Source of the DNA: JBMFOH01 sp049969715 [NCBI: bacterium]
GTDB lineage: Bacteria; DUMJ01
Length of the DNA stretch: 64,000 nucleotides
Direction of reading: 5' to 3'
NCBI GenBank assembly: GCA_049969715.1
Contig: JBMFOH010000001.1
Location: 83,977 to 147,976 of the forward strand
The translations under genes were made by a program, and so were the position numbers. Below the pieces are notes generated by a model, which saw only the letters and a program-made list of their open reading frames with translations, searched no databases and was not told where the DNA came from. This document shows positions 1 through 64,000 of this stretch, piece after piece. Positions within the stretch are counted from its first letter, which is position 1, and the number at the start of each line of letters is the position of its first letter.

Positions 1-293
1 CCCTTAGAGACGTATTCATTGAACATAAACCATTCAAGCGGATATATAGCCTCATTCTCATCCAAAAGGTCATTAAACGTTTCTATAGAAGAAAGCTTCT
101 TCATTTCGAATTTACCGAGTACATCCCTGAATGAATCTTTGTATCTAGAGAACGAATACTCTCCTAGAAGAAATAATGCATCAATCTTCTTCTCGTTTAC
201 GTCTATAGATTCCTCATAAAATGGTAAACAGCACTTCTTATATTTCTTCCCACTTCCACAGGGACAAGGGTCGTTTCTCCCTATGTTAGCCAT
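1..293 (-). CDS. SEC-C motif (zinc-binding) protein, 3' end cut by window
   Basis: Reading the minus strand from the ATG at 293 gives 97 codons that run off the left edge, so the C-terminus is missing. Residues 6-22 ([17 protein letters not shown]) are a textbook SEC-C motif, the zinc-binding element found at the SecA C-terminus and in many small proteins. The rest of the visible part is acidic and helical with no recognised domain. AAAGGAG lies about 11 bases upstream, and the gene begins 3 bases after the apgM stop, so it is probably the last visible member of the same minus-strand operon. The motif is certain; the function of the protein is unknown. Confidence 0.85.
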
Positions 294-296
294 ATA

Positions 297-1583
297 TTAC
301 AGATCTCCTTTTGATACAAGTTTTACAAATAGGGGCATAAGCTGATGCCCTAAGAGCCTTCCTAGGGAACCTTTTGCACACTCCTTCTCTGAGTATTGTG
401 TAGTTCCATCGCTAGAGATCTTATCTCCTGAAACGATAAGAGGTACAGGGTCATCTGAATGTGCCTTTAGTGTGCAAGGGGTAGAGTGGTCAGCTGTTAC
501 TGTGATTACTACATTAGAAAGGTCTATTTTTGGCAAGAGATTCCCGAAAAAGTACTTATCTATATTAGAGATACTGTCCCTTTTTTCTAGGGCTTTTCCA
601 TCGTGACCTGGGACATCAGGTCCTTTGAGATGTATATAGAGGGCATCGAATTTATTAAGAGATTGAATTGCTTTTTCCGCCCTTAGAGGATAATCTATCT
701 CAGGATTTCCAGTTGGAGTAGGCAGTTCTACTATCTCCATACCGGTCAACATTGCTATCCCCATTTCTACAGGCATCTCGGCAAAACAGCCAAACCTTAA
801 GCCAAATAGATTCTTTATATCAGGGAATTCTGGTAACCTATCTCCTGCATCCCTAGTAAGTATTACATTCCCTATCATCTTACCTTGAGACTTTCTCTTT
901 CTATTGACCTCTGATTCATTCAATACAAGATGACTCTTCTGGACAAATTCGTTTGTTAGGTCGGCTGCCCTCTTTGCCTCTATACTGCTATCTAGAGGCT
1001 GGCAGACCTGAAGGTAGGGCTCAAACTTTTCTTTAGCTACCCCGAAGTATCCAACTTTATCATACGCTGGATCAGTATTGGTGATATTAGCTGATAGAGG
1101 ACCATCTAGACATCTTATCCATAAGACACCCCTATGTTCTACAGTACTAATGAACTTGAATATGGCAGGATAGCTAGTAAGTTTTACCTTACTATTGACC
1201 TCTTCTGCCAACAGTTTTGCCTCCTCAGTAGATAGGTCTCTACCTGCTCTTCTATCCACAAGACGCCTATCTTCATCCATCGTAGCGAAATTAACCCTAA
1301 AGGCAAGGTCTCCTGGTTTTAAATCAATTCCAGAGGCAAAACATTCCAATGGACCTCTACCTGTATAATACTTTTCTGCCTCATATCCTAATATACTTAT
1401 AACCGCTATGTCAGACTCTGGTGCTATCCCTGGTCCTACTGTATCTACAATGCCACTTTTCCCACTTTTTGCTAGTCCATCCATATAGGGAGTGTCGGCT
1501 GCCTCAAGGGGAGTCTTTCCTCCTAATTCAGGGCAGGGTCTATCACCTAGCCCATCCAGTACTATATAGAGTAGTTTATACAC
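297..1583 (-). CDS. apgM: 2,3-bisphosphoglycerate-independent phosphoglycerate mutase, archaeal type
   Basis: Interconverts 3- and 2-phosphoglycerate in glycolysis and gluconeogenesis in the cytoplasm. The product has the alkaline-phosphatase-superfamily landmarks of the ApgM branch: VLDGLGDRP near the N-terminus (metal-binding Asp), PESDIAVISILGY with the nucleophilic Ser, a DVPGHDG motif and VTADHSTPC near the C-terminus. Length (about 428 aa) is usual for ApgM, which is shorter than bacterial GpmI. Two in-frame GTG codons compete, at 1592 and 1583. AGAGGGGTGAT overlaps the first and is well spaced for the second, so 1583 is preferred. It follows the MFS gene on the same strand. Confidence 0.95.
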   Translation of the reverse strand: MYKLLYIVLDGLGDRPCPELGGKTPLEAADTPYMDGLAKSGKSGIVDTVGPGIAPESDIAVISILGYEAEKYYTGRGPLECFASGIDLKPGDLAFRVNFATMDEDRRLVDRRAGRDLSTEEAKLLAEEVNSKVKLTSYPAIFKFISTVEHRGVLWIRCLDGPLSANITNTDPAYDKVGYFGVAKEKFEPYLQVCQPLDSSIEAKRAADLTNEFVQKSHLVLNESEVNRKRKSQGKMIGNVILTRDAGDRLPEFPDIKNLFGLRFGCFAEMPVEMGIAMLTGMEIVELPTPTGNPEIDYPLRAEKAIQSLNKFDALYIHLKGPDVPGHDGKALEKRDSISNIDKYFFGNLLPKIDLSNVVITVTADHSTPCTLKAHSDDPVPLIVSGDKISSDGTTQYSEKECAKGSLGRLLGHQLMPLFVKLVSKGDL

Positions 1584-1655
1584 TGTTATCACCCCTCTAA
1601 GAATAACTTTTAATAATCCAATCTATTATAACATCTAATAAAGAAATTTTAAAAG

Positions 1656-2828
1656 TTATTCTATCTTAAACATAGTTATTAGGACTACAGCAATCAATGA
1701 GCATACCGCTCCAAAAAAGAACGGTGTGGATGGAGATATCTTATCCCATAGTAAACCAGCAATAGCACTTGCTGGTATTGCCAGTATCCCTACTGAGGCA
1801 TTATACAATCCAAATGCAGTTCCCCTTATTTTTTCATCTACCAGATGTACTACTAAGGATTTCGCTACTCCTTCTGTAGTTGAGTAGTATACCCCATAAA
1901 TGATGTATAGGACCCATATATGCCAGGGCAACCTCGCTATGGCAAAACCTATATAGGTAATAGCATATATAAGCCATCCCAACCTTATTACATTAACTCT
2001 TCCGATCTTATCCGAGAGGACCCCACTTGGGAGAGAGAGCAATGCATAGAATAGATTAAATATAGCTATGATTACTGGTATTGTTGTAGGCGATACCCCT
2101 ACGTTTTCAGCTCTTAGGATCAAAAAAGCATCACTACTGTTTCCTAATGTAAAGACCATCATTCCAATAAAGAACAAAAGGAACTTGCCTTTAAGTAGTG
2201 ATGGGTCTATCTTGAATCCTGTTCCTACCTTTTCTCCTACCCTTTCTTTTACAAATAAACCTATGAGGATTATTGTTACAAAGGCAACAAGTCCACCGAT
2301 TATAAATATATATCTATATTTCATCAATCCAAATGAGGCGAACCTTATCAATAGATATGTAGCTATTAATGGACCAACAAATGAACCTAATGTATCTAAC
2401 ATCCTCTGAAGACCAAAGGCAAAACCTGTTCTAGATTTACTAGATGACTTTGCTACAAGTGCATCTCTTGGGGCATCCTTTAATCCCTTCCCAACTCCAT
2501 CTAACAACCTAAGACCTAAAACACTACCTGCCCCTGTTGTTAAGAATAATAGGAGTCTTCCTATAGCAGACAATAGGTATCCAATGAAAACGATAGACTT
2601 CCTTTTACCTAGTTTATCAGAGATGATTCCAGAGAGGATTTTAAATATACTCACTACAGTGGTCATACTCCCCTCAATGAGGCCTATAGTCTCTTTACTT
2701 AGACCTAGTACCTGGGCGTAGAATGTGGGGAGTATAGGCGATATCATATCCTGGCTTAGACCACCAAAGAAGGCGACCCATCCCAATACAATAATATTTT
2801 TTGTTCCTTCTTTATTGTTCCCTTTCAA
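1656..2828 (-). CDS. MFS transporter (12-TM efflux-type)
   Basis: Integral membrane carrier of the major facilitator superfamily with about 12 hydrophobic segments. The inter-helix 2-3 motif (SGIISDKLGKRK) and its second-half counterpart (SGVLSDKIGRVN) are clear. GVGKGLKDAPRDALVA is shared almost exactly with the second MFS gene at 49859-50992, so the two are paralogues. The substrate cannot be read from sequence; the family is usually annotated as drug or sugar efflux. The start is TTG with GGAG nine bases upstream; the ATG nearer the ribosome site is out of frame. It lies downstream of the GH3 gene, but a terminator separates them. Confidence 0.9.
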   Translation of the reverse strand: MKGNNKEGTKNIIVLGWVAFFGGLSQDMISPILPTFYAQVLGLSKETIGLIEGSMTTVVSIFKILSGIISDKLGKRKSIVFIGYLLSAIGRLLLFLTTGAGSVLGLRLLDGVGKGLKDAPRDALVAKSSSKSRTGFAFGLQRMLDTLGSFVGPLIATYLLIRFASFGLMKYRYIFIIGGLVAFVTIILIGLFVKERVGEKVGTGFKIDPSLLKGKFLLFFIGMMVFTLGNSSDAFLILRAENVGVSPTTIPVIIAIFNLFYALLSLPSGVLSDKIGRVNVIRLGWLIYAITYIGFAIARLPWHIWVLYIIYGVYYSTTEGVAKSLVVHLVDEKIRGTAFGLYNASVGILAIPASAIAGLLWDKISPSTPFFFGAVCSLIAVVLITMFKIE

Positions 2829-2851
2829 GACACATCGCTCCTTTCTATAAT

Positions 2852-2886
2852 AAAAATAGACTTCTACCTAATTTTAGGTAGAAGTC
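2852..2886 (-). terminator. Rho-independent terminator after the GH3 gene
   Basis: A perfect 12-bp inverted repeat (GACTTCTACCTA / TAGGTAGAAGTC, loop of four) at 2859-2886 is followed on the minus strand by TATTTTTATTATA. It sits between the GH3 stop and the MFS start, so it would end or attenuate GH3 transcripts. Confidence 0.85.
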
Positions 2887-2934
2887 ATCATCCCTTTAAG
2901 GGATATTTCTGTTAGGCTTCATCACCTGTGAAAA

Positions 2935-5214
2935 CTATTTAACTTCAAATCTACCACTTAATCTTATGTCAAGGGAAGATGCACCTATCATTATCTCAAA
3001 GACTCCTGGCTCTACTATCAATTTCATATCCATATCTAAGAATGCTAAGTCTTCTGGGGTAAGAGTAAAGTTTATGCTCTTCTTTTCTTTGACATCAAGT
3101 GTAACCCTCTTGAATCTTCTAAGCTCTTTTACTGGTCTTGATACACTTGAAACTAGATCACAGATATAAAGTTGGACTATCTCATCTCCTTTATATCTTC
3201 CTACATTCTCTATATCCAAGGAAATATTTACCTTTCCATCTTTCCCTATGACCTCAGGACTAATCTTAAGGTTACTGTATTTGAACTCTGTGTAGCTTAA
3301 GCCATATCCAAATGGGAATAATGGTTGGGTTCCTCTTAGGTCAGCATAATCTTCTACTCTCCCTGAAGGCTTATAGTTATAGTATAGAGGTAATTGTCCA
3401 ACAAATTTTGGAAAGGTAATAGGAAGCTTTCCTCCAGGGTTATAGTCTCCAAATAGTATATCTGCTATAGCATTTCCTCCTTCTTCTCCAGGATACCATG
3501 CTTCTAGAATGGCTTGAACTCCATCGATCCACCTTGTCATAGTGATGGCACTCCCATTTATAAGTACTACCACTACTGGGGTTCCTGCGTTGGATACCTC
3601 TCTTATTAGGTCTTCTTGAACCCCAGGTAGGTCTAGATTACACCTATCTCTTTGTTCTCCTTCGGTCTCAGGGACAGAGTTTCCAACAAAGATAATCGCT
3701 ACATCACTACTCTTGGCTATCTCTACGGCCTCCTCAAATCCTTTTTTAGATAGATCTACTAAGTCACATCCCTGGGCAAATCGGACCTCTATCTTTTCTC
3801 CAACCTTATTCTTGATCCCTTCTAACGGGGTTACTACCTTTATTCCATGTCCACTATAACCACCTAGTCTAGGAACCGCCGCATTTGGCCCAATAACAGC
3901 TATAGACTTGACATCCTTAGATAATGGCAAGATTCCATTATTTTTTAGTAAAACCATCGCCTCTCTTGCTGTTTTTAATGCCAACTCTCTGTGCTCTTTA
4001 CAGTCACATACCTTTTCTGCATACTCTGGGTCTACATATGGATTATCGAATAGTCCTGTCCAGAATTTTACCCTTAGTATCCTTCTTACTGCTTCATCTA
4101 CTACACTCTCAGAGAGTTTATTCTCCTTGACTAGAGGTAAAACCTCTTCAAAACAGTCACTTGCTGGTAGTTCCATATCTAGTCCTGCTTCAAGGGCTTT
4201 TTTGGCTGCTTCCGCTTTTGAATCAGCCACTTTATGCTTGGTATAGATATGGATCACAGAACCATAGTCAGAGACTACATAACCCTTAAATCCCCATTCC
4301 TTCCTTAATATATCTGTGAGGAGCCATCTGTTTGAAGAGCAGGGAATACCGTCTATAGAGTTGTATGCTGCCATTATGGAGAGGGCTTTGCCTTTTTCTA
4401 TGGCGGATTTAAATGCTGGGAAGTATATCTCTCTCATGAGTCTTTCCGAGATGTGTATAGCGTTACTGTCTCTACCCCCATCACCAACAAAATTGGCTGC
4501 AAAATGTTTTGGGGTAGTTATAACTCCTTGCCCTTGTAATCCTTCTATAAATGAAACTGCCATAGCTGAGGTTAGATATGGGTCCTCTCCATAAGTTTCT
4601 TCCGTTCTCCCGCATCTAGGGTCCCTAGCGATATTTATAGTCGGAGAGAGTGCCTGGTGGATACCTCTAGATTTGGTCTCTTTGCCGATAGCAGTGGCAA
4701 CCTCTTTCATAAGTTCTGGATTCCATGTACTTGCTATTGCTATAGACTGTGGAAAACTTGTTGAACCTTTAGCCATACATCCATGGAGACACTCGTCATG
4801 TATTAATACGGGTATCCCTAGTCTTGTATTCTCTATAACATACTTTTGAATCTCATTTGCAAATTCTGCCCCTTCTTTAGGAGAGAACGGTCTTAAGACA
4901 CAACTCAATTCCCCTATGCCATATCTTTTATCCCCTTCTCCCTCTGTAATGACTTCCTTCCAGTGCTTCTTCCAGTAGTTTCCCGAGAGAGCCTCCATAA
5001 GCTCTCCTTCACCAGCAAAAAGCCTGAATAATACTTCATCCAGTCTTTTTGTATACTTTTCGGGTAACCCCTCAAAGAGATCAGAAAATAGCTTCCACAC
5101 ATGGAGCATACTTGCCTTTAACTGTCCAACCTTTTCCTCTAAGGTCATCTTAGAAAGGAGAGCTTCCACCCTTTCATCTATAGATAGCTCAGGGTTTAGA
5201 TAATCCTCTTTCAT
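2935..5214 (-). CDS. Glycoside hydrolase family 3 beta-glucosidase
   Basis: Hydrolyses terminal beta-linked glucose (or xylose) from oligosaccharides by a retaining mechanism. Layout: short helical N-terminal extension, GH3 TIM-barrel (about 110-380) and alpha/beta sandwich (about 420-640), then a fibronectin-III-like tail (about 670-755). The nucleophile is Asp316 in VVSDYGSV; the FGYGLSYTEF signature before the Fn3-like domain is also present. There is no signal peptide, so it is expected to be cytoplasmic and act on imported sugars. GTG at 5217 and ATG at 5214 are adjacent; ATG lies eight bases from GGAGG and is chosen. The exact substrate within GH3 is not decidable. Confidence 0.93.
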   Translation of the reverse strand: MKEDYLNPELSIDERVEALLSKMTLEEKVGQLKASMLHVWKLFSDLFEGLPEKYTKRLDEVLFRLFAGEGELMEALSGNYWKKHWKEVITEGEGDKRYGIGELSCVLRPFSPKEGAEFANEIQKYVIENTRLGIPVLIHDECLHGCMAKGSTSFPQSIAIASTWNPELMKEVATAIGKETKSRGIHQALSPTINIARDPRCGRTEETYGEDPYLTSAMAVSFIEGLQGQGVITTPKHFAANFVGDGGRDSNAIHISERLMREIYFPAFKSAIEKGKALSIMAAYNSIDGIPCSSNRWLLTDILRKEWGFKGYVVSDYGSVIHIYTKHKVADSKAEAAKKALEAGLDMELPASDCFEEVLPLVKENKLSESVVDEAVRRILRVKFWTGLFDNPYVDPEYAEKVCDCKEHRELALKTAREAMVLLKNNGILPLSKDVKSIAVIGPNAAVPRLGGYSGHGIKVVTPLEGIKNKVGEKIEVRFAQGCDLVDLSKKGFEEAVEIAKSSDVAIIFVGNSVPETEGEQRDRCNLDLPGVQEDLIREVSNAGTPVVVVLINGSAITMTRWIDGVQAILEAWYPGEEGGNAIADILFGDYNPGGKLPITFPKFVGQLPLYYNYKPSGRVEDYADLRGTQPLFPFGYGLSYTEFKYSNLKISPEVIGKDGKVNISLDIENVGRYKGDEIVQLYICDLVSSVSRPVKELRRFKRVTLDVKEKKSINFTLTPEDLAFLDMDMKLIVEPGVFEIMIGASSLDIRLSGRFEVK

Positions 5215-5284
5215 CACGAGAACCTCCTTTTTCAGTTTATTTCTAGCACAATTATAGCTCTAATCTAGAGAAAAAATCAACCAT

Positions 5285-6244
5285 TTACCTAAACATACCA
5301 TTAACCTTCTTATCCTCATATAGGAGCTTATCGGCTACCTCTATTATCTCTCTCTTTGTCTTTCCATCTTTAGGAAAAGAGGATAAACCCATTGAGACAC
5401 CTATCTCATTTATTTCCATCGTTACCTTATTCTTTATCCTTTTAAATATAGAGTTAATATTAATACTAGAAGGATTTAAGAATATTATAACAAATTCGTC
5501 TCCACCGTATCTAAAACCTCTATCAATACTTCTTATAGAGTGGGTCAATATATTAGCAAATGCTTTAAGGGCTTCATCCCCAGCCTGATGTCCATAAGTA
5601 TCATTAAATCTTTTAAAACCATCGAGATCACACATAAGAAGGATAAATGGTTTTCCTATTTTTATTAGCTCATCCATATATTCCTCGAGAGCTCTCCTGT
5701 TATAGAGCCCTGTAAGATGGTCTCTTTTAGTCGATTCCTCAAGAGATGAAGTGTAATCTAGATAGAGTTCCTGATTTCTCGTTATAAGCGTAGCTAATCC
5801 ATATGATAGAATAAAAACTCCGATGGTATAACTAAGACCAGGAATATCTGACCTTATAATCGAATATATAATAAGGAACACAAAGAAGAAAATGTTAAGA
5901 CTGAATACTTTTGTTGCCCAGATAGGGTTTCTTTCTAGCCCATAGGTAATGATAGGTACTAGAAGGAAAAAGAGAAATGGACTTCTCTCCATACCAGTAT
6001 TATATATAATAGAGATATTAAGTAAGTGCCCTAACATAGGCATAATCCAAGGGTTTTGAGATGTCCTTACAGAGAGAAGATAAACTATGGCAAAAAGAAT
6101 AGCAAAGAACAGAGGGAGCAATATAGATGTTCTCCCCTTTGCCATTAAAAGATAAGACGGGATAAATGCAATAACCATTAGTACCCTAATGTTAAAGGCA
6201 ACCTTCTTTATCCCTTCACCTAAGTTATGGTAATTCATTTCCAT
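5285..6244 (-). CDS. Membrane-bound diguanylate cyclase (GGDEF)
   Basis: Makes the second messenger cyclic di-GMP from two GTP. Residues about 15-155 form five to six transmembrane helices of no recognised sensor family. A GGDEF domain occupies about 165-319. The active-site motif YGGDEF (247-251) is intact, and RSID at 238-241 lies five residues before it, matching the product-inhibition I-site RxxD. An active, feedback-inhibited cyclase is therefore predicted. No good ribosome-binding site precedes the ATG at 6244, so the start is uncertain. It is divergent from the LacI-type gene. Confidence 0.92.
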   Translation of the reverse strand: MEMNYHNLGEGIKKVAFNIRVLMVIAFIPSYLLMAKGRTSILLPLFFAILFAIVYLLSVRTSQNPWIMPMLGHLLNISIIYNTGMERSPFLFFLLVPIITYGLERNPIWATKVFSLNIFFFVFLIIYSIIRSDIPGLSYTIGVFILSYGLATLITRNQELYLDYTSSLEESTKRDHLTGLYNRRALEEYMDELIKIGKPFILLMCDLDGFKRFNDTYGHQAGDEALKAFANILTHSIRSIDRGFRYGGDEFVIIFLNPSSININSIFKRIKNKVTMEINEIGVSMGLSSFPKDGKTKREIIEVADKLLYEDKKVNGMFR

Positions 6245-6284
6245 CTAGAATAGCACAACATCTAGTGATTTTTCAACTCTTATG

Positions 6285-6293
6285 TGATATCAT
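6285..6293 (+). promoter_or_regulatory. Extended -10 promoter of the lacI-hpt operon
   Basis: TG-A-TATCAT at 6285-6293, with no convincing -35 box, is placed 24 bases before the LacI-type ATG. It is the only promoter-like element in the 72-base divergent gap on this strand. Confidence 0.5.
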
Positions 6294-6316
6294 AGAAAGA
6301 AAAAGGAGTCTTTGGG

Positions 6317-7342
6317 ATGGTTTTCAGAAAGAAGGCCAGTATATTGGAAGTAGCCGAGAAAGCAGGGGTCTCTCCGGCTACCGTCTCTCGTGTATTAAAT
6401 AAGACTGCTAGGGTAAGCCCTCAGCTGACTAAAAGGGTTCTCTCTGCAGTAGAGGAGTTAAGATATGCTCCGGACCCATTTGCCTATGGAATGAGGACAA
6501 AGAAGACCCGTACTATTGGTCTTATTATTTCTGATATTACTAACCCATTTTTTCCTGAAATGACGAGAGCAATAGAGGATTATGCCCGTAGCAGAGGGTA
6601 CTCATTAATCTTATGCAATACAGGTAGTAATATCGAAAAAGGGAAGAGCTATGTACACCTATTACTTAATAGAGGAGTAGATGGTCTTATCTTTACTTCT
6701 CTAAGGATAGGTAAGGAGGAGGTGCTTTCTATTTTAAAGGAGAATATTCCGTGTATTCTTGTCGGCCGTAGGGCAGAAGGGATAGAGGGTCTAAGTTACA
6801 TCGTAACTGATAACTATAAGGGAGGAATGATTGCAGCAGATTATCTCTTTGAATTAGGTCATAGAAGATTTGTCCATGTTACTGGCACCTTAGATAACTC
6901 TACCGGGAAGGAAAGATTGAATGGGTTTATAAATAGGTTAAAGGGGAGGGGAGTAAAGGAGGAAGATATCTATATCATAAAGGGTAACTTTAAGATGGAG
7001 AGTGGATATAAAGCGGCGAAAGAGGTCTTAAAGTTAAAACCATTACCTACTGCCATATTTTTCGCTAATGATGCGATGGCTATAGGGGCATTGCAGAGGT
7101 TTTGGGAAGAGAGGATAATAATTCCAGAAACCTTTTCTATTGTTGGCTTTGACAATATAAAGGTATCTAGCCTTGTAGCCCCACCACTTACTACTATAAG
7201 TCAAGAGATATATAAGCTTGGAGAATTGGCTGCTCAACGTCTTATAGGATTTATAGAAGGGGATAAAGAGAAGGTAAAAATTGTCCTTGAGCCTACTTTG
7301 GTAGAGAGGAAATCTTGTAGGAGGGTTTTAGATGAAACTTAG
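6317..7342 (+). CDS. LacI-family transcriptional regulator
   Basis: DNA-binding sugar-responsive repressor. The N-terminal helix-turn-helix and hinge are canonical (ILEVAEKAGVSPATVSRVLN, about 8-27), followed by a periplasmic-binding-protein-like effector domain (about 60-335). The start has AAAAGGAG eight bases upstream. It is first in an operon with an epimerase and a polyol-type dehydrogenase, the likely targets of its effector logic. No LacI-type palindromic operator could be found in the short upstream gap, so autoregulation is unproven. The effector sugar is unknown. Confidence 0.93.
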   Translation: MVFRKKASILEVAEKAGVSPATVSRVLNKTARVSPQLTKRVLSAVEELRYAPDPFAYGMRTKKTRTIGLIISDITNPFFPEMTRAIEDYARSRGYSLILCNTGSNIEKGKSYVHLLLNRGVDGLIFTSLRIGKEEVLSILKENIPCILVGRRAEGIEGLSYIVTDNYKGGMIAADYLFELGHRRFVHVTGTLDNSTGKERLNGFINRLKGRGVKEEDIYIIKGNFKMESGYKAAKEVLKLKPLPTAIFFANDAMAIGALQRFWEERIIIPETFSIVGFDNIKVSSLVAPPLTTISQEIYKLGELAAQRLIGFIEGDKEKVKIVLEPTLVERKSCRRVLDET

Positions 7343-8102
7343 TTTTGTTATTCAGTATCAAGATCTAGATGGATTGAGAAAATATACAGAACTTATGTCT
7401 TCTTTAGGTTATGAGGGAATAGAGCTTGGAATAAAAGACCCAGAACTTATAGATAGAGAAAAGATTGCCAGTATTCTTTCTAGGTACAGATTGCCTCTTA
7501 TTGCCCAAGGTACAGGGAGAGCATTTACTGAGGATGGTCTCTCTCTTTCTAGCAAGGAGATAAAGATAAGAGAGGCTTCTATTAAAAGGCTTAAGGCTCA
7601 TATAGACCTTGCCTCTAGTTTTTCTAGTTTTGTTATAGTGGGACTTATAAGGGGCAATATTCAGGAAGAGACCCAGCAAGGATATGTAAGAGAGACATTA
7701 AGAGGTCTCTGTGATTATGCTAGGACTAAGGATGTAAAGATTCTCCTAGAGCCTATAAATAGATATGAGATAAATTGGATAAACACAGTAGAAGAGGCAT
7801 ATAATTTCATTATGGAACTAGAGAGAGATAATATTGGATTACTCATTGATACGTTTCATATGAATATAGAGGAACCTTCTATTGCAGGCTCTATTTTTAA
7901 GGCACGGCAATTGATATGGCATCTACATATAGCAGACAGTAATAGACTTACTCCAGGATTGGGGCATATAGACTTTAAGGATATCTTTAGAATCCTTGAC
8001 TCTATAGGATACTCAGGTTTTGTATCTAGTGAGATCATAACCAGACCATCACTAGAAGAGGCAATATCTCAGACCGCTAGGTATGTAAGGAATATAATGT
8101 AA
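7332..8102 (+). CDS. Sugar (phosphate) isomerase/epimerase, TIM barrel (AP_endonuc_2 family)
   Basis: Resembles the D-tagatose/D-psicose 3-epimerase and hydroxypyruvate-isomerase group. Metal-site motifs are visible: EPINRYE, DTFHMNIEE and the WHLHIADSNR/GHIDF pair, giving the Glu-Asp-His-Glu set of these enzymes. Length of 256 aa is slightly short of ketose 3-epimerases. It overlaps the end of the lacI-type gene by 11 bases and is followed 14 bases later by a dehydrogenase, consistent with a polyol/ketose pathway. The true substrate is not determinable. Confidence 0.85.
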   Translation: MKLSFVIQYQDLDGLRKYTELMSSLGYEGIELGIKDPELIDREKIASILSRYRLPLIAQGTGRAFTEDGLSLSSKEIKIREASIKRLKAHIDLASSFSSFVIVGLIRGNIQEETQQGYVRETLRGLCDYARTKDVKILLEPINRYEINWINTVEEAYNFIMELERDNIGLLIDTFHMNIEEPSIAGSIFKARQLIWHLHIADSNRLTPGLGHIDFKDIFRILDSIGYSGFVSSEIITRPSLEEAISQTARYVRNIM

Positions 8103-8116
8103 GAGGAGGCGAGATT

Positions 8117-9178
8117 ATGCGTGCAATAGTAAATCATGGTCCTATGGATTATAGATTAGAAGAAGTTCCTGAACCTATAGCTGGACCAGAAGAGGTAGTA
8201 ATAAAGGTAAAGGCTAGTGGACTATGTGCTAGTGACCTCAAGTGTTATCATGGGGGTCCTTCATTCTGGCAGGGGAACCCACCCTATGTAAAACCTCCAG
8301 TCATCCCTGGGCATGAATTTATAGGAGAGGTAGTGGCATTAGGTGAAGGAGCGAGGGAAAGATACGGCATTGAGGTTGGAGACAAGGCAGTGGCAGAACA
8401 AATACTTCCTTGTTGGGAATGCAGGTTCTGTAAAACAGGGAAGTACTGGATGTGTGAGAGAAATTATGTCTTTGGTTTTCAAGGCGGAATAGATGATGGT
8501 GGTATGGCTGAGTATGCAAGGTTTCCGAAGGGCTCTATTATTCACAAGGTACCAAGGGAGTTGCCAGATACATATGGTGCCCTTATAGAGCCATTGTCCT
8601 GCGCCATACATGCAGTAGAGAGGGGAGAGATACAACTAGGAGATACGGTAGTTATATCAGGAATGGGTCCTATTGGACTTATGATGCTTCAGGTGGCAAA
8701 ACTAAAGAATCCAGGGCTATTGATAGCATTAGATACTAGAGACTTTAGGCTTAATATAGCCAAAGAACTTGGAGCAGATGTAGTAATAAATGTAACAGAG
8801 GAGGATGCTATAAAAAAGGTAAAGGAATTAACAGGGGGTTATGGATGTGATGTATATATAGAGGCAAGTGGATATCCAAAATCTGTACCCCAGGGATTAG
8901 ATATGATAAGGAAGCTAGGGACATTCGTTGAGTTTGGGGTATTTGGAGAACCTGCAGTAGCTGATTGGACGATAATAGGAGACAGGAAGGAACTAACTAT
9001 ACATGGGTCGCATCTAGGTCCATACCGGTATCCTCTTGCAATAGAATATCTTACAAAAGGGATAATAAAAGCTCCCTCTATAATAACTCATACATTTCCT
9101 TTAGAGAGATTTCAAGATGCTATTAAGCTTGCAGAGGACCCAAACGGAAACTCGATTAAGATCCTGCTCATTCCTTAG
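8117..9178 (+). CDS. Zinc-dependent polyol/alcohol dehydrogenase (MDR superfamily)
   Basis: NAD(P)-dependent medium-chain dehydrogenase. Catalytic zinc ligands are visible as GLCASD and PGHEF, the four-Cys structural zinc lobe as CWECRFCKTGKYWMC, and the Rossmann motif as GMGPIG with an acidic residue in ALDTRD that favours NAD. The C-terminal HGSHLGP segment recalls erythritol/L-threitol and sorbitol-type dehydrogenases, which is a recollection and not a search result. Next to a ketose-epimerase-like gene and a LacI regulator, it probably oxidises a polyol or interconverts it with a ketose. A strong GAGGAGG precedes the ATG. Confidence 0.88.
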   Translation: MRAIVNHGPMDYRLEEVPEPIAGPEEVVIKVKASGLCASDLKCYHGGPSFWQGNPPYVKPPVIPGHEFIGEVVALGEGARERYGIEVGDKAVAEQILPCWECRFCKTGKYWMCERNYVFGFQGGIDDGGMAEYARFPKGSIIHKVPRELPDTYGALIEPLSCAIHAVERGEIQLGDTVVISGMGPIGLMMLQVAKLKNPGLLIALDTRDFRLNIAKELGADVVINVTEEDAIKKVKELTGGYGCDVYIEASGYPKSVPQGLDMIRKLGTFVEFGVFGEPAVADWTIIGDRKELTIHGSHLGPYRYPLAIEYLTKGIIKAPSIITHTFPLERFQDAIKLAEDPNGNSIKILLIP

Positions 9179-9187
9179 GAGGGAACT

Positions 9188-9832
9188 ATGTTTGTAAGAT
9201 GGAAAATGACTCCAAACCCTATAGTTATTGATCCTGATGTGAGCCTCCTTGAGGCATTGCATCTAATGAAGATAAATAATATTAGAAGGCTTCCTGTTGT
9301 GGCTCATGGAAGGCTTGTAGGGATTGTTACAGAAAGGGACCTTAGAGAATCTCCATCTTTAAGGGCGAGTAGTTTAAGCATATATGAATTGAATTATCTA
9401 CTGGCTAAAACCCCTGTAAAAGAGGTGATGACTAAGGACCCCATCACTGTTGACCCTAATACTACTATAGAAGAGGCAGCTGTAATAATGAGGGATAACC
9501 AGATAAGCGGACTTCCGGTTGTAGAAGATGGAAAGATCGTTGGAATTATAACTGAGACAGACCTATTCGATATGCTAGTAAGGTTACTTGGTTTTAGACG
9601 AGGGATAAGATTTACACTATTTTTAGAAAATAAGATAGGAGCTATAGCAGATTTGGCGGAGATCTTTAGAAAACTTAATATAAATATAATAAGTATAGTA
9701 GCATTTGAACCAGTTGGAAGAGAATATGAAAAGGAAGGAAATGTAGTAGTAAGGATAGAGACCGAGGATATAGACGAGGTATCTTCCGCACTTGAATCTT
9801 CTGGGATAAAAGTGGTTCATATCTCAAGATGA
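9188..9832 (+). CDS. CBS-pair plus ACT domain protein (AcuB-like)
   Basis: Two CBS domains (about 1-60 and 75-135; motifs GIVTERDLR and GIITETDLF) are followed by an ACT domain (about 138-214). This is the AcuB-type order, a small-ligand sensor that binds adenine nucleotides at CBS and an amino acid or other metabolite at ACT. There is no catalytic domain. It sits inside the operon between a dehydrogenase and a MurF-like ligase, with a 4-base overlap (ATGA) into the latter, suggesting translational coupling. The ligand and partner are unknown. Confidence 0.88.
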   Translation: MFVRWKMTPNPIVIDPDVSLLEALHLMKINNIRRLPVVAHGRLVGIVTERDLRESPSLRASSLSIYELNYLLAKTPVKEVMTKDPITVDPNTTIEEAAVIMRDNQISGLPVVEDGKIVGIITETDLFDMLVRLLGFRRGIRFTLFLENKIGAIADLAEIFRKLNINIISIVAFEPVGREYEKEGNVVVRIETEDIDEVSSALESSGIKVVHISR

Positions 9833-11130
9833 AACTTCTTGATATTTCAGATATCTTAGAAGGTAAACTCAAAGAGCTCTCACCAGATACCGCTATAGAT
9901 GATATAGCTATAGATTCGAGAGTTATAACTGGTGGAGAGCTCTTTTTTGCCTTAAGAGGGGAGCAAAATGATGGTCATAATTTTATCCCTCAAGCATTGG
10001 AAAAAGGTGCTATTGGAGCTGTAATGGATAGAGACCTCCCTTTTCCTGGGATGATAGTGAAGGATACTACTGCCTCTCTTTTTAGACTCTCTAGAGAGAT
10101 AAGAAGACTCTATCCGATTCCATTAATAGGGGTTGCTGGTAGTAGTGGAAAGACTACTACTAAGGAGCTTATCGCCCTTGTATTAGAGAAAGACTATAAG
10201 GTTATAAAGTCTGAAGGGAACCAGAATACACAATTTAGTCTACCCTTGATGATATTTAAGACCCCATTATTTAATATAGCTATAGCAGAACTTGGCGTAA
10301 GAAAGCCAGGAGATATGAAACTTCTCTCTGATATAACTGTGCCTAACATAGTAGTCTTTACCCATATCGATAAGGAACATTTGGAATTTTTCCCTTCGTT
10401 TGAGTATGTAATAAAAGAAGAGTTAAGTATCATTAATGAAAGTATATCTGTTGTCTATAATAGAGATGATCCATTTCTGAAGGGATTGAATGGATTGAGT
10501 TACGGGATTAAAAATAGTGCAGACATAATTGGATTTGATATAGAAATACAGAACGAAGGCACCCATTTTAAAGTATTGTTTCCTGACGGTATATCACATA
10601 AGGTATTTTTGAGGGCTTGGGGTGTTCATATAGTAGAGGATGCCCTTGCTAGCTTAGCAGTAAGTTGGTTATTCAAGATAAAACCAGAATCAGCCATAGA
10701 GGGTATAGAGAGGTTCTCTCCCCTCTGGGGAAGAATGGAAACGTTAAGACTTAAAAGTGGTGGAATATTGATATTTGATGGTTATAATGCCAATCCTCTC
10801 TCTATGAAAAGGGCTATAGAGACAGTAGAAAGTTTACCCTACAAGAGGAGACTCTATATCATTGGAGATATGTTGGAATTAGGCTCTGAGACTGAAAGTT
10901 CTCATAGAGAGCTTGGTAAGATATTAAAAAATGTGCAGGGGGATATAGTCCTTATAGGTAACTTCATAAAGATTGTCTCTGAAGAGCTAAAAGAAAAGGC
11001 AGTTTACTTTACCAGTATAGATAAGTCTTTAGATTATATAAAAAAAATAATCTCTAATTATGATGTAATTCTAGTGAAGGCATCTAGAGGTATGAAGTTA
11101 GAGAGGATAGTAAAAGAGATAGATGGATGA
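9829..11130 (+). CDS. murF: MurF-like Mur ligase
   Basis: Family of UDP-MurNAc-tripeptide:D-Ala-D-Ala ligases of peptidoglycan synthesis. Three Mur-ligase regions are present: N-terminal (about 1-95), ATP-binding with P-loop GSSGKTTTK (about 105) and C-terminal with FDGYNANPLSM and GDMLELGSE. The usual GNxNNEIGxPL becomes GNQNTQFSLPL and AEMG becomes AELG, so it is somewhat divergent. It lies outside any mur/dcw cluster, in an operon with sugar and purine-salvage genes. It may be the genuine MurF or a paralogue with another amide-bond substrate. Confidence 0.78.
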   Translation: MKLLDISDILEGKLKELSPDTAIDDIAIDSRVITGGELFFALRGEQNDGHNFIPQALEKGAIGAVMDRDLPFPGMIVKDTTASLFRLSREIRRLYPIPLIGVAGSSGKTTTKELIALVLEKDYKVIKSEGNQNTQFSLPLMIFKTPLFNIAIAELGVRKPGDMKLLSDITVPNIVVFTHIDKEHLEFFPSFEYVIKEELSIINESISVVYNRDDPFLKGLNGLSYGIKNSADIIGFDIEIQNEGTHFKVLFPDGISHKVFLRAWGVHIVEDALASLAVSWLFKIKPESAIEGIERFSPLWGRMETLRLKSGGILIFDGYNANPLSMKRAIETVESLPYKRRLYIIGDMLELGSETESSHRELGKILKNVQGDIVLIGNFIKIVSEELKEKAVYFTSIDKSLDYIKKIISNYDVILVKASRGMKLERIVKEIDG

Positions 11131-12072
11131 ATGAATGATATTTCTGTTATTACTGTATCGAGAGAGTTCGGAAGTCAGGGTGAAATGATCTCTGAAGAGC
11201 TTGCAAAGAGACTTGGTTTTTTGCTTTTAAATAGGGCTACCATTTCTAAACTCCTTGCCTCGTATGGGATAGAGGAATTTACGTTTGATTCTATAGATGA
11301 GAACTTCTCAGGCCGATATAGTGAATTGAAAAAGAAGTATATAAGGATAATGCATAATGTCTTATTGGACCTTACTAAAAACGAAAGGTTTGTCCTTCTG
11401 GGAAGAGGGGGCCAGTTTATATTTCGTAACTTTCCTAGGGCATTTCATCTTAAAATAATAGCTTCTCTAGAGACAAGGGTAAAAAGGATAATCTTGGAGC
11501 ATGGTTTGGATAGAGTAGGAGCTCTTCGTCTTATCTCTGAACAAGATTCTAAACGGGACCTGTATCTGAGAAAGGTCTTTAATGGGGATTGGAATGACCC
11601 CTCTCTCTATGACCTAGTTATAAACACAGATTATTTTGATGTAAAAGGAGCAGTAGACCTGGCAATAGAGGCTATGAAGGTCATAAGATTGAAAGATGTG
11701 AGATATGAAAGTGAAGTCTCCAAGTATGAGGCTCCTAAGGATGCTGTTGGATATGTACCTAGATTTGCCCATCCATCAGAGGAAGAATTTGCAAAATTAC
11801 TAGATTTTTACCAGATTAAATGGCTCTATGAGCCAAAATCATTTCCTTTGGAGTGGGATAGTGAGGGAAGAATGAAGGAGGCTTTTACTCCTGATTTTTA
11901 TCTACCTGACTTTGACCTATACATAGAACTTACAACCCAGAGGCAGAAACTTGTTACATATAAGAATAAAAAGATTAGAAGGCTTAGAGAGCTTTATCCC
12001 GGTATAAATATAAAGATACTTTATAGTAGGGATTACAAGAATCTACTTAAAAGATTTGGAGTAATTGAGTGA
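11131..12072 (+). CDS. Cytidylate-kinase-like domain fused to a PD-(D/E)XK-nuclease-like domain
   Basis: Residues about 5-186 match the cytidylate-kinase-like (Cytidylate_kin2) family: ITVSREFGSQGE carries its P-loop equivalent, and LLGRGGQFI follows. Residues about 213-311 form a second domain with HPSEEEF, FTPDFYLP and YIELTT, the pattern of a restriction-endonuclease-like core (Glu, PD, E-x-K), but Thr268 replaces the usual Lys. The gene starts directly after the murF stop and overlaps hpt by 4 bases. The C-terminal domain resembles one I recall next to hypoxanthine phosphoribosyltransferases in other bacteria (unverified). Kinase substrate and nuclease activity are both unproven. Confidence 0.8.
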   Translation: MNDISVITVSREFGSQGEMISEELAKRLGFLLLNRATISKLLASYGIEEFTFDSIDENFSGRYSELKKKYIRIMHNVLLDLTKNERFVLLGRGGQFIFRNFPRAFHLKIIASLETRVKRIILEHGLDRVGALRLISEQDSKRDLYLRKVFNGDWNDPSLYDLVINTDYFDVKGAVDLAIEAMKVIRLKDVRYESEVSKYEAPKDAVGYVPRFAHPSEEEFAKLLDFYQIKWLYEPKSFPLEWDSEGRMKEAFTPDFYLPDFDLYIELTTQRQKLVTYKNKKIRRLRELYPGINIKILYSRDYKNLLKRFGVIE

Positions 12073-12575
12073 AGGAGATACTTATAGACGAAGAACACAT
12101 AAAGGAGAGGGTAAGAGAGCTTGGTTTTGAGATATCTAGGGACTATGATGGAAAGGAAGTGGTAATCATATGTGTTCTTAAGGGGGCAGCTTACTTTGCA
12201 GTAGACCTTACAAGAGAACTTTCTATTCCATTTATCTTGGATTTTATATCTATATCTAGCTATGGAAATAGCCCCTCTGGAGTAGTACGGATAACGAAGG
12301 ATTTAGATATAAATATATTAGAAAGGTATGTCCTCTTGGTAGAGGATATAGTCGATACTGGATTAACCTTGAGCTATCTTTTGAGAAGTTTAAGGGCTCG
12401 TAATCCAGAAGACCTTAAGGTATGTACATTTCTAGACTGCCCCTCTAGACGTATAGTAGAGGTCCCTATAGATTATAAGGGATTTGAAATACCTAATGTA
12501 TTTGTGGTAGGGTATGGCTTAGATTATAGAGAAAGATTTAGGTCCCTTCCATACGTTGCAGTATTTGAAAGATAA
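12069..12575 (+). CDS. hpt: Hypoxanthine (guanine) phosphoribosyltransferase
   Basis: Purine salvage: converts hypoxanthine or guanine plus PRPP into IMP or GMP in the cytoplasm. The 168-aa length and motifs are typical: LKGAAYFAVDL (PPi loop region), the flexible loop SISSYG, and the PRPP-binding VEDIVDTGLTL. The GTG start is embedded in the preceding stop (GTGA) with GGAG seven bases upstream, so translation is coupled to the kinase/nuclease-like gene. It is the last gene of the operon that begins with the LacI-type regulator. Confidence 0.96.
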   Translation: MKEILIDEEHIKERVRELGFEISRDYDGKEVVIICVLKGAAYFAVDLTRELSIPFILDFISISSYGNSPSGVVRITKDLDINILERYVLLVEDIVDTGLTLSYLLRSLRARNPEDLKVCTFLDCPSRRIVEVPIDYKGFEIPNVFVVGYGLDYRERFRSLPYVAVFER

Positions 12576-12583
12576 TAACTCTC

Positions 12584-12613
12584 TTGAAATATTCCTATCT
12601 ACTGTGATACTAT
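12584..12613 (+). promoter_or_regulatory. Promoter of lemA-htpX
   Basis: TTGAAA at 12584-12589 and TACTAT at 12608-12613 (spacer 18) with an upstream TG (12605-12606). It lies in the 71-base gap before lemA. Confidence 0.5.
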
Positions 12614-12646
12614 TATATTAGAAAATATTAAGGATGGTGATGTGCG

Positions 12647-13186
12647 ATGTGGGTAATCTTGATTCTTATAGCACTTGCCCTTTATGTTATTTATCTATAT
12701 AACCATCTCATTACCCTGAGAAATCGAGTAGATAATGCTTGGGCTCAGATTGATATACAACTTAAAAGGAGATACGACTTAATACCAAACCTAGTAGAGA
12801 CAGTTAAAGCCTATGCTGCTCATGAGAAGGAGATTTTTGAGAAGATAACGGAGTTGAGGTATAGAGCTATGAGTGCAAAGGGGGTGTCAGACGCTTCTCA
12901 GGCAAATAATGAACTTACCCAGGCGTTAAGGACCTTATTTGCTTTAGCTGAAGCCTATCCAGAATTGAAGGCAAATCAAAATTTTCTAAGTCTTCAGGAA
13001 GAACTTACAAATACAGAGAATAAGATTGCCTTCTCTCGTCAATTCTATAATGATGTAGTCCTAGAGTTTAATAGGGCTATAGAAGTGTTTCCTACCAACA
13101 TTATAGCCAGGTGGATGAATCTTACCCCTAAGGTTTACTATCAAGTCCCTGAAGAGGAGCGTGGACCTATAAAGGTGCAGTTTTAG
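12647..13186 (+). CDS. lemA: LemA family protein
   Basis: A single N-terminal transmembrane helix (about 2-18) is followed by a long helical domain. The signature NAWAQIDIQLKRRYDLIPNL is the LemA hallmark, and length (179 aa) is normal. LemA proteins are membrane-anchored and of poorly defined function. The immediate downstream gene is htpX, a recurrent pairing that suggests a membrane-protein quality-control role. GGTGAT precedes the ATG. Confidence 0.95.
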   Translation: MWVILILIALALYVIYLYNHLITLRNRVDNAWAQIDIQLKRRYDLIPNLVETVKAYAAHEKEIFEKITELRYRAMSAKGVSDASQANNELTQALRTLFALAEAYPELKANQNFLSLQEELTNTENKIAFSRQFYNDVVLEFNRAIEVFPTNIIARWMNLTPKVYYQVPEEERGPIKVQF

Positions 13187-13199
13187 GAGGTGAAAGGTT

Positions 13200-14089
13200 T
13201 TGGCAAATACCTTATATGACCTTATAAGTGCAAATAGAAGAAAGACTTGGCTATTTATTATAGTATTTAGCCTTCTTTTGGGGCTTGTGGGTTATGTTAT
13301 TGTGAATCTATTCGATTGGGGAACTGTTGGTTATATCTTTTGGGCTATATTTATCATCTTCTACAATCTCATCACCTATTACTATAGTGATAAGATTGCT
13401 TTAGCCTCTAGTGGAGCTAAGCCTGCAGATCCCAATGAATTTAAAGTCCTACACAATGTCGTAGAAGAAGTGGCGATAGCAGCAGGGATTCCTAAGCCAA
13501 AGGTCTATGTAATTAATGACCCTGCCCCTAATGCATTTGCTACAGGAAGAAGCCCAAATAATGCTTCTATTGCAGTAACTACAGGGATGTTGCTTTTGGC
13601 GGATAGGCATGAACTCCAAGGAGTTATAGCTCACGAGATGTCTCACATTAGAAACTATGACATACTTCTTATGACTATAGCAGCAGTGATGGGTGGTCTC
13701 ATTATACTTTTGAGAGACTTCTTTTTCTTCTTTAGACCTGGTAGGAGAGACAGTGATAGAGATAATATTGGGCTACTCTATATTATTGGAATCATCCTGG
13801 CTATCATCTCTCCCATCCTTGTAGCACTAATAAGGGCTGCTATATCAAGACAGAGAGAGTATTTAGCTGATGCCTCTGGAGCAATGATTATAAGAGATCC
13901 AGAAGCTTTGGCTAGTGCGCTAGAAAAGTTGCTTCATTTTCAGAAGAATATGACCAATGCTAGTGATGCTACTGCACACCTGTTTATTGCCAACCCATTC
14001 GGTCAAGATAAAGCTTCAGTCACAAGTCTATTTGCTACCCATCCTCCACTAGAAGATAGAATAAGGAGACTGAGAAGTCTCATTGTATA

Positions 14090-14090
<1 letters not shown>
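13200..14090 (+). CDS. htpX: M48 family zinc metalloprotease HtpX
   Basis: Membrane protease that degrades misfolded membrane proteins. Two N-terminal and two central hydrophobic segments flank the catalytic HEMSH (145-149), which provides both His ligands and the Glu base; the third zinc ligand lies in [10 protein letters not shown]. At 296 aa it is full length. The start is TTG with GGAGGTGA well placed. It follows lemA by 13 bases and its stop overlaps the ATG of the phosphoesterase gene (TAATG), so the three form one operon. Confidence 0.96.
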
Positions 14091-17908
<3,818 letters not shown>

Positions 17909-19681
17909 TTATCCTTCTACAAACTCTTCCCTTTCTACTCCAAATTCATATAGGGTTTTATAGAGACCATTTTTCTTTATAAGCTCGTTGTGTGAACCTC
18001 TCTCTACTATTTCTCCATTTTCTATAACCAAGATATAATCTGCCTCTTTTACAAAACCTAATCTATGAGAGATGATAAATGTAGTCCTTCCCTTCATAAG
18101 CTTCTTTATGGCGTCTTTTATCGCTACCTCTGACTCTGAATCAAGCCCTGAAGTTGCCTCATCTAATATGAGAATCCTTGGGTTATGTAAGAATGCCCTT
18201 GCTATTGCAATGCGTTGCTTCTGACCTCCAGAAAGATTTATACCGGCTTCATCTCCAATTACTGTGTCATAGCCGTTTGGAAGGTTCATAATGAATTCAT
18301 GGGCATTGGCAAGTTTGGCTGCCTCTATTACCTCTTCCCTACTGGCATAAGGGGTTCCATAGCGTATATTTTCTAGGATGGAGCTAGAGAAAAGTACAGT
18401 CTCCTGGGGTACTATACTCATCTGCCTTCTAAGGCTCTGAATCTGCAGATTCCTTATATCTATTTTATCTATCAATATTACCCCTTCCTGAGGATCGTAG
18501 AATCTCATAAGGAGATTTACTATGGTAGTTTTTCCTGCCCCACTTCTTCCAACAAGAGCTATTACTTCTCCTGGAGAGACTAAGAAAGACACATTCCTAA
18601 TGATGGGTCTCTCTTTTTCATATCCAAATGTTACATTTTTAAACTCGATCTCTCCGTTTAGCCTCAATATAGAAATGGCATTTGGAAGTTCCTTTATACT
18701 GGGCTCGGTTTCAAATAATTCAAAGACCCTTCCTATTGCTCCTGCACTCTGACTTAAATTATTAAAACTTCTTGAGATTGAATATATAGGGTCTGTAAGC
18801 ATTAATAGTGCAGTGAAGAATGCCATAAGGTCTCCTGATGTCATATTTCTGTTTAACACCTGAACCCCTCCAAACCAGAGGACAGCTAAGAGTCCAATCG
18901 TTTGGAGTAGGGTTACTATTGGCGTTTGAGTTGCCACTATCTTGGCACTCTTTAGTGATATCTCTAGGTTCTCTTTACTTACCTCTTGGAATTTGTAGAT
19001 CTCTGTCTCTTCCATTCCAAAAGACTTTATAAGATGCATTCCTCTTATTTTCTCCTCTATGAGCTTTACTACCTCGGCAAACCTCTGTTGAACTTGTCTT
19101 GTAACTCTTATCATCTGTTGGCCAAAGTATGAGACTATGGAAGCTATAAATGGAAGGATGGCTAAGGTAAAGATCGTAAGCCTCCAATTGAGATAAACCA
19201 TATATCCTAAGGCTCCAATAATAGTAAGTCCCCCTAGTGGTATATCTATCAGGACTGCATTGATCGCTTGAGGGATCAAGGTGATATCATTAGAGAGACG
19301 TGAAACTATCTCTCCTGTATGCCATCTCTCATAAAATTCCATAGAGAGCTTTTGTAGGTGTGAATATACTTTTACCCTTAGGTCATTCATCAATCGCTGT
19401 GTTATTACTGACTGGGTATAAATCTGGAGGTATTGTAGTATACCCTGGACTATGGTTACGCCTATTATTACAAAGATTATCGTGTGGAGGTTCAACATCG
19501 CTTGATTATAATCTGACTTTGCATTAAAGACATTATCAAATAGAAATTTTAGTATAGGGGAGAAGATTAATCTTGAAGGGGCAAGTAGGAGGGTAAGAAG
19601 AAAAAGTTCAAATACTAATAGCTTATAAGGCTTTATATAGAGAAATAATTCCTTATAAACCCTTGAAATATTACCTTTCAT
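17909..19681 (-). CDS. ABC exporter, fused permease/ATPase (MsbA-like)
   Basis: Half-transporter that works as a homo- or heterodimer. Six transmembrane helices lie in about 1-310; the nucleotide-binding domain covers about 335-585 with Walker A GRSGAGKTT, signature LSGGQKQR, Walker B ILILDEATSGLD and a switch His (ISHRL). The substrate is not readable; relatives export lipids, drugs or peptides. ATG at 19681 with AGAGGTGA is preferred to GTG at 19684. The start lies inside the end of the DNA-glycosylase gene (11-base overlap), so the two are co-translated. Confidence 0.93.
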   Translation of the reverse strand: MKGNISRVYKELFLYIKPYKLLVFELFLLTLLLAPSRLIFSPILKFLFDNVFNAKSDYNQAMLNLHTIIFVIIGVTIVQGILQYLQIYTQSVITQRLMNDLRVKVYSHLQKLSMEFYERWHTGEIVSRLSNDITLIPQAINAVLIDIPLGGLTIIGALGYMVYLNWRLTIFTLAILPFIASIVSYFGQQMIRVTRQVQQRFAEVVKLIEEKIRGMHLIKSFGMEETEIYKFQEVSKENLEISLKSAKIVATQTPIVTLLQTIGLLAVLWFGGVQVLNRNMTSGDLMAFFTALLMLTDPIYSISRSFNNLSQSAGAIGRVFELFETEPSIKELPNAISILRLNGEIEFKNVTFGYEKERPIIRNVSFLVSPGEVIALVGRSGAGKTTIVNLLMRFYDPQEGVILIDKIDIRNLQIQSLRRQMSIVPQETVLFSSSILENIRYGTPYASREEVIEAAKLANAHEFIMNLPNGYDTVIGDEAGINLSGGQKQRIAIARAFLHNPRILILDEATSGLDSESEVAIKDAIKKLMKGRTTFIISHRLGFVKEADYILVIENGEIVERGSHNELIKKNGLYKTLYEFGVEREEFVEG

Positions 19682-20363
19682 CACTCACCTCTTTACATAA
19701 AGAATATAAAGGACATCCATTATGAATAGGCATCTTCTTGCAGTTTCTCTTTCCTAGTTCTACTAAAAGAGCGTGGAATTCATTGTAAATGGAAACCTTC
19801 CTAGGAAGATTCTCCATTACAATATGCTGTATCTTCTCATAAGGCTCATCCCCTTTTATTATCCCTAATCTTGAAAATATACGTCTAGTGTAACTGTCAA
19901 CTACAAATATTGGATAGTTTCCTGCATAGAGGAGTATAGAGTCTGCTGTCTCTAGCCCTATCCCTTTTATCCTTAATAGTTCCCCTCTGAGATTTTCCAT
20001 GGGAAGTTTAAGAAACTCATCTAAAGAATTATATTCCTTTATTCTTTCCATCATGTTTATAAGACGAGCCACCTTTATATTATAATACCCAGCTGGTTTT
20101 ATAAGTTCCTTCACAACATCTCTATTTTCTAATATCCCTTCTACTGAGAGCATACCTTTAGTTTTAAGATTATAGATGGCCTTTTCTACATTCTTCCAAT
20201 TAGTATTTTGAGTTAAGATTGCTCCAATAATTATTTCTAAAGGTGTTTCTCCAGGCCACCAATGTTGTGGACCAAATGTGTCATATAAGACAGTAAATAC
20301 CTTATAGAGAAGTGTATCTAGAGATAAATTCCTTGAATCTCTCAAACATCTTACAGTTTTCAT
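19671..20363 (-). CDS. HhH-GPD DNA glycosylase (MagIII/MpgII-like, endonuclease III superfamily)
   Basis: Base-excision repair glycosylase. FGPQHWWPGETP and GAILTQNTNWKNVEKAI match the 3-methyladenine glycosylase MagIII/MpgII branch. The helix-hairpin-helix is RIKGIGLETADSI and the catalytic Asp lies in FVVDSYTRRI; Glu sits where endonuclease III has its lyase Lys. The C-terminal cluster reads NCKKMPIHNGCPLYSLC, with His at one position where iron-sulfur members have Cys. The ATG at 20363 has no clear ribosome site and overlaps a small upstream ORF by 62 bases, so coupling or another start is possible. Confidence 0.85.
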   Translation of the reverse strand: MKTVRCLRDSRNLSLDTLLYKVFTVLYDTFGPQHWWPGETPLEIIIGAILTQNTNWKNVEKAIYNLKTKGMLSVEGILENRDVVKELIKPAGYYNIKVARLINMMERIKEYNSLDEFLKLPMENLRGELLRIKGIGLETADSILLYAGNYPIFVVDSYTRRIFSRLGIIKGDEPYEKIQHIVMENLPRKVSIYNEFHALLVELGKRNCKKMPIHNGCPLYSLCKEVSDER

Positions 20364-20487
20364 CTATACTACATTTTATTCCTTTATCTTGGCTTAATAT
20401 CTTATCCTTCATTATGCAATCTCCACTATAATCTTTAGAGAACATTATAATTCTATCACATCTCACTTTATATCCAACTATCCTCAT
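20302..20487 (-). CDS. Small Cys-containing hypothetical protein (61 aa)
   Basis: The ATG at 20487 overlaps the SIS-gene stop (ATGA), and AAGGTGA stands ten bases upstream, so initiation looks real. The 61-aa product has four Cys (VRCDR, GDCIM, IKCSI, ENCKM) spread over 36 residues, which might bind a metal, and no recognised family. Its 3' part overlaps the start of the DNA-glycosylase gene in another frame. It could be a true small protein or a translated leader that couples SIS and glycosylase translation. Confidence 0.45.
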   Translation of the reverse strand: MRIVGYKVRCDRIIMFSKDYSGDCIMKDKILSQDKGIKCSIDENCKMFERFKEFISRYTSL

Positions 20488-21518
20488 CTAGTTATAGTCA
20501 CCTTCTTTATATACCTAGGATGGTCAGGATTGTAACCTTTTTCTAAGGCTAAATGGTTAGCGATTATCTGAAAAGAAGGGGCAAATACTATAGGGCTGAT
20601 AATCTCTTCTACCTTACTTGGAACGATAAAGTTGATTTTTGCTCTTTCTATCCTTTCAAAACTAAAAGCGAATATCTCGGTATGTTTTTCTGACAATATA
20701 TCTATGATCTCTAATAGATGACTATATGTAGGACCTGAAGGAATGAAAATAAATATGGGGAGATCTGATTTAGCAAGAGCAAGAGGCCCATGAAGGAAAT
20801 CTGCTGAACTGAATGATTCTGAGAATATGTATGATGTTTCTTTTAACTTTAGTGAAAATTCCATAGCAGTGGGGTAGTTAAATCCTCTGCCAATAATGAT
20901 ACATCTGTCCATAAAGTGATACCGAGTCACATCTATCCTTGATGCTTCAGAGATCACCCCTTCTATATACCTAGGCACTTCATAGAGTGACATTAATAGG
21001 TCTTTTCTATCTCCTAAGATCGCTGTAAATAGATAGAGGTTAAAGACTTCTGCCAAGTAGGTCTTTGTAGCTGCTACACTTTTTTCCTCTCCTGCCCAGC
21101 AAGGGAGGACCTCATCAGCTGATTGTGCTACAGGACTTTCTATATCGTTAGTTATAGCTATGCAGAATGCACCTTGTTTTTTGCCCTCTGACATTACCTC
21201 TCTTACATCCTCTCCTTTTCCTGATTGGGAGACACCTATCACCAATGACTCGTTTAATATTGGCGGGGTATTGTATATAGTAAAAAGAGATGGAGCAGAA
21301 AGGGCTGTGGGAAATCTCAGAATAGACTCTATCAGATATTTCCCGATAGTACTGGCATTATCGGAGGTTCCTCTTGCCGATATATAAACGCTACTTATCT
21401 TTCTAGATTTTACATATTCCTTGATCCTTTCGATAATGGTAATATTGCTTCCTAATATTCTCTCTATCACTTCTGGCTCTTCGTAGATTTCGCTCTCCAT
21501 AAATGTTTTATGATTCAA
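20484..21518 (-). CDS. SIS-domain sugar isomerase/deaminase (GlmS-isomerase/NagB-II/AgaS-like)
   Basis: Two SIS domains (about 30-170 and 195-330) recognise a phosphosugar. Motifs: ISARGTSDNA, VIGVSQSGKGEDV, SVAATKTYL, and FSESFSSADFLHGPLAL. The glutaminase half of GlmS is absent, so it is probably a glucosamine- or galactosamine-6-phosphate deaminase/isomerase for amino-sugar use. The start is TTG, with AGGGGTGA seven bases before it. It heads the operon SIS - small ORF - glycosylase - ABC exporter. Confidence 0.88.
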   Translation of the reverse strand: MNHKTFMESEIYEEPEVIERILGSNITIIERIKEYVKSRKISSVYISARGTSDNASTIGKYLIESILRFPTALSAPSLFTIYNTPPILNESLVIGVSQSGKGEDVREVMSEGKKQGAFCIAITNDIESPVAQSADEVLPCWAGEEKSVAATKTYLAEVFNLYLFTAILGDRKDLLMSLYEVPRYIEGVISEASRIDVTRYHFMDRCIIIGRGFNYPTAMEFSLKLKETSYIFSESFSSADFLHGPLALAKSDLPIFIFIPSGPTYSHLLEIIDILSEKHTEIFAFSFERIERAKINFIVPSKVEEIISPIVFAPSFQIIANHLALEKGYNPDHPRYIKKVTITR

Positions 21519-21569
21519 TTAGACTTCACCCCTTATTAAGTTTTCTACTTTATTTTATCATAAGTTGTA

Positions 21570-21578
21570 TGCTATAAT
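21570..21578 (+). promoter_or_regulatory. Extended -10 promoter of the secreted-protein/axeA pair
   Basis: TG-C-TATAAT at 21570-21578, 34 bases before the ATG at 21612, without a convincing -35. It lies in the 93-base divergent gap between the SIS gene and this gene. Confidence 0.65.
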
Positions 21579-21611
21579 AAAGCAAAATAAATAGAAGAGG
21601 GAGGCTTTACA

Positions 21612-22148
21612 ATGTATCTAAAGAAGACAGTAGTTTTAGTGGCAGTAGTGTTTTTCCTTTTTGCTAGTATAGGACTCGCTTTAGCGCAGGAGACTCTGCC
21701 AGAGCTATCTAAAAGTTATACTAACGCAGAAGAAGGTTTTAGTATCTCTTATCCAGAAGGATGGGAAGAGGGAGAACCTGGTAACTCTTTAGCATGGATT
21801 CACGATGGGGAAGGTTCAGAGTTAGTAATATTAAAGGATAAGTTAGATTCTGGGATGGACCTTGCAGGTTATGTCGATGCTATAGATAAATGGGCAAAGG
21901 AAAATCTTCTAGATTATAGTCAGGAGTCTCTAGAAAATTATACCTTGAGTAATGAGCCAAGTATGCTAAGGGTTTATACCTTCACCTACAAGGGAGAGAA
22001 TGGGGATATTCCTATCAAAGCAATCGAAGCCTATCTCGTGAAGGAGGGTTATGGCTATACAGTAATATGTGATGCAGAGACTTCTACTTATCCTTCAGAG
22101 GAGGCTCTTTTTAGAGAGATAATCGGTAGTTTTCATTTTACCAAATAG
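21612..22148 (+). CDS. Secreted protein with PsbP/DUF1795-like fold, function unknown
   Basis: A clear Sec signal peptide (about 1-26, cleavage after ALA-Q) leads to a mature domain beginning [17 protein letters not shown]. The motif of a Phe-Ser-Ile-Xaa-Tyr-Pro-Xaa-Xaa-Trp strand is typical of the Mog1/PsbP-like fold, as is the ending IIGSFHF. No catalytic residues can be named. AGGGAGG lies seven bases before the ATG. The esterase gene follows 22 bases later, so the two are likely cotranscribed. Confidence 0.75.
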
Positions 22149-22170
22149 TAAAACAAGGAGGTTTGATTTA

Positions 22171-23142
22171 ATGGCTTTCTATGACCTACCGCTAGAAGAT
22201 TTAGAAAGATATCTTCCAGAAAGGTATGAGGAGAAGGATTTTGATAACTTTTGGGAAGCTACAATCTCTGAATCTCAGAGATATCCTTTAGACCCTGTCT
22301 TTGAAAAGGTGGACTACTATCTGAAAAATGTCGATGTATTTGATGTGACATTTAGTGGATATATGGGACAACGGATAAAGGGTTGGCTTTTACTTCCTAA
22401 ATTTAGAACAGGTAAATTACCCTGTATAGTAGAGTTTATAGGATATGGGGGAGGAAGAGGGTTCCCTTTTGATTGGCTCATCTGGAGTAGTGCTGGATAT
22501 GCACATCTAATTATGGATACTAGGGGGCAGGGTACATCCTGGATGAGAGGGGATACCCCTGATTATGAAACTGAGCCGTCTAATCCTCATGCACCTGGAT
22601 TTATGACTAAAGGTATTCTTGACCCTAAGACATATTATTATAGAAGGGTATTTACTGACGCAGTAAGGGCGGTAGAGACTGCAGCGTCATTTCCTGAGGT
22701 TGATCCTAGTAGAATAGCGGTAACTGGCGGTAGTCAGGGTGGAGGAATCTCCCTTGCTGTAAGTGGGCTGTCCCCAACGGTAAGTGCACTTATGACAGAT
22801 GTTCCATTCTTATGTCACTATAGAAGGGCGACAGAGATAACAGACACCAATCCTTATGGAGAGATTAGCCTTTACTGTAAGACGCATCGTGATAAGGTTG
22901 AAACTGTGTTTCGTACCCTTTCTTATTTTGATGGGGTAAATTTTGCTGTCAGGGCAAAATGTCCTGCCATATTTTCTGTAGGACTAATGGATACTATCTG
23001 TCCTCCTTCGACCGTTTTTGCTGCCTATAACTATTACAAGGGAGAAAAAGAGATAAGGATATATAGATACAATAATCATGAAGGAGGAGGGAATTATCAT
23101 ACCTTAGAGAAATTGAAATTCATCAGCAAGCTTTGGGGGTAA
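22171..23142 (+). CDS. axeA: CE7 acetyl xylan esterase / cephalosporin-C deacetylase
   Basis: Removes acetyl groups from short xylo-oligosaccharides and other small acetyl esters. The alpha/beta-hydrolase triad is Ser188 (TGGSQGG), Asp274 (GLMDTICPP) and His303 (NNHEGGG). These positions coincide with those I recall for the Thermotoga maritima enzyme. RGQGTSW is the conserved CE7 signature. At 323 aa it is full length. There is no signal peptide, so it acts in the cytoplasm on imported oligomers. A terminator hairpin follows. Confidence 0.95.
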
Positions 23143-23180
23143 TTATATTCCTAGTAGAGATTATTTTTTAATAGTTTTTT

Positions 23181-23210
23181 GGGCTCGATACATCGAGCCC
23201 TTTATATTTT
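23181..23210 (+). terminator. Terminator of axeA
   Basis: GGGCTCGA-taca-TCGAGCCC at 23181-23200 followed on the plus strand by TTTATATTTT. On the minus strand no T-run follows, so it serves axeA, not the convergent membrane-protein gene. Confidence 0.85.
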
Positions 23211-23827
23211 TAGAATTGAGCAGAATAGCTACCACCTATAACGAATGCATTCCCAATAAAACCTATATCAATCTTGACTGGTTTTATATAGGTAATTCTT
23301 AAGCCTCCATTAAAGTGACGGCTGTATTCAAATATAACCTCTCCTAGTTTTGGAACATTCAGGTTTAAACCGAGGAATGGTCCTTCATAGATTCCAGTTC
23401 CAAGTCCTATATTAAATTTTAGGTCATCTTTTTCTCCGATGGTCTTAGTAGTAACTACATAGAATGACTGTTTATACTGATCAATGATATCAGTAATCCC
23501 CACTGCTATAGCTGGTATCTCTCCTTTTTCTTTTATAAGCTGTATCTTACCATTTACAAGTATATAAGTATCTGGACCTATAGTGGTAGGTGTTACTCCT
23601 AGTTCTACTCCATAACTGGCACCTACACTCATTGGGATACGAAAGATAGTCCCTCCATCTGTCTTTACATTTGCTCCAATGCTAAATGCTCCCGGACTTA
23701 ATACCTCAGCAGTGGGAGTCTCTATAAGTCCCGTTGGTCCCCATACACTCTGAGTAGCGTAGGCTAAGGAACCGCCTAATAACGTAGTAACTACAACTAC
23801 TATAGAGAGAAGTAAAAATTTACGCAA
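23210..23827 (-). CDS. Predicted outer-membrane beta-barrel protein (YjbH-like N-terminus)
   Basis: A signal peptide (MRKFLLLSIVVVVTTLLGG, cut after AYA) is followed by WGPTGLIETPTAEVLSPG, which resembles the start of YjbH-type exopolysaccharide proteins. The rest is alternating-hydrophobicity beta-strands, and the protein ends in aromatic Phe (GGSYSAQF), the outer-membrane assembly signal. TTG at 23827 lies nine bases after AAGGAGG; the upstream TTG and ATG would place the ribosome site inside the gene. At about 205 aa it is far shorter than YjbH, so only the general class is claimed. It implies a diderm envelope. Confidence 0.72.
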   Translation of the reverse strand: MRKFLLLSIVVVVTTLLGGSLAYATQSVWGPTGLIETPTAEVLSPGAFSIGANVKTDGGTIFRIPMSVGASYGVELGVTPTTIGPDTYILVNGKIQLIKEKGEIPAIAVGITDIIDQYKQSFYVVTTKTIGEKDDLKFNIGLGTGIYEGPFLGLNLNVPKLGEVIFEYSRHFNGGLRITYIKPVKIDIGFIGNAFVIGGSYSAQF

Positions 23828-23908
23828 TTGTCTCATCCTCCTTCTTAACAAGTTTTTATTTTATATATTATATAATATGATACAACAGTATCTGGAGTTC
23901 GAATCCTG

Positions 23909-23917
23909 TGGTATAAT
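23909..23917 (+). promoter_or_regulatory. Extended -10 promoter giving a near-leaderless ubiA-type mRNA
   Basis: TG-G-TATAAT at 23909-23917. The ATG of the next gene is at 23929, only 11 bases after the hexamer, so the transcript would have a leader of about five bases. No Shine-Dalgarno sequence is present. Confidence 0.65.
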
Positions 23918-23928
23918 GTTACTCTACT

Positions 23929-24819
23929 ATGAGGATTGACTACAAAGGGACTATTTTAGCTATAATTGAAACTCTTAGACCGAAACAGTGGATCAAAAAC
24001 TTTTTGGTCTTTGCTGGAATAATATTTTCTAAGAACCTATTTAATGTATCCATGCTCTTAGATGTAATATTAACCTTCTTTATCTTCTGCCTTTCTTCTG
24101 GCATTATCTACACAATAAATGATATGGTTGATGTTGAAAAGGACAAATCGAATCCTTTAAAGGCTACTAGGCCTATAGCATCTGGAAGACTTAAGATTAA
24201 AGATGCAAAGATAGTAGTAGCTATTTTACTTCCTATCTGCTTAGCCATCTCTTATTCTATGGATGTAAGGTTCTTTCTAGTAGTTGTATTGTATATAGCC
24301 CTTCAGATATTCTATTCCTTCTATCTTAAGAATATTCCTATTTTAGATATATTCTCAATATCCTTAGGTTCTCTATTAAGAGTAGTAGGAGGGGTGGTAG
24401 TTATAGGTGTGGACATCTCTTCTTGGTTATTTATATGTACTATCCTTCTTGCCTTACTTTTGACTATAAGTAAGCGTAGATATGAACTTATAGCACTAGA
24501 CCAAGAGGCAAAGAATCATAGAATGGTTCTAGCAGAGTACAGTCCGCACCTCTTAGACCAGATGCTCTCTATAGTCACTACCTCTCTCCTTGTTACATAT
24601 ATTATGTATACAATTTCAGAGGAAACTATAACAAGATTCGGGACTAAGAGCCTTGTCTTTACAACCCCTTTTGTCCTCTATGGGATATTTAGGTATCTTT
24701 ATCTAATGTACCAGAAAGACTTTGGAGGGAGCCCTGAAAGTGCTATAATCTTTGATAGACCATTGATGATAAATGTTGCCTTATGGATTATAATAATATT
24801 GATATTGATTTATTTATAA
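23929..24819 (+). CDS. UbiA-family prenyltransferase (decaprenyl-phosphate phosphoribosyltransferase-like)
   Basis: Nine-helix intramembrane prenyltransferase. The first Asp-rich motif is NDMVDVEKD (about 65), followed by KATRPIASG; the second region is YLKNIPILDIFSISLGSLLR. This combination is that of DPPR synthase (Rv3806c type), which joins PRPP to a polyprenyl phosphate to make a lipid-linked ribose/arabinose donor. It is first in an operon with DUF362, GT39 and a small flippase-like gene, which supports envelope glycan synthesis. Epimerases DprE1/DprE2 are not in the window. Confidence 0.88.
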   Translation: MRIDYKGTILAIIETLRPKQWIKNFLVFAGIIFSKNLFNVSMLLDVILTFFIFCLSSGIIYTINDMVDVEKDKSNPLKATRPIASGRLKIKDAKIVVAILLPICLAISYSMDVRFFLVVVLYIALQIFYSFYLKNIPILDIFSISLGSLLRVVGGVVVIGVDISSWLFICTILLALLLTISKRRYELIALDQEAKNHRMVLAEYSPHLLDQMLSIVTTSLLVTYIMYTISEETITRFGTKSLVFTTPFVLYGIFRYLYLMYQKDFGGSPESAIIFDRPLMINVALWIIIILILIYL

Positions 24820-24829
24820 AAGAGGTAAA

Positions 24830-25906
24830 ATGTATAGATCGCAGGTAGTAGTATTAAAGACTAGTCCAGAGAGAGTTCTTGAAGATTATAAGAAGCTTCT
24901 TCATCTGGCAGGATATGAGAGGTTTTTATCTAAGGATAGAGATATCATCCTAAAGCTTAATCTTTCTTGGACAAAATATTTTCCTGCTTGTTCTTCATCT
25001 CCTTGGCAGGTAGAGGGGGTTATAAGGACCCTTTTAGAGGATGGCTATTCTAAGGGCAGGATATTTCCTGTAGAGAATAGAACAGTGGTAACAAAGCCGG
25101 TTATAGGGGCTAGAAATAATAAATGGCTTCCTATCTTAGAGAGGTACCAACTTCCATTTATTCCTCTCACCGAGGTAGAGTGGGTGAGGTACGACTTTAA
25201 AAATAAACTTCTAAAACTAAATGATATATTCCCAGAAGGTATCGAGATCCCAAAGATGTTTATAGGTAAAGATATAGTTCACCTCCCTACTGTTAAGACG
25301 CATGGACATTCTACTACTACAGGAGCGATAAAAAATTCCTTTGGAGGACTCTTGAAAGAGGTCAGACATTACTGCCATAAGTATATCCATGAGGTTCTAG
25401 TAGACCTCATGATCATCCAGAAGGAGATACATCCAAATGTCTTTGCTGTAATGGATGGAACAGTCTGTGGGGATGGTTCTGGACCAAGGACGATGATACC
25501 AAGAATAAAGAACTATATACTTGCAAGTAGTGATTCGGTAGCAATAGATGCTGTTAGTGCCAAGATGATGGGATTTGAACCATTGGATATTCCATACATC
25601 AGGATGTGTAATAAGATGGGGTTAGGGGTAGGGGACGTAAAAAATATAGAGATAATAGGAGAGGATATATCTAAGGTTAATTTTGGATTTACTACAAAGA
25701 AAAGTTTTGTTATCTGGGGAGACCAACTGGTAAGAAAGGGGGCTTTAAACTTTCTAGAAAAGCCATTACTTCATTCCCCTTTGGTAATACTCCCTATTAT
25801 GGCTTCGAACATATACCATGACTATATATGGTACCCGATAATTGGGAGAAAAAGAATAAGAGACTTTATGAAGACAGATTGGGGGAAGCTATTTGAAAGG
25901 TATTGA
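24830..25906 (+). CDS. DUF362 domain protein
   Basis: Matches the DUF362 family by KLNLSWTKYFPACSSSPW, the LPTVKTHGHSTTTGAIKNSFG core and the MDGTVCGDGSGP/SDSVAIDAVSAKMMG segment. Some family members carry a C-terminal ferredoxin; none is visible here. Function is unknown. The gene lies ten bases after the prenyltransferase and overlaps the glycosyltransferase by 14 bases, so it probably serves the same lipid-linked sugar pathway. Confidence 0.85.
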   Translation: MYRSQVVVLKTSPERVLEDYKKLLHLAGYERFLSKDRDIILKLNLSWTKYFPACSSSPWQVEGVIRTLLEDGYSKGRIFPVENRTVVTKPVIGARNNKWLPILERYQLPFIPLTEVEWVRYDFKNKLLKLNDIFPEGIEIPKMFIGKDIVHLPTVKTHGHSTTTGAIKNSFGGLLKEVRHYCHKYIHEVLVDLMIIQKEIHPNVFAVMDGTVCGDGSGPRTMIPRIKNYILASSDSVAIDAVSAKMMGFEPLDIPYIRMCNKMGLGVGDVKNIEIIGEDISKVNFGFTTKKSFVIWGDQLVRKGALNFLEKPLLHSPLVILPIMASNIYHDYIWYPIIGRKRIRDFMKTDWGKLFERY

Positions 25907-27677
25907 AAAGGTCTTAGAGAGCAGGATCCTTTTTCTGTTGATTTTGGCTTTGAGTCTTTTCTATCTATTTACCCCTATTAGGATTGGATATAACATATAT
26001 GACGAAGGGATAGTTGTATATGGGGCGAACAGGGTCTTTAATGGGGAGATTCCATATAGGGACTTCTGGACCATGTATGCTCCTGGACAGTTCTATATGG
26101 TAGCCCTTCTCTATAGACTCTTTGGAATAGGGCTCTTCCCTGTAAGGGTATATAGTGCTGTTATAAATTTTCTAATTGCAGTTCTAGCTTATCTGATTGT
26201 TAGAAGATTTGCAGGGCATAAAATTGCCATTCTTTCTTTTATATTCACTGTCCTATGGATGGGAGGATGGGGGATGTTTTACGGTTCTCCTACGCCTATT
26301 GGGACATTCTGGAGTCTATTTAGTATACTCTTTGTGGTTGATTTCCTTGTTAGAAAAAGAACGACTAGTCTTATAATAGCTGGACTCCTTACAGGTATAA
26401 CTAGTGTATTTAGACATGATATTGGAGGATATACATTTATTGCCTCTACACTGGTACTTGTCCCATATATTTACATAAATATCTCTAGAAGAAATTTGCT
26501 CAACACTATAAGACTATGGGGTAGATATCTTCTTGGAACTATAATTATATTTTTGCCTGTGGCGATATATTTTCTAGTAAATGTTCCCTATAGAGAACTT
26601 ATATATGACCTCATTATCTTTCCTGCCAAGATATTCCCTAAGGTAAGAGACCTGCCATATCCTAAATTCGGTCTTGATTTCAATACCTTCTTATTCTATG
26701 CGCCAATCATTGTATATCTGGTTACTATAGTTGAGTTGATGTTGAATATTAAAGATATTAAGAGGTTTAGAGAAAAGGAGTGGAGTACTGTTCTCCTTTT
26801 GATCCTAGGTGTCCTATTCTTTAATCAGGCATGGGTAAGATCAGATGTCCCTCATCTGCTTCCTACTATTATTCCGGCGATGTTGCTCCTTTCGAGTTTG
26901 ATTGTAAGCCCATTAAATAAGGTATTTAGGAGAGGAGAACTGATATTAAAACTCTTTTTCTTATTCTTATCTTTTATCCTGATCCTTGCCCTCTATAATA
27001 ATACCTTAAGAGAGGTCTCGTTTTCAGTGTATATGCTTCCTATTATAGTCCTTTCTCTATTGATATTACTTATCTCTATGCTCTTTCAGCTCACCTCTTT
27101 TAGGGGAAGACGCATCTATCAGGTAGCAACCATTATACTCTGCGGTTTCATCCTTTTCTCATTCTATACCGACAGAATAGAGAACACTCCTCTTAGTAAA
27201 CTTCTGTCTTTTAAGATGTTAGGTCTGGTTCCTCTAGAGACAGAACGTGCTAGAGGTATCTATGTATTTCCTGGTCAGGATTATTTTGTTTTGGCTACGG
27301 TAAAATTTATCCAGATGAATACAAAACCAGACGAGAAGATCTTTATTGGAGATTCTAGACATGATAGGATCTTTGTAAACGACATAATGCTCTATTTCCT
27401 CTCTGAAAGGAACAGTGCTACAAAGTATCACGAGCTTCACCCAGGGTTAGCAACTACTAAAGAGGTCCAAGATGAGATTATAGAAGAGTTGAAGAGGAAT
27501 AATGTGAGATATGTAGTTCTATGGAATGGAGCAGAAAATGTTATGGAGCCCAATGAGAGTGCTATCAGCTCTGGGGTTACCGATCTAGATGATTTTATAC
27601 AGAAGAACTATCTTCCCGTAATGACTTTTGGCCCATACCAGATAAGAGAAAGGGTAATTAATGGAGAGATAAGTTGA
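25893..27677 (+). CDS. GT39-like polyprenyl-phosphate-dependent glycosyltransferase (multi-TM)
   Basis: 594 aa with about eleven membrane helices. The first periplasmic loop carries the acidic pair in YNIYDEGIVVYGANRV, the GT-C signature of the dolichyl/polyprenyl-phosphate-mannosyltransferase superfamily. A soluble C-terminal part follows (about 440-594). Such enzymes move a sugar from a lipid carrier onto a glycan, lipid or protein at the outer face of the inner membrane. TTG start with GGGGGA upstream, inside the end of the DUF362 gene. The acceptor is unknown. Confidence 0.85.
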   Translation: MKGIEKVLESRILFLLILALSLFYLFTPIRIGYNIYDEGIVVYGANRVFNGEIPYRDFWTMYAPGQFYMVALLYRLFGIGLFPVRVYSAVINFLIAVLAYLIVRRFAGHKIAILSFIFTVLWMGGWGMFYGSPTPIGTFWSLFSILFVVDFLVRKRTTSLIIAGLLTGITSVFRHDIGGYTFIASTLVLVPYIYINISRRNLLNTIRLWGRYLLGTIIIFLPVAIYFLVNVPYRELIYDLIIFPAKIFPKVRDLPYPKFGLDFNTFLFYAPIIVYLVTIVELMLNIKDIKRFREKEWSTVLLLILGVLFFNQAWVRSDVPHLLPTIIPAMLLLSSLIVSPLNKVFRRGELILKLFFLFLSFILILALYNNTLREVSFSVYMLPIIVLSLLILLISMLFQLTSFRGRRIYQVATIILCGFILFSFYTDRIENTPLSKLLSFKMLGLVPLETERARGIYVFPGQDYFVLATVKFIQMNTKPDEKIFIGDSRHDRIFVNDIMLYFLSERNSATKYHELHPGLATTKEVQDEIIEELKRNNVRYVVLWNGAENVMEPNESAISSGVTDLDDFIQKNYLPVMTFGPYQIRERVINGEIS

Positions 27678-28024
27678 ACTATATATTGTTATTGGCTTCT
27701 CTGGTCTCTAATGCCTTGGCAAACGTATTTATAAAGGCCGGAATGAAGGATTATAGTGAAGGCATCAGCCTTAAGATGTTTTTCTATATACTAAGAAGTC
27801 CATTTGTTGTTGTAGGGCTCTTATTCTTTGTCGGTGCATTCATCGGCTATAGTTTTTTGCTTTCTAGGATGCAGCTGAGTATCGCCTATCCTATAATGAC
27901 TGGGGCAGGTTTTGCTATTGTATGTGTACTTTCTTATCTTTGGTTTAACGAAAATTTCAGCGTTCTAAAGGTCTTTGGCATCTTACTTATCTTTATCGGT
28001 ATAGTCTTCCTTTCTAGAGGATAG
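27674..28024 (+). CDS. Small DMT/EamA-type membrane protein, possible lipid-sugar flippase
   Basis: 116 aa with four transmembrane helices, the size and layout of SMR/ArnE-ArnF proteins (FIKAGMKDYSEG in loop 1, SIAYPIMTGAGF in the third helix region). The start overlaps the glycosyltransferase stop (TTGA), with GGAGAG five bases upstream. Because it closes an operon for a lipid-linked pentose donor, a flippase role like ArnE/F is more plausible than multidrug export. It might need a partner subunit, which is not adjacent. Confidence 0.78.
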   Translation: MNYILLLASLVSNALANVFIKAGMKDYSEGISLKMFFYILRSPFVVVGLLFFVGAFIGYSFLLSRMQLSIAYPIMTGAGFAIVCVLSYLWFNENFSVLKVFGILLIFIGIVFLSRG

Positions 28025-28038
28025 TTTTATTTTTATTG

Positions 28039-28047
28039 TGTTATAAT
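28039..28047 (+). promoter_or_regulatory. Extended -10 promoter of the Gfo/Idh-epimerase pair
   Basis: TG-T-TATAAT at 28039-28047 in the 65-base gap, 43 bases before the ATG at 28090. No -35 box is evident. Confidence 0.65.
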
Positions 28048-28089
28048 AAAACTGAAAATTAAAATTCTAATGGTAAGGAGGGGAATATT

Positions 28090-29175
28090 ATGCCTAGAGC
28101 TACAACCAAGAAGGAAGAGAAGAAGACTATTAGGGTGGGTGTCATCGGGGTTGGAAAGATAGCAGAAGTTAGACATATTCCCGAGTATCTCAGTAACAAA
28201 TCAGTAGAGATGGTAGCACTTGCTGATATAGATACCGTTCAACTTAAGGAGATAGGTGCCAAGTTTAATATTTCTAGTCTTTACACAGATTATAAAGAGA
28301 TGCTAAAAAAGGAAAGACTTGATGCAGTAAGTGTATGTACTCCAAACTATCTTCACGCCTCTATGACCATAGATGCTCTTAATGAGGGGATTAATGTTCT
28401 AGTAGAGAAACCTATGGCTACATCTTTAGAAGAGGCAGATAAGATGATCGAGGCAGCAAAGAAGAATAAGAAGATTCTTATGGTAGATCATAACCAGAGG
28501 TTAGCACCAGGACATCAGATAGGGAAGAAGATTTTAGAGAGTGGTATCCTAGGAAAGGTATATACGGTTAGAACAGTCTTTGGCCATAGTGGTCCAGAAT
28601 TTTGGAGCCCTAGAGGGAAATGGTTCTTCAGTAAGAAAGAAGCCTTTGCTGGAGTTATGGCTGATCTTGGCGTTCATAAGGTAGATGTAGTAAGGTGGTT
28701 ACTTGGGCGAGAGGTAAAAAGAATAGCAGCTTTTGGTGCTACATTTGAAAAGAAGGCAGATGTGGAAGACAATGGAGTAGCCATTATGGAGTTTGAGAAT
28801 GGAACATTAGGAATACTTCAAGTAAGCTGGACACTTAAGCCAGGAGAGGACAATAGTACCATATTCTATTGTGAAAAAGGGATGCTTAAGCTCTTTACAG
28901 ACCCAGAAAGACCGGTAATAGTAAGTCTAAGAGAAAAGGGAGATTTTATGGCTGGATTTGCTAAAGGAGAGATGTCATTTTCTCTGCCTCCTATGCAGAC
29001 GAATGAGGTTGGCGGACAGTTTAGTAGTGGGATTATTGATTATTTTGTAGATTGTATCCTTAAGAATGAGAAGCCTTTTATCTCTGGGGAGGAAGGGAGA
29101 AAGGCCATGGAGATTGTAATTGGTATACTGAGGTCTGCGGAGACAGGAAAGGTAGTAGAGCTTCCTTTAAAATAA
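28090..29175 (+). CDS. Gfo/Idh/MocA family sugar oxidoreductase
   Basis: NAD(P)-dependent dehydrogenase acting on sugars or cyclitols. The Rossmann motif is GVIGVGKIAEVRHIP (about 17), the family catalytic segment is VEKPMATS (about 105), and GVMADLGVHKVDVVRWLLG (about 193-211) carries the active-site Asp/His. A strong AAGGAGGGG precedes the ATG. It is followed 18 bases later by a TIM-barrel isomerase. The pair resembles modules that oxidise C3 of a glycoside and then cleave or epimerise it (inference). Confidence 0.92.
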   Translation: MPRATTKKEEKKTIRVGVIGVGKIAEVRHIPEYLSNKSVEMVALADIDTVQLKEIGAKFNISSLYTDYKEMLKKERLDAVSVCTPNYLHASMTIDALNEGINVLVEKPMATSLEEADKMIEAAKKNKKILMVDHNQRLAPGHQIGKKILESGILGKVYTVRTVFGHSGPEFWSPRGKWFFSKKEAFAGVMADLGVHKVDVVRWLLGREVKRIAAFGATFEKKADVEDNGVAIMEFENGTLGILQVSWTLKPGEDNSTIFYCEKGMLKLFTDPERPVIVSLREKGDFMAGFAKGEMSFSLPPMQTNEVGGQFSSGIIDYFVDCILKNEKPFISGEEGRKAMEIVIGILRSAETGKVVELPLK

Positions 29176-29193
29176 GTCTGGAGGTGATTGAGA

Positions 29194-30165
29194 TTGAAAT
29201 TGGGTGTGTTTCTTGTATTGTTTCAGAATCTATCATTGGAACAGGCGCTAGATAAGGCTCGTTCCTATGGGCTTGAAGCAGTAGAGATTGGATGTGGAGG
29301 ATACCCTGGAAATGCTCATTGTAAACCAGGTGAGCTCTTAAAGGACAAGGAGGCAGTGAAGAAATTTAAGAAGACTGTTGAGGGTAGGGGTCTTGTTATA
29401 AGTGCCTTGAGTGTCCATGGGAATCCTATTCATCCACAGAAGGAGATAGCGGAACAGTTCCATAAGGATTGGGAAGATACGGTAAGACTAGCTAGTGAGC
29501 TAGAGGTTCCAGTAGTAATATCGTTCTCTGGTTGCCCTGGAGATTCCGAAAATTCTAAGTATCCTAACTGGGTAACCTGTGCCTGGCCTCTTGATTATCA
29601 GGCTATCTTAAAATGGCAATGGGAAGAAAAGATTATACCCTACTGGAAGAAACAGGCAGATTTTGCTAACTCTTATGGGATAAAGAAGATTGCCTTAGAG
29701 TTACATCCGGGTTTTGCTGTTTATAGCGTTGATACCTTACTAAAATTGAGAAAAGCAGTTGGTCCTGCAATAGGTGCAAATCTGGATCCAAGTCATCTCT
29801 TTTGGCAAGGAGTTGATCCAGTATCCGCGATAAGGGCTTTAGGTAAGGAGAATGCAATCTTCCACTTCCATGCAAAGGATACCTATATAGACCCTGTAAA
29901 TACCTCGGTCAATGGTGTGTTAGACGCCAAGCCTTATACTCAAGTACTGGAGAGGTCTTGGATATTTAGAAGTGTAGGCTATGGACATGACTATAAGGTA
30001 TGGAAGGATATAGTAAGTACGCTTAGAACTGTTGGATATGATTATGTAATGAGTATTGAGCATGAAGATGGGCTAGCCTCTATAGAGGAAGGGCTATCCA
30101 AAGCAGTAAGTTTCCTAAAAGAGGTTATGTTGAAAGAGCTACCGGCAGTACCCTGGTGGACATAG
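29194..30165 (+). CDS. Sugar phosphate isomerase/epimerase family protein (TIM barrel)
   Basis: AP_endonuc_2-fold enzyme of about 323 aa. Metal ligands are suggested by IALELHPGF (Glu), GANLDPSHLFWQG (Asp/His), FHFHAKDTY (His) and SIEHEDGL (Glu). Three in-frame TTG codons are available. The one at 29194 is nine bases from GGAGG and gives the family-like start MKLGVFLVLF, so it is chosen over 29188. Together with the upstream dehydrogenase it probably processes an oxidised sugar. A terminator follows directly. Confidence 0.88.
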   Translation: MKLGVFLVLFQNLSLEQALDKARSYGLEAVEIGCGGYPGNAHCKPGELLKDKEAVKKFKKTVEGRGLVISALSVHGNPIHPQKEIAEQFHKDWEDTVRLASELEVPVVISFSGCPGDSENSKYPNWVTCAWPLDYQAILKWQWEEKIIPYWKKQADFANSYGIKKIALELHPGFAVYSVDTLLKLRKAVGPAIGANLDPSHLFWQGVDPVSAIRALGKENAIFHFHAKDTYIDPVNTSVNGVLDAKPYTQVLERSWIFRSVGYGHDYKVWKDIVSTLRTVGYDYVMSIEHEDGLASIEEGLSKAVSFLKEVMLKELPAVPWWT

Positions 30166-30172
30166 GTTCTTA

Positions 30173-30202
30173 GGGGATAGCCTAGAGGCTATCCCCTTTT
30201 TT
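30173..30202 (+). terminator. Terminator of the Gfo/Idh-epimerase operon, embedded in herA 3' end
   Basis: GGGGATAGCC-taga-GGCTATCCCC at 30173-30196 plus TTTTTT. The loop contains the stop codon of the convergent herA-like gene, so one arm codes for its last residues (GDSL). On the minus strand no T-run follows. Confidence 0.9.
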
Positions 30203-31894
30203 ACTTTTTATCCTTCTTATCAGATCGATCTCAGATATCATAAATGAATCTGTTCTATATTCTGATTCTTTACTCTCTTCATACCTTGTAGCCCAGGCAG
30301 GCATAGGAAACCTTATAAGAACCGTTTGGGGTAGATTCGGCTGATAAACAAGCATCTGTCCAGGTATTAGATATTGAACCCTTCTTTTATTTAATGGACC
30401 TAGATAATCATATTCACTGTGCTCCGCCTCACTAGCATCCATATTGCCGCACACTCTTATAGATGCGTTTGATACAACCCTATGAGATACTTCACTAGCA
30501 GTTTGCTGTGCTCCTACCAGTATTATCCCTAAACTTCTTCCTCTTTCAGCTATATCGAGGACGGTATCTGCGATGGGACTTTCTCCTGTTTGAGGAGCAT
30601 ATTTATTGAGTTCGTCAAGAACTATAAATACCAAGGGCCAAGGTGTTCCAGATTCCTCCTTCTTTTCTACTATAGATTTAAGGACTGCGCCTACAGTAAA
30701 ATATTGAGCCCTTGGTGTAAGTCTGTGAATATCTATCACATTTACCTGGGCTTCCTCCCAATCTATTCTATAATCTGTTTCCTCAAAGGGTAAAGACTCA
30801 GGCAGTATCAGTGAGCCTATATCGTGTTCAGCCCTATACAACCTTCTTATAAATGCATCTCGAGTGGATTGAGCAACCCTTCCAAGAATATCATCTATAT
30901 TGTCTTCTAATGTCTTTACCATACTTTCAATAGACTGAAATCCAAACTCTCCACTCATCTCTTTATTAAGCCAGTTAGTAGCCAATTTTATTGCCAAATA
31001 CAGCTGACTTGTATCAGAGAGATCTTTAGGAGAGAATAGATACCAGAATAAGTCTTGAGTTGCAATATCTTTTATAGTCCAGGCAAAAGGCTTTACTCCA
31101 TCCATTCTACTTTCAGTATTTGGTAGGACCTCTTCATACTGCCCTCTCCTTGGCCTGGGAGGAGCATAGAATCTTACACTTCCAAATGGTTTTGGCTCAA
31201 GTCCCATAATTTCATATATCTTTTTCTCCTGGTCACTTAACATTACATTTGGTTTATCCAAGAATAAGAGGTCTTCTCCCTTTACGTTGAATATTACTGC
31301 ATGAGTATTCCTAAGTCCTGCTGCCGGATAGGCACTTAGAACCTCTTTAAGTTTTGAAAAGAATGAGTAGAGTAAAAATGTGGCATAAGAGGTCTTAGTT
31401 GCTACACCACTCTTACCGCTTATATTTATATGGGCACCTTTCATCCCAAGGAGAAAGTCTAGGTCTATGTATGCAGGGGCATTGTTAGAAAGTACTCCAC
31501 AAGGTATCCTTCTTTTACCCATCGTATCATAATAAAGGGCAAACTCTGTGTCTTGAGCAGTAGCCAATCTTACCTCTTTCCCAGGCTTTGGAGGGACCTT
31601 TGGACTGCTTCCATCATCTGCCAATGTCCTAGTAGCTACTACGTGACAGTAATATGTAAGGTTGGCATCAAAGAGTCCTTGAGAATGAAATCTTGCCTGT
31701 TCATTAGTCTCTATCCCTTCTAATTTATGAATTACCTGATCTACAATTCCATATATCGTTACATTCCCAAACCTAGGATACTCACATGAGGTTACTACAA
31801 TATCATCGACTTGAACAGCGTAATCTGAATTTACCTCTATATAAAATTCAAATGGGGTTGCATCCTTAGTTCCTAATACTATTCCTATTGCCAT
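30182..31894 (-). CDS. herA: HerA-like DNA-translocating ATPase (FtsK-HerA superfamily)
   Basis: Hexameric DNA pump that works with NurA nuclease in DNA-end resection and in several defence systems. An N-terminal beta-barrel (about 1-130) precedes the RecA-like core. The P-loop reads ISGKSGVATKTS, with Thr where the usual Gly precedes Lys. Walker B is FIVLDELNKY, and the sensor region is VGAQQTASEVSHR. It overlaps nurA by ten bases, with GGAGG inside the nurA end. The unusual P-loop may be normal for this subfamily; activity is unproven. Confidence 0.87.
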   Translation of the reverse strand: MAIGIVLGTKDATPFEFYIEVNSDYAVQVDDIVVTSCEYPRFGNVTIYGIVDQVIHKLEGIETNEQARFHSQGLFDANLTYYCHVVATRTLADDGSSPKVPPKPGKEVRLATAQDTEFALYYDTMGKRRIPCGVLSNNAPAYIDLDFLLGMKGAHINISGKSGVATKTSYATFLLYSFFSKLKEVLSAYPAAGLRNTHAVIFNVKGEDLLFLDKPNVMLSDQEKKIYEIMGLEPKPFGSVRFYAPPRPRRGQYEEVLPNTESRMDGVKPFAWTIKDIATQDLFWYLFSPKDLSDTSQLYLAIKLATNWLNKEMSGEFGFQSIESMVKTLEDNIDDILGRVAQSTRDAFIRRLYRAEHDIGSLILPESLPFEETDYRIDWEEAQVNVIDIHRLTPRAQYFTVGAVLKSIVEKKEESGTPWPLVFIVLDELNKYAPQTGESPIADTVLDIAERGRSLGIILVGAQQTASEVSHRVVSNASIRVCGNMDASEAEHSEYDYLGPLNKRRVQYLIPGQMLVYQPNLPQTVLIRFPMPAWATRYEESKESEYRTDSFMISEIDLIRRIKSKKGDSL

Positions 31895-32883
31895 CTTTGA
31901 CCTCCTTTGTGGGCTTCTGCTATAAGTCTTCTCAATGTTACCCTTATATGATCTAGAGGATGAAACATTGCCCTAAGTCTTCTCTCTAGACTTTCTAAGG
32001 GTGCTAGATTCTCTGGAGCCCTGCTACTTAAAGTGTTGCTACTAGCCAAGGTTGGTAAGAGGTACCCTGAGAATTGCGCTAAGTCTATTACCTCTTCTAA
32101 TGTTAAATTTGAGGGGGCTTCCAATCTTACCAGTCCTAAAAATTGGTGTTCAAAATACTGAGGGTCTTTTAGTCTTAGATACCAAGAATATTTTAATGGC
32201 AGGTCCTCTGATGTTTCTATAAGAAATACAGGTGTCCTCTCTCCTCTCCTTAATGAGACTAGTGTCTCCCAACATCTACCTGTAAGATAGTATCTACGGG
32301 TACTTTTTACAAAACCTAAAGTGACCCCTGTTTTAGAAAACGGCACCTGTAATGGTCCATCAGCAATTACAGTATAACCCATCATAGATAGTTTTAGTGC
32401 TGTTTCCTTTTCTCTTTCTCTCATCTTTTGAAGAAACATTCTGTATATACCCTCGTCCCCTGTTTCTACTGCATTTACTGGTTCATATCTTGCCTTCCCC
32501 AAAAGAAGGGGACTATTTACTGTTATCCCTGGAGGGAATACTATTATACATTCTGCCTGGTTTCTCTCCATCACCTTACCCTTACTTAGATCAAATGCCC
32601 CAACTACGAACTCTCCAAGCAGTGCAGACCTACCTGAGTTACCAATCATAAGATGGGTATCTGTTCTACGAACCCCGTCTACCAAGGCTACCTTATCTAT
32701 TACTACTTTTCTATCTATCTTTATAGGTCGCCAGTTTTTCCCCTCTAGTTCTACGTCTTGATTTACCCTTACCGGTAGGGTCTCATTATTCAGGTCTACT
32801 GGGTCATCTAAGGTATCATTCCACCAGGTTTGAGATATCTCGAACCTTTTTATAAACTCAATTGCCGAACTATCTAATTTCAT
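31885..32883 (-). CDS. nurA: NurA domain nuclease
   Basis: NurA-type 5'-3' exonuclease, partner of HerA. Candidate metal-binding acidic residues lie in ALVDGVRRTDT (about 68) and VIADGPLQVPF (about 171); GFVKSTRRYYLT and SWYLRL are also family-like. Length 332 aa. The ATG lies within the stop of a 44-aa upstream ORF (ATGA) and has only a weak ribosome site of its own, so translation is probably coupled. Identification rests on these motifs and on the herA neighbour. Confidence 0.83.
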   Translation of the reverse strand: MKLDSSAIEFIKRFEISQTWWNDTLDDPVDLNNETLPVRVNQDVELEGKNWRPIKIDRKVVIDKVALVDGVRRTDTHLMIGNSGRSALLGEFVVGAFDLSKGKVMERNQAECIIVFPPGITVNSPLLLGKARYEPVNAVETGDEGIYRMFLQKMREREKETALKLSMMGYTVIADGPLQVPFSKTGVTLGFVKSTRRYYLTGRCWETLVSLRRGERTPVFLIETSEDLPLKYSWYLRLKDPQYFEHQFLGLVRLEAPSNLTLEEVIDLAQFSGYLLPTLASSNTLSSRAPENLAPLESLERRLRAMFHPLDHIRVTLRRLIAEAHKGGQRWQ

Positions 32884-33014
32884 ATTATCTTTTTTCTTAT
32901 AGAGATTGGTAATGATAGGAGTTCGGAAAGGATAAACCCCTTTATGATGTCACTTTGAGTATAGAGAGGTTGTAATTCTTTTTCTTCCATAGGCTTTTTA
33001 ATCTCTTCGTTCAC
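32880..33014 (-). CDS. 44-aa small protein between floA and nurA
   Basis: GTG at 33014 overlaps the floA stop (GTGA), and GAGGGTGA lies six bases upstream. The frame ends in TGA overlapping the nurA ATG. The product starts [18 protein letters not shown] and continues into an amphipathic helix ([15 protein letters not shown]) with a basic tail. Both overlaps and the ribosome site argue that it is translated. No family is recognised. It may be a small adaptor linking the flotillin and the HerA-NurA complex, or merely a coupling ORF. Confidence 0.7.
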
Positions 33015-33997
33015 TTTTGCTCACCCTCTTGTGGAGGAACCATCTTAGAGAATGATTCCCTCATAGATGTATCAGATTGAATATTCTTTAGATTATAATA
33101 GTCAAAAACTCCAAGCTTTCCCTCTTTAAATGCCTGGGCAATAGCTCTTGGAATTTCTGCTTCTGCCTCTACCACTTTTGCTCTCATTTCCTGTGTATAT
33201 GCCTTCATCTCTTGTTCTTGAGCTACAGCCATAGCTCTCCTCTGTTCTGCTCTTGCCTGGGCTATTCTTTTATCAGCCTCTGCCTGGTCTATCTGAAGTC
33301 TCGCCCCTATATTGGCACCTACATCTACATCTGCTATATCTATAGAGAGTATCTCAAATGCAGTGCCTGCATCTAGCCCTTTGGCGAGTACTGTTCTAGA
33401 TATACTATCAGGATTTTCCAGAACCTCCTTATGAGATGCTGCTGACCCTATAGTGGTAACTATCCCTTCTCCTACCCTTGCAATTATCGTTGCCTCTCCT
33501 GCTCCTCCTACTAGTCTATCTATATTTGCCCTTACTGTGACCCTTGCCTTTGCTTTAAGTTCTATCCCGTCTTTGGCAACCGCTGCTACTACAGGGGTCT
33601 CTATAACCTTAGGATTTACGCTCATCTGAACTGCTTCTAAAACGTCTCTTCCTGCTAGGTCTATAGCTGCTGCCCTGGTAAAATTTAATGGGATTCCTGC
33701 TCTTTCTGCGGCAATGATGGCATCAACAACCTTGTCTACATTTCCTCCTGCCAGATAGTGGGCTTCCAATTGATTTATATTCAAATCTAGTCCTGCCTTT
33801 ATAGCCTTTATAAGGGGAAGTACTATCTTATGAGGAGGTACCCTTCTCAATCTCATTCCTATAAGGGTTACTATGTTCACCCTTACTGATGCAGCCATAG
33901 CAGATATCCAAAGCCCAAGTGGGACAAACTGGAAAAATAAAATTACAGCAATAATAATGACTATTATTGGCAACCAATAAACAAAACCGACCTCCAT
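33011..33997 (-). CDS. floA: Flotillin-like protein FloA (SPFH domain)
   Basis: Membrane scaffold of functional microdomains. An N-terminal membrane hairpin (about 5-30) is followed by the SPFH/band-7 domain (about 40-220) and an Ala/Glu-rich coiled coil (about 225-295; [20 protein letters not shown]). The sequence is typical of the YqfA/UPF0365 family, including [19 protein letters not shown] and [14 protein letters not shown]. 328 aa is full length. It follows nfeD by ten bases, the usual nfeD-floA pairing. Confidence 0.97.
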
Positions 33998-34007
33998 ATT
34001 GCACCTC

Positions 34008-35285
34008 CTAAATCTTTCTCACGAATATTTTATTACCTACTACCTTTGTAACTATTACCCTAGTACCAGAAGATATATATTCGCCTTCCGTAAGACAGTC
34101 ATACCTTTCCCCTCCTATTTCTACTATTCCAGTAGGCCTCAACAGGGTAACTGCTGTACCTTCTTTTCCTATAAGTCTTTCCTGCTGAACTACTACGGTA
34201 GTGAATCCTCCCTCTGATCTCTCAGACTCTTTTAAAGCAACACGTTTCCAGATAAAGCTTTCAGGTAGGTAACGTATAAATAGAATCACTATAGCTACAA
34301 TGAGTACAGTTGCCATAGTAAGAGACCTTACAGCGTTTATTCCTCCTCCCAATACTAGGTAGAGGCTAATAAATATAGATACTATCCCTGTTATCCCAGT
34401 AATACCAAACCCTGGGGTATGAAGTTCTATAAGAAGGAGTATTATACCTCCTATTATCAAGATAATTGCTTCTATTCCTGCTAGACCTGCAAGATAATTA
34501 CCAACAAAGGTAATCACTATAAGTGTAATACCTAGTATTCCAGGTATTCCAAATCCAGGTATCTGAAATTCTATGAGGAGTAAGAGTATACCTCCAAGAA
34601 GGAAGAGAAAACTATAAGTACTATCTGAAGTGATCTGGGATAACCTCTCTGACCAGTTCATATTTTCATCTATCACTCTAGGATTTGATAGGTTTAGCTT
34701 CTTCCAGAGTTCTTCATAATTATTTGCTATAAAGTCTCCATAGCCAAGCTCTTTTGCCTGTTTAGATGTAATAGTAAGAAGCTTCCCTGGTGGCTTTATG
34801 TTCTTTAAAGAAATACTTTGGTCTACCATTGCCCCTGCTATCTCTGGATTCCTTCCTCTCTTTTCTGCAGTGGCTTCAAATTCAGCCCTTAATGCAGATA
34901 CAGTCTTTTCTTCTAAAGGACGTGGCTCGGCTGCACCCATAGAGCCACTTTCAGTGAACGCAATCTTATTACATGCCAATGCTATGAGCGCACCAGCAGA
35001 CCATGCTCTGTTCTTTATAAATGCTACTGTAGGAATAGAACCTTCCAAAAGGATATCCCTAATCTTTACAGCAGAGGCCACTAAGCCTCCGAATGTATCT
35101 ATCTCTACTATAACATAACTGGCATCATCTCTAGCAGCATCACTTAGTCCTCTCCTAACAAGGGTAAAGATCCCTTCATTAATCATCCCTGAGATATGGA
35201 TGATGTAAACAGTATTCGCTCTACTATAGCTAGGAAAGATCAATACGATTATTAGGACCAAGAGAGAAAACAAGACCCTTTTCAC
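34008..35285 (-). CDS. nfeD: NfeD family membrane serine protease (ClpP-like domain + TM + OB fold)
   Basis: A signal/anchor (1-23) precedes a ClpP-class protease domain (about 25-215), four or five membrane helices (about 225-345) and a C-terminal NfeD OB-fold (about 365-425). The catalytic Ser is Ser96 in [19 protein letters not shown] and SGSMGAAEP are family motifs. Members cleave stomatin/flotillin-type proteins, so the downstream floA product is the likely partner. The start is GTG with AGGAGGAG. The promoter immediately upstream is palindromic. Confidence 0.95.
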
Positions 35286-35297
35286 TATCTCCTCCTG

Positions 35298-35319
35298 GAT
35301 AGTATTATACCATACTATC
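35298..35319 (-). promoter_or_regulatory. Extended -10 promoter of nfeD-floA-nurA-herA with overlapping palindrome
   Basis: On the minus strand TG-G-TATAAT spans 35312-35304. The same bases lie in a perfect 8-bp inverted repeat with 6-bp spacer (GATAGTAT / ATACTATC, 35298-35319). This could be an operator for a repressor, or chance symmetry. Confidence 0.6.
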
Positions 35320-35368
35320 GAATTAGTTTGTTTTTGCAGAGATGTTTGATAGATTCCCTAATTGAATT

Positions 35369-35884
35369 CTATTCTAGTTTAAGTGGATCTACAAAAAGGT
35401 CAACCCATGGTGACTTGTATGTAAACCAAACAAATAAGAATGCAGATGCAATAAATAGTATAAATACAACTATCTTAAACCCCAGAGAGACTCTAGCCTT
35501 CTCTACTCCTTTTTCTAATATTGCGGCGAATATTCCGGATATATATGTTACTATTAAAGCCCATGAGATCTCTCCGGGAGTTGTAGAGAATTTGCCCCAA
35601 AGAGCAGGAGCAAGATACCAGACTAGAAAGATTATCCAAGGTATAAAAATGGTTGCTAATGTTCTAGAATACCAAAAGTTATTACCTCTAAATCTTTTTT
35701 TGATAATTCCATACTCTATTATAAAGACAAAAAAGTAGGCAAAAAACCCCATCTTTAGATGCTGAAAAATGGATTCATTTGTTCCACATATTGGCTTTAG
35801 AAATTGTAGTCCGGTAGAGTCATAGCCAAAATGGAGTAAACTGAATAAAATTAGATAAATTAGTGCCTTTAGATATATATTCAT
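35369..35884 (-). CDS. DUF6512-like integral membrane protein
   Basis: 171 aa with five predicted transmembrane helices. NESIFQHLKMGFFAYF near residue 37 resembles the conserved stretch of the DUF6512 membrane family (recollection). Function is unknown. GGGAGG precedes the ATG. It stands alone, divergent from yjbQ, and upstream of nfeD on the same strand with an 83-base gap. Confidence 0.72.
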   Translation of the reverse strand: MNIYLKALIYLILFSLLHFGYDSTGLQFLKPICGTNESIFQHLKMGFFAYFFVFIIEYGIIKKRFRGNNFWYSRTLATIFIPWIIFLVWYLAPALWGKFSTTPGEISWALIVTYISGIFAAILEKGVEKARVSLGFKIVVFILFIASAFLFVWFTYKSPWVDLFVDPLKLE

Positions 35885-35936
35885 ATTATCCTCCCTTCCA
35901 TAAACACAAAGTCTAGATCAATTATAACTTGAATCC

Positions 35937-35945
35937 TGGTATAAT
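35937..35945 (+). promoter_or_regulatory. Extended -10 promoter of yjbQ
   Basis: TG-G-TATAAT at 35937-35945, preceded by GAATCC exactly as in the promoter at 23909. It lies 40 bases before the yjbQ ATG. Confidence 0.65.
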
Positions 35946-35985
35946 GAAATTTGAATCCAAATAATCTTTGAAGAGGTTGATGTGT

Positions 35986-36375
35986 ATGATTGAATATATT
36001 AGTATTAAAAGCTCATATAAACAGCAATTTATAAATATTACAGGATTGGTTCAGAGCGTTATAGATAGGCTAGGTGTTAGGGAAGGGGTATGTATAGTCT
36101 ATGTTCCACATACTACTGCCGGTATAACGATAAATGAAGATGCGGACCCTGATGTAATAGGAGATATTGGAAGACATCTAGACAGACTAGTTCCAGAAGG
36201 TATAGAGTTTAGACATATAGAAGGGAACTCTCCTGCACATATAAAGAGTTCATTAATAGGGCATTCTGTTACTATCCCCCTAGAGAATGGAAAGCTTCTA
36301 CTTGGCAGATGGCAAGGAATATTCTTCTGTGAATTTGATGGTCCGAGGCCTAGACAGGTTATAGTAAAACTATAG
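35986..36375 (+). CDS. yjbQ: YjbQ / UPF0047 family protein
   Basis: About 129 aa, the standard size of the family that has weak thiamine-phosphate-synthase activity in vitro but no settled physiological role. Signature motifs: VYVPHTTAGITINEDADPDV (conserved His/Glu), NSPAHIKSSLIGHS and GRWQGIFFCEFDGPR. Among several in-frame starts, the ATG at 35986 is nine bases from GAGG and gives the usual short N-terminus. Confidence 0.94.
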   Translation: MIEYISIKSSYKQQFINITGLVQSVIDRLGVREGVCIVYVPHTTAGITINEDADPDVIGDIGRHLDRLVPEGIEFRHIEGNSPAHIKSSLIGHSVTIPLENGKLLLGRWQGIFFCEFDGPRPRQVIVKL

Positions 36376-36497
36376 CTCTTTTAGAAAGACTTGTTGCAAA
36401 TGTTGAGATTCTAGTCCTCCTTATGAGGACTCCTTCGCTCACCTCTTTTTCTGTTGGGCCTTATATGCTATTCTTAGTATAGAAAGGAGACTGAAAG

Positions 36498-37559
36498 ATG
36501 AATCATGCTAGAAAGGAAAGAGTTGAGAATTATCTAAGAGCGATAAATTTTCAACATCCAATATGGATACCTAGCAGGGTTAGTATTATGCCTGCTACTT
36601 GGAGAAAGTATCGAGAGGCTTTAGAAGAAATTGTTCTTAGACATCCTAAGATATTCCCCGATTACAGAAAGGGAAGCGTAGACTTTGATGCAGTGAGTGA
36701 TCCAGGATACCGTAAGGGAAAATTTAAAGACAGCTGGGGATGCGTATGGGAAAATATAGAAGAGGGGTTAGAAGGAATAGTTATAGAGTCTCCACTAGAT
36801 GATTGGGAGAAGTTTGATAGTTATATTCCACCAGACCCTATAGTGCAGGAAGAAAGAGGAGGGGAACTAGACTGGGAAAAGGCTAGAGAAGTATTGAGAG
36901 AAAGAAAACTTAGGGGAGAATTAGCTACAGGTGGACTACGTCACGGATTTATGTATATGAGACTTTACTACCTTAGAGGTTTTGAGAATCTTATGATAGA
37001 TATAGCAACAGAAGACCCAAGATTAGAGAGACTGATAGATATGGTTCTTGAATATAATATAAAGCTTATAAAGAAATGGATCGATGTAGGGGCAGAATTC
37101 CTATACTTTGGAGACGATTTAGGAAATCAAGATAGGCTCCCGATAAGTCCTGAGAAATGGAGAAGATATCTAAAGCCATGTTATAAAGAAATGTTTGGTT
37201 TATGTAGAGAAAACAATGTCTATGTTTATTTCCATACCGATGGTCATATCCTAGAGATTGTAGATGACTTGATAGAATGTGGAATAAATGTATTGAACCC
37301 ACAGGTAAGAGCGAATACGATAGATGGGCTAGTAAAGACAGCAAAAGGTAAGGTGTGTATAGATTTAGACCTAGATAGACAGTTATTTCCATTTGCCACA
37401 CCTAAAGAGATAAGAGAACATATAGAAGAGGCAGTGAGAAGATTAAACAGCCCGAATGGTGGTTTGATTCTTATGGCTGAATGTGAGCCAGATGTTCCTC
37501 TTGAGAATATAGATGCTATATGTAGTGTATTAGAAGATGTCGGAGGGCCATCGGTATAG
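36498..37559 (+). CDS. Uroporphyrinogen-decarboxylase-family protein (MtaA/CmuA-like methyltransferase)
   Basis: URO-D fold of 353 aa. The heme-pathway N-terminal Arg motif is absent. FHTDGHILEIVDDLIECGIN and DLDRQLFPFATPKEI are typical of the branch that includes corrinoid-dependent methyltransferases, where His and Cys/Glu bind zinc. A role with cobalamin fits the adjacent B12 salvage operon but could be coincidence. AAAGGAG precedes the ATG. The last 30 bases overlap the convergent cobC-like gene. Confidence 0.82.
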   Translation: MNHARKERVENYLRAINFQHPIWIPSRVSIMPATWRKYREALEEIVLRHPKIFPDYRKGSVDFDAVSDPGYRKGKFKDSWGCVWENIEEGLEGIVIESPLDDWEKFDSYIPPDPIVQEERGGELDWEKAREVLRERKLRGELATGGLRHGFMYMRLYYLRGFENLMIDIATEDPRLERLIDMVLEYNIKLIKKWIDVGAEFLYFGDDLGNQDRLPISPEKWRRYLKPCYKEMFGLCRENNVYVYFHTDGHILEIVDDLIECGINVLNPQVRANTIDGLVKTAKGKVCIDLDLDRQLFPFATPKEIREHIEEAVRRLNSPNGGLILMAECEPDVPLENIDAICSVLEDVGGPSV

Positions 37560-38129
37560 GGTTATCTTGTATCTTTTCTCTCTTTCTATAACTACTATAG
37601 TATTATGGGAGATGTCAAGGTTCCAGTATGTATTACCAGTAGAGCCTATTAGGTCAAATATAAGTGCTTTTATAGGTCCTGCATGTGTGACTACTAAGAT
37701 ATCCTGAGATTTATTACTCTGAAACATCTCCTCTATTGCAGCTCTTACTCTATTGGCAAGTTCTTTTAGGGTCTCTCCATTGGGAGGAGACACTGTCCAG
37801 GGGTCTTTTTGCCACATCTTGAATAGTTTTGAATCCTCTTCCATCTCAAAGATAGATTTTCCTGTCCAGTTACCAAAGTCCATTTCTCTAAGAGATTCTT
37901 TGTATGTGATGTTTTGGAGATCTAACTCTTTTGCTATAATCTCTGCCGTCTCCTTTGCCCTAGTTAGGTCACTTGAATATATAATAGAGACCCTCTTACC
38001 TTTAAATGCAGAAGCTAAAACCTTGGCTTCTTTTCTTCCCAGTTCATTTAGAGGTATATCTTTTTGCCCCTGATATAATCCGTTTTTATTCCAATCTGTT
38101 TCTCCATGCCTTACAAGGTATATCTTCAT
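37530..38129 (-). CDS. cobC: Histidine phosphatase, probable alpha-ribazole phosphatase
   Basis: Phosphoglycerate-mutase-like phosphatase: the catalytic His is in LVRHGETDWN (RHG), the second His in VVTHAGPIKAL, and the acid donor in SLREMDFGNWTGK. 199 aa. The start overlaps the cobS stop (4 bases), which makes alpha-ribazole-phosphate dephosphorylation in nucleotide-loop assembly the best assignment. Without context the fold alone would not fix the substrate. Confidence 0.88.
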   Translation of the reverse strand: MKIYLVRHGETDWNKNGLYQGQKDIPLNELGRKEAKVLASAFKGKRVSIIYSSDLTRAKETAEIIAKELDLQNITYKESLREMDFGNWTGKSIFEMEEDSKLFKMWQKDPWTVSPPNGETLKELANRVRAAIEEMFQSNKSQDILVVTHAGPIKALIFDLIGSTGNTYWNLDISHNTIVVIEREKRYKITLYRWPSDIF

Positions 38130-38836
38130 AATATCAACAGGGTAATTAATTCAGTTATTTCACATATAGCACCATACATATCCCCTGTAAGTCCTCCTAT
38201 CCTTCTAGTAAGATATAATCCTATTAGATATCCTATAATAATTACAGCAAAAAATGCAAGTAATCCCTTCTCCCCTCCTGTTAAAAGACCCAGTACTAGA
38301 GTAATAGCTCCAGAAAAGATGATATCTCGTTGGGTTAATACGTTAGAGAATATACTCCCCTTTCCCTCCTTCCTTCCGTATGGGAAGAGATAGATGGAAA
38401 GAGTTATTAGAAACCTTCCATATATAGGAGCCACTATAACTCGTGTATAAGCGTTATATCCCTCTCCCAAGGAGAGAAACTTAAGTGTTAGCAGAAAGAA
38501 TATTGCTAGTGCACCCATTGTGCCTATCCTACTATCCCTCATAACCTCTAAGATACTTTCTCTGTCCTTTCTGCTAAGAATACCATCAAAGGTATCTGCT
38601 AGTCCATCTATATGGATACCACCAGTTATACCCTCCCAAGCTAGGATAGTAAGCATTATAGATATCCAGTACCCAGTAATTCTAGAAAAGAAGAATAAGA
38701 AAAGGGATAGGCTAAGACCTAGAAAAAATCCAACTAAGGGGAAAACTCTTGGGCTTTTTGCTAAAGCCCTCTCGTCTGTGCTTCTATTTATAGGCACAAT
38801 TGTGAGAAATTTTAGAGCCTCGAGAAACTCATTCAC
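38126..38836 (-). CDS. cobS: Adenosylcobinamide-GDP ribazoletransferase
   Basis: Integral membrane enzyme that joins alpha-ribazole to adenosylcobinamide-GDP, giving cobalamin. GGIHIDGLADTFDG with its Asp residues and DSRIGTMGA are CobS signatures; about six membrane helices are visible. A GTG at 38836 is placed nine bases from GGAG and gives the normal start MNEFLEALKFLTIVP. The longer frame up to 38884 would overlap cobT by 56 bases without need. Confidence 0.95.
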   Translation of the reverse strand: MNEFLEALKFLTIVPINRSTDERALAKSPRVFPLVGFFLGLSLSLFLFFFSRITGYWISIMLTILAWEGITGGIHIDGLADTFDGILSRKDRESILEVMRDSRIGTMGALAIFFLLTLKFLSLGEGYNAYTRVIVAPIYGRFLITLSIYLFPYGRKEGKGSIFSNVLTQRDIIFSGAITLVLGLLTGGEKGLLAFFAVIIIGYLIGLYLTRRIGGLTGDMYGAICEITELITLLIL

Positions 38837-39887
38837 CCTTTGAAACTCCTGCCTCTTCGAATGTGAGCATATTATAGTAGGCATTTAGGGCACAGTCTAT
38901 AATTATCATCCCTATAGCTGAACCAGTGCCTTCACCAAGTCGCATATCTAAGGTAAGCATCGATCTAAGACCCATTTGGTCTAGGGCTATCTTATGTCCT
39001 GGTTCTTGGGATAGATGCGAAGGTATGATATAGGGAAGGACATCTGGCGTAATCTTGTAAGCTAATAATGCTCCGATCGTAGAGATAAATCCATCTATTA
39101 CCACTGGCTTTCTAAGATAAGCACACCCTATGACGAGTCCTGCTATTGCTCCTATCTCTAGTCCCCCTACCTTCTCTAGCACATCAATAGGGTCATTAGG
39201 ATTTGGTTTATGAAGCCTTATTGCTTCACTTATAACTGTTCTTTTCTTCTTTATACCCTCTTTATCTAATCCTGTCCCAGCACCTACTATTGAATCTAAA
39301 GATACATCCTTAGCAAATACACTAAGTATAGCAGTAGATGGGGTTGTATTCCCTATCCCCATCTCACCTGTCCCTACGATGTCTATCTTCATTTTATCTA
39401 ATTCTTCTGCCATCTGGATACCAACCTCTATACATTTTATGGCTTCATCTCTAGTCATAGCTGGCTCTTGAGAGAAGTCATTTGTCCCATGTCTTACATT
39501 ATAATTCCTGAATGAAGGGTGGTTAAATTCAACAGGATGAGCTATCCCTACATCTACCACAAAAACCTCTGCGTTGGCTCTAGATGCAATAGCATTTATT
39601 CCTGCTCCTCCATTTAGAAAATTCCTTACCATCTGAACGGTTACCTCTTGGGGATAGGCGCTGACTCCCCTTTTTACGATTCCATGGTCTCCAACCATTA
39701 TTACTATAGCCTTTTTGTTTATCTTGGGAGAGGGGTCTCCTCTAATCCCAGCTAATTGGACTACTATCTCTTCCAACCTTCCTAAACTCTTACGGGGCTT
39801 TGTTAAGCTATCCCATCTCTTCCATGCCTTTTCTTGGGCATCCTCTACTAATGGTCTTATATTAGACACTATTTCATCAAGTTTCAT
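38829..39887 (-). CDS. cobT: Nicotinate-nucleotide-dimethylbenzimidazole phosphoribosyltransferase
   Basis: Activates the lower ligand base as its alpha-riboside phosphate. Full length at 352 aa. KPRKSLGRLEE, GDHGIVKRGVSAYP, GEMGIGNTTPS and the catalytic Glu in MRLGEGTGSA are all present. Start ATG; it overlaps the cobU end by 11 bases and cobS by 8 bases, so the block is translated as a unit. Confidence 0.97.
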   Translation of the reverse strand: MKLDEIVSNIRPLVEDAQEKAWKRWDSLTKPRKSLGRLEEIVVQLAGIRGDPSPKINKKAIVIMVGDHGIVKRGVSAYPQEVTVQMVRNFLNGGAGINAIASRANAEVFVVDVGIAHPVEFNHPSFRNYNVRHGTNDFSQEPAMTRDEAIKCIEVGIQMAEELDKMKIDIVGTGEMGIGNTTPSTAILSVFAKDVSLDSIVGAGTGLDKEGIKKKRTVISEAIRLHKPNPNDPIDVLEKVGGLEIGAIAGLVIGCAYLRKPVVIDGFISTIGALLAYKITPDVLPYIIPSHLSQEPGHKIALDQMGLRSMLTLDMRLGEGTGSAIGMIIIDCALNAYYNMLTFEEAGVSKGE

Positions 39888-40386
39888 TCTTTACCTCCAT
39901 GGGAATTCCTGCCACCATAAAGTAAACCTTCTGGGCTAGTTTTGCAAATATCTGATTAACCTTTCCTAATGTATCCCTATACCTTCTTGCCAGAGGATAT
40001 TCTGGAACTATACTGAGTCCAACCTCATTAGAAACTACAATTACCTTCTTATCTATAGACCTAACATATTGAGCTATCTCTTCTGCCATTTCTACTATAT
40101 GTTTATCTGGATACTTCTCTATCAGGTTAGATACCCAGAGTGTAAGGCAATCTAAGATTATACAGTCCTCTTTTACCACTTTTATGGCACTCATTATATC
40201 CTCTGGAGCTTCTATAGTTTTCCAGTGCGAAGGCCTTTCAATTTTATGCCTTTCTATCCTCTCTTTCATCTCCTCATCTAAGGGTAATGCGGTGGCTATA
40301 AAAGCCACCGCATCGCCCTTACTAAGTTCCAATGCGAAGCTACTCTTTCCACTTCTAGCTCCGCCAATGATAAATACTAAACTCAT
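39877..40386 (-). CDS. cobU: Adenosylcobinamide kinase / guanylyltransferase
   Basis: Bifunctional enzyme that phosphorylates adenosylcobinamide and then transfers GMP. P-loop GGARSGKSSFAL at the N-terminus, the guanylylated-His region RHKIERPSHWKTIE, and LDCLTLWVSNL plus SNEVGLSIVP complete the CobU pattern. 169 aa is normal. It overlaps btuF by four bases. Confidence 0.96.
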   Translation of the reverse strand: MSLVFIIGGARSGKSSFALELSKGDAVAFIATALPLDEEMKERIERHKIERPSHWKTIEAPEDIMSAIKVVKEDCIILDCLTLWVSNLIEKYPDKHIVEMAEEIAQYVRSIDKKVIVVSNEVGLSIVPEYPLARRYRDTLGKVNQIFAKLAQKVYFMVAGIPMEVKNET

Positions 40387-41279
40387 TTGAACAACTCTGG
40401 ATGTAAGTACTTTGCTATTATCTCTAAGGCATCAACCAGTCTTGGGCCTGGCCTAAAGATGATATTATCATCTATAGTAAAAATTCTTCCCTCTTTAACA
40501 GCCTTTAGAGATGACCATCCTGGACGAGTAGCTACATTAAGGGGACCTGCACCCATACTTGATGCTGCCCCTATAATAACATCTGGGTCTTCCTTGATTA
40601 ACTCCTCAAGACTGAATATAGGATAAGGTGTCTTTGCATTTCCAGCTATATTTATTCCTCCAGCCTTTTTTATTAGGTCATCTACAAATGAACCTGGGCC
40701 TACACTCATCAAAGGTTCATGCCAAAGTTCAAAGAATACCTTTGGTTTTTGTTGAGCCTTTTTGACCCTACTTACTACAGTAGAGACCCTGAACTTTAGG
40801 TTAAAACCTAAGTCTCTCGCTACCTTATCTTGTCCTGTTATATGTCCTACCTTGTATATAGTAGTTATAACATCATCTATTGTTTTGGGGTCTATTACAT
40901 ACACAGTGATTCCTAGCTGCTGGAGTTTTTCTACGATCGGCATCTGTATCCCTCCAGTAGCTAAAACTAGGTCAGGTTTTAGGGAGAGGATTTTTTCTAC
41001 ATTTGGAGCCTGGAAATCTCCTATCTTCTCCTTCTTAGTAGCCTCTTTTGGATAGTCACACCATGTTGTTACTCCCACTACCTTGTCTCCTAGTCCTAAC
41101 GAAAAGAGTATCTCTGTATTGGCTGGAGCAATAGAAATGATCCTCTGTGGTAATCTGGAAATGATAACAGTACGCTTTGCATCATCCCTTACCTTTAATG
41201 GAAATTCTGCTCCAAACACAGTATTTACTAGTAAGGACATAGAAATGAGCAAAATAATACCTATTATAAATCTTCGCAA
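40383..41279 (-). CDS. btuF: BtuF-like corrinoid-binding protein of an ABC importer
   Basis: Periplasmic-binding fold of cluster A: signal peptide (about 1-23), RIISIAPANTEILFSLGLGDKVVG, VTTWCDYP, and two lobes joined by a helix. No lipobox Cys is apparent, so it may be soluble in the periplasm or anchored by its signal. First gene of the riboswitch-controlled operon btuF-cobU-cobT-cobS-cobC, so the ligand is presumably cobinamide or cobalamin. The BtuC permease and BtuD ATPase are not in the window. TTG start with AGGAGGG. Confidence 0.9.
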   Translation of the reverse strand: MRRFIIGIILLISMSLLVNTVFGAEFPLKVRDDAKRTVIISRLPQRIISIAPANTEILFSLGLGDKVVGVTTWCDYPKEATKKEKIGDFQAPNVEKILSLKPDLVLATGGIQMPIVEKLQQLGITVYVIDPKTIDDVITTIYKVGHITGQDKVARDLGFNLKFRVSTVVSRVKKAQQKPKVFFELWHEPLMSVGPGSFVDDLIKKAGGINIAGNAKTPYPIFSLEELIKEDPDVIIGAASSMGAGPLNVATRPGWSSLKAVKEGRIFTIDDNIIFRPGPRLVDALEIIAKYLHPELFK

Positions 41280-41404
41280 TTTTATCCCTCCTAACGAAAT
41301 AATAGACTAATAGAAACGCCTGTAGAACCTTACTAGTATTTCATTCTATGGACTTCTAATATGCTCCATAAAGGTGTCAACCTCCTTTCCTCGAAGGAAT
41401 TGAC

Positions 41405-41570
41405 ATATTCTGATAGGCAGGTCTCCTGGCTCCTGGCATCGACCTTGTGCCTTCCCAGTTTCCCAGTGGCATATACAAGGCCCTTTAAGTCAGTTACAGT
41501 AGCGGGACTGCAGTGGATTTTCACCACTTTCCCTTTTCATCTCTGATAAGAGAACCTATCAGATTATGTA
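41405..41570 (-). promoter_or_regulatory. Cobalamin riboswitch
   Basis: On the minus strand a closing stem TCTGATAGG (41563-41555) pairs exactly with CCTATCAGA (41417-41409). Just inside the 3' arm is the B12 box AGCCAGGAGACCTGCC (41431-41416), and the conserved GCCACTGGG element occurs upstream of it. The roughly 160-nt size is typical. It lies 126 bases before btuF and would turn the salvage operon down when cobalamin is abundant. The rest of the 339-base gap (41280-41618) holds its promoter and a short hairpin with an AAAGGAGG motif; no gene is seen. Confidence 0.95.
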
Positions 41571-41579
41571 CTAGAGAGT

Positions 41580-41608
41580 ATGATACTATTTTCCTCTCTC
41601 AAAATCAA
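41580..41608 (-). promoter_or_regulatory. Promoter of the btuF-cob operon
   Basis: TTGATT (41608-41603) and TATCAT (41585-41580) with a 17-base spacer, ending about ten bases before the riboswitch stem. The spacer resembles that of the fluoride-riboswitch promoter at 52150-52178. Confidence 0.75.
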
Positions 41609-41618
41609 GCAAGATATT

Positions 41619-42371
41619 CTATATCAGATTGGCTTCTATTAGAAATTCTTGGTCTGAGAATATACTCCTATAATCTCCAGTTTTTAAAATCTCTTTATTC
41701 TCTCCTAATACATATATCTTATCTGCTATATCTGGAATTATCTTTAGGTCATGGGTAGCAGTTATGATTGTTTTATTTTCGTTGCGGAACCTTTTGATAA
41801 ATTCTAGTAGTTCCCTGACACTTCTTGGGTCTAGCCCATTAGTTGGTTCGTCTAATAGAAGTACAGTAGGTTCTATAACAAGTAGACTTGCCAATGCTAT
41901 TTTCTTCTTCTCCCCCTCACTCAATTGATAGGGTGACAAGCCTAATAGGTGCGAGATACGGAAGAAGTCTGCGGTTTCTTTTATTCGTTCTTTTATCTTA
42001 TTGGGGTCAAGCCCAAGTTGAATAAGGCCAAAGGCTATCTCATCCTCAACAGTAGGAGAGAAAAGCTGAGCGTTTACATCCTGAAAGAGTAAGACTACGT
42101 TTCTTCTAAAGAATCTATTAAATTCAGGGTCATCAAAACTCTTCTCTGTTATATCCCTTCCAAATGCATATATAGAACCTCTAGATGGAAAGATAAGCCC
42201 ATCTAACAGTTTTAAGAGGGTCGTCTTCCCCGAGCCATTTGCTCCGATGATAGCAACACTCTCTCCTCTTTCCACCTCCATGTTTATAGAGGCAAGGGCA
42301 AATCTATGGTTTAAATACGAGTAACTTACATTACTAAGTTTAAATATCAGCCTTTGGTCTAACCCTTCCAA
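41619..42371 (-). CDS. larO: Energy-coupling ATPase of a nickel/cobalt transporter (CbiO/LarO)
   Basis: ABC ATPase with Walker A GANGSGKTT, Q-loop LLFQDVNAQLFSPTV (typical CbiO), signature LSEGEKKK and Walker B VLLLDEPTNGLD. It powers the LarMNQ membrane complex encoded upstream. The only conventional start is TTG at 42371, which overlaps larC by 32 bases and has no ribosome site. A CTG at 42350 would give the family-like IFKLSNVSYSY start, so the true N-terminus is uncertain. Confidence 0.9.
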   Translation of the reverse strand: MEGLDQRLIFKLSNVSYSYLNHRFALASINMEVERGESVAIIGANGSGKTTLLKLLDGLIFPSRGSIYAFGRDITEKSFDDPEFNRFFRRNVVLLFQDVNAQLFSPTVEDEIAFGLIQLGLDPNKIKERIKETADFFRISHLLGLSPYQLSEGEKKKIALASLLVIEPTVLLLDEPTNGLDPRSVRELLEFIKRFRNENKTIITATHDLKIIPDIADKIYVLGENKEILKTGDYRSIFSDQEFLIEANLI

Positions 42372-43521
42372 TAGCTTGATTTATGACCTCCTTCATTATA
42401 TCCTGTACAGGTAATCCCGTCTTTTCAGCAATAACCTTACAATCATCATATTCTGGCGTTATCTTGGGTGTATCGTCTATATAAGAGACCTTTACCTTAG
42501 CTATCCCCCATGGGGTATCAACTTCTATTATTTCTCTAGGTAGCATAACCTTCTCTACCTCATACATCCTAACCCCAATAGAGGTCGTCTCTCTAAATAT
42601 TATGTCCACGATACTGTTTATCGCATCCTTTGGAGAAATGACAGTAAGCTTTACCGCTGGCCTAGACTTTTTCATATATATTGGTGTAAAGAAGACATCG
42701 AGTGCTCCAGCACTAAATAACCTATCCATAATATATCCATAGATCTGTGGATTCATATCGTCTATGTTTACATCTATAATCGTATTTGTATCCCTCTGTT
42801 TACTATAATAGAGCTCCCCTATAATAGCTCTTACCATATTTGGTATAGGGAAATCCTTTTTGCCTACCCCATATCCTATCCTTTCCACTGTAATAAATGG
42901 TATCTCTCCAAATCTATAGGTGAGGGTAGAGATGATCCCTGCCCCTGTTGGTGTAACAAGCTCTCCTTTTATACCATTAGAATATACTGGAACACCCTTT
43001 AATAACTCTACAGTAGCGGGTGCGGGAACAGGAAGCCTTCCATGAGCAGTTTCAATAAATCCTTCTCCCAAAGGCAGAGGAGAACTGTATACCCTTTCTA
43101 TACCGAGGAGCTTCAACCCTAACACGCTTCCTACCACGTCTATTATAGTATCTATTCCTGCCAATTCGTGAAGATGGACCTCTTCTATACTCTCTCCATG
43201 GATCTTAGCCTCACTAGATGCGATCTTGTATAATATATTGAGACTTTTCTCTTTTGTACCCTCTTCAAGATCACTTTTTTCTATAATCTCTAGGATATCC
43301 TTTGCGTGTCTATGGGTAACATTGTCTTCTACGATTACATTAACACTTGTTCCAGTTAGAGCCTTCTTCTTTACCCTTGAGATTTCTATTCTGTAACCTT
43401 TGAGATGGAGTTTTCCTAGCTCTTTTTCCCAGGGTTCTCTATCAAGTCCTAGATCAAAGAGAGCACCAAGAAGCATATCTCCACTTATCCCATTGAAACA
43501 ATCCAGATATATAGCCTTCAT
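42340..43521 (-). CDS. larC: Nickel insertion protein of pincer-cofactor synthesis
   Basis: CTP-dependent cyclometallase that inserts nickel into the pyridinium thio-acid cofactor. LDCFNGISGDMLLGA at the N-terminus, the His-rich stretch VEDNVTHRHAKD, VHLHELAGIDTIIDVVG and SPLPLGEGFI are diagnostic. In Lactobacillus plantarum LarC1 and LarC2 are joined by frameshifting; here one continuous 393-codon frame covers both. AAAGGAG precedes the ATG. Confidence 0.96.
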   Translation of the reverse strand: MKAIYLDCFNGISGDMLLGALFDLGLDREPWEKELGKLHLKGYRIEISRVKKKALTGTSVNVIVEDNVTHRHAKDILEIIEKSDLEEGTKEKSLNILYKIASSEAKIHGESIEEVHLHELAGIDTIIDVVGSVLGLKLLGIERVYSSPLPLGEGFIETAHGRLPVPAPATVELLKGVPVYSNGIKGELVTPTGAGIISTLTYRFGEIPFITVERIGYGVGKKDFPIPNMVRAIIGELYYSKQRDTNTIIDVNIDDMNPQIYGYIMDRLFSAGALDVFFTPIYMKKSRPAVKLTVISPKDAINSIVDIIFRETTSIGVRMYEVEKVMLPREIIEVDTPWGIAKVKVSYIDDTPKITPEYDDCKVIAEKTGLPVQDIMKEVINQAIGRVRPKADI

Positions 43522-43522
43522 A

Positions 43523-44275
43523 TTATTCTCCTTTCATATGATTTATCATACTGGCCAGATAACCTGCTCCAAATCCATTGTCTATATTTACCACTGATAA
43601 GCCAGGAACACAGCTATTTAACATAGTTAAGAGTGCAGATAGACCCTTAAAGTTAGCCCCATAACCTACACTTGTAGGTACCCCAATTACAGGTTTATCT
43701 ACAAGCCCAGCCACAACACTTGGAAGTGCCCCTTCCATTCCAGCCACTGCTACTATCACATTTGCCTTTCTTATCCTTTCTAGGTTGTCAAGCAATCTGT
43801 GGAGCCCTGCAACCCCTACATCGTATACTTTCTCCACATAGTTTCCCATAATAAGTGCTGTTTCAACTGCCTCCTCTGCTATCGGAAGGTCAGCGGTACC
43901 TGCACTTATGACTGTTATATGCCCTATAGGGTCTATGTGAGTTTTTGATATAGTAATAGTTTTAGCCAATTCATTGTATCTAGCCTCAGGGATATCTAAG
44001 ACTACCCTATTAAATACCTCTTCTTCCGCCCTAGTAGCCAATACTTTAGAATTTCTAGAGGCTAGTCTTTTTATAATCTCTACCGACTGATCTATCTTCT
44101 TCCCTTGGCAGAAGACTACCTCAGGAAACCCCTTTCTTAAAGCCCTATGATGGTCAAGACGAGCATATCCTAGGTCTTCATAGGGAAGAAGAGTAAGTTT
44201 CTCTATTACCTCCTCTATACCTATATTCCCTTCCTTTAGATTTAATAGTAATTCTTTAAGTAACTCCTTATTCAT
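43523..44275 (-). CDS. larB: Pyridinium-3,5-biscarboxylic acid mononucleotide synthase
   Basis: Carboxylates and hydrolyses nicotinic acid adenine dinucleotide as the first step of nickel-pincer cofactor synthesis. The C-terminal half is PurE-like (ISAGTADLPIAEEA, VAGMEGALPSVVAGL, VPTSVGYGA). 250 aa, full length. Its ATG overlaps the larE stop (ATGA). Order larE-larB-larC is colinear and compact. Confidence 0.96.
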   Translation of the reverse strand: MNKELLKELLLNLKEGNIGIEEVIEKLTLLPYEDLGYARLDHHRALRKGFPEVVFCQGKKIDQSVEIIKRLASRNSKVLATRAEEEVFNRVVLDIPEARYNELAKTITISKTHIDPIGHITVISAGTADLPIAEEAVETALIMGNYVEKVYDVGVAGLHRLLDNLERIRKANVIVAVAGMEGALPSVVAGLVDKPVIGVPTSVGYGANFKGLSALLTMLNSCVPGLSVVNIDNGFGAGYLASMINHMKGE

Positions 44276-45084
44276 AAAAGTCCCTTCTTTACGCCTATAT
44301 TCATACTTCCAGTTTTATAACCCTCTAGGTCCATAGTGATATAAGAGTAGCCTATCTCTTTTAAATATTTTACTATATCCTCTCTGTATTTTAACAGTTT
44401 CTCCATATCTTCAGACAGGACTTCTATCTTAGCGAGATTTCCAAAGTGCCTTAGTCTCACTTGCCTAAATCCTAAATCCATTAGTATCCTTTCTCCTCTA
44501 TCTATCTTTGATAATATTTCTTGAGTAAGTTTTTCTCCATAAGGCACCCTGGTTGCTAGACATGCCAGAGGAGGTTTATCCCAGGTAGAAAGCCCCAACT
44601 CTTTCGATAACATCCTTATCTCTAGTTTTGTAAGTCTAGCATCTTTTAATGGGCTTATTATCCCAAGTTCTTTTAGTGCTTTTATCCCAGGCCTATAGTC
44701 AGTAATATCATCTGCATTAGAACCATCAGCCACAGTATATATATGATATTTTTTAGCCATCTCTTTTATGAGAGAAAAAACTTTCACCTTACAGTAGTAG
44801 CATCTATCAGGAGGATTACTAGCTATCATCTCATCGTTAAGGACGTCGATATCTATTATCTCCTGTTTTACTCCTATCTCCTTTGCTAGAGCCTTTGATT
44901 CTTCTATCTCCCACCTGGGATGAATCTGTCCAGATACCGTAACTGCTACAACATTATTTCCTAGAACCATACTACTTACCTTTAATAGGAATGTACTATC
45001 TACACCCCCAGAAAATGCAACAACGAGTCTATCATAATTTAAGAGTATATTCTTTAACGCTTCAAACTTCTCTACATATTCCAT
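44272..45084 (-). CDS. larE: ATP-dependent sulfur transferase of pincer-cofactor synthesis
   Basis: PP-loop enzyme (FSGGVDSTFLL, residues 24-34) that thiolates the carboxylated pyridinium nucleotide. Cys175 in PPLACLATRVPYG corresponds to the sacrificial Cys176 of the L. plantarum enzyme. No further Cys follows it, so the iron-sulfur-cluster version known from Thermotoga is unlikely. DRCYYCK (94-99) is also conserved. GGAG precedes the ATG; the gene overlaps larQ by 13 bases. Confidence 0.95.
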   Translation of the reverse strand: MEYVEKFEALKNILLNYDRLVVAFSGGVDSTFLLKVSSMVLGNNVVAVTVSGQIHPRWEIEESKALAKEIGVKQEIIDIDVLNDEMIASNPPDRCYYCKVKVFSLIKEMAKKYHIYTVADGSNADDITDYRPGIKALKELGIISPLKDARLTKLEIRMLSKELGLSTWDKPPLACLATRVPYGEKLTQEILSKIDRGERILMDLGFRQVRLRHFGNLAKIEVLSEDMEKLLKYREDIVKYLKEIGYSYITMDLEGYKTGSMNIGVKKGLL

Positions 45085-45875
45085 CCTAATCTCCTATCAA
45101 TATATAGAATAACTATATTTAAAATTACTGTTAAGCCTAGAGCTAGGATATCAGAAAAATACACCTTGCTAGAATTTAAGTATCTTATATTTTTGTTGAC
45201 ACCTCTAGAGACCATACCTTGATAGACCTCTCTACTAAGCTGTTGGGTCTTTATCGCTAGGACCCCAACCGTTGAACCTAGCCACTGCTGTTCTCTTCTG
45301 GTATCTGTTATTATAGTTCTCATCTTTTTTGCTAGGAATAGATTCTCTGCGGTCTCTAAGAGGAGGAAGATATACCTATAACTCATACTGATGATACTTA
45401 CAAATACATTAGGTACTCCTATATATCTTAGAGAAAAGAGGAGCTTTGTCCATCTTGTAGTGAGAATGACAAGAGTCACATAAGAGATAGATGTTGCCAC
45501 CCTCAGGACAAGACGCACCATAACAACCAATCCTTCTATAGTAAATCCAAATTCGAGCCTCCCTGGTACTATAAACAGAGAGGGAATAGCGATTACTAAC
45601 GTAAATATAGGTATGAATATCCAGACCTTTCTGAAAAATAATGCAAGATTTATCTTACTAAGATAGGCTAGGAGTATGCTAAAAAGATAGAGTAATAATA
45701 GAGAGTAAATATTTGTCATAAGGCTTATTCCGATGATAAAGATGATCAAAGATATAACCTTTACAGGTTCATTTAACCTTGATATAAATGAATCTGGCAT
45801 ATAATCTACTATAAAAGCCTCCTTTAAGAAGGAGGCCATCTCTTTTAATGTCTTATCTAATACGTTCCTACTCAA
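45072..45875 (-). CDS. larQ: ECF-type nickel/cobalt transporter T component (CbiQ/LarQ)
   Basis: 267-aa membrane protein with five to six helices and the coupling-helix motifs typical of CbiQ (AKKMRTIITDTRREQQWLG, then a YQGMVSRG-type segment). It links the substrate-capturing LarM/N pair to the ATPase LarO. TTG start with TAGGAGA upstream, three bases after larN. The second in-order transporter gene is separated from larO by larE-B-C. Confidence 0.9.
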   Translation of the reverse strand: MSRNVLDKTLKEMASFLKEAFIVDYMPDSFISRLNEPVKVISLIIFIIGISLMTNIYSLLLLYLFSILLAYLSKINLALFFRKVWIFIPIFTLVIAIPSLFIVPGRLEFGFTIEGLVVMVRLVLRVATSISYVTLVILTTRWTKLLFSLRYIGVPNVFVSIISMSYRYIFLLLETAENLFLAKKMRTIITDTRREQQWLGSTVGVLAIKTQQLSREVYQGMVSRGVNKNIRYLNSSKVYFSDILALGLTVILNIVILYIDRRLGWNM

Positions 45876-45877
45876 GG

Positions 45878-46198
45878 TTATCTCCTAGATAATGCCCTTC
45901 CTATGAGAAACGCTACACCTGCTACTATTCCTACTCCAATAAGTCCTGAGATTATATATCCTATGCTCTGATAGGTAAGAGGCTTCCCCTCCCATCCCTT
46001 TAGATTATAGTCTGGAAGTAAAGGCCTTCCTAGGGATGAAAGTCTTTCTAGACCTGCTGGCACATATCCGATAAGTTCCTTTATCTCGTCTGGACCCCAT
46101 TCCCCCCAAGCTGAGCCAGCCTTTACTAGGTATGGGATAATAATTCCCAATGGAGAAAGAATGACTAGTAAGATTATTATCTTCCAAAGTCTATGCAT
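45878..46198 (-). CDS. larN: PDGLE-domain/CbiN-like transporter subunit
   Basis: 106 aa with two transmembrane helices flanking an extracytoplasmic loop. The loop carries GPDEIKELIGYVPAGLERL, a variant of the PDGLE motif in which the Glu-Leu-Ile helix replaces PDGLE itself. Such proteins sit between CbiM and CbiQ and are needed for nickel or cobalt capture. The start overlaps larM by eight bases, with GGGAG immediately upstream. Confidence 0.88.
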   Translation of the reverse strand: MHRLWKIIILLVILSPLGIIIPYLVKAGSAWGEWGPDEIKELIGYVPAGLERLSSLGRPLLPDYNLKGWEGKPLTYQSIGYIISGLIGVGIVAGVAFLIGRALSRR

Positions 46199-46868
46199 AC
46201 TCCCACTCCTTTATAAAATTCGTCCTCAATAGATAGGCTAATGCAGCCATAGTTACTATGGCTTCTACCCAACCAAAAATTACAAGATGTTCTCCTAACA
46301 TAGCAGGTACCGTAATAGAAAGAGGATATGGAGAATATAGAGGGACCCCTTTATCAGTATGACTTATCAAAGGTTGTAATCCAAGCTCTATACCTGCAAA
46401 TAGAGCTGCTACATTCAGCCCAACATACCCTCCTATTCCTGCTGCTATTATCCTTCTTTTTGAATTTAAAGGGCTATTCCCACTTATCAACTTATATGTA
46501 TAATATCCGACAAATGGAAGGATAAAACCCATATTGAAACAGTTAGCTCCAATAGCAGTGATCCCTCCGTCTCCAAAGATAAGGGCTTGAATTACAAGAA
46601 CAATAGTAATAACTATTAATGTTGCCCATGGACCTATAAGAATAGAGAGGATCATCCCACCAACTGCATGTCCTGTAGTACCTCCTGGGATAGGTACATT
46701 AAACATCATAATGACAAAAGAGAATGCTGCTCCAAGGGCAATCAATGGTACCTGAGACATCTTTAAGGTCTTATTCAAAACCTTACTTGCCTTGAACCAT
46801 AAAGGTATCATTACCCCAAACATCGTCCCATATGTCTGAGGGCCTAAATACCCATCAGGGATATGCAC
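46191..46868 (-). CDS. larM: Nickel/cobalt transporter S component (CbiM/LarM)
   Basis: Substrate-specific membrane subunit. The mature N-terminus (M/V)HIPDGYLG supplies the metal-binding His and must lie at the very start. The GTG at 46868 places it there and has GGAGGTGA four bases upstream, so it is preferred to an upstream frame extension to 46895. About six to seven helices; GGTTGHAVGG is the conserved CbiM loop. Because lar genes follow, nickel is the likelier ion. Confidence 0.95.
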   Translation of the reverse strand: MHIPDGYLGPQTYGTMFGVMIPLWFKASKVLNKTLKMSQVPLIALGAAFSFVIMMFNVPIPGGTTGHAVGGMILSILIGPWATLIVITIVLVIQALIFGDGGITAIGANCFNMGFILPFVGYYTYKLISGNSPLNSKRRIIAAGIGGYVGLNVAALFAGIELGLQPLISHTDKGVPLYSPYPLSITVPAMLGEHLVIFGWVEAIVTMAALAYLLRTNFIKEWEYA

Positions 46869-46880
46869 AATATCACCTCC

Positions 46881-46938
46881 AAAAATAAAGACCACAAAAG
46901 TCTCCTAGCTCATCTAGGATATTGACCTTCGTGGTCTT
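46881..46938 (-). promoter_or_regulatory. Attenuator-like leader hairpin of the lar/cbi operon
   Basis: In the transcript a 15-bp stem (AAGACCACGAAGGTC with GACTTTTGTGGTCTT, three G-U pairs) carries an inner 6-bp hairpin (TCCTAG/CTAGGA). TATTTTT and then the larM ribosome site follow. It has all parts of an intrinsic terminator but precedes the first gene. Confidence 0.8.
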
Positions 46939-46964
46939 AAATTTTGCTATATTAAACTATTAAG

Positions 46965-46993
46965 ATTATACACGAAAAAAGGTAACAGTGCAA
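46965..46993 (-). promoter_or_regulatory. Promoter of the lar/cbi operon
   Basis: TTGCAC (46993-46988) and TATAAT (46970-46965) separated by 17 bases. The predicted start site is only about 20-25 bases before the leader hairpin. Confidence 0.7.
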
Positions 46994-47062
46994 GGGAAGT
47001 AGGTGTGAAAGGTAAAAAGTTATACGTGATTCTCTTTTCCTCTATGTCCCAATTTATAACTG

Positions 47063-47071
47063 TGGTATCAT
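47063..47071 (+). promoter_or_regulatory. Extended -10 promoter of the GH38 gene
   Basis: TG-G-TATCAT at 47063-47071, 41 bases before the ATG at 47113. No -35 is clear. Confidence 0.5.
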
Positions 47072-47112
47072 AATATTAAAGCTTAAAATTAATCTTGAAA
47101 GGAGTGAAGAAA

Positions 47113-49830
47113 ATGGACAGTTTGTTAAATCTCTTAAATGAGAGCCTTAAAGGTATGGGTTGGGAGATAGAGAGGTTCAAGTATGAGGTGAATTTTGCCA
47201 TAAAACTCACTGAAGCATTTCCAGATAAGAAAGATGAGTGGCTAAGGCTTATAGAGAAAGCCGTCTCATTGGTCTCTCAGAACCTCGGTAAGAAAGAAAC
47301 TAGTTCTTTAGTAGAAGAAGGAGAAAAGGTTCTTTCTCCAATAGGTGAAATTGCCAAGACCTTTACTATCCACTATGTAGGCCATGCCCATATAGATATG
47401 AATTGGCTATGGGACTGGCCAGAGACTGTAGATACGGCATATAAGACGTTTATTACTGCCATTAGACTTATGGATGAGTTCCCAGACTTTAAGTTCTCTC
47501 AGAGTCAAACCTCTGTATATTCTGCTATGGAAAAGTATAGCCCTGAGACGTTTGAGATGATTAAGGAAAAGGTCAAAAAAGGGCAATGGGAAGTAACTGC
47601 TAATCATTGGGTGGAAGGAGATAAAAATCTTGCCTCAGGAGAGGCGCTAATAAGACATATCCTCTATACCAAGAGATACTTCAACGAGAAGTTTGGATTT
47701 TCCTATGATGCTATAAAGATTGACTGGGAGCCAGATACCTTTGGACATCACTGGATGCATCCTCAGATATTGAGAAAGTCAGGTATAACAAGATACTATT
47801 TCTGTAGAGCAGGAAGAGGGCCTCGCATCTTTTGGTGGGCTAGTCCTGATGGTTCAAAAATACTTGCCTGGGATGATGGTAAACTTTGGTATCTAGGACC
47901 TGTGAAACCAGAGGATGTGGTAGAGGCAGTAGAACTCTATAAAAGTACTGGGATGAAAGATTATCTAGTTGTCTATGGGGTAGGCGACCATGGAGGTGGT
48001 CCAACAAGAAGGGATCTCCAGTTGATAGAAGAGATGAAATCCTGGCCTATATTCCCAAAGGTTAAGTGTAGCACTACTGATGAATTTTTCTCTATAGCAG
48101 AAAGGTTTGGAGATAGATTCCCAGTAGTGAATGATGAATTGAATTTTGTATTCAGAGGATGTTATACGTCTCAAAGTAATATAAAAGAGGCAAACAAAAG
48201 AGCAGAGACCTTACTGACTACTGTAGAAACTATTGGCCTATTAGCCAGTAAATTGTCTGGTAAGATGTATTCTGAAGAGCTCTTAAAAGAAGGATGGATA
48301 AATACTCTGTTTAATCAGTTCCATGATATCTTACCAGGATCTGGGATACCTGAGACATACAAGTATGCCCAAGGATTATTCCAGAATGCAAAGGCAGCTG
48401 GAAATATGATAAAAGAACTCTCTCTGAAGGCGATAGTTAAAGAGATAGATACAAAGAGTTCCATTGATGGACTTCCCATCGTCGTATTTAATCCTTTAGG
48501 ATGGACAAGACAGGATACTATAACAGTTGATATATATGATACGTTTAGTGAGAAGGATACCCTTGAGCTTGTAGATGAGGAGGGCAATACTTATCCTGTT
48601 CAATATAAGGAATACTCCTTCTTCCAGACCTGTTTAAGGGTAACGTTTACCACTAAGGATGTTCCTGGGTACGGTTATAAGACCTATTATTTGAGACGGA
48701 GAGAAAAAGGATTTGTGAATTCAGAAGTAAAGGTTACTGATGCTTTCACTGGACAGGTCACTGAGAGTGGGGTAAGAGCTAGCAACAAATACATCCTAGA
48801 AAATGAGTATCTAAAGGTAACCCTAGAGACAGGTTCGGGAGCCATTACAAGTATTATAGACAAAGCTACCGGCAAAGAGTTTGTCCCTAAAGGAAGCAAA
48901 TCTGCTCTTCTTCAGATGCTCTATGAGGCGCCTCATCCAATGAGTGCTTGGGAGATTGGACAGATAATAAATACTGTAGATTTAGATACAGGTGCCACCC
49001 TTGAGGTGATAGAAAAGGGTCCTTCTAGGGCTATTGTGCGAAGTAAAAGGAGATATGGTAACTCTGAATTTATCCTTGATACCATACTAAACAATAATGT
49101 CCCTAGAATAGATTTTAGACTTGAGTTATTGTGGTTTGAATTTGGAAGTAGAGAAGTAGGTGTACCTATGCTAAAGGTCGCCTTTCCAGTGAATGCGATT
49201 AAGGGAAGAGCAAGATTTGACATTCCATTTGGTAGTATAGAAAGACCAGCCAATGGGGAGGAAGTCCCTAGCCAAAAATGGGTAGACCTTACTGGGATAG
49301 ATACTCAAGGTGAAGCCCTTGGGATGGCCCTTTCAAGTACAGCTAAGTATGGATATGATGTAAAAGACAATACTATTAGAATGACTGTCTTGAGAAGTTC
49401 ATATGAGCCTGATCCAGTGCCAGAAAGAGGAAGATATGAATTTACATTTTCCTTACTACCACATATTGGTGAATTGGCTCCTTCCAATCTTACAAGATTT
49501 GGAAACGAAGTCAACTATCCTCTAATCCCCTATGTAACAGATATGCATCCAGGTAGGTTAGAGAGAGTCTTAGAAGTAATTAAGGTGGAGCCAAGGAACA
49601 TAGTAGTATCTATCCTTAAGAAGGCAGAAGACAATAATGATATAATACTAAGGGTCTATGAGGTCGATGGTTACGAGGTAGAATCAAAAATAATGCTTGG
49701 GCTACCTTTTAGTTCTTATGTAGAAACGGATCTTCTTGAACAACCTATAAAGGATGTAGTCCAATGTAAGGATGCAGTTATAACACTAGATTTAAAGCCA
49801 TACGAAATAAAAACAGTAAGAATAAGATAG
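47113..49830 (+). CDS. Glycoside hydrolase family 38 alpha-mannosidase
   Basis: Retaining zinc-dependent alpha-mannosidase, cytoplasmic. Zinc ligands His91 and Asp95-region in GHAHIDMNWLW, nucleophile Asp208 in EPDTFGHH, and further ligands near NQFHDILPGSG. The three-helix middle domain (about 370-450) and C-terminal beta-sandwiches follow; about 905 aa in all. The ATG at 47113 follows GGAGTGA by five bases, whereas a TTG 18 bases earlier lies before that site. Monocistronic; a 13-bp hairpin lies after the stop. Confidence 0.95.
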   Translation: MDSLLNLLNESLKGMGWEIERFKYEVNFAIKLTEAFPDKKDEWLRLIEKAVSLVSQNLGKKETSSLVEEGEKVLSPIGEIAKTFTIHYVGHAHIDMNWLWDWPETVDTAYKTFITAIRLMDEFPDFKFSQSQTSVYSAMEKYSPETFEMIKEKVKKGQWEVTANHWVEGDKNLASGEALIRHILYTKRYFNEKFGFSYDAIKIDWEPDTFGHHWMHPQILRKSGITRYYFCRAGRGPRIFWWASPDGSKILAWDDGKLWYLGPVKPEDVVEAVELYKSTGMKDYLVVYGVGDHGGGPTRRDLQLIEEMKSWPIFPKVKCSTTDEFFSIAERFGDRFPVVNDELNFVFRGCYTSQSNIKEANKRAETLLTTVETIGLLASKLSGKMYSEELLKEGWINTLFNQFHDILPGSGIPETYKYAQGLFQNAKAAGNMIKELSLKAIVKEIDTKSSIDGLPIVVFNPLGWTRQDTITVDIYDTFSEKDTLELVDEEGNTYPVQYKEYSFFQTCLRVTFTTKDVPGYGYKTYYLRRREKGFVNSEVKVTDAFTGQVTESGVRASNKYILENEYLKVTLETGSGAITSIIDKATGKEFVPKGSKSALLQMLYEAPHPMSAWEIGQIINTVDLDTGATLEVIEKGPSRAIVRSKRRYGNSEFILDTILNNNVPRIDFRLELLWFEFGSREVGVPMLKVAFPVNAIKGRARFDIPFGSIERPANGEEVPSQKWVDLTGIDTQGEALGMALSSTAKYGYDVKDNTIRMTVLRSSYEPDPVPERGRYEFTFSLLPHIGELAPSNLTRFGNEVNYPLIPYVTDMHPGRLERVLEVIKVEPRNIVVSILKKAEDNNDIILRVYEVDGYEVESKIMLGLPFSSYVETDLLEQPIKDVVQCKDAVITLDLKPYEIKTVRIR

Positions 49831-49835
49831 AATCA

Positions 49836-49868
49836 AGTGCTGTAGGAAGAAAACTTTCCTACAGCACT
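49836..49868. terminator. Hairpin between convergent GH38 and MFS genes
   Basis: AGTGCTGTAGGAA and TTCCTACAGCACT form a perfect 13-bp stem with a 7-base loop. One arm overlaps the last codons of the MFS gene. Neither side has a proper T-run, so it may end or protect both transcripts. Confidence 0.6.
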
Positions 49869-50992
49869 ATCATCATTCCTAGTGCTGCTACTATCCCCAT
49901 AATTCCACCAAAATAGAACGGAGCACTAGCTCCTAGAAGATTCCAGAGTAATCCTGCAATAGAAGATGCCGGTAATAGCCCTACTCCTTCTAGGGTGGCA
50001 TGAAGCCCGATCAGAGTAGCCCTTGTTTCTACTGGGGCTATATCCGATATTAAAGCCTTTTGCACTCCTTCAGTGAGCCCTATATAGATTCCATAAAGAC
50101 CAAAGAGTGTCCAAAGATAAGAAGCCTTAGTAACTATTGCAAATCCAAGATAGACAATCCCATAGAATACATATCCTATAACGATCAGTCTCTTTCTGCC
50201 AATTCTATCTGAAAGCCTTCCAGCAGGATATGCGAATACCATATATACAAGATTATAGGCAAGATACAATAGAAGGACTGTTGCATCGTTGAAGCCTAAA
50301 TTCTTTGCCCTAAGGAGTAGAAATTGGTTGGAAGAATTTCCCAGTGTAAATAGAAAGGTCACTATGAGAAAGCCTTTGAGTCTTTTATCTAGACCCGACC
50401 ATTTTAGTTTTGGTCTTGAATTACTAGATACCTTTGCCTGTTTCCCCTCTCTTGCAAAGAATAATACCCCGATGCCAAGGAATGCAGGTACAAGTGAATA
50501 CAGGAATACCCTAGAATAGTCCCCTGAGAATCTTGTAAAGAAATAATAGGCAAGTATCACGCCGATAGCTGCCCCAAGGGTATCCATAGTCCTATGGAGA
50601 CCAAAAGCTCTTCCTCTCTTTGTTTGTTCTGTTGAGTCCGCTATCAATGCATCTCTAGGAGCGGTTCTTATACCTTTACCAAATCTATCAATCCATCGTC
50701 CGGCAAATACCATCCCCCATGAGCGTGATAGATAGAGGAATACTTTGCCTATAGTAGAAGACCCATATCCCAGTATTGCTAGAGGCTTTCTCTTTCCTAC
50801 TAGATCAGATATATATCCAGAAAAGACCCTCAATAGGCTGGCAGTACTTTCGGCTACCCCTTCTATTATCCCAACTATAGCTGGGCTAGCTCCAAGTTTT
50901 GATACTAAATATAGAGGGATAAGAGGATAGACCATCTCAGTGCTTATATCGGTAAGAAAGCTTACAATACCTAGAATTATAACATTAAACAT
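49859..50992 (-). CDS. MFS transporter (12-TM efflux-type), third gene behind the fluoride riboswitch
   Basis: 377-aa paralogue of the MFS gene at 1656-2828, with the same signature KGIRTAPRDALIADS and loop motifs SGYISDLVGKRK and AGRLSDRIGRKR. Substrate unknown. GGAGGG precedes the ATG. It lies 37 bases behind the HEAT-repeat gene on the same strand. A TATAAT in that gap (51024-51029, minus strand) could give it its own promoter, but no terminator intervenes, so readthrough from the fluoride-controlled promoter is possible. Confidence 0.9.
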   Translation of the reverse strand: MFNVIILGIVSFLTDISTEMVYPLIPLYLVSKLGASPAIVGIIEGVAESTASLLRVFSGYISDLVGKRKPLAILGYGSSTIGKVFLYLSRSWGMVFAGRWIDRFGKGIRTAPRDALIADSTEQTKRGRAFGLHRTMDTLGAAIGVILAYYFFTRFSGDYSRVFLYSLVPAFLGIGVLFFAREGKQAKVSSNSRPKLKWSGLDKRLKGFLIVTFLFTLGNSSNQFLLLRAKNLGFNDATVLLLYLAYNLVYMVFAYPAGRLSDRIGRKRLIVIGYVFYGIVYLGFAIVTKASYLWTLFGLYGIYIGLTEGVQKALISDIAPVETRATLIGLHATLEGVGLLPASSIAGLLWNLLGASAPFYFGGIMGIVAALGMMIVL

Positions 50993-51029
50993 TTTTCCCT
51001 CCTTGGTAATTGAGATACAGATTATTATA

Positions 51030-51407
51030 CTACTTTTTCAGAATTTTTTCTGCCTCGAAAGCGGCTTTTCTCACTGTTACATATGGATGAGATTTTGCCC
51101 TTTCTATCACATCCAGAGCCCTTACACCGCCAATCTTTGCTAGGGCTATTACTGCTTCTCCTGCTATGTATGGGTCTTGCTCTTCTATTGCTGCAGCTAG
51201 GGCATCTATAGCCTGAGGGTTGCCTATTTCCCCAAGGATATATGCTGCTCTTCTAGCTGTAAAGCCATCTTTCGACTTTAAAGCAGAAATGAGCTTTTCT
51301 AAATATGTATTATTTTCTCCTAGATTAGCCCTACAGAAAGGGCATATTTTTGTATCCTTAGGGATTTCTTCCCAACAATTTGGGCAGAAGTAATGTAATT
51401 TACCCAT
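51030..51407 (-). CDS. Zinc-ribbon plus HEAT-repeat protein
   Basis: 125 aa. Residues 8-26 are a zinc ribbon with two CPxC knuckles (CPNC and CPFC). Residues about 38-125 are two to three HEAT repeats (ARRAAYILGEIGNPQAIDAL and AGEAVIALAKIGGVRALDVI) of the PBS-lyase type, a protein-protein interaction scaffold. It is eight bases downstream of the DUF6062 gene and so shares its fluoride-responsive leader. No enzymatic role can be inferred. Confidence 0.85.
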   Translation of the reverse strand: MGKLHYFCPNCWEEIPKDTKICPFCRANLGENNTYLEKLISALKSKDGFTARRAAYILGEIGNPQAIDALAAAIEEQDPYIAGEAVIALAKIGGVRALDVIERAKSHPYVTVRKAAFEAEKILKK

Positions 51408-51415
51408 AATAAATT

Positions 51416-52039
51416 TTACACCTTCTTCTTCCCTACTAATTTCTCTATTGCCTTGTATCGAGCTCTATATTCTTTTCCCCTTGGCTCATTTTGGAATCTA
51501 TAATCACTCTTACGAATAATCTCTGAAAGATCAAATGATAACTCTTCTAGCCTTTGTTTTTCTAATTCTATTAGAAATTTTTTAGTCTCTTCGTTATTGG
51601 CAAGATTAATACACATCTTTAAATGAGGATAGCATAATCCATCGGAGGCTATATACTTTTGATAAAATGCATCCTCTTGCAGGTATTTTAAGAAAACCTC
51701 TACATATCTTTTACTAGCATTAGCTTCTACATTACACACTGGACAAGAAATTTCAGGATCTAAAGGATTACCTATATATTTGATATGATGGTCTACCAAG
51801 CGTTTATATATGATGGCTGTCCCTAAAACTTCCTGATAAGAATATAAAAGCCATGAGTGCAAATTACAAAAACCTCCACTTTTTACGATTCTTTCTGCCG
51901 TATGAGAATCATTTACATATTCATAGAGGAGAGATTTTACATAGCTATGTACAACCTCTTTTGTAAGGGTACATATAGGGCAACCCTCTCCTTCTAATGC
52001 ATCACATAACTTTGAATATAATACATCCTTCTCCTTCAT
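51416..52039 (-). CDS. DUF6062 family Cys/His-rich protein
   Basis: 207 aa, soluble. Two similar modules each have a CPxC knuckle followed about 35 residues later by CxxH: CPIC (20-23) with GGFCNLH, and CPVC with DGLCYPH. This suggests two metal sites per chain; the family has no known function. The ATG has GGAGGGG nine bases upstream. It is the first gene after a fluoride riboswitch and terminator, so its expression is predicted to rise with fluoride. The family name is from memory of the pattern. Confidence 0.83.
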   Translation of the reverse strand: MKEKDVLYSKLCDALEGEGCPICTLTKEVVHSYVKSLLYEYVNDSHTAERIVKSGGFCNLHSWLLYSYQEVLGTAIIYKRLVDHHIKYIGNPLDPEISCPVCNVEANASKRYVEVFLKYLQEDAFYQKYIASDGLCYPHLKMCINLANNEETKKFLIELEKQRLEELSFDLSEIIRKSDYRFQNEPRGKEYRARYKAIEKLVGKKKV

Positions 52040-52059
52040 TTATTAGCCCCTCCATTAAA

Positions 52060-52098
52060 AATCAAAAAGCTCCTACTAGAACTAATCTAGTAGGAGCT
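52060..52098 (-). terminator. Terminator of the fluoride riboswitch expression platform
   Basis: A 13-bp stem (AGCTCCTACTAGA / TCTAGTAGGAGCT, 5-base loop, 52068-52098) followed on the minus strand by TTTTTGATTTTT. Its first arm begins with AGCTCC, the same bases that form the riboswitch pseudoknot, so ligand binding would prevent the terminator. Confidence 0.9.
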
Positions 52099-52143
52099 AT
52101 CAGCCCTGCTTAAGGCAAATACTTTGGACGAGCTCCATCGTCC
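52086..52143 (-). promoter_or_regulatory. Fluoride riboswitch (crcB motif)
   Basis: Minus strand from 52143: stem GGACG/CGTCC encloses the loop ATGGAGCT, then AAAG..., a small GCCT/GGGC hairpin, the conserved GCTGATAGCTCCTAC, and the terminator. Loop GGAGCT pairs with AGCTCC as the defining pseudoknot. This matches the fluoride aptamer pattern (GGnCGAUGnnGnnC...GCUGAUGnCnCCUAC). The join after the first stem is a few bases longer than in examples I remember. The leader controls the DUF6062 gene at 51416-52039. Confidence 0.87.
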
Positions 52144-52149
52144 AAAAAG

Positions 52150-52178
52150 ATTATACTATTCTTTTCTCTCTTCGTCAA
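52150..52178 (-). promoter_or_regulatory. Sigma-A promoter of the fluoride-riboswitch operon
   Basis: TTGACG (52178-52173) and TATAAT (52155-52150), 17-base spacer. The predicted start site coincides with the first GG of the aptamer. It is the best complete promoter in the window. Confidence 0.85.
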
Positions 52179-52195
52179 ATAAAATAGGAAGAGTA

Positions 52196-52204
52196 TGTTA
52201 TAAT
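52196..52204 (+). promoter_or_regulatory. Extended -10 promoter of the GH130 gene
   Basis: TG-T-TATAAT at 52196-52204, 30 bases before the GH130 ATG at 52235, divergent from the fluoride-riboswitch promoter. Confidence 0.65.
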
Positions 52205-52234
52205 AAACTAGAATTTGGAAAAGGAGGGAGAAAA

Positions 52235-53218
52235 ATGGAGATCAAGATTTTAGGACAACCTCTATCTAATATACCCTGGGAGGATAAGCCTAAGGATTGT
52301 AAAGAGATTGTCTGGCGTTCTAAGAGAAATCCCATAATTAGAAGGAATCAGGCTAAGGATGCAAATAGTATCTTCAATAGTGCTGTGGTTCCCTTTGAAG
52401 ACGGGTTTGCTGGAATCTTTAGAGTAGATGATAGGTCTAGGTCTATGAATATAAGAAGGGGGTTCTCTAAAGATGGAATCAATTGGGAGATTGATGATAA
52501 ACCTATTGATTTTATTCAAGAGACTAGAGACCCTTTAATAAGTGAGTATAAGTATGATCCGAGGGTTACATTTATAGAAGATAGGTATTATATCACTTGG
52601 TGTAACGGTTATTATGGGCCTACCATAGGGGTTGGCTATACTTTCGACTTTGAAAGGTTTTATCAGATTGAGAATGCATTCCTTCCATACAATAGAAATG
52701 GAGTCTTATTTCCAAGAAAGATCAATGGAAAGTATGCAATATTAAGTAGGCCGTCTGACACTGGGCATACTGCTTTTGGGGATATATTCTACAGTGAGAG
52801 CCCAGATATGATATATTGGGGGCGTCATAGGCATGTGATGTCTAGAGGTTACACTAGTTGGCAATCGTTAAAGATAGGAGCTGGACCTACACCTATTGAA
52901 ACCAGTGAGGGTTGGCTACTTATATATCATGGAGTATTGTTATCCTGTAATGGCTATGTCTATAGTTTTGGAGCAGCTTTATTAGATTTAGAAAAGCCAT
53001 GGGTCGTTAAATATAGGGCAAAATCTTATCTACTTTCTCCCCAAGAGATCTATGAATGTGTAGGAGATGTCCCAAATGTAACGTTTCCCTGTGCCACTTT
53101 ATATGATGCTAATACAGGAAGACTTGCAATCTATTATGGTGGGGCAGATACTGTTGTATGCCTTGCCTTTAGTTATATACAAGATATAATAGAGTCTCTA
53201 GTAAGAGAGGTTTACTAA
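52235..53218 (+). CDS. GH130 beta-mannoside phosphorylase
   Basis: Phosphorolysis of beta-1,4-mannosyl linkages, giving mannose 1-phosphate. The five-bladed propeller signature is clear: [28 protein letters not shown] first blade, [16 protein letters not shown], and [18 protein letters not shown]. About 327 aa. ATG at 52235 with GGAGGGAG; the frame remains open upstream to 52124, but that extension lies in promoter DNA. The exact acceptor (glucose, GlcNAc or mannose) is undetermined. The last 21 bases overlap the convergent EAL gene. Confidence 0.92.
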
Positions 53219-55264
53219 AGGTTCTCTTCCTAGGTATCTTTCTAGTTCATTTGGGAGGAGAGGCTTGGATAGTAGATATCCTTGAGCCATATCACATCTT
53301 AAAAGTTGTAATACCTTTAACTGTTCTTCTGTCTCTACCCCTTCTGCTACGGTCTTTATGCCTAAATTATGCGCCATTGAGATGATAGCAGATACGATAC
53401 TGGCATCATCTGGGTCATTGTATATATCTTTTATAAATGAGATATCTATTTTTAAATGGTCTACTGAGAGTCTTTTCAAGTAACTTAGAGACGAGTATCC
53501 TTTCCCAAAATCATCTATAGAGACCTTTATCCCTAAGGCTTTGAGCCTTCTCAGGTTTGCCTCTGTGATGTCTATATTGTCCATAAATACCCTTTCAGTT
53601 ATCTCTATGCCGATGGACCTTGGGTTAATCTCATATCTTTTTATCTTCTCTTCCATCTTTTCTGCAAAGCCTTTCTCTTTGAATTGAATAGGAGATATAT
53701 TTATATAGATGGGAACAATATTATATCTTTTATATTGCCACCCTTTTATCTCTTCAAAGACTCTATCTATAATCCAATCACCTACCTCTAGTATCATTCC
53801 AGTCTCTTCTAGGACATTGAAAAGTTCTTCAGTAGATATCCTACCTTCCTCAACACAGGGGCACCTAGAAAGAGCTTCCATCCCTATTACTTCTCTTGTT
53901 GCTATATCAAAGTATGGCTGATACCGAATAATCAGTGATTCTTTGCTTATACTACTTATTACACATCTCTGTATTTCTAAGAACCTTTCTGTCTTTTCAT
54001 TTAAATCCTTAGAGAAGAAAGTATATTTACTTTGATTTCTACCTTTATTTTTAGACTCTAGTATTGCCATATCTACATTCTTAAGAAGGGTTTGAGGATC
54101 CTCGCCATCATTTGGATATATCGATATCCCAATACTTATATTTATGGGAATAGACATACCATTGATTTCTATAGGGGAAGAAAATTCCTCTAGTATTCTG
54201 TGGATTATAATATTAATCTCATCTAGTTTTTCTATATTAGTAGCCAGTATACCGAATTCATCGCTACCTAATCGAGCTACTGTATATCCTTCAGGACTAG
54301 ATACTGTAAATTTCTTTCCTACCTCTCTTAATACACTATCTCCTACCAAATATCCATATGTATAGTTAATATTAGAGAAATTATCTATGTCCATACCTAT
54401 CACTACAATAAAGACCTTTCTTCCTCTTGCTTCTAGGATCTCCTGTCTTATCCTATCTATAAAGAAGTTTCTATTTGCTAGACTTGTAAGAGGGTCTGTA
54501 TAAGACATACATTCTATCTTCTCCATTAGAAGCTTCTCTGGGGTTATATCCTTGGCTGTTGATACAAGGTGTGTAATAACTCCCCTATCATCTTTTAGAG
54601 GGGTTATCGTATGGAAGAGCTCAAAGAGTTCCCCTGTTTTCTTTCTATTTGTAATAGTCCCATAGAAGGTATTTCCAGAGAGTATTGTGTTCCATAGGTT
54701 CCTATAGAATTCTCTACTGTGCTTGCCAGATTTGAAAACCCTAGGATTTTTCCCAATAAGCTCCTCCCTTTTATATCCAGTTATATCTTCCACTATCTTA
54801 TTGGCATACTCTATGTTTCCATCTTTATCAGTAATTATAACCCAATCTGATAACTGTTCAATTGCCTTATATATCTTATTTAGCTCAAGCTCGATATCCT
54901 TCTCTTTTGTGATATCATCAATCAATTCCATTATGTAGGGGTTTCCTTCTCCATCTCTTATAAGGAAGGAGTTTGACCTTGCCCAAAGAATGGTTCCATC
55001 CTTTCTTACGTAGCGCTTTTCTCTGTGGTAGTAACCTATCTTGCCTGATCCTAGGTCCTTGATTAATCTTAGGCTATCTTCTATATCCTCACGACAGAGG
55101 ATATCATTAAGACTTTTGTTTATAATTTCCTCTTTGGTATATTCAAGTAGATTGGAAAACCTATCGTTTACCATAACAATCCTACCCTCAATATCTAAGA
55201 TATCTATCCCATAATTAGACCTTTCAAATATTAACCTAAATATCTCTTCAAAGTTAAACGTCAT
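53198..55264 (-). CDS. PAS-PAS-GGDEF-EAL cyclic-di-GMP phosphodiesterase
   Basis: Cytosolic sensor with two PAS domains (about 8-120 and 135-242), a GGDEF domain (about 253-415) and an EAL domain (about 430-680). The cyclase motif is GSDEF (333-337), a variant that is often weakly active or regulatory. The EAL catalytic set is complete: EAL (463-465), [38 protein letters not shown] and AQGYLLSKP. Net phosphodiesterase activity is predicted, opposing the cyclase at 5285-6244. AAGGTGA precedes the ATG. Confidence 0.93.
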
Positions 55265-55295
55265 CTCTATTCACCTTTTTACATCCATTCTTTCA

Positions 55296-56123
55296 TTAAT
55301 TCTCTACTAGATTTCTAAGTTTTTCTAGGTTCTTTTCATCAGCCCCTGGCTCTTTAGGGGTCTCTATGATAAGGAGACTCTCTCTAAATATCTCAAAAGA
55401 GAGAAGATTTCTAAAGCCTTCTTCTCCTATGTTCCCCTCTCCTATATGAATATGCCTGTCGAGATGTGAACCTAACTTACCCTTAGAGTCATTGGCATGG
55501 AAACACATTAGATAAGACCTATCTATTATAGAGAACCATCTATCAAAGGTCCTTTTTATTTCTTCTTTTGTTCTTATATCAAACCCACCAGCAAACAGAT
55601 GACAGGTGTCAAGGCAGAGACCTAGTTTCTCTCTAAAAAAATCTACTCCACTAAATATCTCAGAGATTTCCTCTGGAGTCACCCCAAGCTCTGTCCCTGA
55701 ACCAGCCGTATTCTCTAATACAATCTTACATTTGGTATTAGTTTCCTTTAATATCTCATAGATAGCATTTGTGATTCTTTCTAACCCAGAGCCTACACCA
55801 GAACCTTTATGGCTTCCAGGGTGAACTATTATCCCTTCTGCTCCTAGACTTTCAGCCCAAGTCAAATCCTCTTTTAGAGCTTCCTTTGTAACAGTGTAAA
55901 GTTCTGCATCTGGGCTAGCTAGATTTAGTAGGTATGGGGCATGGAGAAAGAATGGTTTAAATGGGATATCTATTATGCGAGGTCTTTTAGGGTTTCTTAA
56001 GCTCCTTGGGTTCCTAGAGAAAAACTGCAAAGTGCAGAGTCCTAACCTTTTTGCCTCTTTTACAGTATTCTCTAGTCCTCCTGCTATAGATAAATGTGCA
56101 CCTAGACACAACTTATTCCTCAT
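55296..56123 (-). CDS. nfo: Endonuclease IV (AP endonuclease)
   Basis: Three-zinc TIM-barrel that incises DNA at abasic sites. LGAHLSIAGGLEN, LHAPYLLNLASPD, VHPGSHKGSG, VLENTAGSGTELG, CLDTCHLFAGGFD, FHANDSKGKLGSHLDRH and HIGEGNIG supply all metal ligands. 275 aa, full length. It sits in a minus-strand series after a small exporter-family gene. It is functionally distinct from the sugar-epimerase relatives in the window, which share only the fold. Confidence 0.97.
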   Translation of the reverse strand: MRNKLCLGAHLSIAGGLENTVKEAKRLGLCTLQFFSRNPRSLRNPKRPRIIDIPFKPFFLHAPYLLNLASPDAELYTVTKEALKEDLTWAESLGAEGIIVHPGSHKGSGVGSGLERITNAIYEILKETNTKCKIVLENTAGSGTELGVTPEEISEIFSGVDFFREKLGLCLDTCHLFAGGFDIRTKEEIKRTFDRWFSIIDRSYLMCFHANDSKGKLGSHLDRHIHIGEGNIGEEGFRNLLSFEIFRESLLIIETPKEPGADEKNLEKLRNLVEN

Positions 56124-56132
56124 TAGTCATCT

Positions 56133-56588
56133 CTAGAATAGAGACACTATACCCAAGATACTCAATGTAACTATGATATCTGCTATTAAAACCCCTAATC
56201 CTATAGATATAACCGCCCTGAAAAATCTTATGCCTAATAAGACTGCAGCTATTGCTCCTGTCCAAGCCCCTGTCATAGGGAGAGGAATTGCCACAAATAT
56301 TGCCAGCCCTATTGCCTCGTATCTTTCTATGGTAGAACTCTTTGCCTTTGTTCTAGAGAATAGCCAATTGAAGAACCTCTGAAAGAACCTAGAGTGTTTC
56401 ATTAAATATTTCGAAAAAGGGTCTAGAAAGAGAAGAATAAATATGGGGGGAACCATATTACCTAGGAATGATATTATAAAGGCACTCTGCCAAGACATCT
56501 TATAGAGTCCTATAGCTACTGGAAGAGATGCTCTCAACTCTCCCAGTGGGGTCATTGATATAAAGAATGTAGAGAGGTATGGGCTCAT
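56133..56588 (-). CDS. Small multi-drug export family membrane protein (PF06695-like)
   Basis: 151 aa with four to five membrane helices. SMTPLGELRASLPVAIGLY near the N-terminus and FVAIPLPMTGAWTGAIAAVLLGI are the two repeated-type motifs of this family, distantly related to DedA. Despite the family name, transport function is not established. It begins one base after the Gfo/Idh gene ends and ten bases before nfo, in one operon. Confidence 0.85.
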   Translation of the reverse strand: MSPYLSTFFISMTPLGELRASLPVAIGLYKMSWQSAFIISFLGNMVPPIFILLFLDPFSKYLMKHSRFFQRFFNWLFSRTKAKSSTIERYEAIGLAIFVAIPLPMTGAWTGAIAAVLLGIRFFRAVISIGLGVLIADIIVTLSILGIVSLF

Positions 56589-56589
56589 T

Positions 56590-57612
56590 TTATATTGGAA
56601 ATTTTATAGGCTTGCCTAATCTACTTGACTGATACATAGCTAAAACCATTGATAAGGCAACCCTTCCTGCCTCTCCATCTATAAATGGTTTATTTTCTAA
56701 AAGGAGGTCCTTATAAAAGTCTTTTATCTGTCTTTCATGGCTTGAACCCCAATATCTTAAACCACTTCCTGGGTTACTGGATTGTTCAACCTGAATGGTC
56801 CTATTACCCAATTGAATAATTCCCTTATCTCCTATAATATGAGCAACTCCCTTTGACCCATATATCTCTAAAAATACAGGGGCATCATAAGGATAAAAAC
56901 AGTTAGCGTAGACACAGCCAACAATGTCAGGCTTGAACTTGATATAGGCCTCTGCCACATCATCTACCTTTATAAAGTCGTGAGCCCAGGTATCATATCT
57001 GGCATTTATATAGTCTATCTCCTTACCTATGAGCCATTGCATAAGGTCTATTGTATGGATAGCCTGATCTATGAGGACTCCTCCACCTTCTTTGTCCCAT
57101 GTTCCCTTCCAGTCGCTCTCTCTGTAATAACTATCTGGCCTATACCAGGTAAGGAACATCCTTGCTCCTTTTATCTCTCCTAAATCTCCAGAATCTATAG
57201 CTTTTTTTACCTCTTGAGAGGCATCATTATATCTATTCTGGAATATTACCCCCAAAGTTACATCATTCTCTTTGGCCGTTGCAATCATCCTGTCTGCATC
57301 CTCTAATGTTATCGCCATTGGCTTTTCAGTTAATACATGTTTTTTTGATTTCATTGCATTGATAGCTACTTCAGCATGAAGATAGTGGGGAAGACATATC
57401 TCTACCGCATCTATATCTTCTCTAGACAAAACCTCCCTATAGTCTGTATACCAGTCCTTGACATCGTATGTTTCGCTAAAGAATTTAACCTTTTCCTCTA
57501 CTATGTCTACTACTGCCTTTAACTCTGTCTCTTCTAGTCTCTTTAGAGCCTGGGCGTGTACTGACGCTACCCTCCCGCATCCTATTAGTGCTACTCTTAC
57601 CTTTTCTTTCAT
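56590..57612 (-). CDS. Gfo/Idh/MocA family oxidoreductase
   Basis: Second NAD(P)-dependent sugar dehydrogenase of the window, 340 aa. Rossmann motif ALIGCGRVASVHAQ, conserved TEKPMAIT, and GGVLIDQAIHTIDLMQWLIG with the active-site Asp/His. AGGAGG precedes the ATG. It diverges from the ThuA-type operon across 150 bases, so the two may be coregulated. The substrate is unknown; pairing with ThuA suggests an oxidised (3-keto) sugar. Confidence 0.92.
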   Translation of the reverse strand: MKEKVRVALIGCGRVASVHAQALKRLEETELKAVVDIVEEKVKFFSETYDVKDWYTDYREVLSREDIDAVEICLPHYLHAEVAINAMKSKKHVLTEKPMAITLEDADRMIATAKENDVTLGVIFQNRYNDASQEVKKAIDSGDLGEIKGARMFLTWYRPDSYYRESDWKGTWDKEGGGVLIDQAIHTIDLMQWLIGKEIDYINARYDTWAHDFIKVDDVAEAYIKFKPDIVGCVYANCFYPYDAPVFLEIYGSKGVAHIIGDKGIIQLGNRTIQVEQSSNPGSGLRYWGSSHERQIKDFYKDLLLENKPFIDGEAGRVALSMVLAMYQSSRLGKPIKFPI

Positions 57613-57769
57613 CTCTTGCCTCCTAGTTAATTATTTGCTAAAGTAGTTCCAAGTTGGGATTATAGCATTAAAGATAAATCAATTCAACAATTTGTTATCT
57701 CCCATTGCCTGAGCCTAGAATTAATAGTATAATTTCAATAAAGTCTATTTAAGGAAGAAGGTGAGCAAG

Positions 57770-58495
57770 GTGGGAGATATAAGAGTAACTGTTTGGAACG
57801 AGTTCCGTCATGAGAAGATGCATGAAGAAGTAAAAAGAGTCTATCCGAACGGGATTCATAATGCTATAGGGGACTATTTAAAGAAACAATCAGGGCTAGA
57901 AGTAAGGACTGCTACCTTAGACGAACCTGACCACGGGTTGACAGACGAAGTATTGGAGAATACAGATGTACTTGTATGGTGGGGACATATGGCACATCAG
58001 GATGTGAGAGATGAAATAGTAGATAAAGTCCAAGAAAAGATTCTTAAGAAAGGGATGGGGCTTATAGTCCTACACTCTGGACACCTCTCTAAAATATTTA
58101 GAAGACTTATGGGTACAAGTTGTCAGTTGAAGTGGAGGGAAAAAGGGGAGAAGGAGAGGATATGGGTTGTAGAACCAGGTCATCCTATAGCAGATGGGTT
58201 AGGAGAATACTTTGAAATACCTAATACAGAGATGTATGGTGAAAGGTTTGATATTCCAAGACCAGATGAACTGGTATTTATAAGTTGGTTTAAGGGAGGA
58301 GAGGTCTTTAGAAGTGGTTGTTGTTTCTATAGAGGTAAAGGTAAAATATTCTATTTTCGTCCTGGTCATGAGACTTTTCCTATCTATTATCAACCAGAGG
58401 TTCAGAGGGTTATATACAATGCAGTAAAATGGGCTAGTCCAATAAATGGACCAGAGATAACCCTTGGCAATGTAAAGCCTTTAGAAGAATTATAA
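57770..58495 (+). CDS. ThuA-like domain protein
   Basis: Class-I-amidotransferase-like fold family linked to trehalose utilisation. [49 protein letters not shown] and [10 protein letters not shown] are typical. GTG at 57770 is five bases from AAGGTGA and gives the family-like short N-terminus; GTG at 57761 is the alternative. First gene of an operon with a fucose-isomerase-like protein, a kinase and an epimerase. ThuA proteins are associated with oxidised disaccharides, but the reaction is not established here. Confidence 0.9.
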
Positions 58496-58509
58496 TGGAG
58501 GTGAATTAA

Positions 58510-59925
58510 ATGAAAGGAACAATAGGATTAATAGTAGGTAGTAGAGGATTTTTCCCCGCAGAGCTTATAAGTGAAGGAAGAGAAAGGATGTTAAAGGTCC
58601 TTAAGGAAGAAGGGTTCGACGTTATTACACTCAACCCAAACGAAGGGAAGTTTGGTGCTGTAGAAAAGTTAGATGACTCTATTAAATGTGCAGAACTCTT
58701 CAAGGCAAACAAGGATAAGATAGAGGGAATTGTCGTTACATTGCCGAATTTTGGAGACGAGAAGGCAGTAGCAAATACATTAAAGTTCTCTGAGCTTGAT
58801 GTTCCTGTTTTAATACATGCCTTTCCAGATGGCCTAGACAAGATGGATGTAGCACATAGGAGGGATAGCTTTTGCGGTAAGATGTCTGTCTGTAATAATC
58901 TTGTCCAGTATGGGATACCATTTTCACTTACAAAACTTCATACAGTAGCACCAGAGTCTGATAGTTTTAGAGAAGACCTAAAATGGTTTATGGGGGTATG
59001 TAAGGTAGCAAACGGATTAAGAAAAGCTCGTATTGGACTTATAGGTGCAAGACCAGCTGCATTTAATACGGTTAGATTTAGTGAAAAGTTACTAGAGAAT
59101 AATGGAATTTCTATAGAGACGGTAGATCTTTCTGAGGTTCTAGCCAAAATTGCTAAACTTTCAGATGCGGATCAGAATGTTATTCAAAAGGTTGATGCTA
59201 TTAAGAGTTATATAGACACCAGAGGTATTCCTGAGAATGCATTGGTAAAGATGGCTAAACTTGCAGTAGTGATAGATGATTGGATGAAGGAAAATAAGCT
59301 TGTAGCTACTGCTATACAGTGTTGGAGCGCTATAGAGGAAATATATGGAATTATCCCTTGTACAGTTATGAGTATGATGAGTGAAGGATTATTCCCAAGT
59401 GCCTGTGAAACCGATGTTCCTGGAGTAATAGCTATGTATGCCTTACAACTAGCCTCTGGAACTCCAAGTGCCATACTAGACTGGAACAATAACTACGCTG
59501 ATGACCCAAATAAGGCGGTAGTATTCCACTGTAGTAATCTACCTAGATCCTTCTTTGAAAGCCCCAAGATGTGGTATGGTGATATAATCTCAGGGACAGT
59601 AGGGAAGGAAAATGCCTATGGTACCTGTGTAGGAAAGATAGCTAGTGGTCCTATGACATTTGCCAGGGTCTCTACTAATGATAATTTGGGTATAATTCAG
59701 GCTTATGTTGGAGAAGGAATGTTTACAGATGACCCCGTGAATACATTTGGTGGTTATGGGGTAGCCTATGTAGATAATCTCCAGCAGCTACTACGTTTTG
59801 CCTGTGAGAGAGGTTTTGAACATCATGTAGCAATGAACCGATCTAAGGTGGCAAGAATAATTTACGAGGCATTCTCTAATTATCTTGGATGGGATGTATA
59901 CTGGCATAATGGAGAAGAGCAATAA
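58510..59925 (+). CDS. L-fucose/L-arabinose isomerase family protein
   Basis: 471 aa with the FucI/AraA fold. LIVGSRGFFPAEL, VVTLPNFGDEKA, FCGKMSVCNNLVQYG, IGARPAAFNTVRF and the C-terminal LGIIQAYVGEGMF/NTFGGYGVAYV are typical of the divergent fucose-isomerase-like group. It probably interconverts an aldose and a ketose, feeding the PfkB kinase downstream. True L-fucose activity cannot be assumed because these proteins are shorter than classical FucI (about 590 aa). Confidence 0.88.
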   Translation: MKGTIGLIVGSRGFFPAELISEGRERMLKVLKEEGFDVITLNPNEGKFGAVEKLDDSIKCAELFKANKDKIEGIVVTLPNFGDEKAVANTLKFSELDVPVLIHAFPDGLDKMDVAHRRDSFCGKMSVCNNLVQYGIPFSLTKLHTVAPESDSFREDLKWFMGVCKVANGLRKARIGLIGARPAAFNTVRFSEKLLENNGISIETVDLSEVLAKIAKLSDADQNVIQKVDAIKSYIDTRGIPENALVKMAKLAVVIDDWMKENKLVATAIQCWSAIEEIYGIIPCTVMSMMSEGLFPSACETDVPGVIAMYALQLASGTPSAILDWNNNYADDPNKAVVFHCSNLPRSFFESPKMWYGDIISGTVGKENAYGTCVGKIASGPMTFARVSTNDNLGIIQAYVGEGMFTDDPVNTFGGYGVAYVDNLQQLLRFACERGFEHHVAMNRSKVARIIYEAFSNYLGWDVYWHNGEEQ

Positions 59926-59933
59926 GAAAGAAT

Positions 59934-59963
59934 GCGGGTAGGATTGACCCTCTACCCGCTTTT
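59934..59963 (+). terminator. Intra-operon terminator or attenuator
   Basis: GCGGGTAG and CTACCCGC (59934-59959, 10-base loop) followed by TTTT. It lies in the 77-base gap between the isomerase-like gene and the kinase gene and may lower downstream expression. Confidence 0.7.
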
Positions 59964-60002
59964 CTATCTCTTTCTAGAAGATATAGAAAGGAGCTATCGG
60001 TA

Positions 60003-60953
60003 ATGGCGGACGTCTCTGTGGTTGGAGAACTCAACGTTGATATTATCCTAAGAGGCATAAACGGCTTTCCTGAACTTGATAAAGAAAAACTTGCGCTAGA
60101 AGGAAAGGTTACCCTGGGAAGTTCTTCTGCTATCTTTGCAGTTGGTTTATCGAGATTGGGATTGGATGTAAATTTTATAGGGGCAGTAGGGGAAGATGTC
60201 TTTGGGAGATATATAATAGAGACATTAAAAAAAGAGAGGATAAACACTAAGGGGATAAAGATAATAGAAGAGGTAAACACTGGATTTACTGTCTCTCTCA
60301 CTTATCCTGAAAATAGAGCCCTTATAACATATCCTGGAGTAATGGAAAATTTTACTGTAACTGAAAAGGATAAAAGGTTTATATATGGTTCTAGGCATCT
60401 CCATATCTCTTCTTATTTTTTACAGAAGAAATTACAACAAGACGTAAAAGATTTATATATCTATGCAAAGTCTGAAGGGTTAACTACCTCTCTTGACCCT
60501 GGGTGGGACCCAGAAGATTCTAATTGGAATAAGGTTTTTGAGATTCTGCCCTATGTAGACATTCTTTTCGTTAATGAAATAGAGGCAAAGAGATTATCTC
60601 TTATTCAAGACCTTTCAGAAGAGATAAATCTAGAAGAGGTAACTGCCAAGCTAGCTCCAAAAGTAAGAACTCTTGTAGTAAAACTCGGAGCAAAAGGGGC
60701 TTTGGCTATTAATGATGGAATGAAATATTATGAACCAGGGTTTAAAGTAGATGTAGTAGATACTACAGGCGCTGGTGATTCATTTAATGCTGGATTTATC
60801 TATGCAATCCTCAAGGATTATAGTATTAATGATAGTCTTACCATTGGAAATGTGTGTGGAGCTCTCTCCTGTACAGGTATAGGAGGGACAACAAAACTTC
60901 CCACTGAGGAAGAATTGAAAAATTTTCTAAAAAAGGAGGCCAAAAATGGCTAG
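60003..60953 (+). CDS. PfkB family carbohydrate kinase
   Basis: Ribokinase-like sugar kinase, 316 aa. Gly-rich lid motif GEDVFGRYI, substrate region VVGELNVDIILRG, and the C-terminal anion-hole/base motif DTTGAGDSFNAGF. Placed after an aldose/ketose isomerase and before an epimerase, it most likely phosphorylates the ketose of that pathway. AAAGGAG precedes the ATG; the end overlaps the next gene by eight bases. Confidence 0.93.
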   Translation: MADVSVVGELNVDIILRGINGFPELDKEKLALEGKVTLGSSSAIFAVGLSRLGLDVNFIGAVGEDVFGRYIIETLKKERINTKGIKIIEEVNTGFTVSLTYPENRALITYPGVMENFTVTEKDKRFIYGSRHLHISSYFLQKKLQQDVKDLYIYAKSEGLTTSLDPGWDPEDSNWNKVFEILPYVDILFVNEIEAKRLSLIQDLSEEINLEEVTAKLAPKVRTLVVKLGAKGALAINDGMKYYEPGFKVDVVDTTGAGDSFNAGFIYAILKDYSINDSLTIGNVCGALSCTGIGGTTKLPTEEELKNFLKKEAKNG

Positions 60954-61692
60954 AATACCAATAGCTTTACAACTCTATTCGGTAAGAGAAGATTGTGGAA
61001 AGGATTTTATAGGCACAATAAAAGCGGTATCTGAAATGGGATACGAGGGTGTAGAATTTGCCGGGTATTATAATAAAGACGCGAAAGAGCTTAAGAAAAT
61101 TCTTGATGATCTTGGTCTAAAGGTAGCAGGAACTCATATCGGAATTAATACCCTTCTTGGAGAGGAACTTAAAAAAACTATAGAGTTTAACTCTATTTTG
61201 GATAATAAATTTCTTATCGTACCAGGACTTCCTCCAGAGTATATCAGTTCTAAGAATGCATGGCTTAATACAGCCAAGATAATGAATGAGATCTCTGAGA
61301 AGCTAAAACCTTATAATATGTATGTAGGATATCATAATCATGATATAGAATTCAAACAATTAGAAGGGGAGATACCTTGGGATGTTTTCTTTGGGGCAAC
61401 AAATAAAGATGTTGTGATGCAGATTGACATTGGTAATGCAATTCATGGTGGAGCTAATCCTATAGAGATACTTAAGAAATACCCAGGTAGGGCGAAAACT
61501 GTTCATATTAAAGAGTATCCATTTACTGCACCAGCTGTTGGAGAGGGAGAGGTAAAATGGGATGAGATATTTAGTCTCTGTGAAACAATAGGTGGCACTG
61601 AGTGGTATATAGTTGAGTATGAGACACCTGGACGTCCACCTCTTGAAAGTGTCAAACGCTGTATAGAAAACCTAAAGCGTATGGGCAAATAG
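60946..61692 (+). CDS. Sugar phosphate isomerase/epimerase (TIM barrel)
   Basis: 248-aa AP_endonuc_2-type enzyme that starts IALQLYSVREDC, common among secreted/cytosolic sugar-epimerase relatives. YVGYHNHDIEF, VMQIDIGNA and KTVHIKEYP supply the metal ligands, ending with VEYETPG. It closes the ThuA-isomerase-kinase operon and is followed by a terminator. It might act on the same (possibly oxidised) sugar as ThuA. Confidence 0.9.
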   Translation: MARIPIALQLYSVREDCGKDFIGTIKAVSEMGYEGVEFAGYYNKDAKELKKILDDLGLKVAGTHIGINTLLGEELKKTIEFNSILDNKFLIVPGLPPEYISSKNAWLNTAKIMNEISEKLKPYNMYVGYHNHDIEFKQLEGEIPWDVFFGATNKDVVMQIDIGNAIHGGANPIEILKKYPGRAKTVHIKEYPFTAPAVGEGEVKWDEIFSLCETIGGTEWYIVEYETPGRPPLESVKRCIENLKRMGK

Positions 61693-61716
61693 CAAGAAAC
61701 ATTTCAATTAATTGGT

Positions 61717-61750
61717 AGGACAGGCAAGGATGCCTGTCCTATATATTTTA
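61717..61750 (+). terminator. Terminator of the ThuA-kinase-epimerase operon
   Basis: AGGACAGGCA-agga-TGCCTGTCCT at 61717-61740 followed by ATATATTTTATA. It is 24 bases after the stop. Confidence 0.87.
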
Positions 61751-61857
61751 TAAAATCTTACCTATTTTTCTATTTAATTGAGAGGGACATCATCTGACCC
61801 CGAGGGGATATAAAATCTTCCATAGGGAAATAAAAAATTTTATGGGAGGTAAAAATT

Positions 61858-63666
61858 ATGAAGAAATACTTAAGACTTCTAGCACTACTTGTAATACTTG
61901 GTCTATTTGTAATGGGGCAATCGGGATGCACAGGATGTGGAGGAAGTCCTGCAGATACCATAAAACCAAGTATACTTATTTCATCTCCAGCAGATGGCTC
62001 TACAGTATCTGGTACAGTTACAGTAAAGGCAACCGCCACTGATAATGTAGGTGTAGTAAAGGTAGAGTTCTACATAGATGCAACAAAAGTAGGAGAAGAC
62101 ACCTCTAGCCCATATGAGTATAGTTGGAATACTGATAACCTCACTCTTAACTCACAGCATACTATCCAGGCAAAGGCTTATGATAATGCAGGGAATGTAG
62201 GAGAGAGCCCAACAATAACAGTTACCGTTGGAGATACCCAATCACCTCTAGTTACTATCAATAGCCCTGGGAGTATAGTGCCAGGCTCTGCAATAGTCCA
62301 GATTCAGGCCCAAGCTATCGATAGGAATAAAAAGGCTAAAGTTCCAAGTGGAATACAGAAAGTAGAATTCTATGTAGATGGTAATAAGATAGGAGAAGAT
62401 GCAACGAGTCCATATCAGTGTAGTTGGGATACAAGTGGACTTAAACATAATACAACTCATACAATCACAGTAAGGGCTATAGATAATGCCAATAATATAG
62501 GAGAGGCATCAACTACTACAACTATAAACGTAGAGTGGACAATCCTGATGTACCTAGATGGACATAATAATCTTGGACCTTATATATTGAACGAATTAAA
62601 CTATTTAAATAACGTTACCTCCACTGCTGGAGTAAACGTAGTAATCCTTGCTGGACTTAGCCAAACCAATCCCCTCTCATCCCTATACTATTTCCACAAT
62701 AGAACTTTTCAGACATTAACCCAGGGAAACTATAACTTTGGAGACCCTGCCCTTTTACAAAATTTCTTAGCTTATGGAATACAGAATTTTCCAGCTAAAA
62801 AATATTTAGTTGTCATTGAAGACCATGGAAGTGGATGGAGAAATAAAGCTGTACAGTCTTCAACAAGAGACATATGTTTGGATGAAATATATAATAGTTC
62901 CTTGACTATGCCAGAACTAAAATCAGCATTACAATCTACAGTATCCCTTCTTGGAAGAAAGATAGACTTAATCTTCTTTGATGCCTGTGTTATGGGGACA
63001 ATAGAAGTAGACTATGAGATAAAAGACCTTGCAAATTATCTTGTCTCATCTGAAGCCACTCTCTGGGGAGGTGGAACTAGGTGGGATACAATGCTAAACC
63101 AGCTTGTATCAAATCCTACAATGTCACCTGGTAGCTTAGGAGTACTGGTAGCTCAGACCTACTTCAATAGTATTTCTAAAGAAAGAACAATAGCGGTAAA
63201 AGACCTTTCTAAGATAGACACTATAGCTAATGATATATACTATTTTGCCCACTATTTGAGAGATTGTATAAGTGCTTCCGCCAGTGCTATTATGTATTGG
63301 AGAAACCAGACAACAAGCTTTCGGCCTTATTCAGATATCTCAAAAGAGTATATAGACCTCTACCAGTATGCTAACCTTGTAGCAAACAATACAAGTTATA
63401 GTAATCTACAAAACGCTGCATTAAGTCTTATGAGTGATATTACATCATCTACACTCTATTGTGCTTATGCAGGTTATTCCAGTGCAAAGGGATACTCTAT
63501 ATGGTTTCCACAAGACTCTACTTCTTATAATAGTGGATATTCTAAGTATAGTGCTTTAGATTTTACCCAAGACTCCTATGGTAACGAATGGTGGTGGTTC
63601 TTATACGAAGAGTTAACAGCTCTAGCAAGAGGAAGTCAAACATCTGAGACTCGTATAGAAAAATAG
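61858..63666 (+). CDS. Clostripain family (C11) cysteine peptidase, lipoprotein with Ig-like domains
   Basis: 602 aa. Signal sequence with candidate lipid Cys at 24 (GQSGC; a weak lipobox), then two bacterial Ig-like repeats (about 36-124 and 128-225, each with VEFY-D...KVGED/KIGED and SPYE/QYSW), then a C11 peptidase domain (about 226-600). Catalytic His323 in VIEDHGSGW and Cys377 in FFDACVMG. Secreted, calcium-activated, Arg-specific proteolysis is known for clostripain; specificity here is inferred only at family level. GGGAGG precedes the ATG. The gene stands alone. Confidence 0.92.
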   Translation: MKKYLRLLALLVILGLFVMGQSGCTGCGGSPADTIKPSILISSPADGSTVSGTVTVKATATDNVGVVKVEFYIDATKVGEDTSSPYEYSWNTDNLTLNSQHTIQAKAYDNAGNVGESPTITVTVGDTQSPLVTINSPGSIVPGSAIVQIQAQAIDRNKKAKVPSGIQKVEFYVDGNKIGEDATSPYQCSWDTSGLKHNTTHTITVRAIDNANNIGEASTTTTINVEWTILMYLDGHNNLGPYILNELNYLNNVTSTAGVNVVILAGLSQTNPLSSLYYFHNRTFQTLTQGNYNFGDPALLQNFLAYGIQNFPAKKYLVVIEDHGSGWRNKAVQSSTRDICLDEIYNSSLTMPELKSALQSTVSLLGRKIDLIFFDACVMGTIEVDYEIKDLANYLVSSEATLWGGGTRWDTMLNQLVSNPTMSPGSLGVLVAQTYFNSISKERTIAVKDLSKIDTIANDIYYFAHYLRDCISASASAIMYWRNQTTSFRPYSDISKEYIDLYQYANLVANNTSYSNLQNAALSLMSDITSSTLYCAYAGYSSAKGYSIWFPQDSTSYNSGYSKYSALDFTQDSYGNEWWWFLYEELTALARGSQTSETRIEK

Positions 63667-63781
63667 CATTTTAATGAATGTTGCATAGCCTGTCCGTTAA
63701 AATAAATTATGCTGTTGCATTTCTACTCTGCACTGTTGTATACTTTTACTAGATTTTAAAATGAAGGGTTGGAGGTTGTCT

Positions 63782-64000
63782 TTGTATAAAGTTACTTGGG
63801 ATATAGAAACAAATGGGGTGCTCCTAGCTGATAATATAACAAGTGCTCAAGAAATCATTCCTCCAAGACCTGTCTTCTACGAAGAGCTGGACCTTTTAGG
63901 CTTCAATAAATTCTGGTCATACCCTAATGTTGAAGAACCATTACTATGGGCTATAGGTAGACGTTACTATTATAAAGGAGAGTGGGTAGCAGAGACCAAA
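63782..64000 (+). CDS. PAPS-reductase-family protein, N-terminal fragment (cut by window)
   Basis: Open frame of 73 codons running off the right edge. TTG at 63782 lies six bases after GGAGG and gives MYKVTWDIETNGVLL; an in-frame ATG at 63761 lacks a ribosome site. PPRPVFYEELDLLGF and LLWAIGRRYYYKGE resemble the N-terminal extension of archaeal-type phosphoadenosine-phosphosulfate-reductase-family proteins as I remember them. The PP-loop that would confirm this lies outside the window. The 115-base gap before it contains three TTGC/TAT words and no gene. Confidence 0.7.
   Translation, partial: MYKVTWDIETNGVLLADNITSAQEIIPPRPVFYEELDLLGFNKFWSYPNVEEPLLWAIGRRYYYKGEWVAETK

What the first reader, a model, noticed from the sequence alone, without database searches (positions are those of the whole stretch)
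52060..52178. Fluoride riboswitch with full promoter-aptamer-terminator, but no crcB or CLC-F gene behind it
The sequence shows a 17-spaced TTGACG/TATAAT promoter whose start site falls on the aptamer, a crcB-motif aptamer with GGAGCT/AGCTCC pseudoknot, and a terminator reusing the AGCTCC arm. Known fluoride riboswitches mostly control Fluc/CrcB, CLC-F or fluoride-sensitive enzymes. Here the regulated genes are a DUF6062 protein, a zinc-ribbon HEAT protein and possibly an MFS carrier.
Basis: partly seen in the sequence, partly recalled or inferred. Interest (0 to 1): 0.87.

Follow-up and report, generated by a model that had tools for sequence, protein, structure and literature searches.

The report
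Fluoride switch controlling unknown zinc-protein operon
A fluoride-sensing RNA switch sits in front of genes that are not the usual fluoride pumps, and the same pairing recurs in many other bacteria, so these unstudied proteins probably belong to the bacterial defence against fluoride.

Summary
On the minus strand at 52178-52064 lie a TTGACG/TATAAT promoter, a crcB-motif (fluoride) aptamer and a terminator that reuses the aptamer's AGCTCC arm. Rfam's fluoride model gives 28.1 bits, below its gathering score of 34. A model built from 37 other fluoride aptamers gives 36.6 bits, E 2.9e-10. P1 (5 of 5 pairs) and pseudoknot (6 of 6) are intact; one usually conserved linker A is U.

Behind it lie DUF6062, a zinc-ribbon HEAT protein and an MFS carrier; four CrcB queries find nothing in the window. 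These genes are not a misfit. A fluoride aptamer lies at most 1.5 kb upstream, same strand, of 30 of 63 DUF6062 genes in 54 genomes. The order aptamer-DUF6062-small protein-HEAT-MFS recurs in five genomes. The MFS type kept there matches the window's other MFS (1656-2828; 76% identical), which follows its own weaker fluoride-like element at 2926-2881.

So this looks like an ordinary fluoride riboswitch on a recurrent accessory operon of unstudied proteins with metal-binding motifs. Fluoride binding and protein function are untested.

The parts
52150..52178 (-). sigma-70-type promoter TTGACG-17-TATAAT
   Evidence: consensus match only, start site inferred at about 52143
52093..52143 (-). fluoride (crcB-motif) aptamer W1: P1 52143-52139/52130-52126, pseudoknot 52136-52131/52098-52093, P2 52116-52112/52107-52103, UGAU 52102-52099, linker AAAGUAUUU 52125-52117
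   Evidence: RF01734 28.1 bits, E 5.8e-6; model R1 36.6 bits, E 2.9e-10; P1 5 of 5 and pseudoknot 6 of 6 pairs
52064..52098 (-). intrinsic terminator, 13-bp stem plus TTTT; its 5' arm contains the pseudoknot's 3' strand
51416..52039 (-). DUF6062 protein, 207 aa, two CxxC...CxxH motifs, all-alpha model
   Evidence: PF19538 1.1e-25; alignment A1; AF2 pLDDT 94.6
51030..51407 (-). zinc-ribbon HEAT-repeat protein, 125 aa; 8 nt after DUF6062
   Evidence: HEAT_2 3.2e-14; double zinc ribbon 22 bits, below its cut-off of 27.3; 32% to the HEAT protein of a riboswitch operon; spacing
49859..50992 (-). MFS carrier MFS1, 37 nt after HEAT; operon membership likely but not certain (TATAAT-like sequence in the gap)
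   Evidence: MFS_1 5.3e-48; close relatives elsewhere lack a riboswitch; spacing
2881..2926 (-). second, weaker fluoride-like aptamer W2; 3' half and pseudoknot GAAG/CUUC good, P1 weak
   Evidence: RF01734 21.5 bits, E 0.0019 in 801 bases; R1 18.9 bits, E 1.5e-4; P1 3 of 5, pseudoknot 5 of 6
2859..2886 (-). terminator of W2 overlapping its pseudoknot strand
1656..2828 (-). MFS carrier MFS2, 76% identical over 377 residues to the MFS of a riboswitch-DUF6062-p118-HEAT-MFS operon in G316
297..1592 (-). 2,3-bisphosphoglycerate-independent phosphoglycerate mutase after MFS2; co-control by W2 not shown
   Evidence: PF10143 1.7e-48

Best explanation
A transcription-terminating ON riboswitch of the fluoride (crcB) class. 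RNA polymerase starts on P1. With Mg-bound fluoride the pseudoknot GGAGCU/AGCUCC is held, the AGCUCC strand cannot enter the terminator, and DUF6062-HEAT(-MFS1) is transcribed. Without fluoride the 13-bp terminator forms. The operon is an accessory fluoride-stress operon: DUF6062 and the HEAT protein (both with cysteine/histidine metal motifs) and MFS carriers belong to a fluoride regulon found in many genomes of the sampled phylum beside CrcB, enolase, Na/H exchanger, Usp, MutS-like and dynamin-like genes. Shown here: the RNA anatomy, and the recurrence of the gene association. Inferred: fluoride binding, switching, zinc binding, the proteins' roles.
For: Aptamer and terminator. P1 and pseudoknot covary in 37 other aptamers cut by hand from RF01734 hits (99.7% of 370 cells paired, 9 of 10 pairs with a two-sided change, 0 of 500 shuffles as high). 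The window's pseudoknot end pair U13-A42 is the pair in 29 of 102 other aptamers. Recurrence: a fluoride aptamer at most 1.5 kb upstream, same strand, of 13 of 45 DUF6062 genes in a phylum sample of 299 genomes (10 of 45 within 300 nt), and of 22 of 23 in 21 relatives of G130; together, without double counting, 30 of 63 genes, 29 of 54 genomes. Chance expectation is 0.0075 genes of 45, or 0.14 with generous settings. The linked state is spread over divergent DUF6062 branches (7 changes on the tree, 4 of them forced by well-supported branches). Operon order aptamer-DUF6062-p118-HEAT-MFS in G316, G317, G318, G320, G321, and shorter forms in G323, G325, G263. The window carries a second fluoride-like element in front of the MFS type that those operons contain.
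Against: Rfam score below the gathering threshold. The linker base at -3 before P2 is U where 88 of 102 have A. 33 of 63 DUF6062 genes have no aptamer at most 1.5 kb upstream on their strand; of these a few have one nearby in another place (G288 18 nt downstream, G295 1,643 nt and one G181 gene 2,315 nt upstream, G157 twice and G178 at 2.9-6.2 kb on the other strand), but several DUF6062 branches have none. The four rows nearest the window's DUF6062 on the tree (L019, L021, L023, L020) have no linked aptamer, and the tree gives the window no supported place. MFS1's close relatives are not riboswitch-linked. W2's P1 is poor (3 of 5 pairs). No expression or binding data.
Confidence: 0.86

Rival explanations
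1. A decayed or ligand-shifted crcB-like RNA: the fold is kept but the altered linker (AAAGUAUUU, conserved A lost) weakens or changes binding, so the leader is a constitutive or differently triggered attenuator.
For: Rfam score under gathering; U at a linker site that is A in 88 of 102 aptamers.
Against: The bases that are invariant in 37 aptamers (AUG, G36, U38, A40, U41, C47) are all kept; P1, pseudoknot and terminator pair fully and R1 gives 36.6 bits. The genes behind it are those found behind fluoride aptamers that Rfam scores 38.6-53.4 bits in the G316-G336 genomes.
Confidence: 0.09
2. The hairpin is a pyrG-type attenuator: Rfam PyrG_leader matches 52058-52135.
For: RF02371 37.3 bits, E 0.0013.
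Against: Gathering score is 65; the paired part of the match is the terminator hairpin with GCUCC/GGAGC arms; none of the three genes that follow is pyrG; it does not explain the complementary GGAGCU in P1's loop or the covarying aptamer.
Confidence: 0.01
3. The riboswitch is real but DUF6062 is a passenger: its position behind fluoride aptamers reflects mobile or clustered fluoride-resistance islands rather than a role in fluoride defence.
For: Some of the loci are dense islands with three or four aptamers; gene order is fluid (DUF6062 with NaH/Usp/dynamin in G162 and G287, with CrcB in G059 and G274); broken or shortened copies exist.
Against: The aptamer is immediately upstream (at most 300 nt) in 25 of 63 genes and in divergent DUF6062 branches.
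Confidence: 0.15
4. MFS1 (49859-50992) is driven by its own promoter and is not part of the fluoride unit; the fluoride MFS is MFS2 behind W2.
For: 37-nt gap with a TATAAT-like sequence; the eight MFS1 relatives of 67-70% identity lie in non-riboswitch loci, while MFS2-type genes lie in riboswitch operons in eight genomes.
Against: Same strand; the consensus scan finds neither a terminator nor a promoter in the gap.
Confidence: 0.4

Closest known systems
Fluoride riboswitch, crcB motif (Rfam RF01734)
   Same: P1, pseudoknot, P2, the bases invariant in 37 relatives, terminator overlapping the pseudoknot strand. Passages of Weinberg 2010 (PMC2864571) describe terminators that overlap the motif and predict that ligand raises expression.
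   Different: 28.1 bits, below gathering; 9-nt linker with one conserved A replaced.
Known fluoride regulon (Fluc/CrcB, CLC-F, Na/H antiporter, pyrophosphatase, enolase, formate hydrogen lyase, HAD; passages of PMC11139923; mutS in passages of PMC2864571)
   Same: Other fluoride aptamers of the sample stand before CrcB, CLC, Na/H exchanger, Usp, enolase and MutS-like genes.
   Different: The window's unit has none of these; its genes are DUF6062, HEAT and MFS. 'DUF' and 'major facilitator' do not occur in the main text of PMC11139923.
DUF6062 (Pfam PF19538)
   Same: Window protein 90.9 bits against a cut-off of 27.
   Different: No paper in the held library names it; four of the five best-scoring Pfam matches (G232, G004, G276, G280) lie in genomes without a fluoride aptamer at E at most 0.01.
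DUF6062-p118-HEAT-MFS operon of G316, G317, G318, G320, G321 (this work)
   Same: Same aptamer class, same order.
   Different: In the window no p118 is found and MFS1 takes the MFS place; the operon's MFS type (MFS2) sits about 47 kb away behind W2.

Membership tests
Fluoride riboswitch (RF01734) | score over Rfam gathering (34 bits) | tested here: not met
   28.1 bits. This is a curator's threshold, not a structural feature; the model cannot score the pseudoknot.
Fluoride riboswitch (RF01734) | P1 with AUG in its loop | tested here: met
   5 of 5 pairs, AUG at 52138-52136
Fluoride riboswitch (RF01734) | loop-3' pseudoknot with G8-C47 | tested here: met
   6 of 6 pairs; covariation in relatives
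Fluoride riboswitch (RF01734) | bases invariant in 37 relatives: A6 U7 G8, G36, U38, A40, U41, C47 | tested here: met
   the position numbers are recalled from the T. petrophila structure, not from a call
Fluoride riboswitch (RF01734) | conserved AA before P2 | tested here: not met
   A-U instead of A-A; 14 of 102 other aptamers also lack A at the second place, 4 of them because the linker as parsed is too short
Fluoride riboswitch (RF01734) | expression platform competing with the pseudoknot strand | tested here: met
   terminator 52098-52068
Fluoride riboswitch (RF01734) | binds fluoride with Mg | not testable with these tools
   needs in-line probing
DUF6062 (PF19538) | score over Pfam cut-off | tested here: met
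   90.9 against 27 bits
DUF6062 (PF19538) | paired CxxC / CxxH motifs | tested here: met
   C20, C23, C58, H61, C99, C102, C136, H139 invariant or at least 90% in 34 rows
CrcB/Fluc or CLC-F operon | exporter gene behind the switch | tested here: not met
   no Pfam CRCB or CLC match in the three genes at E 0.001; four CrcB queries find nothing in the window at E 1e-3; CLC was not searched across the window

The most novel reading that the evidence does not exclude
The MFS2-type carrier, kept behind fluoride aptamers with DUF6062 and HEAT proteins, is a further kind of exporter in fluoride defence (of fluoride itself or of metabolites that pile up when fluoride blocks enolase), with DUF6062/HEAT as metal-binding partners. 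In the window it would serve in place of CrcB/CLC-F.
Probability: 0.12. Interest if true: 0.85.

Novelty: new variant of a known kind. Interest (0 to 1): 0.58.

Why it matters
Riboswitches give ligands to genes of unknown function. The recurrence shown here ties DUF6062, a small 112-118 aa partner, a zinc-ribbon HEAT protein and one MFS subfamily to the fluoride response. That turns four unstudied families into testable fluoride-defence genes, in operons that do not start with an exporter. The riboswitch itself is ordinary.

Tried and rejected
Variant-ligand idea: A at position 42 looked unusual at first, but U13-A42 is found in 29 of 102 other aptamers; rejected. PyrG leader: rejected. Fold of DUF6062: model good (pLDDT 94.6); Foldseek against PDB gives no match at E at most 0.001, VIA-align best Z 5.3 over 88 residues (CLASP1 TOG1), which for a helical model may mean nothing; PDB sequence profile gives nothing better than E 0.028. 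Viral collection: no relatives of DUF6062 or MFS1 confirmed. Phosphoglycerate mutase as a fluoride gene: relatives in only 3 of 20 genomes, 32-38% identity, none on a contig where or 46 list an aptamer; not supported beyond the window. Taxonomy of the window: not settled; no whole genome is held, no tRNA.

Literature. Baker 2012 (PMC4140402) is not held, so its gene list could not be checked. Papers were seen as listings and as passages of PMC7266159, PMC11139923 and PMC2864571; none was read whole. DUF6062: 0 papers. 'Fluoride riboswitch' with the word MFS: 1 paper, unrelated by its listing. The combined search with HEAT repeat and dynamin matched 226 papers on any two terms; the 15 listed do not hold 'fluoride riboswitch', the other 211 were not seen, so absence from print is not shown for those.

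Limits of the counts: the aptamer list was cut by the tool below E 2e-6; the 22 genomes of the first sample that then had no aptamer near DUF6062 were searched again at E at most 0.01. One further weak aptamer, L113 7254-7214, lies 478 nt upstream of the DUF6062 of G075 (R1 23.0 bits) and is NOT counted among the 30. The gene census covers 102 of the 103 best-scoring rows; G172:C113, at a contig end, was left out. Pair parsing picks the best-pairing register, which leans towards pairing, and its P2 start is crude in some rows. In A2 one row (L080) was cut too long, and several rows are close relatives. L043 was dropped from the tree because its frame joins an enolase start to DUF6062. Of the 23 genomes that match, G030 and G017 are counted once, in the first sample; neither has a linked aptamer. 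Frames were called by a simple script, not a gene finder. A last line of the script called a function that does not exist; the tree and its table had been printed.

Full report
What is there. On the minus strand at 52178-52064 the window has a promoter TTGACG-17-TATAAT (11 of 12 matches), whose likely start G52143 opens P1 of a crcB-motif aptamer, and a terminator that uses the aptamer's AGCUCC strand. P1 pairs 5 of 5, the pseudoknot 6 of 6. Rfam's fluoride model gives 28.1 bits, E 5.8e-6 in 351 bases, below the gathering score of 34, so the default search misses it. In ten whole genomes every match other than the two over the cut-off scored 23.4 bits or less (150 candidates scored in each), and a model built from 37 other fluoride aptamers, window excluded, finds it at 36.6 bits, E 2.9e-10. 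The one clear departure is the base three before P2, U in place of an A kept in 88 of 102 aptamers.

A second element. The same model finds a second site at 2926-2881 (18.9 bits, E 1.5e-4; the next best hit in the window has 8.5), which Rfam scores 21.5 bits. Its 3' half, pseudoknot GAAG/CUUC and overlapping terminator are good; its P1 is weak (3 of 5 pairs) and the scan found no promoter upstream of it. It precedes a second MFS gene (1656-2828), followed by a phosphoglycerate mutase (297-1592).

The genes. W1 precedes DUF6062 (51416-52039), a zinc-ribbon HEAT protein (51030-51407, 8 nt on) and MFS1 (49859-50992, 37 nt on). Four CrcB queries and MutS-like, Na/H, Usp, enolase, dynamin-like, p118 and DUF190 queries find nothing in the window at E 1e-3. 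Whether the organism has an exporter elsewhere is unknown.

Recurrence. In a sample of 299 genomes of one phylum (that of G004, the genome of the Clostridia locus L004), 37 have PF19538 and 31 match the window protein, together 38 genomes; 101 of 299 have a fluoride aptamer over gathering. By coordinates, an aptamer lies at most 1.5 kb upstream on the same strand of 13 of 45 DUF6062 genes, at most 300 nt of 10 of 45; expectation by chance is 0.0075 to 0.14 genes. Among 61 genomes around G130, 23 match. Two of them, G030 and G017, belong to the first sample and have no linked aptamer. Each of the other 21 has an aptamer at most 1.5 kb upstream of a DUF6062 gene (22 of 23 genes, 20 of 23 within 300 nt); five of these 21 genomes also belong to the first sample. 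Without double counting: 30 of 63 genes, 29 of 54 genomes. On a tree of 33 DUF6062 proteins the linked state needs 7 changes, 4 of them forced by well-supported branches, against 11.3 on shuffled labels: it is clustered, but it is not one clade's habit. It is also not universal, and the window's four nearest rows lack it.

Operon. In G316, G317, G318, G320 and G321 the order is aptamer, DUF6062, a 112-113 aa protein (p118 type, no Pfam match), HEAT, MFS; in G318 the MFS frame is broken, in G321 the DUF6062 frame is split, and in G320 the aptamer lies about 700 nt before the DUF6062 frame. G323 has aptamer, DUF6062, a short HEAT frame, MFS; G325 aptamer, DUF6062, MFS; G263 aptamer, DUF6062, p118, HEAT; G328 aptamer, DUF6062, Na/H exchanger, Usp, dynamin-like, p118, HEAT; G330 aptamer, DUF6062, dynamin-like; G319 and G332 DUF6062 without these partners. 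G162 and G287 have DUF6062 then Na/H, Usp, dynamin-like; in G059 a CrcB frame lies between aptamer and DUF6062; G274 has CrcB after DUF6062. G130 has aptamer, p118, HEAT, MFS without DUF6062. The operon MFS is of the MFS2 type: window MFS2 is 76% identical over 377 residues to that of G316, MFS1 40% over 371. Of nine MFS2-type genes seen at 37-41% to MFS1 in 33 genomes, eight lie in aptamer-led operons (G130, G316, G317, G318, G320, G321, G323, G325); the ninth, in G168:C131, was not examined. The eight relatives of MFS1 at 67-70% lie in loci without an aptamer: four were searched with R1 (L238-L241), and for the other four no aptamer is listed nearby. So the window holds the parts of the common operon split over two switches, with MFS1 in the place that MFS2 has elsewhere.

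The protein. 34 aligned DUF6062 proteins keep C20, C23, C58, H61, C99, C102, C136, H139 and DY at 179-180 (invariant or at least 90%). This is the pattern of two metal sites in a repeated half; zinc is an inference. The model is all-helical and confident (pLDDT 94.6, pTM 0.87) with no PDB match worth naming.

How it works. As described for the motif (passages of PMC2864571: terminators overlap it and ligand is expected to raise expression), fluoride would hold the pseudoknot and keep AGCUCC out of the terminator. The anatomy and the recurrence are shown; ligand binding, switching, and protein roles are inferred. My reading of the operon is accessory fluoride defence: metal-motif proteins plus efflux carriers, next to exporters elsewhere in the regulon. 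The bolder reading, that the MFS is itself an exporter in fluoride defence, is open and testable.

Known or new. The riboswitch class is known; passages of the review PMC11139923 name exporters, Na/H antiporters, pyrophosphatase, HAD, enolase and formate hydrogen lyase. DUF6062 is in no paper of the held library. The original gene list of Baker 2012 could not be read, so the novelty of the association is likely, not proven.

Noticed in passing
window 41399-41574 (-): Cobalamin riboswitch, 117.9 bits, in front of a gene that reads like a BtuF/FecB-type binding protein and cobalamin-synthesis-like genes (my reading, not Pfam-tested).
   Followed up: no
window 1581-1665: Inverted repeat AGAATAACTTTTAA / TTAAAAGTTATTCT and a TATAAT-like sequence between MFS2 and the phosphoglycerate mutase; may separate the mutase from W2.
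   Followed up: no
L095 5989-6687 (-), G295: A frame that joins an enolase N-terminal piece to a DUF6062 remnant, 3' of a dynamin-like frame and a fluoride aptamer; looks like a decayed island.
   Followed up: partly
L101, L102, L103, L104, L083: Dense fluoride islands with three or four aptamers within about 4-11 kb. In the census of 102 aptamers a dynamin-like frame lies within 3.5 kb downstream in 21 and a CrcB-like frame in 43.
   Followed up: partly
L113 7214-7254 (-), G075: Weak aptamer (R1 23.0 bits) 478 nt upstream of DUF6062, not reported by the Rfam search at E 0.01; suggests the linkage is undercounted.
   Followed up: no
L227, L230, L231: Broken or shortened copies in the conserved operon: MFS with in-frame stops in G318, split DUF6062 in G321, short HEAT frame in G323.
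   Followed up: no
window 52235-53218 (+): GH130-type gene (start at 52235 is my reading) divergent from the riboswitch; its upstream region is shared with the riboswitch promoter.
   Followed up: no
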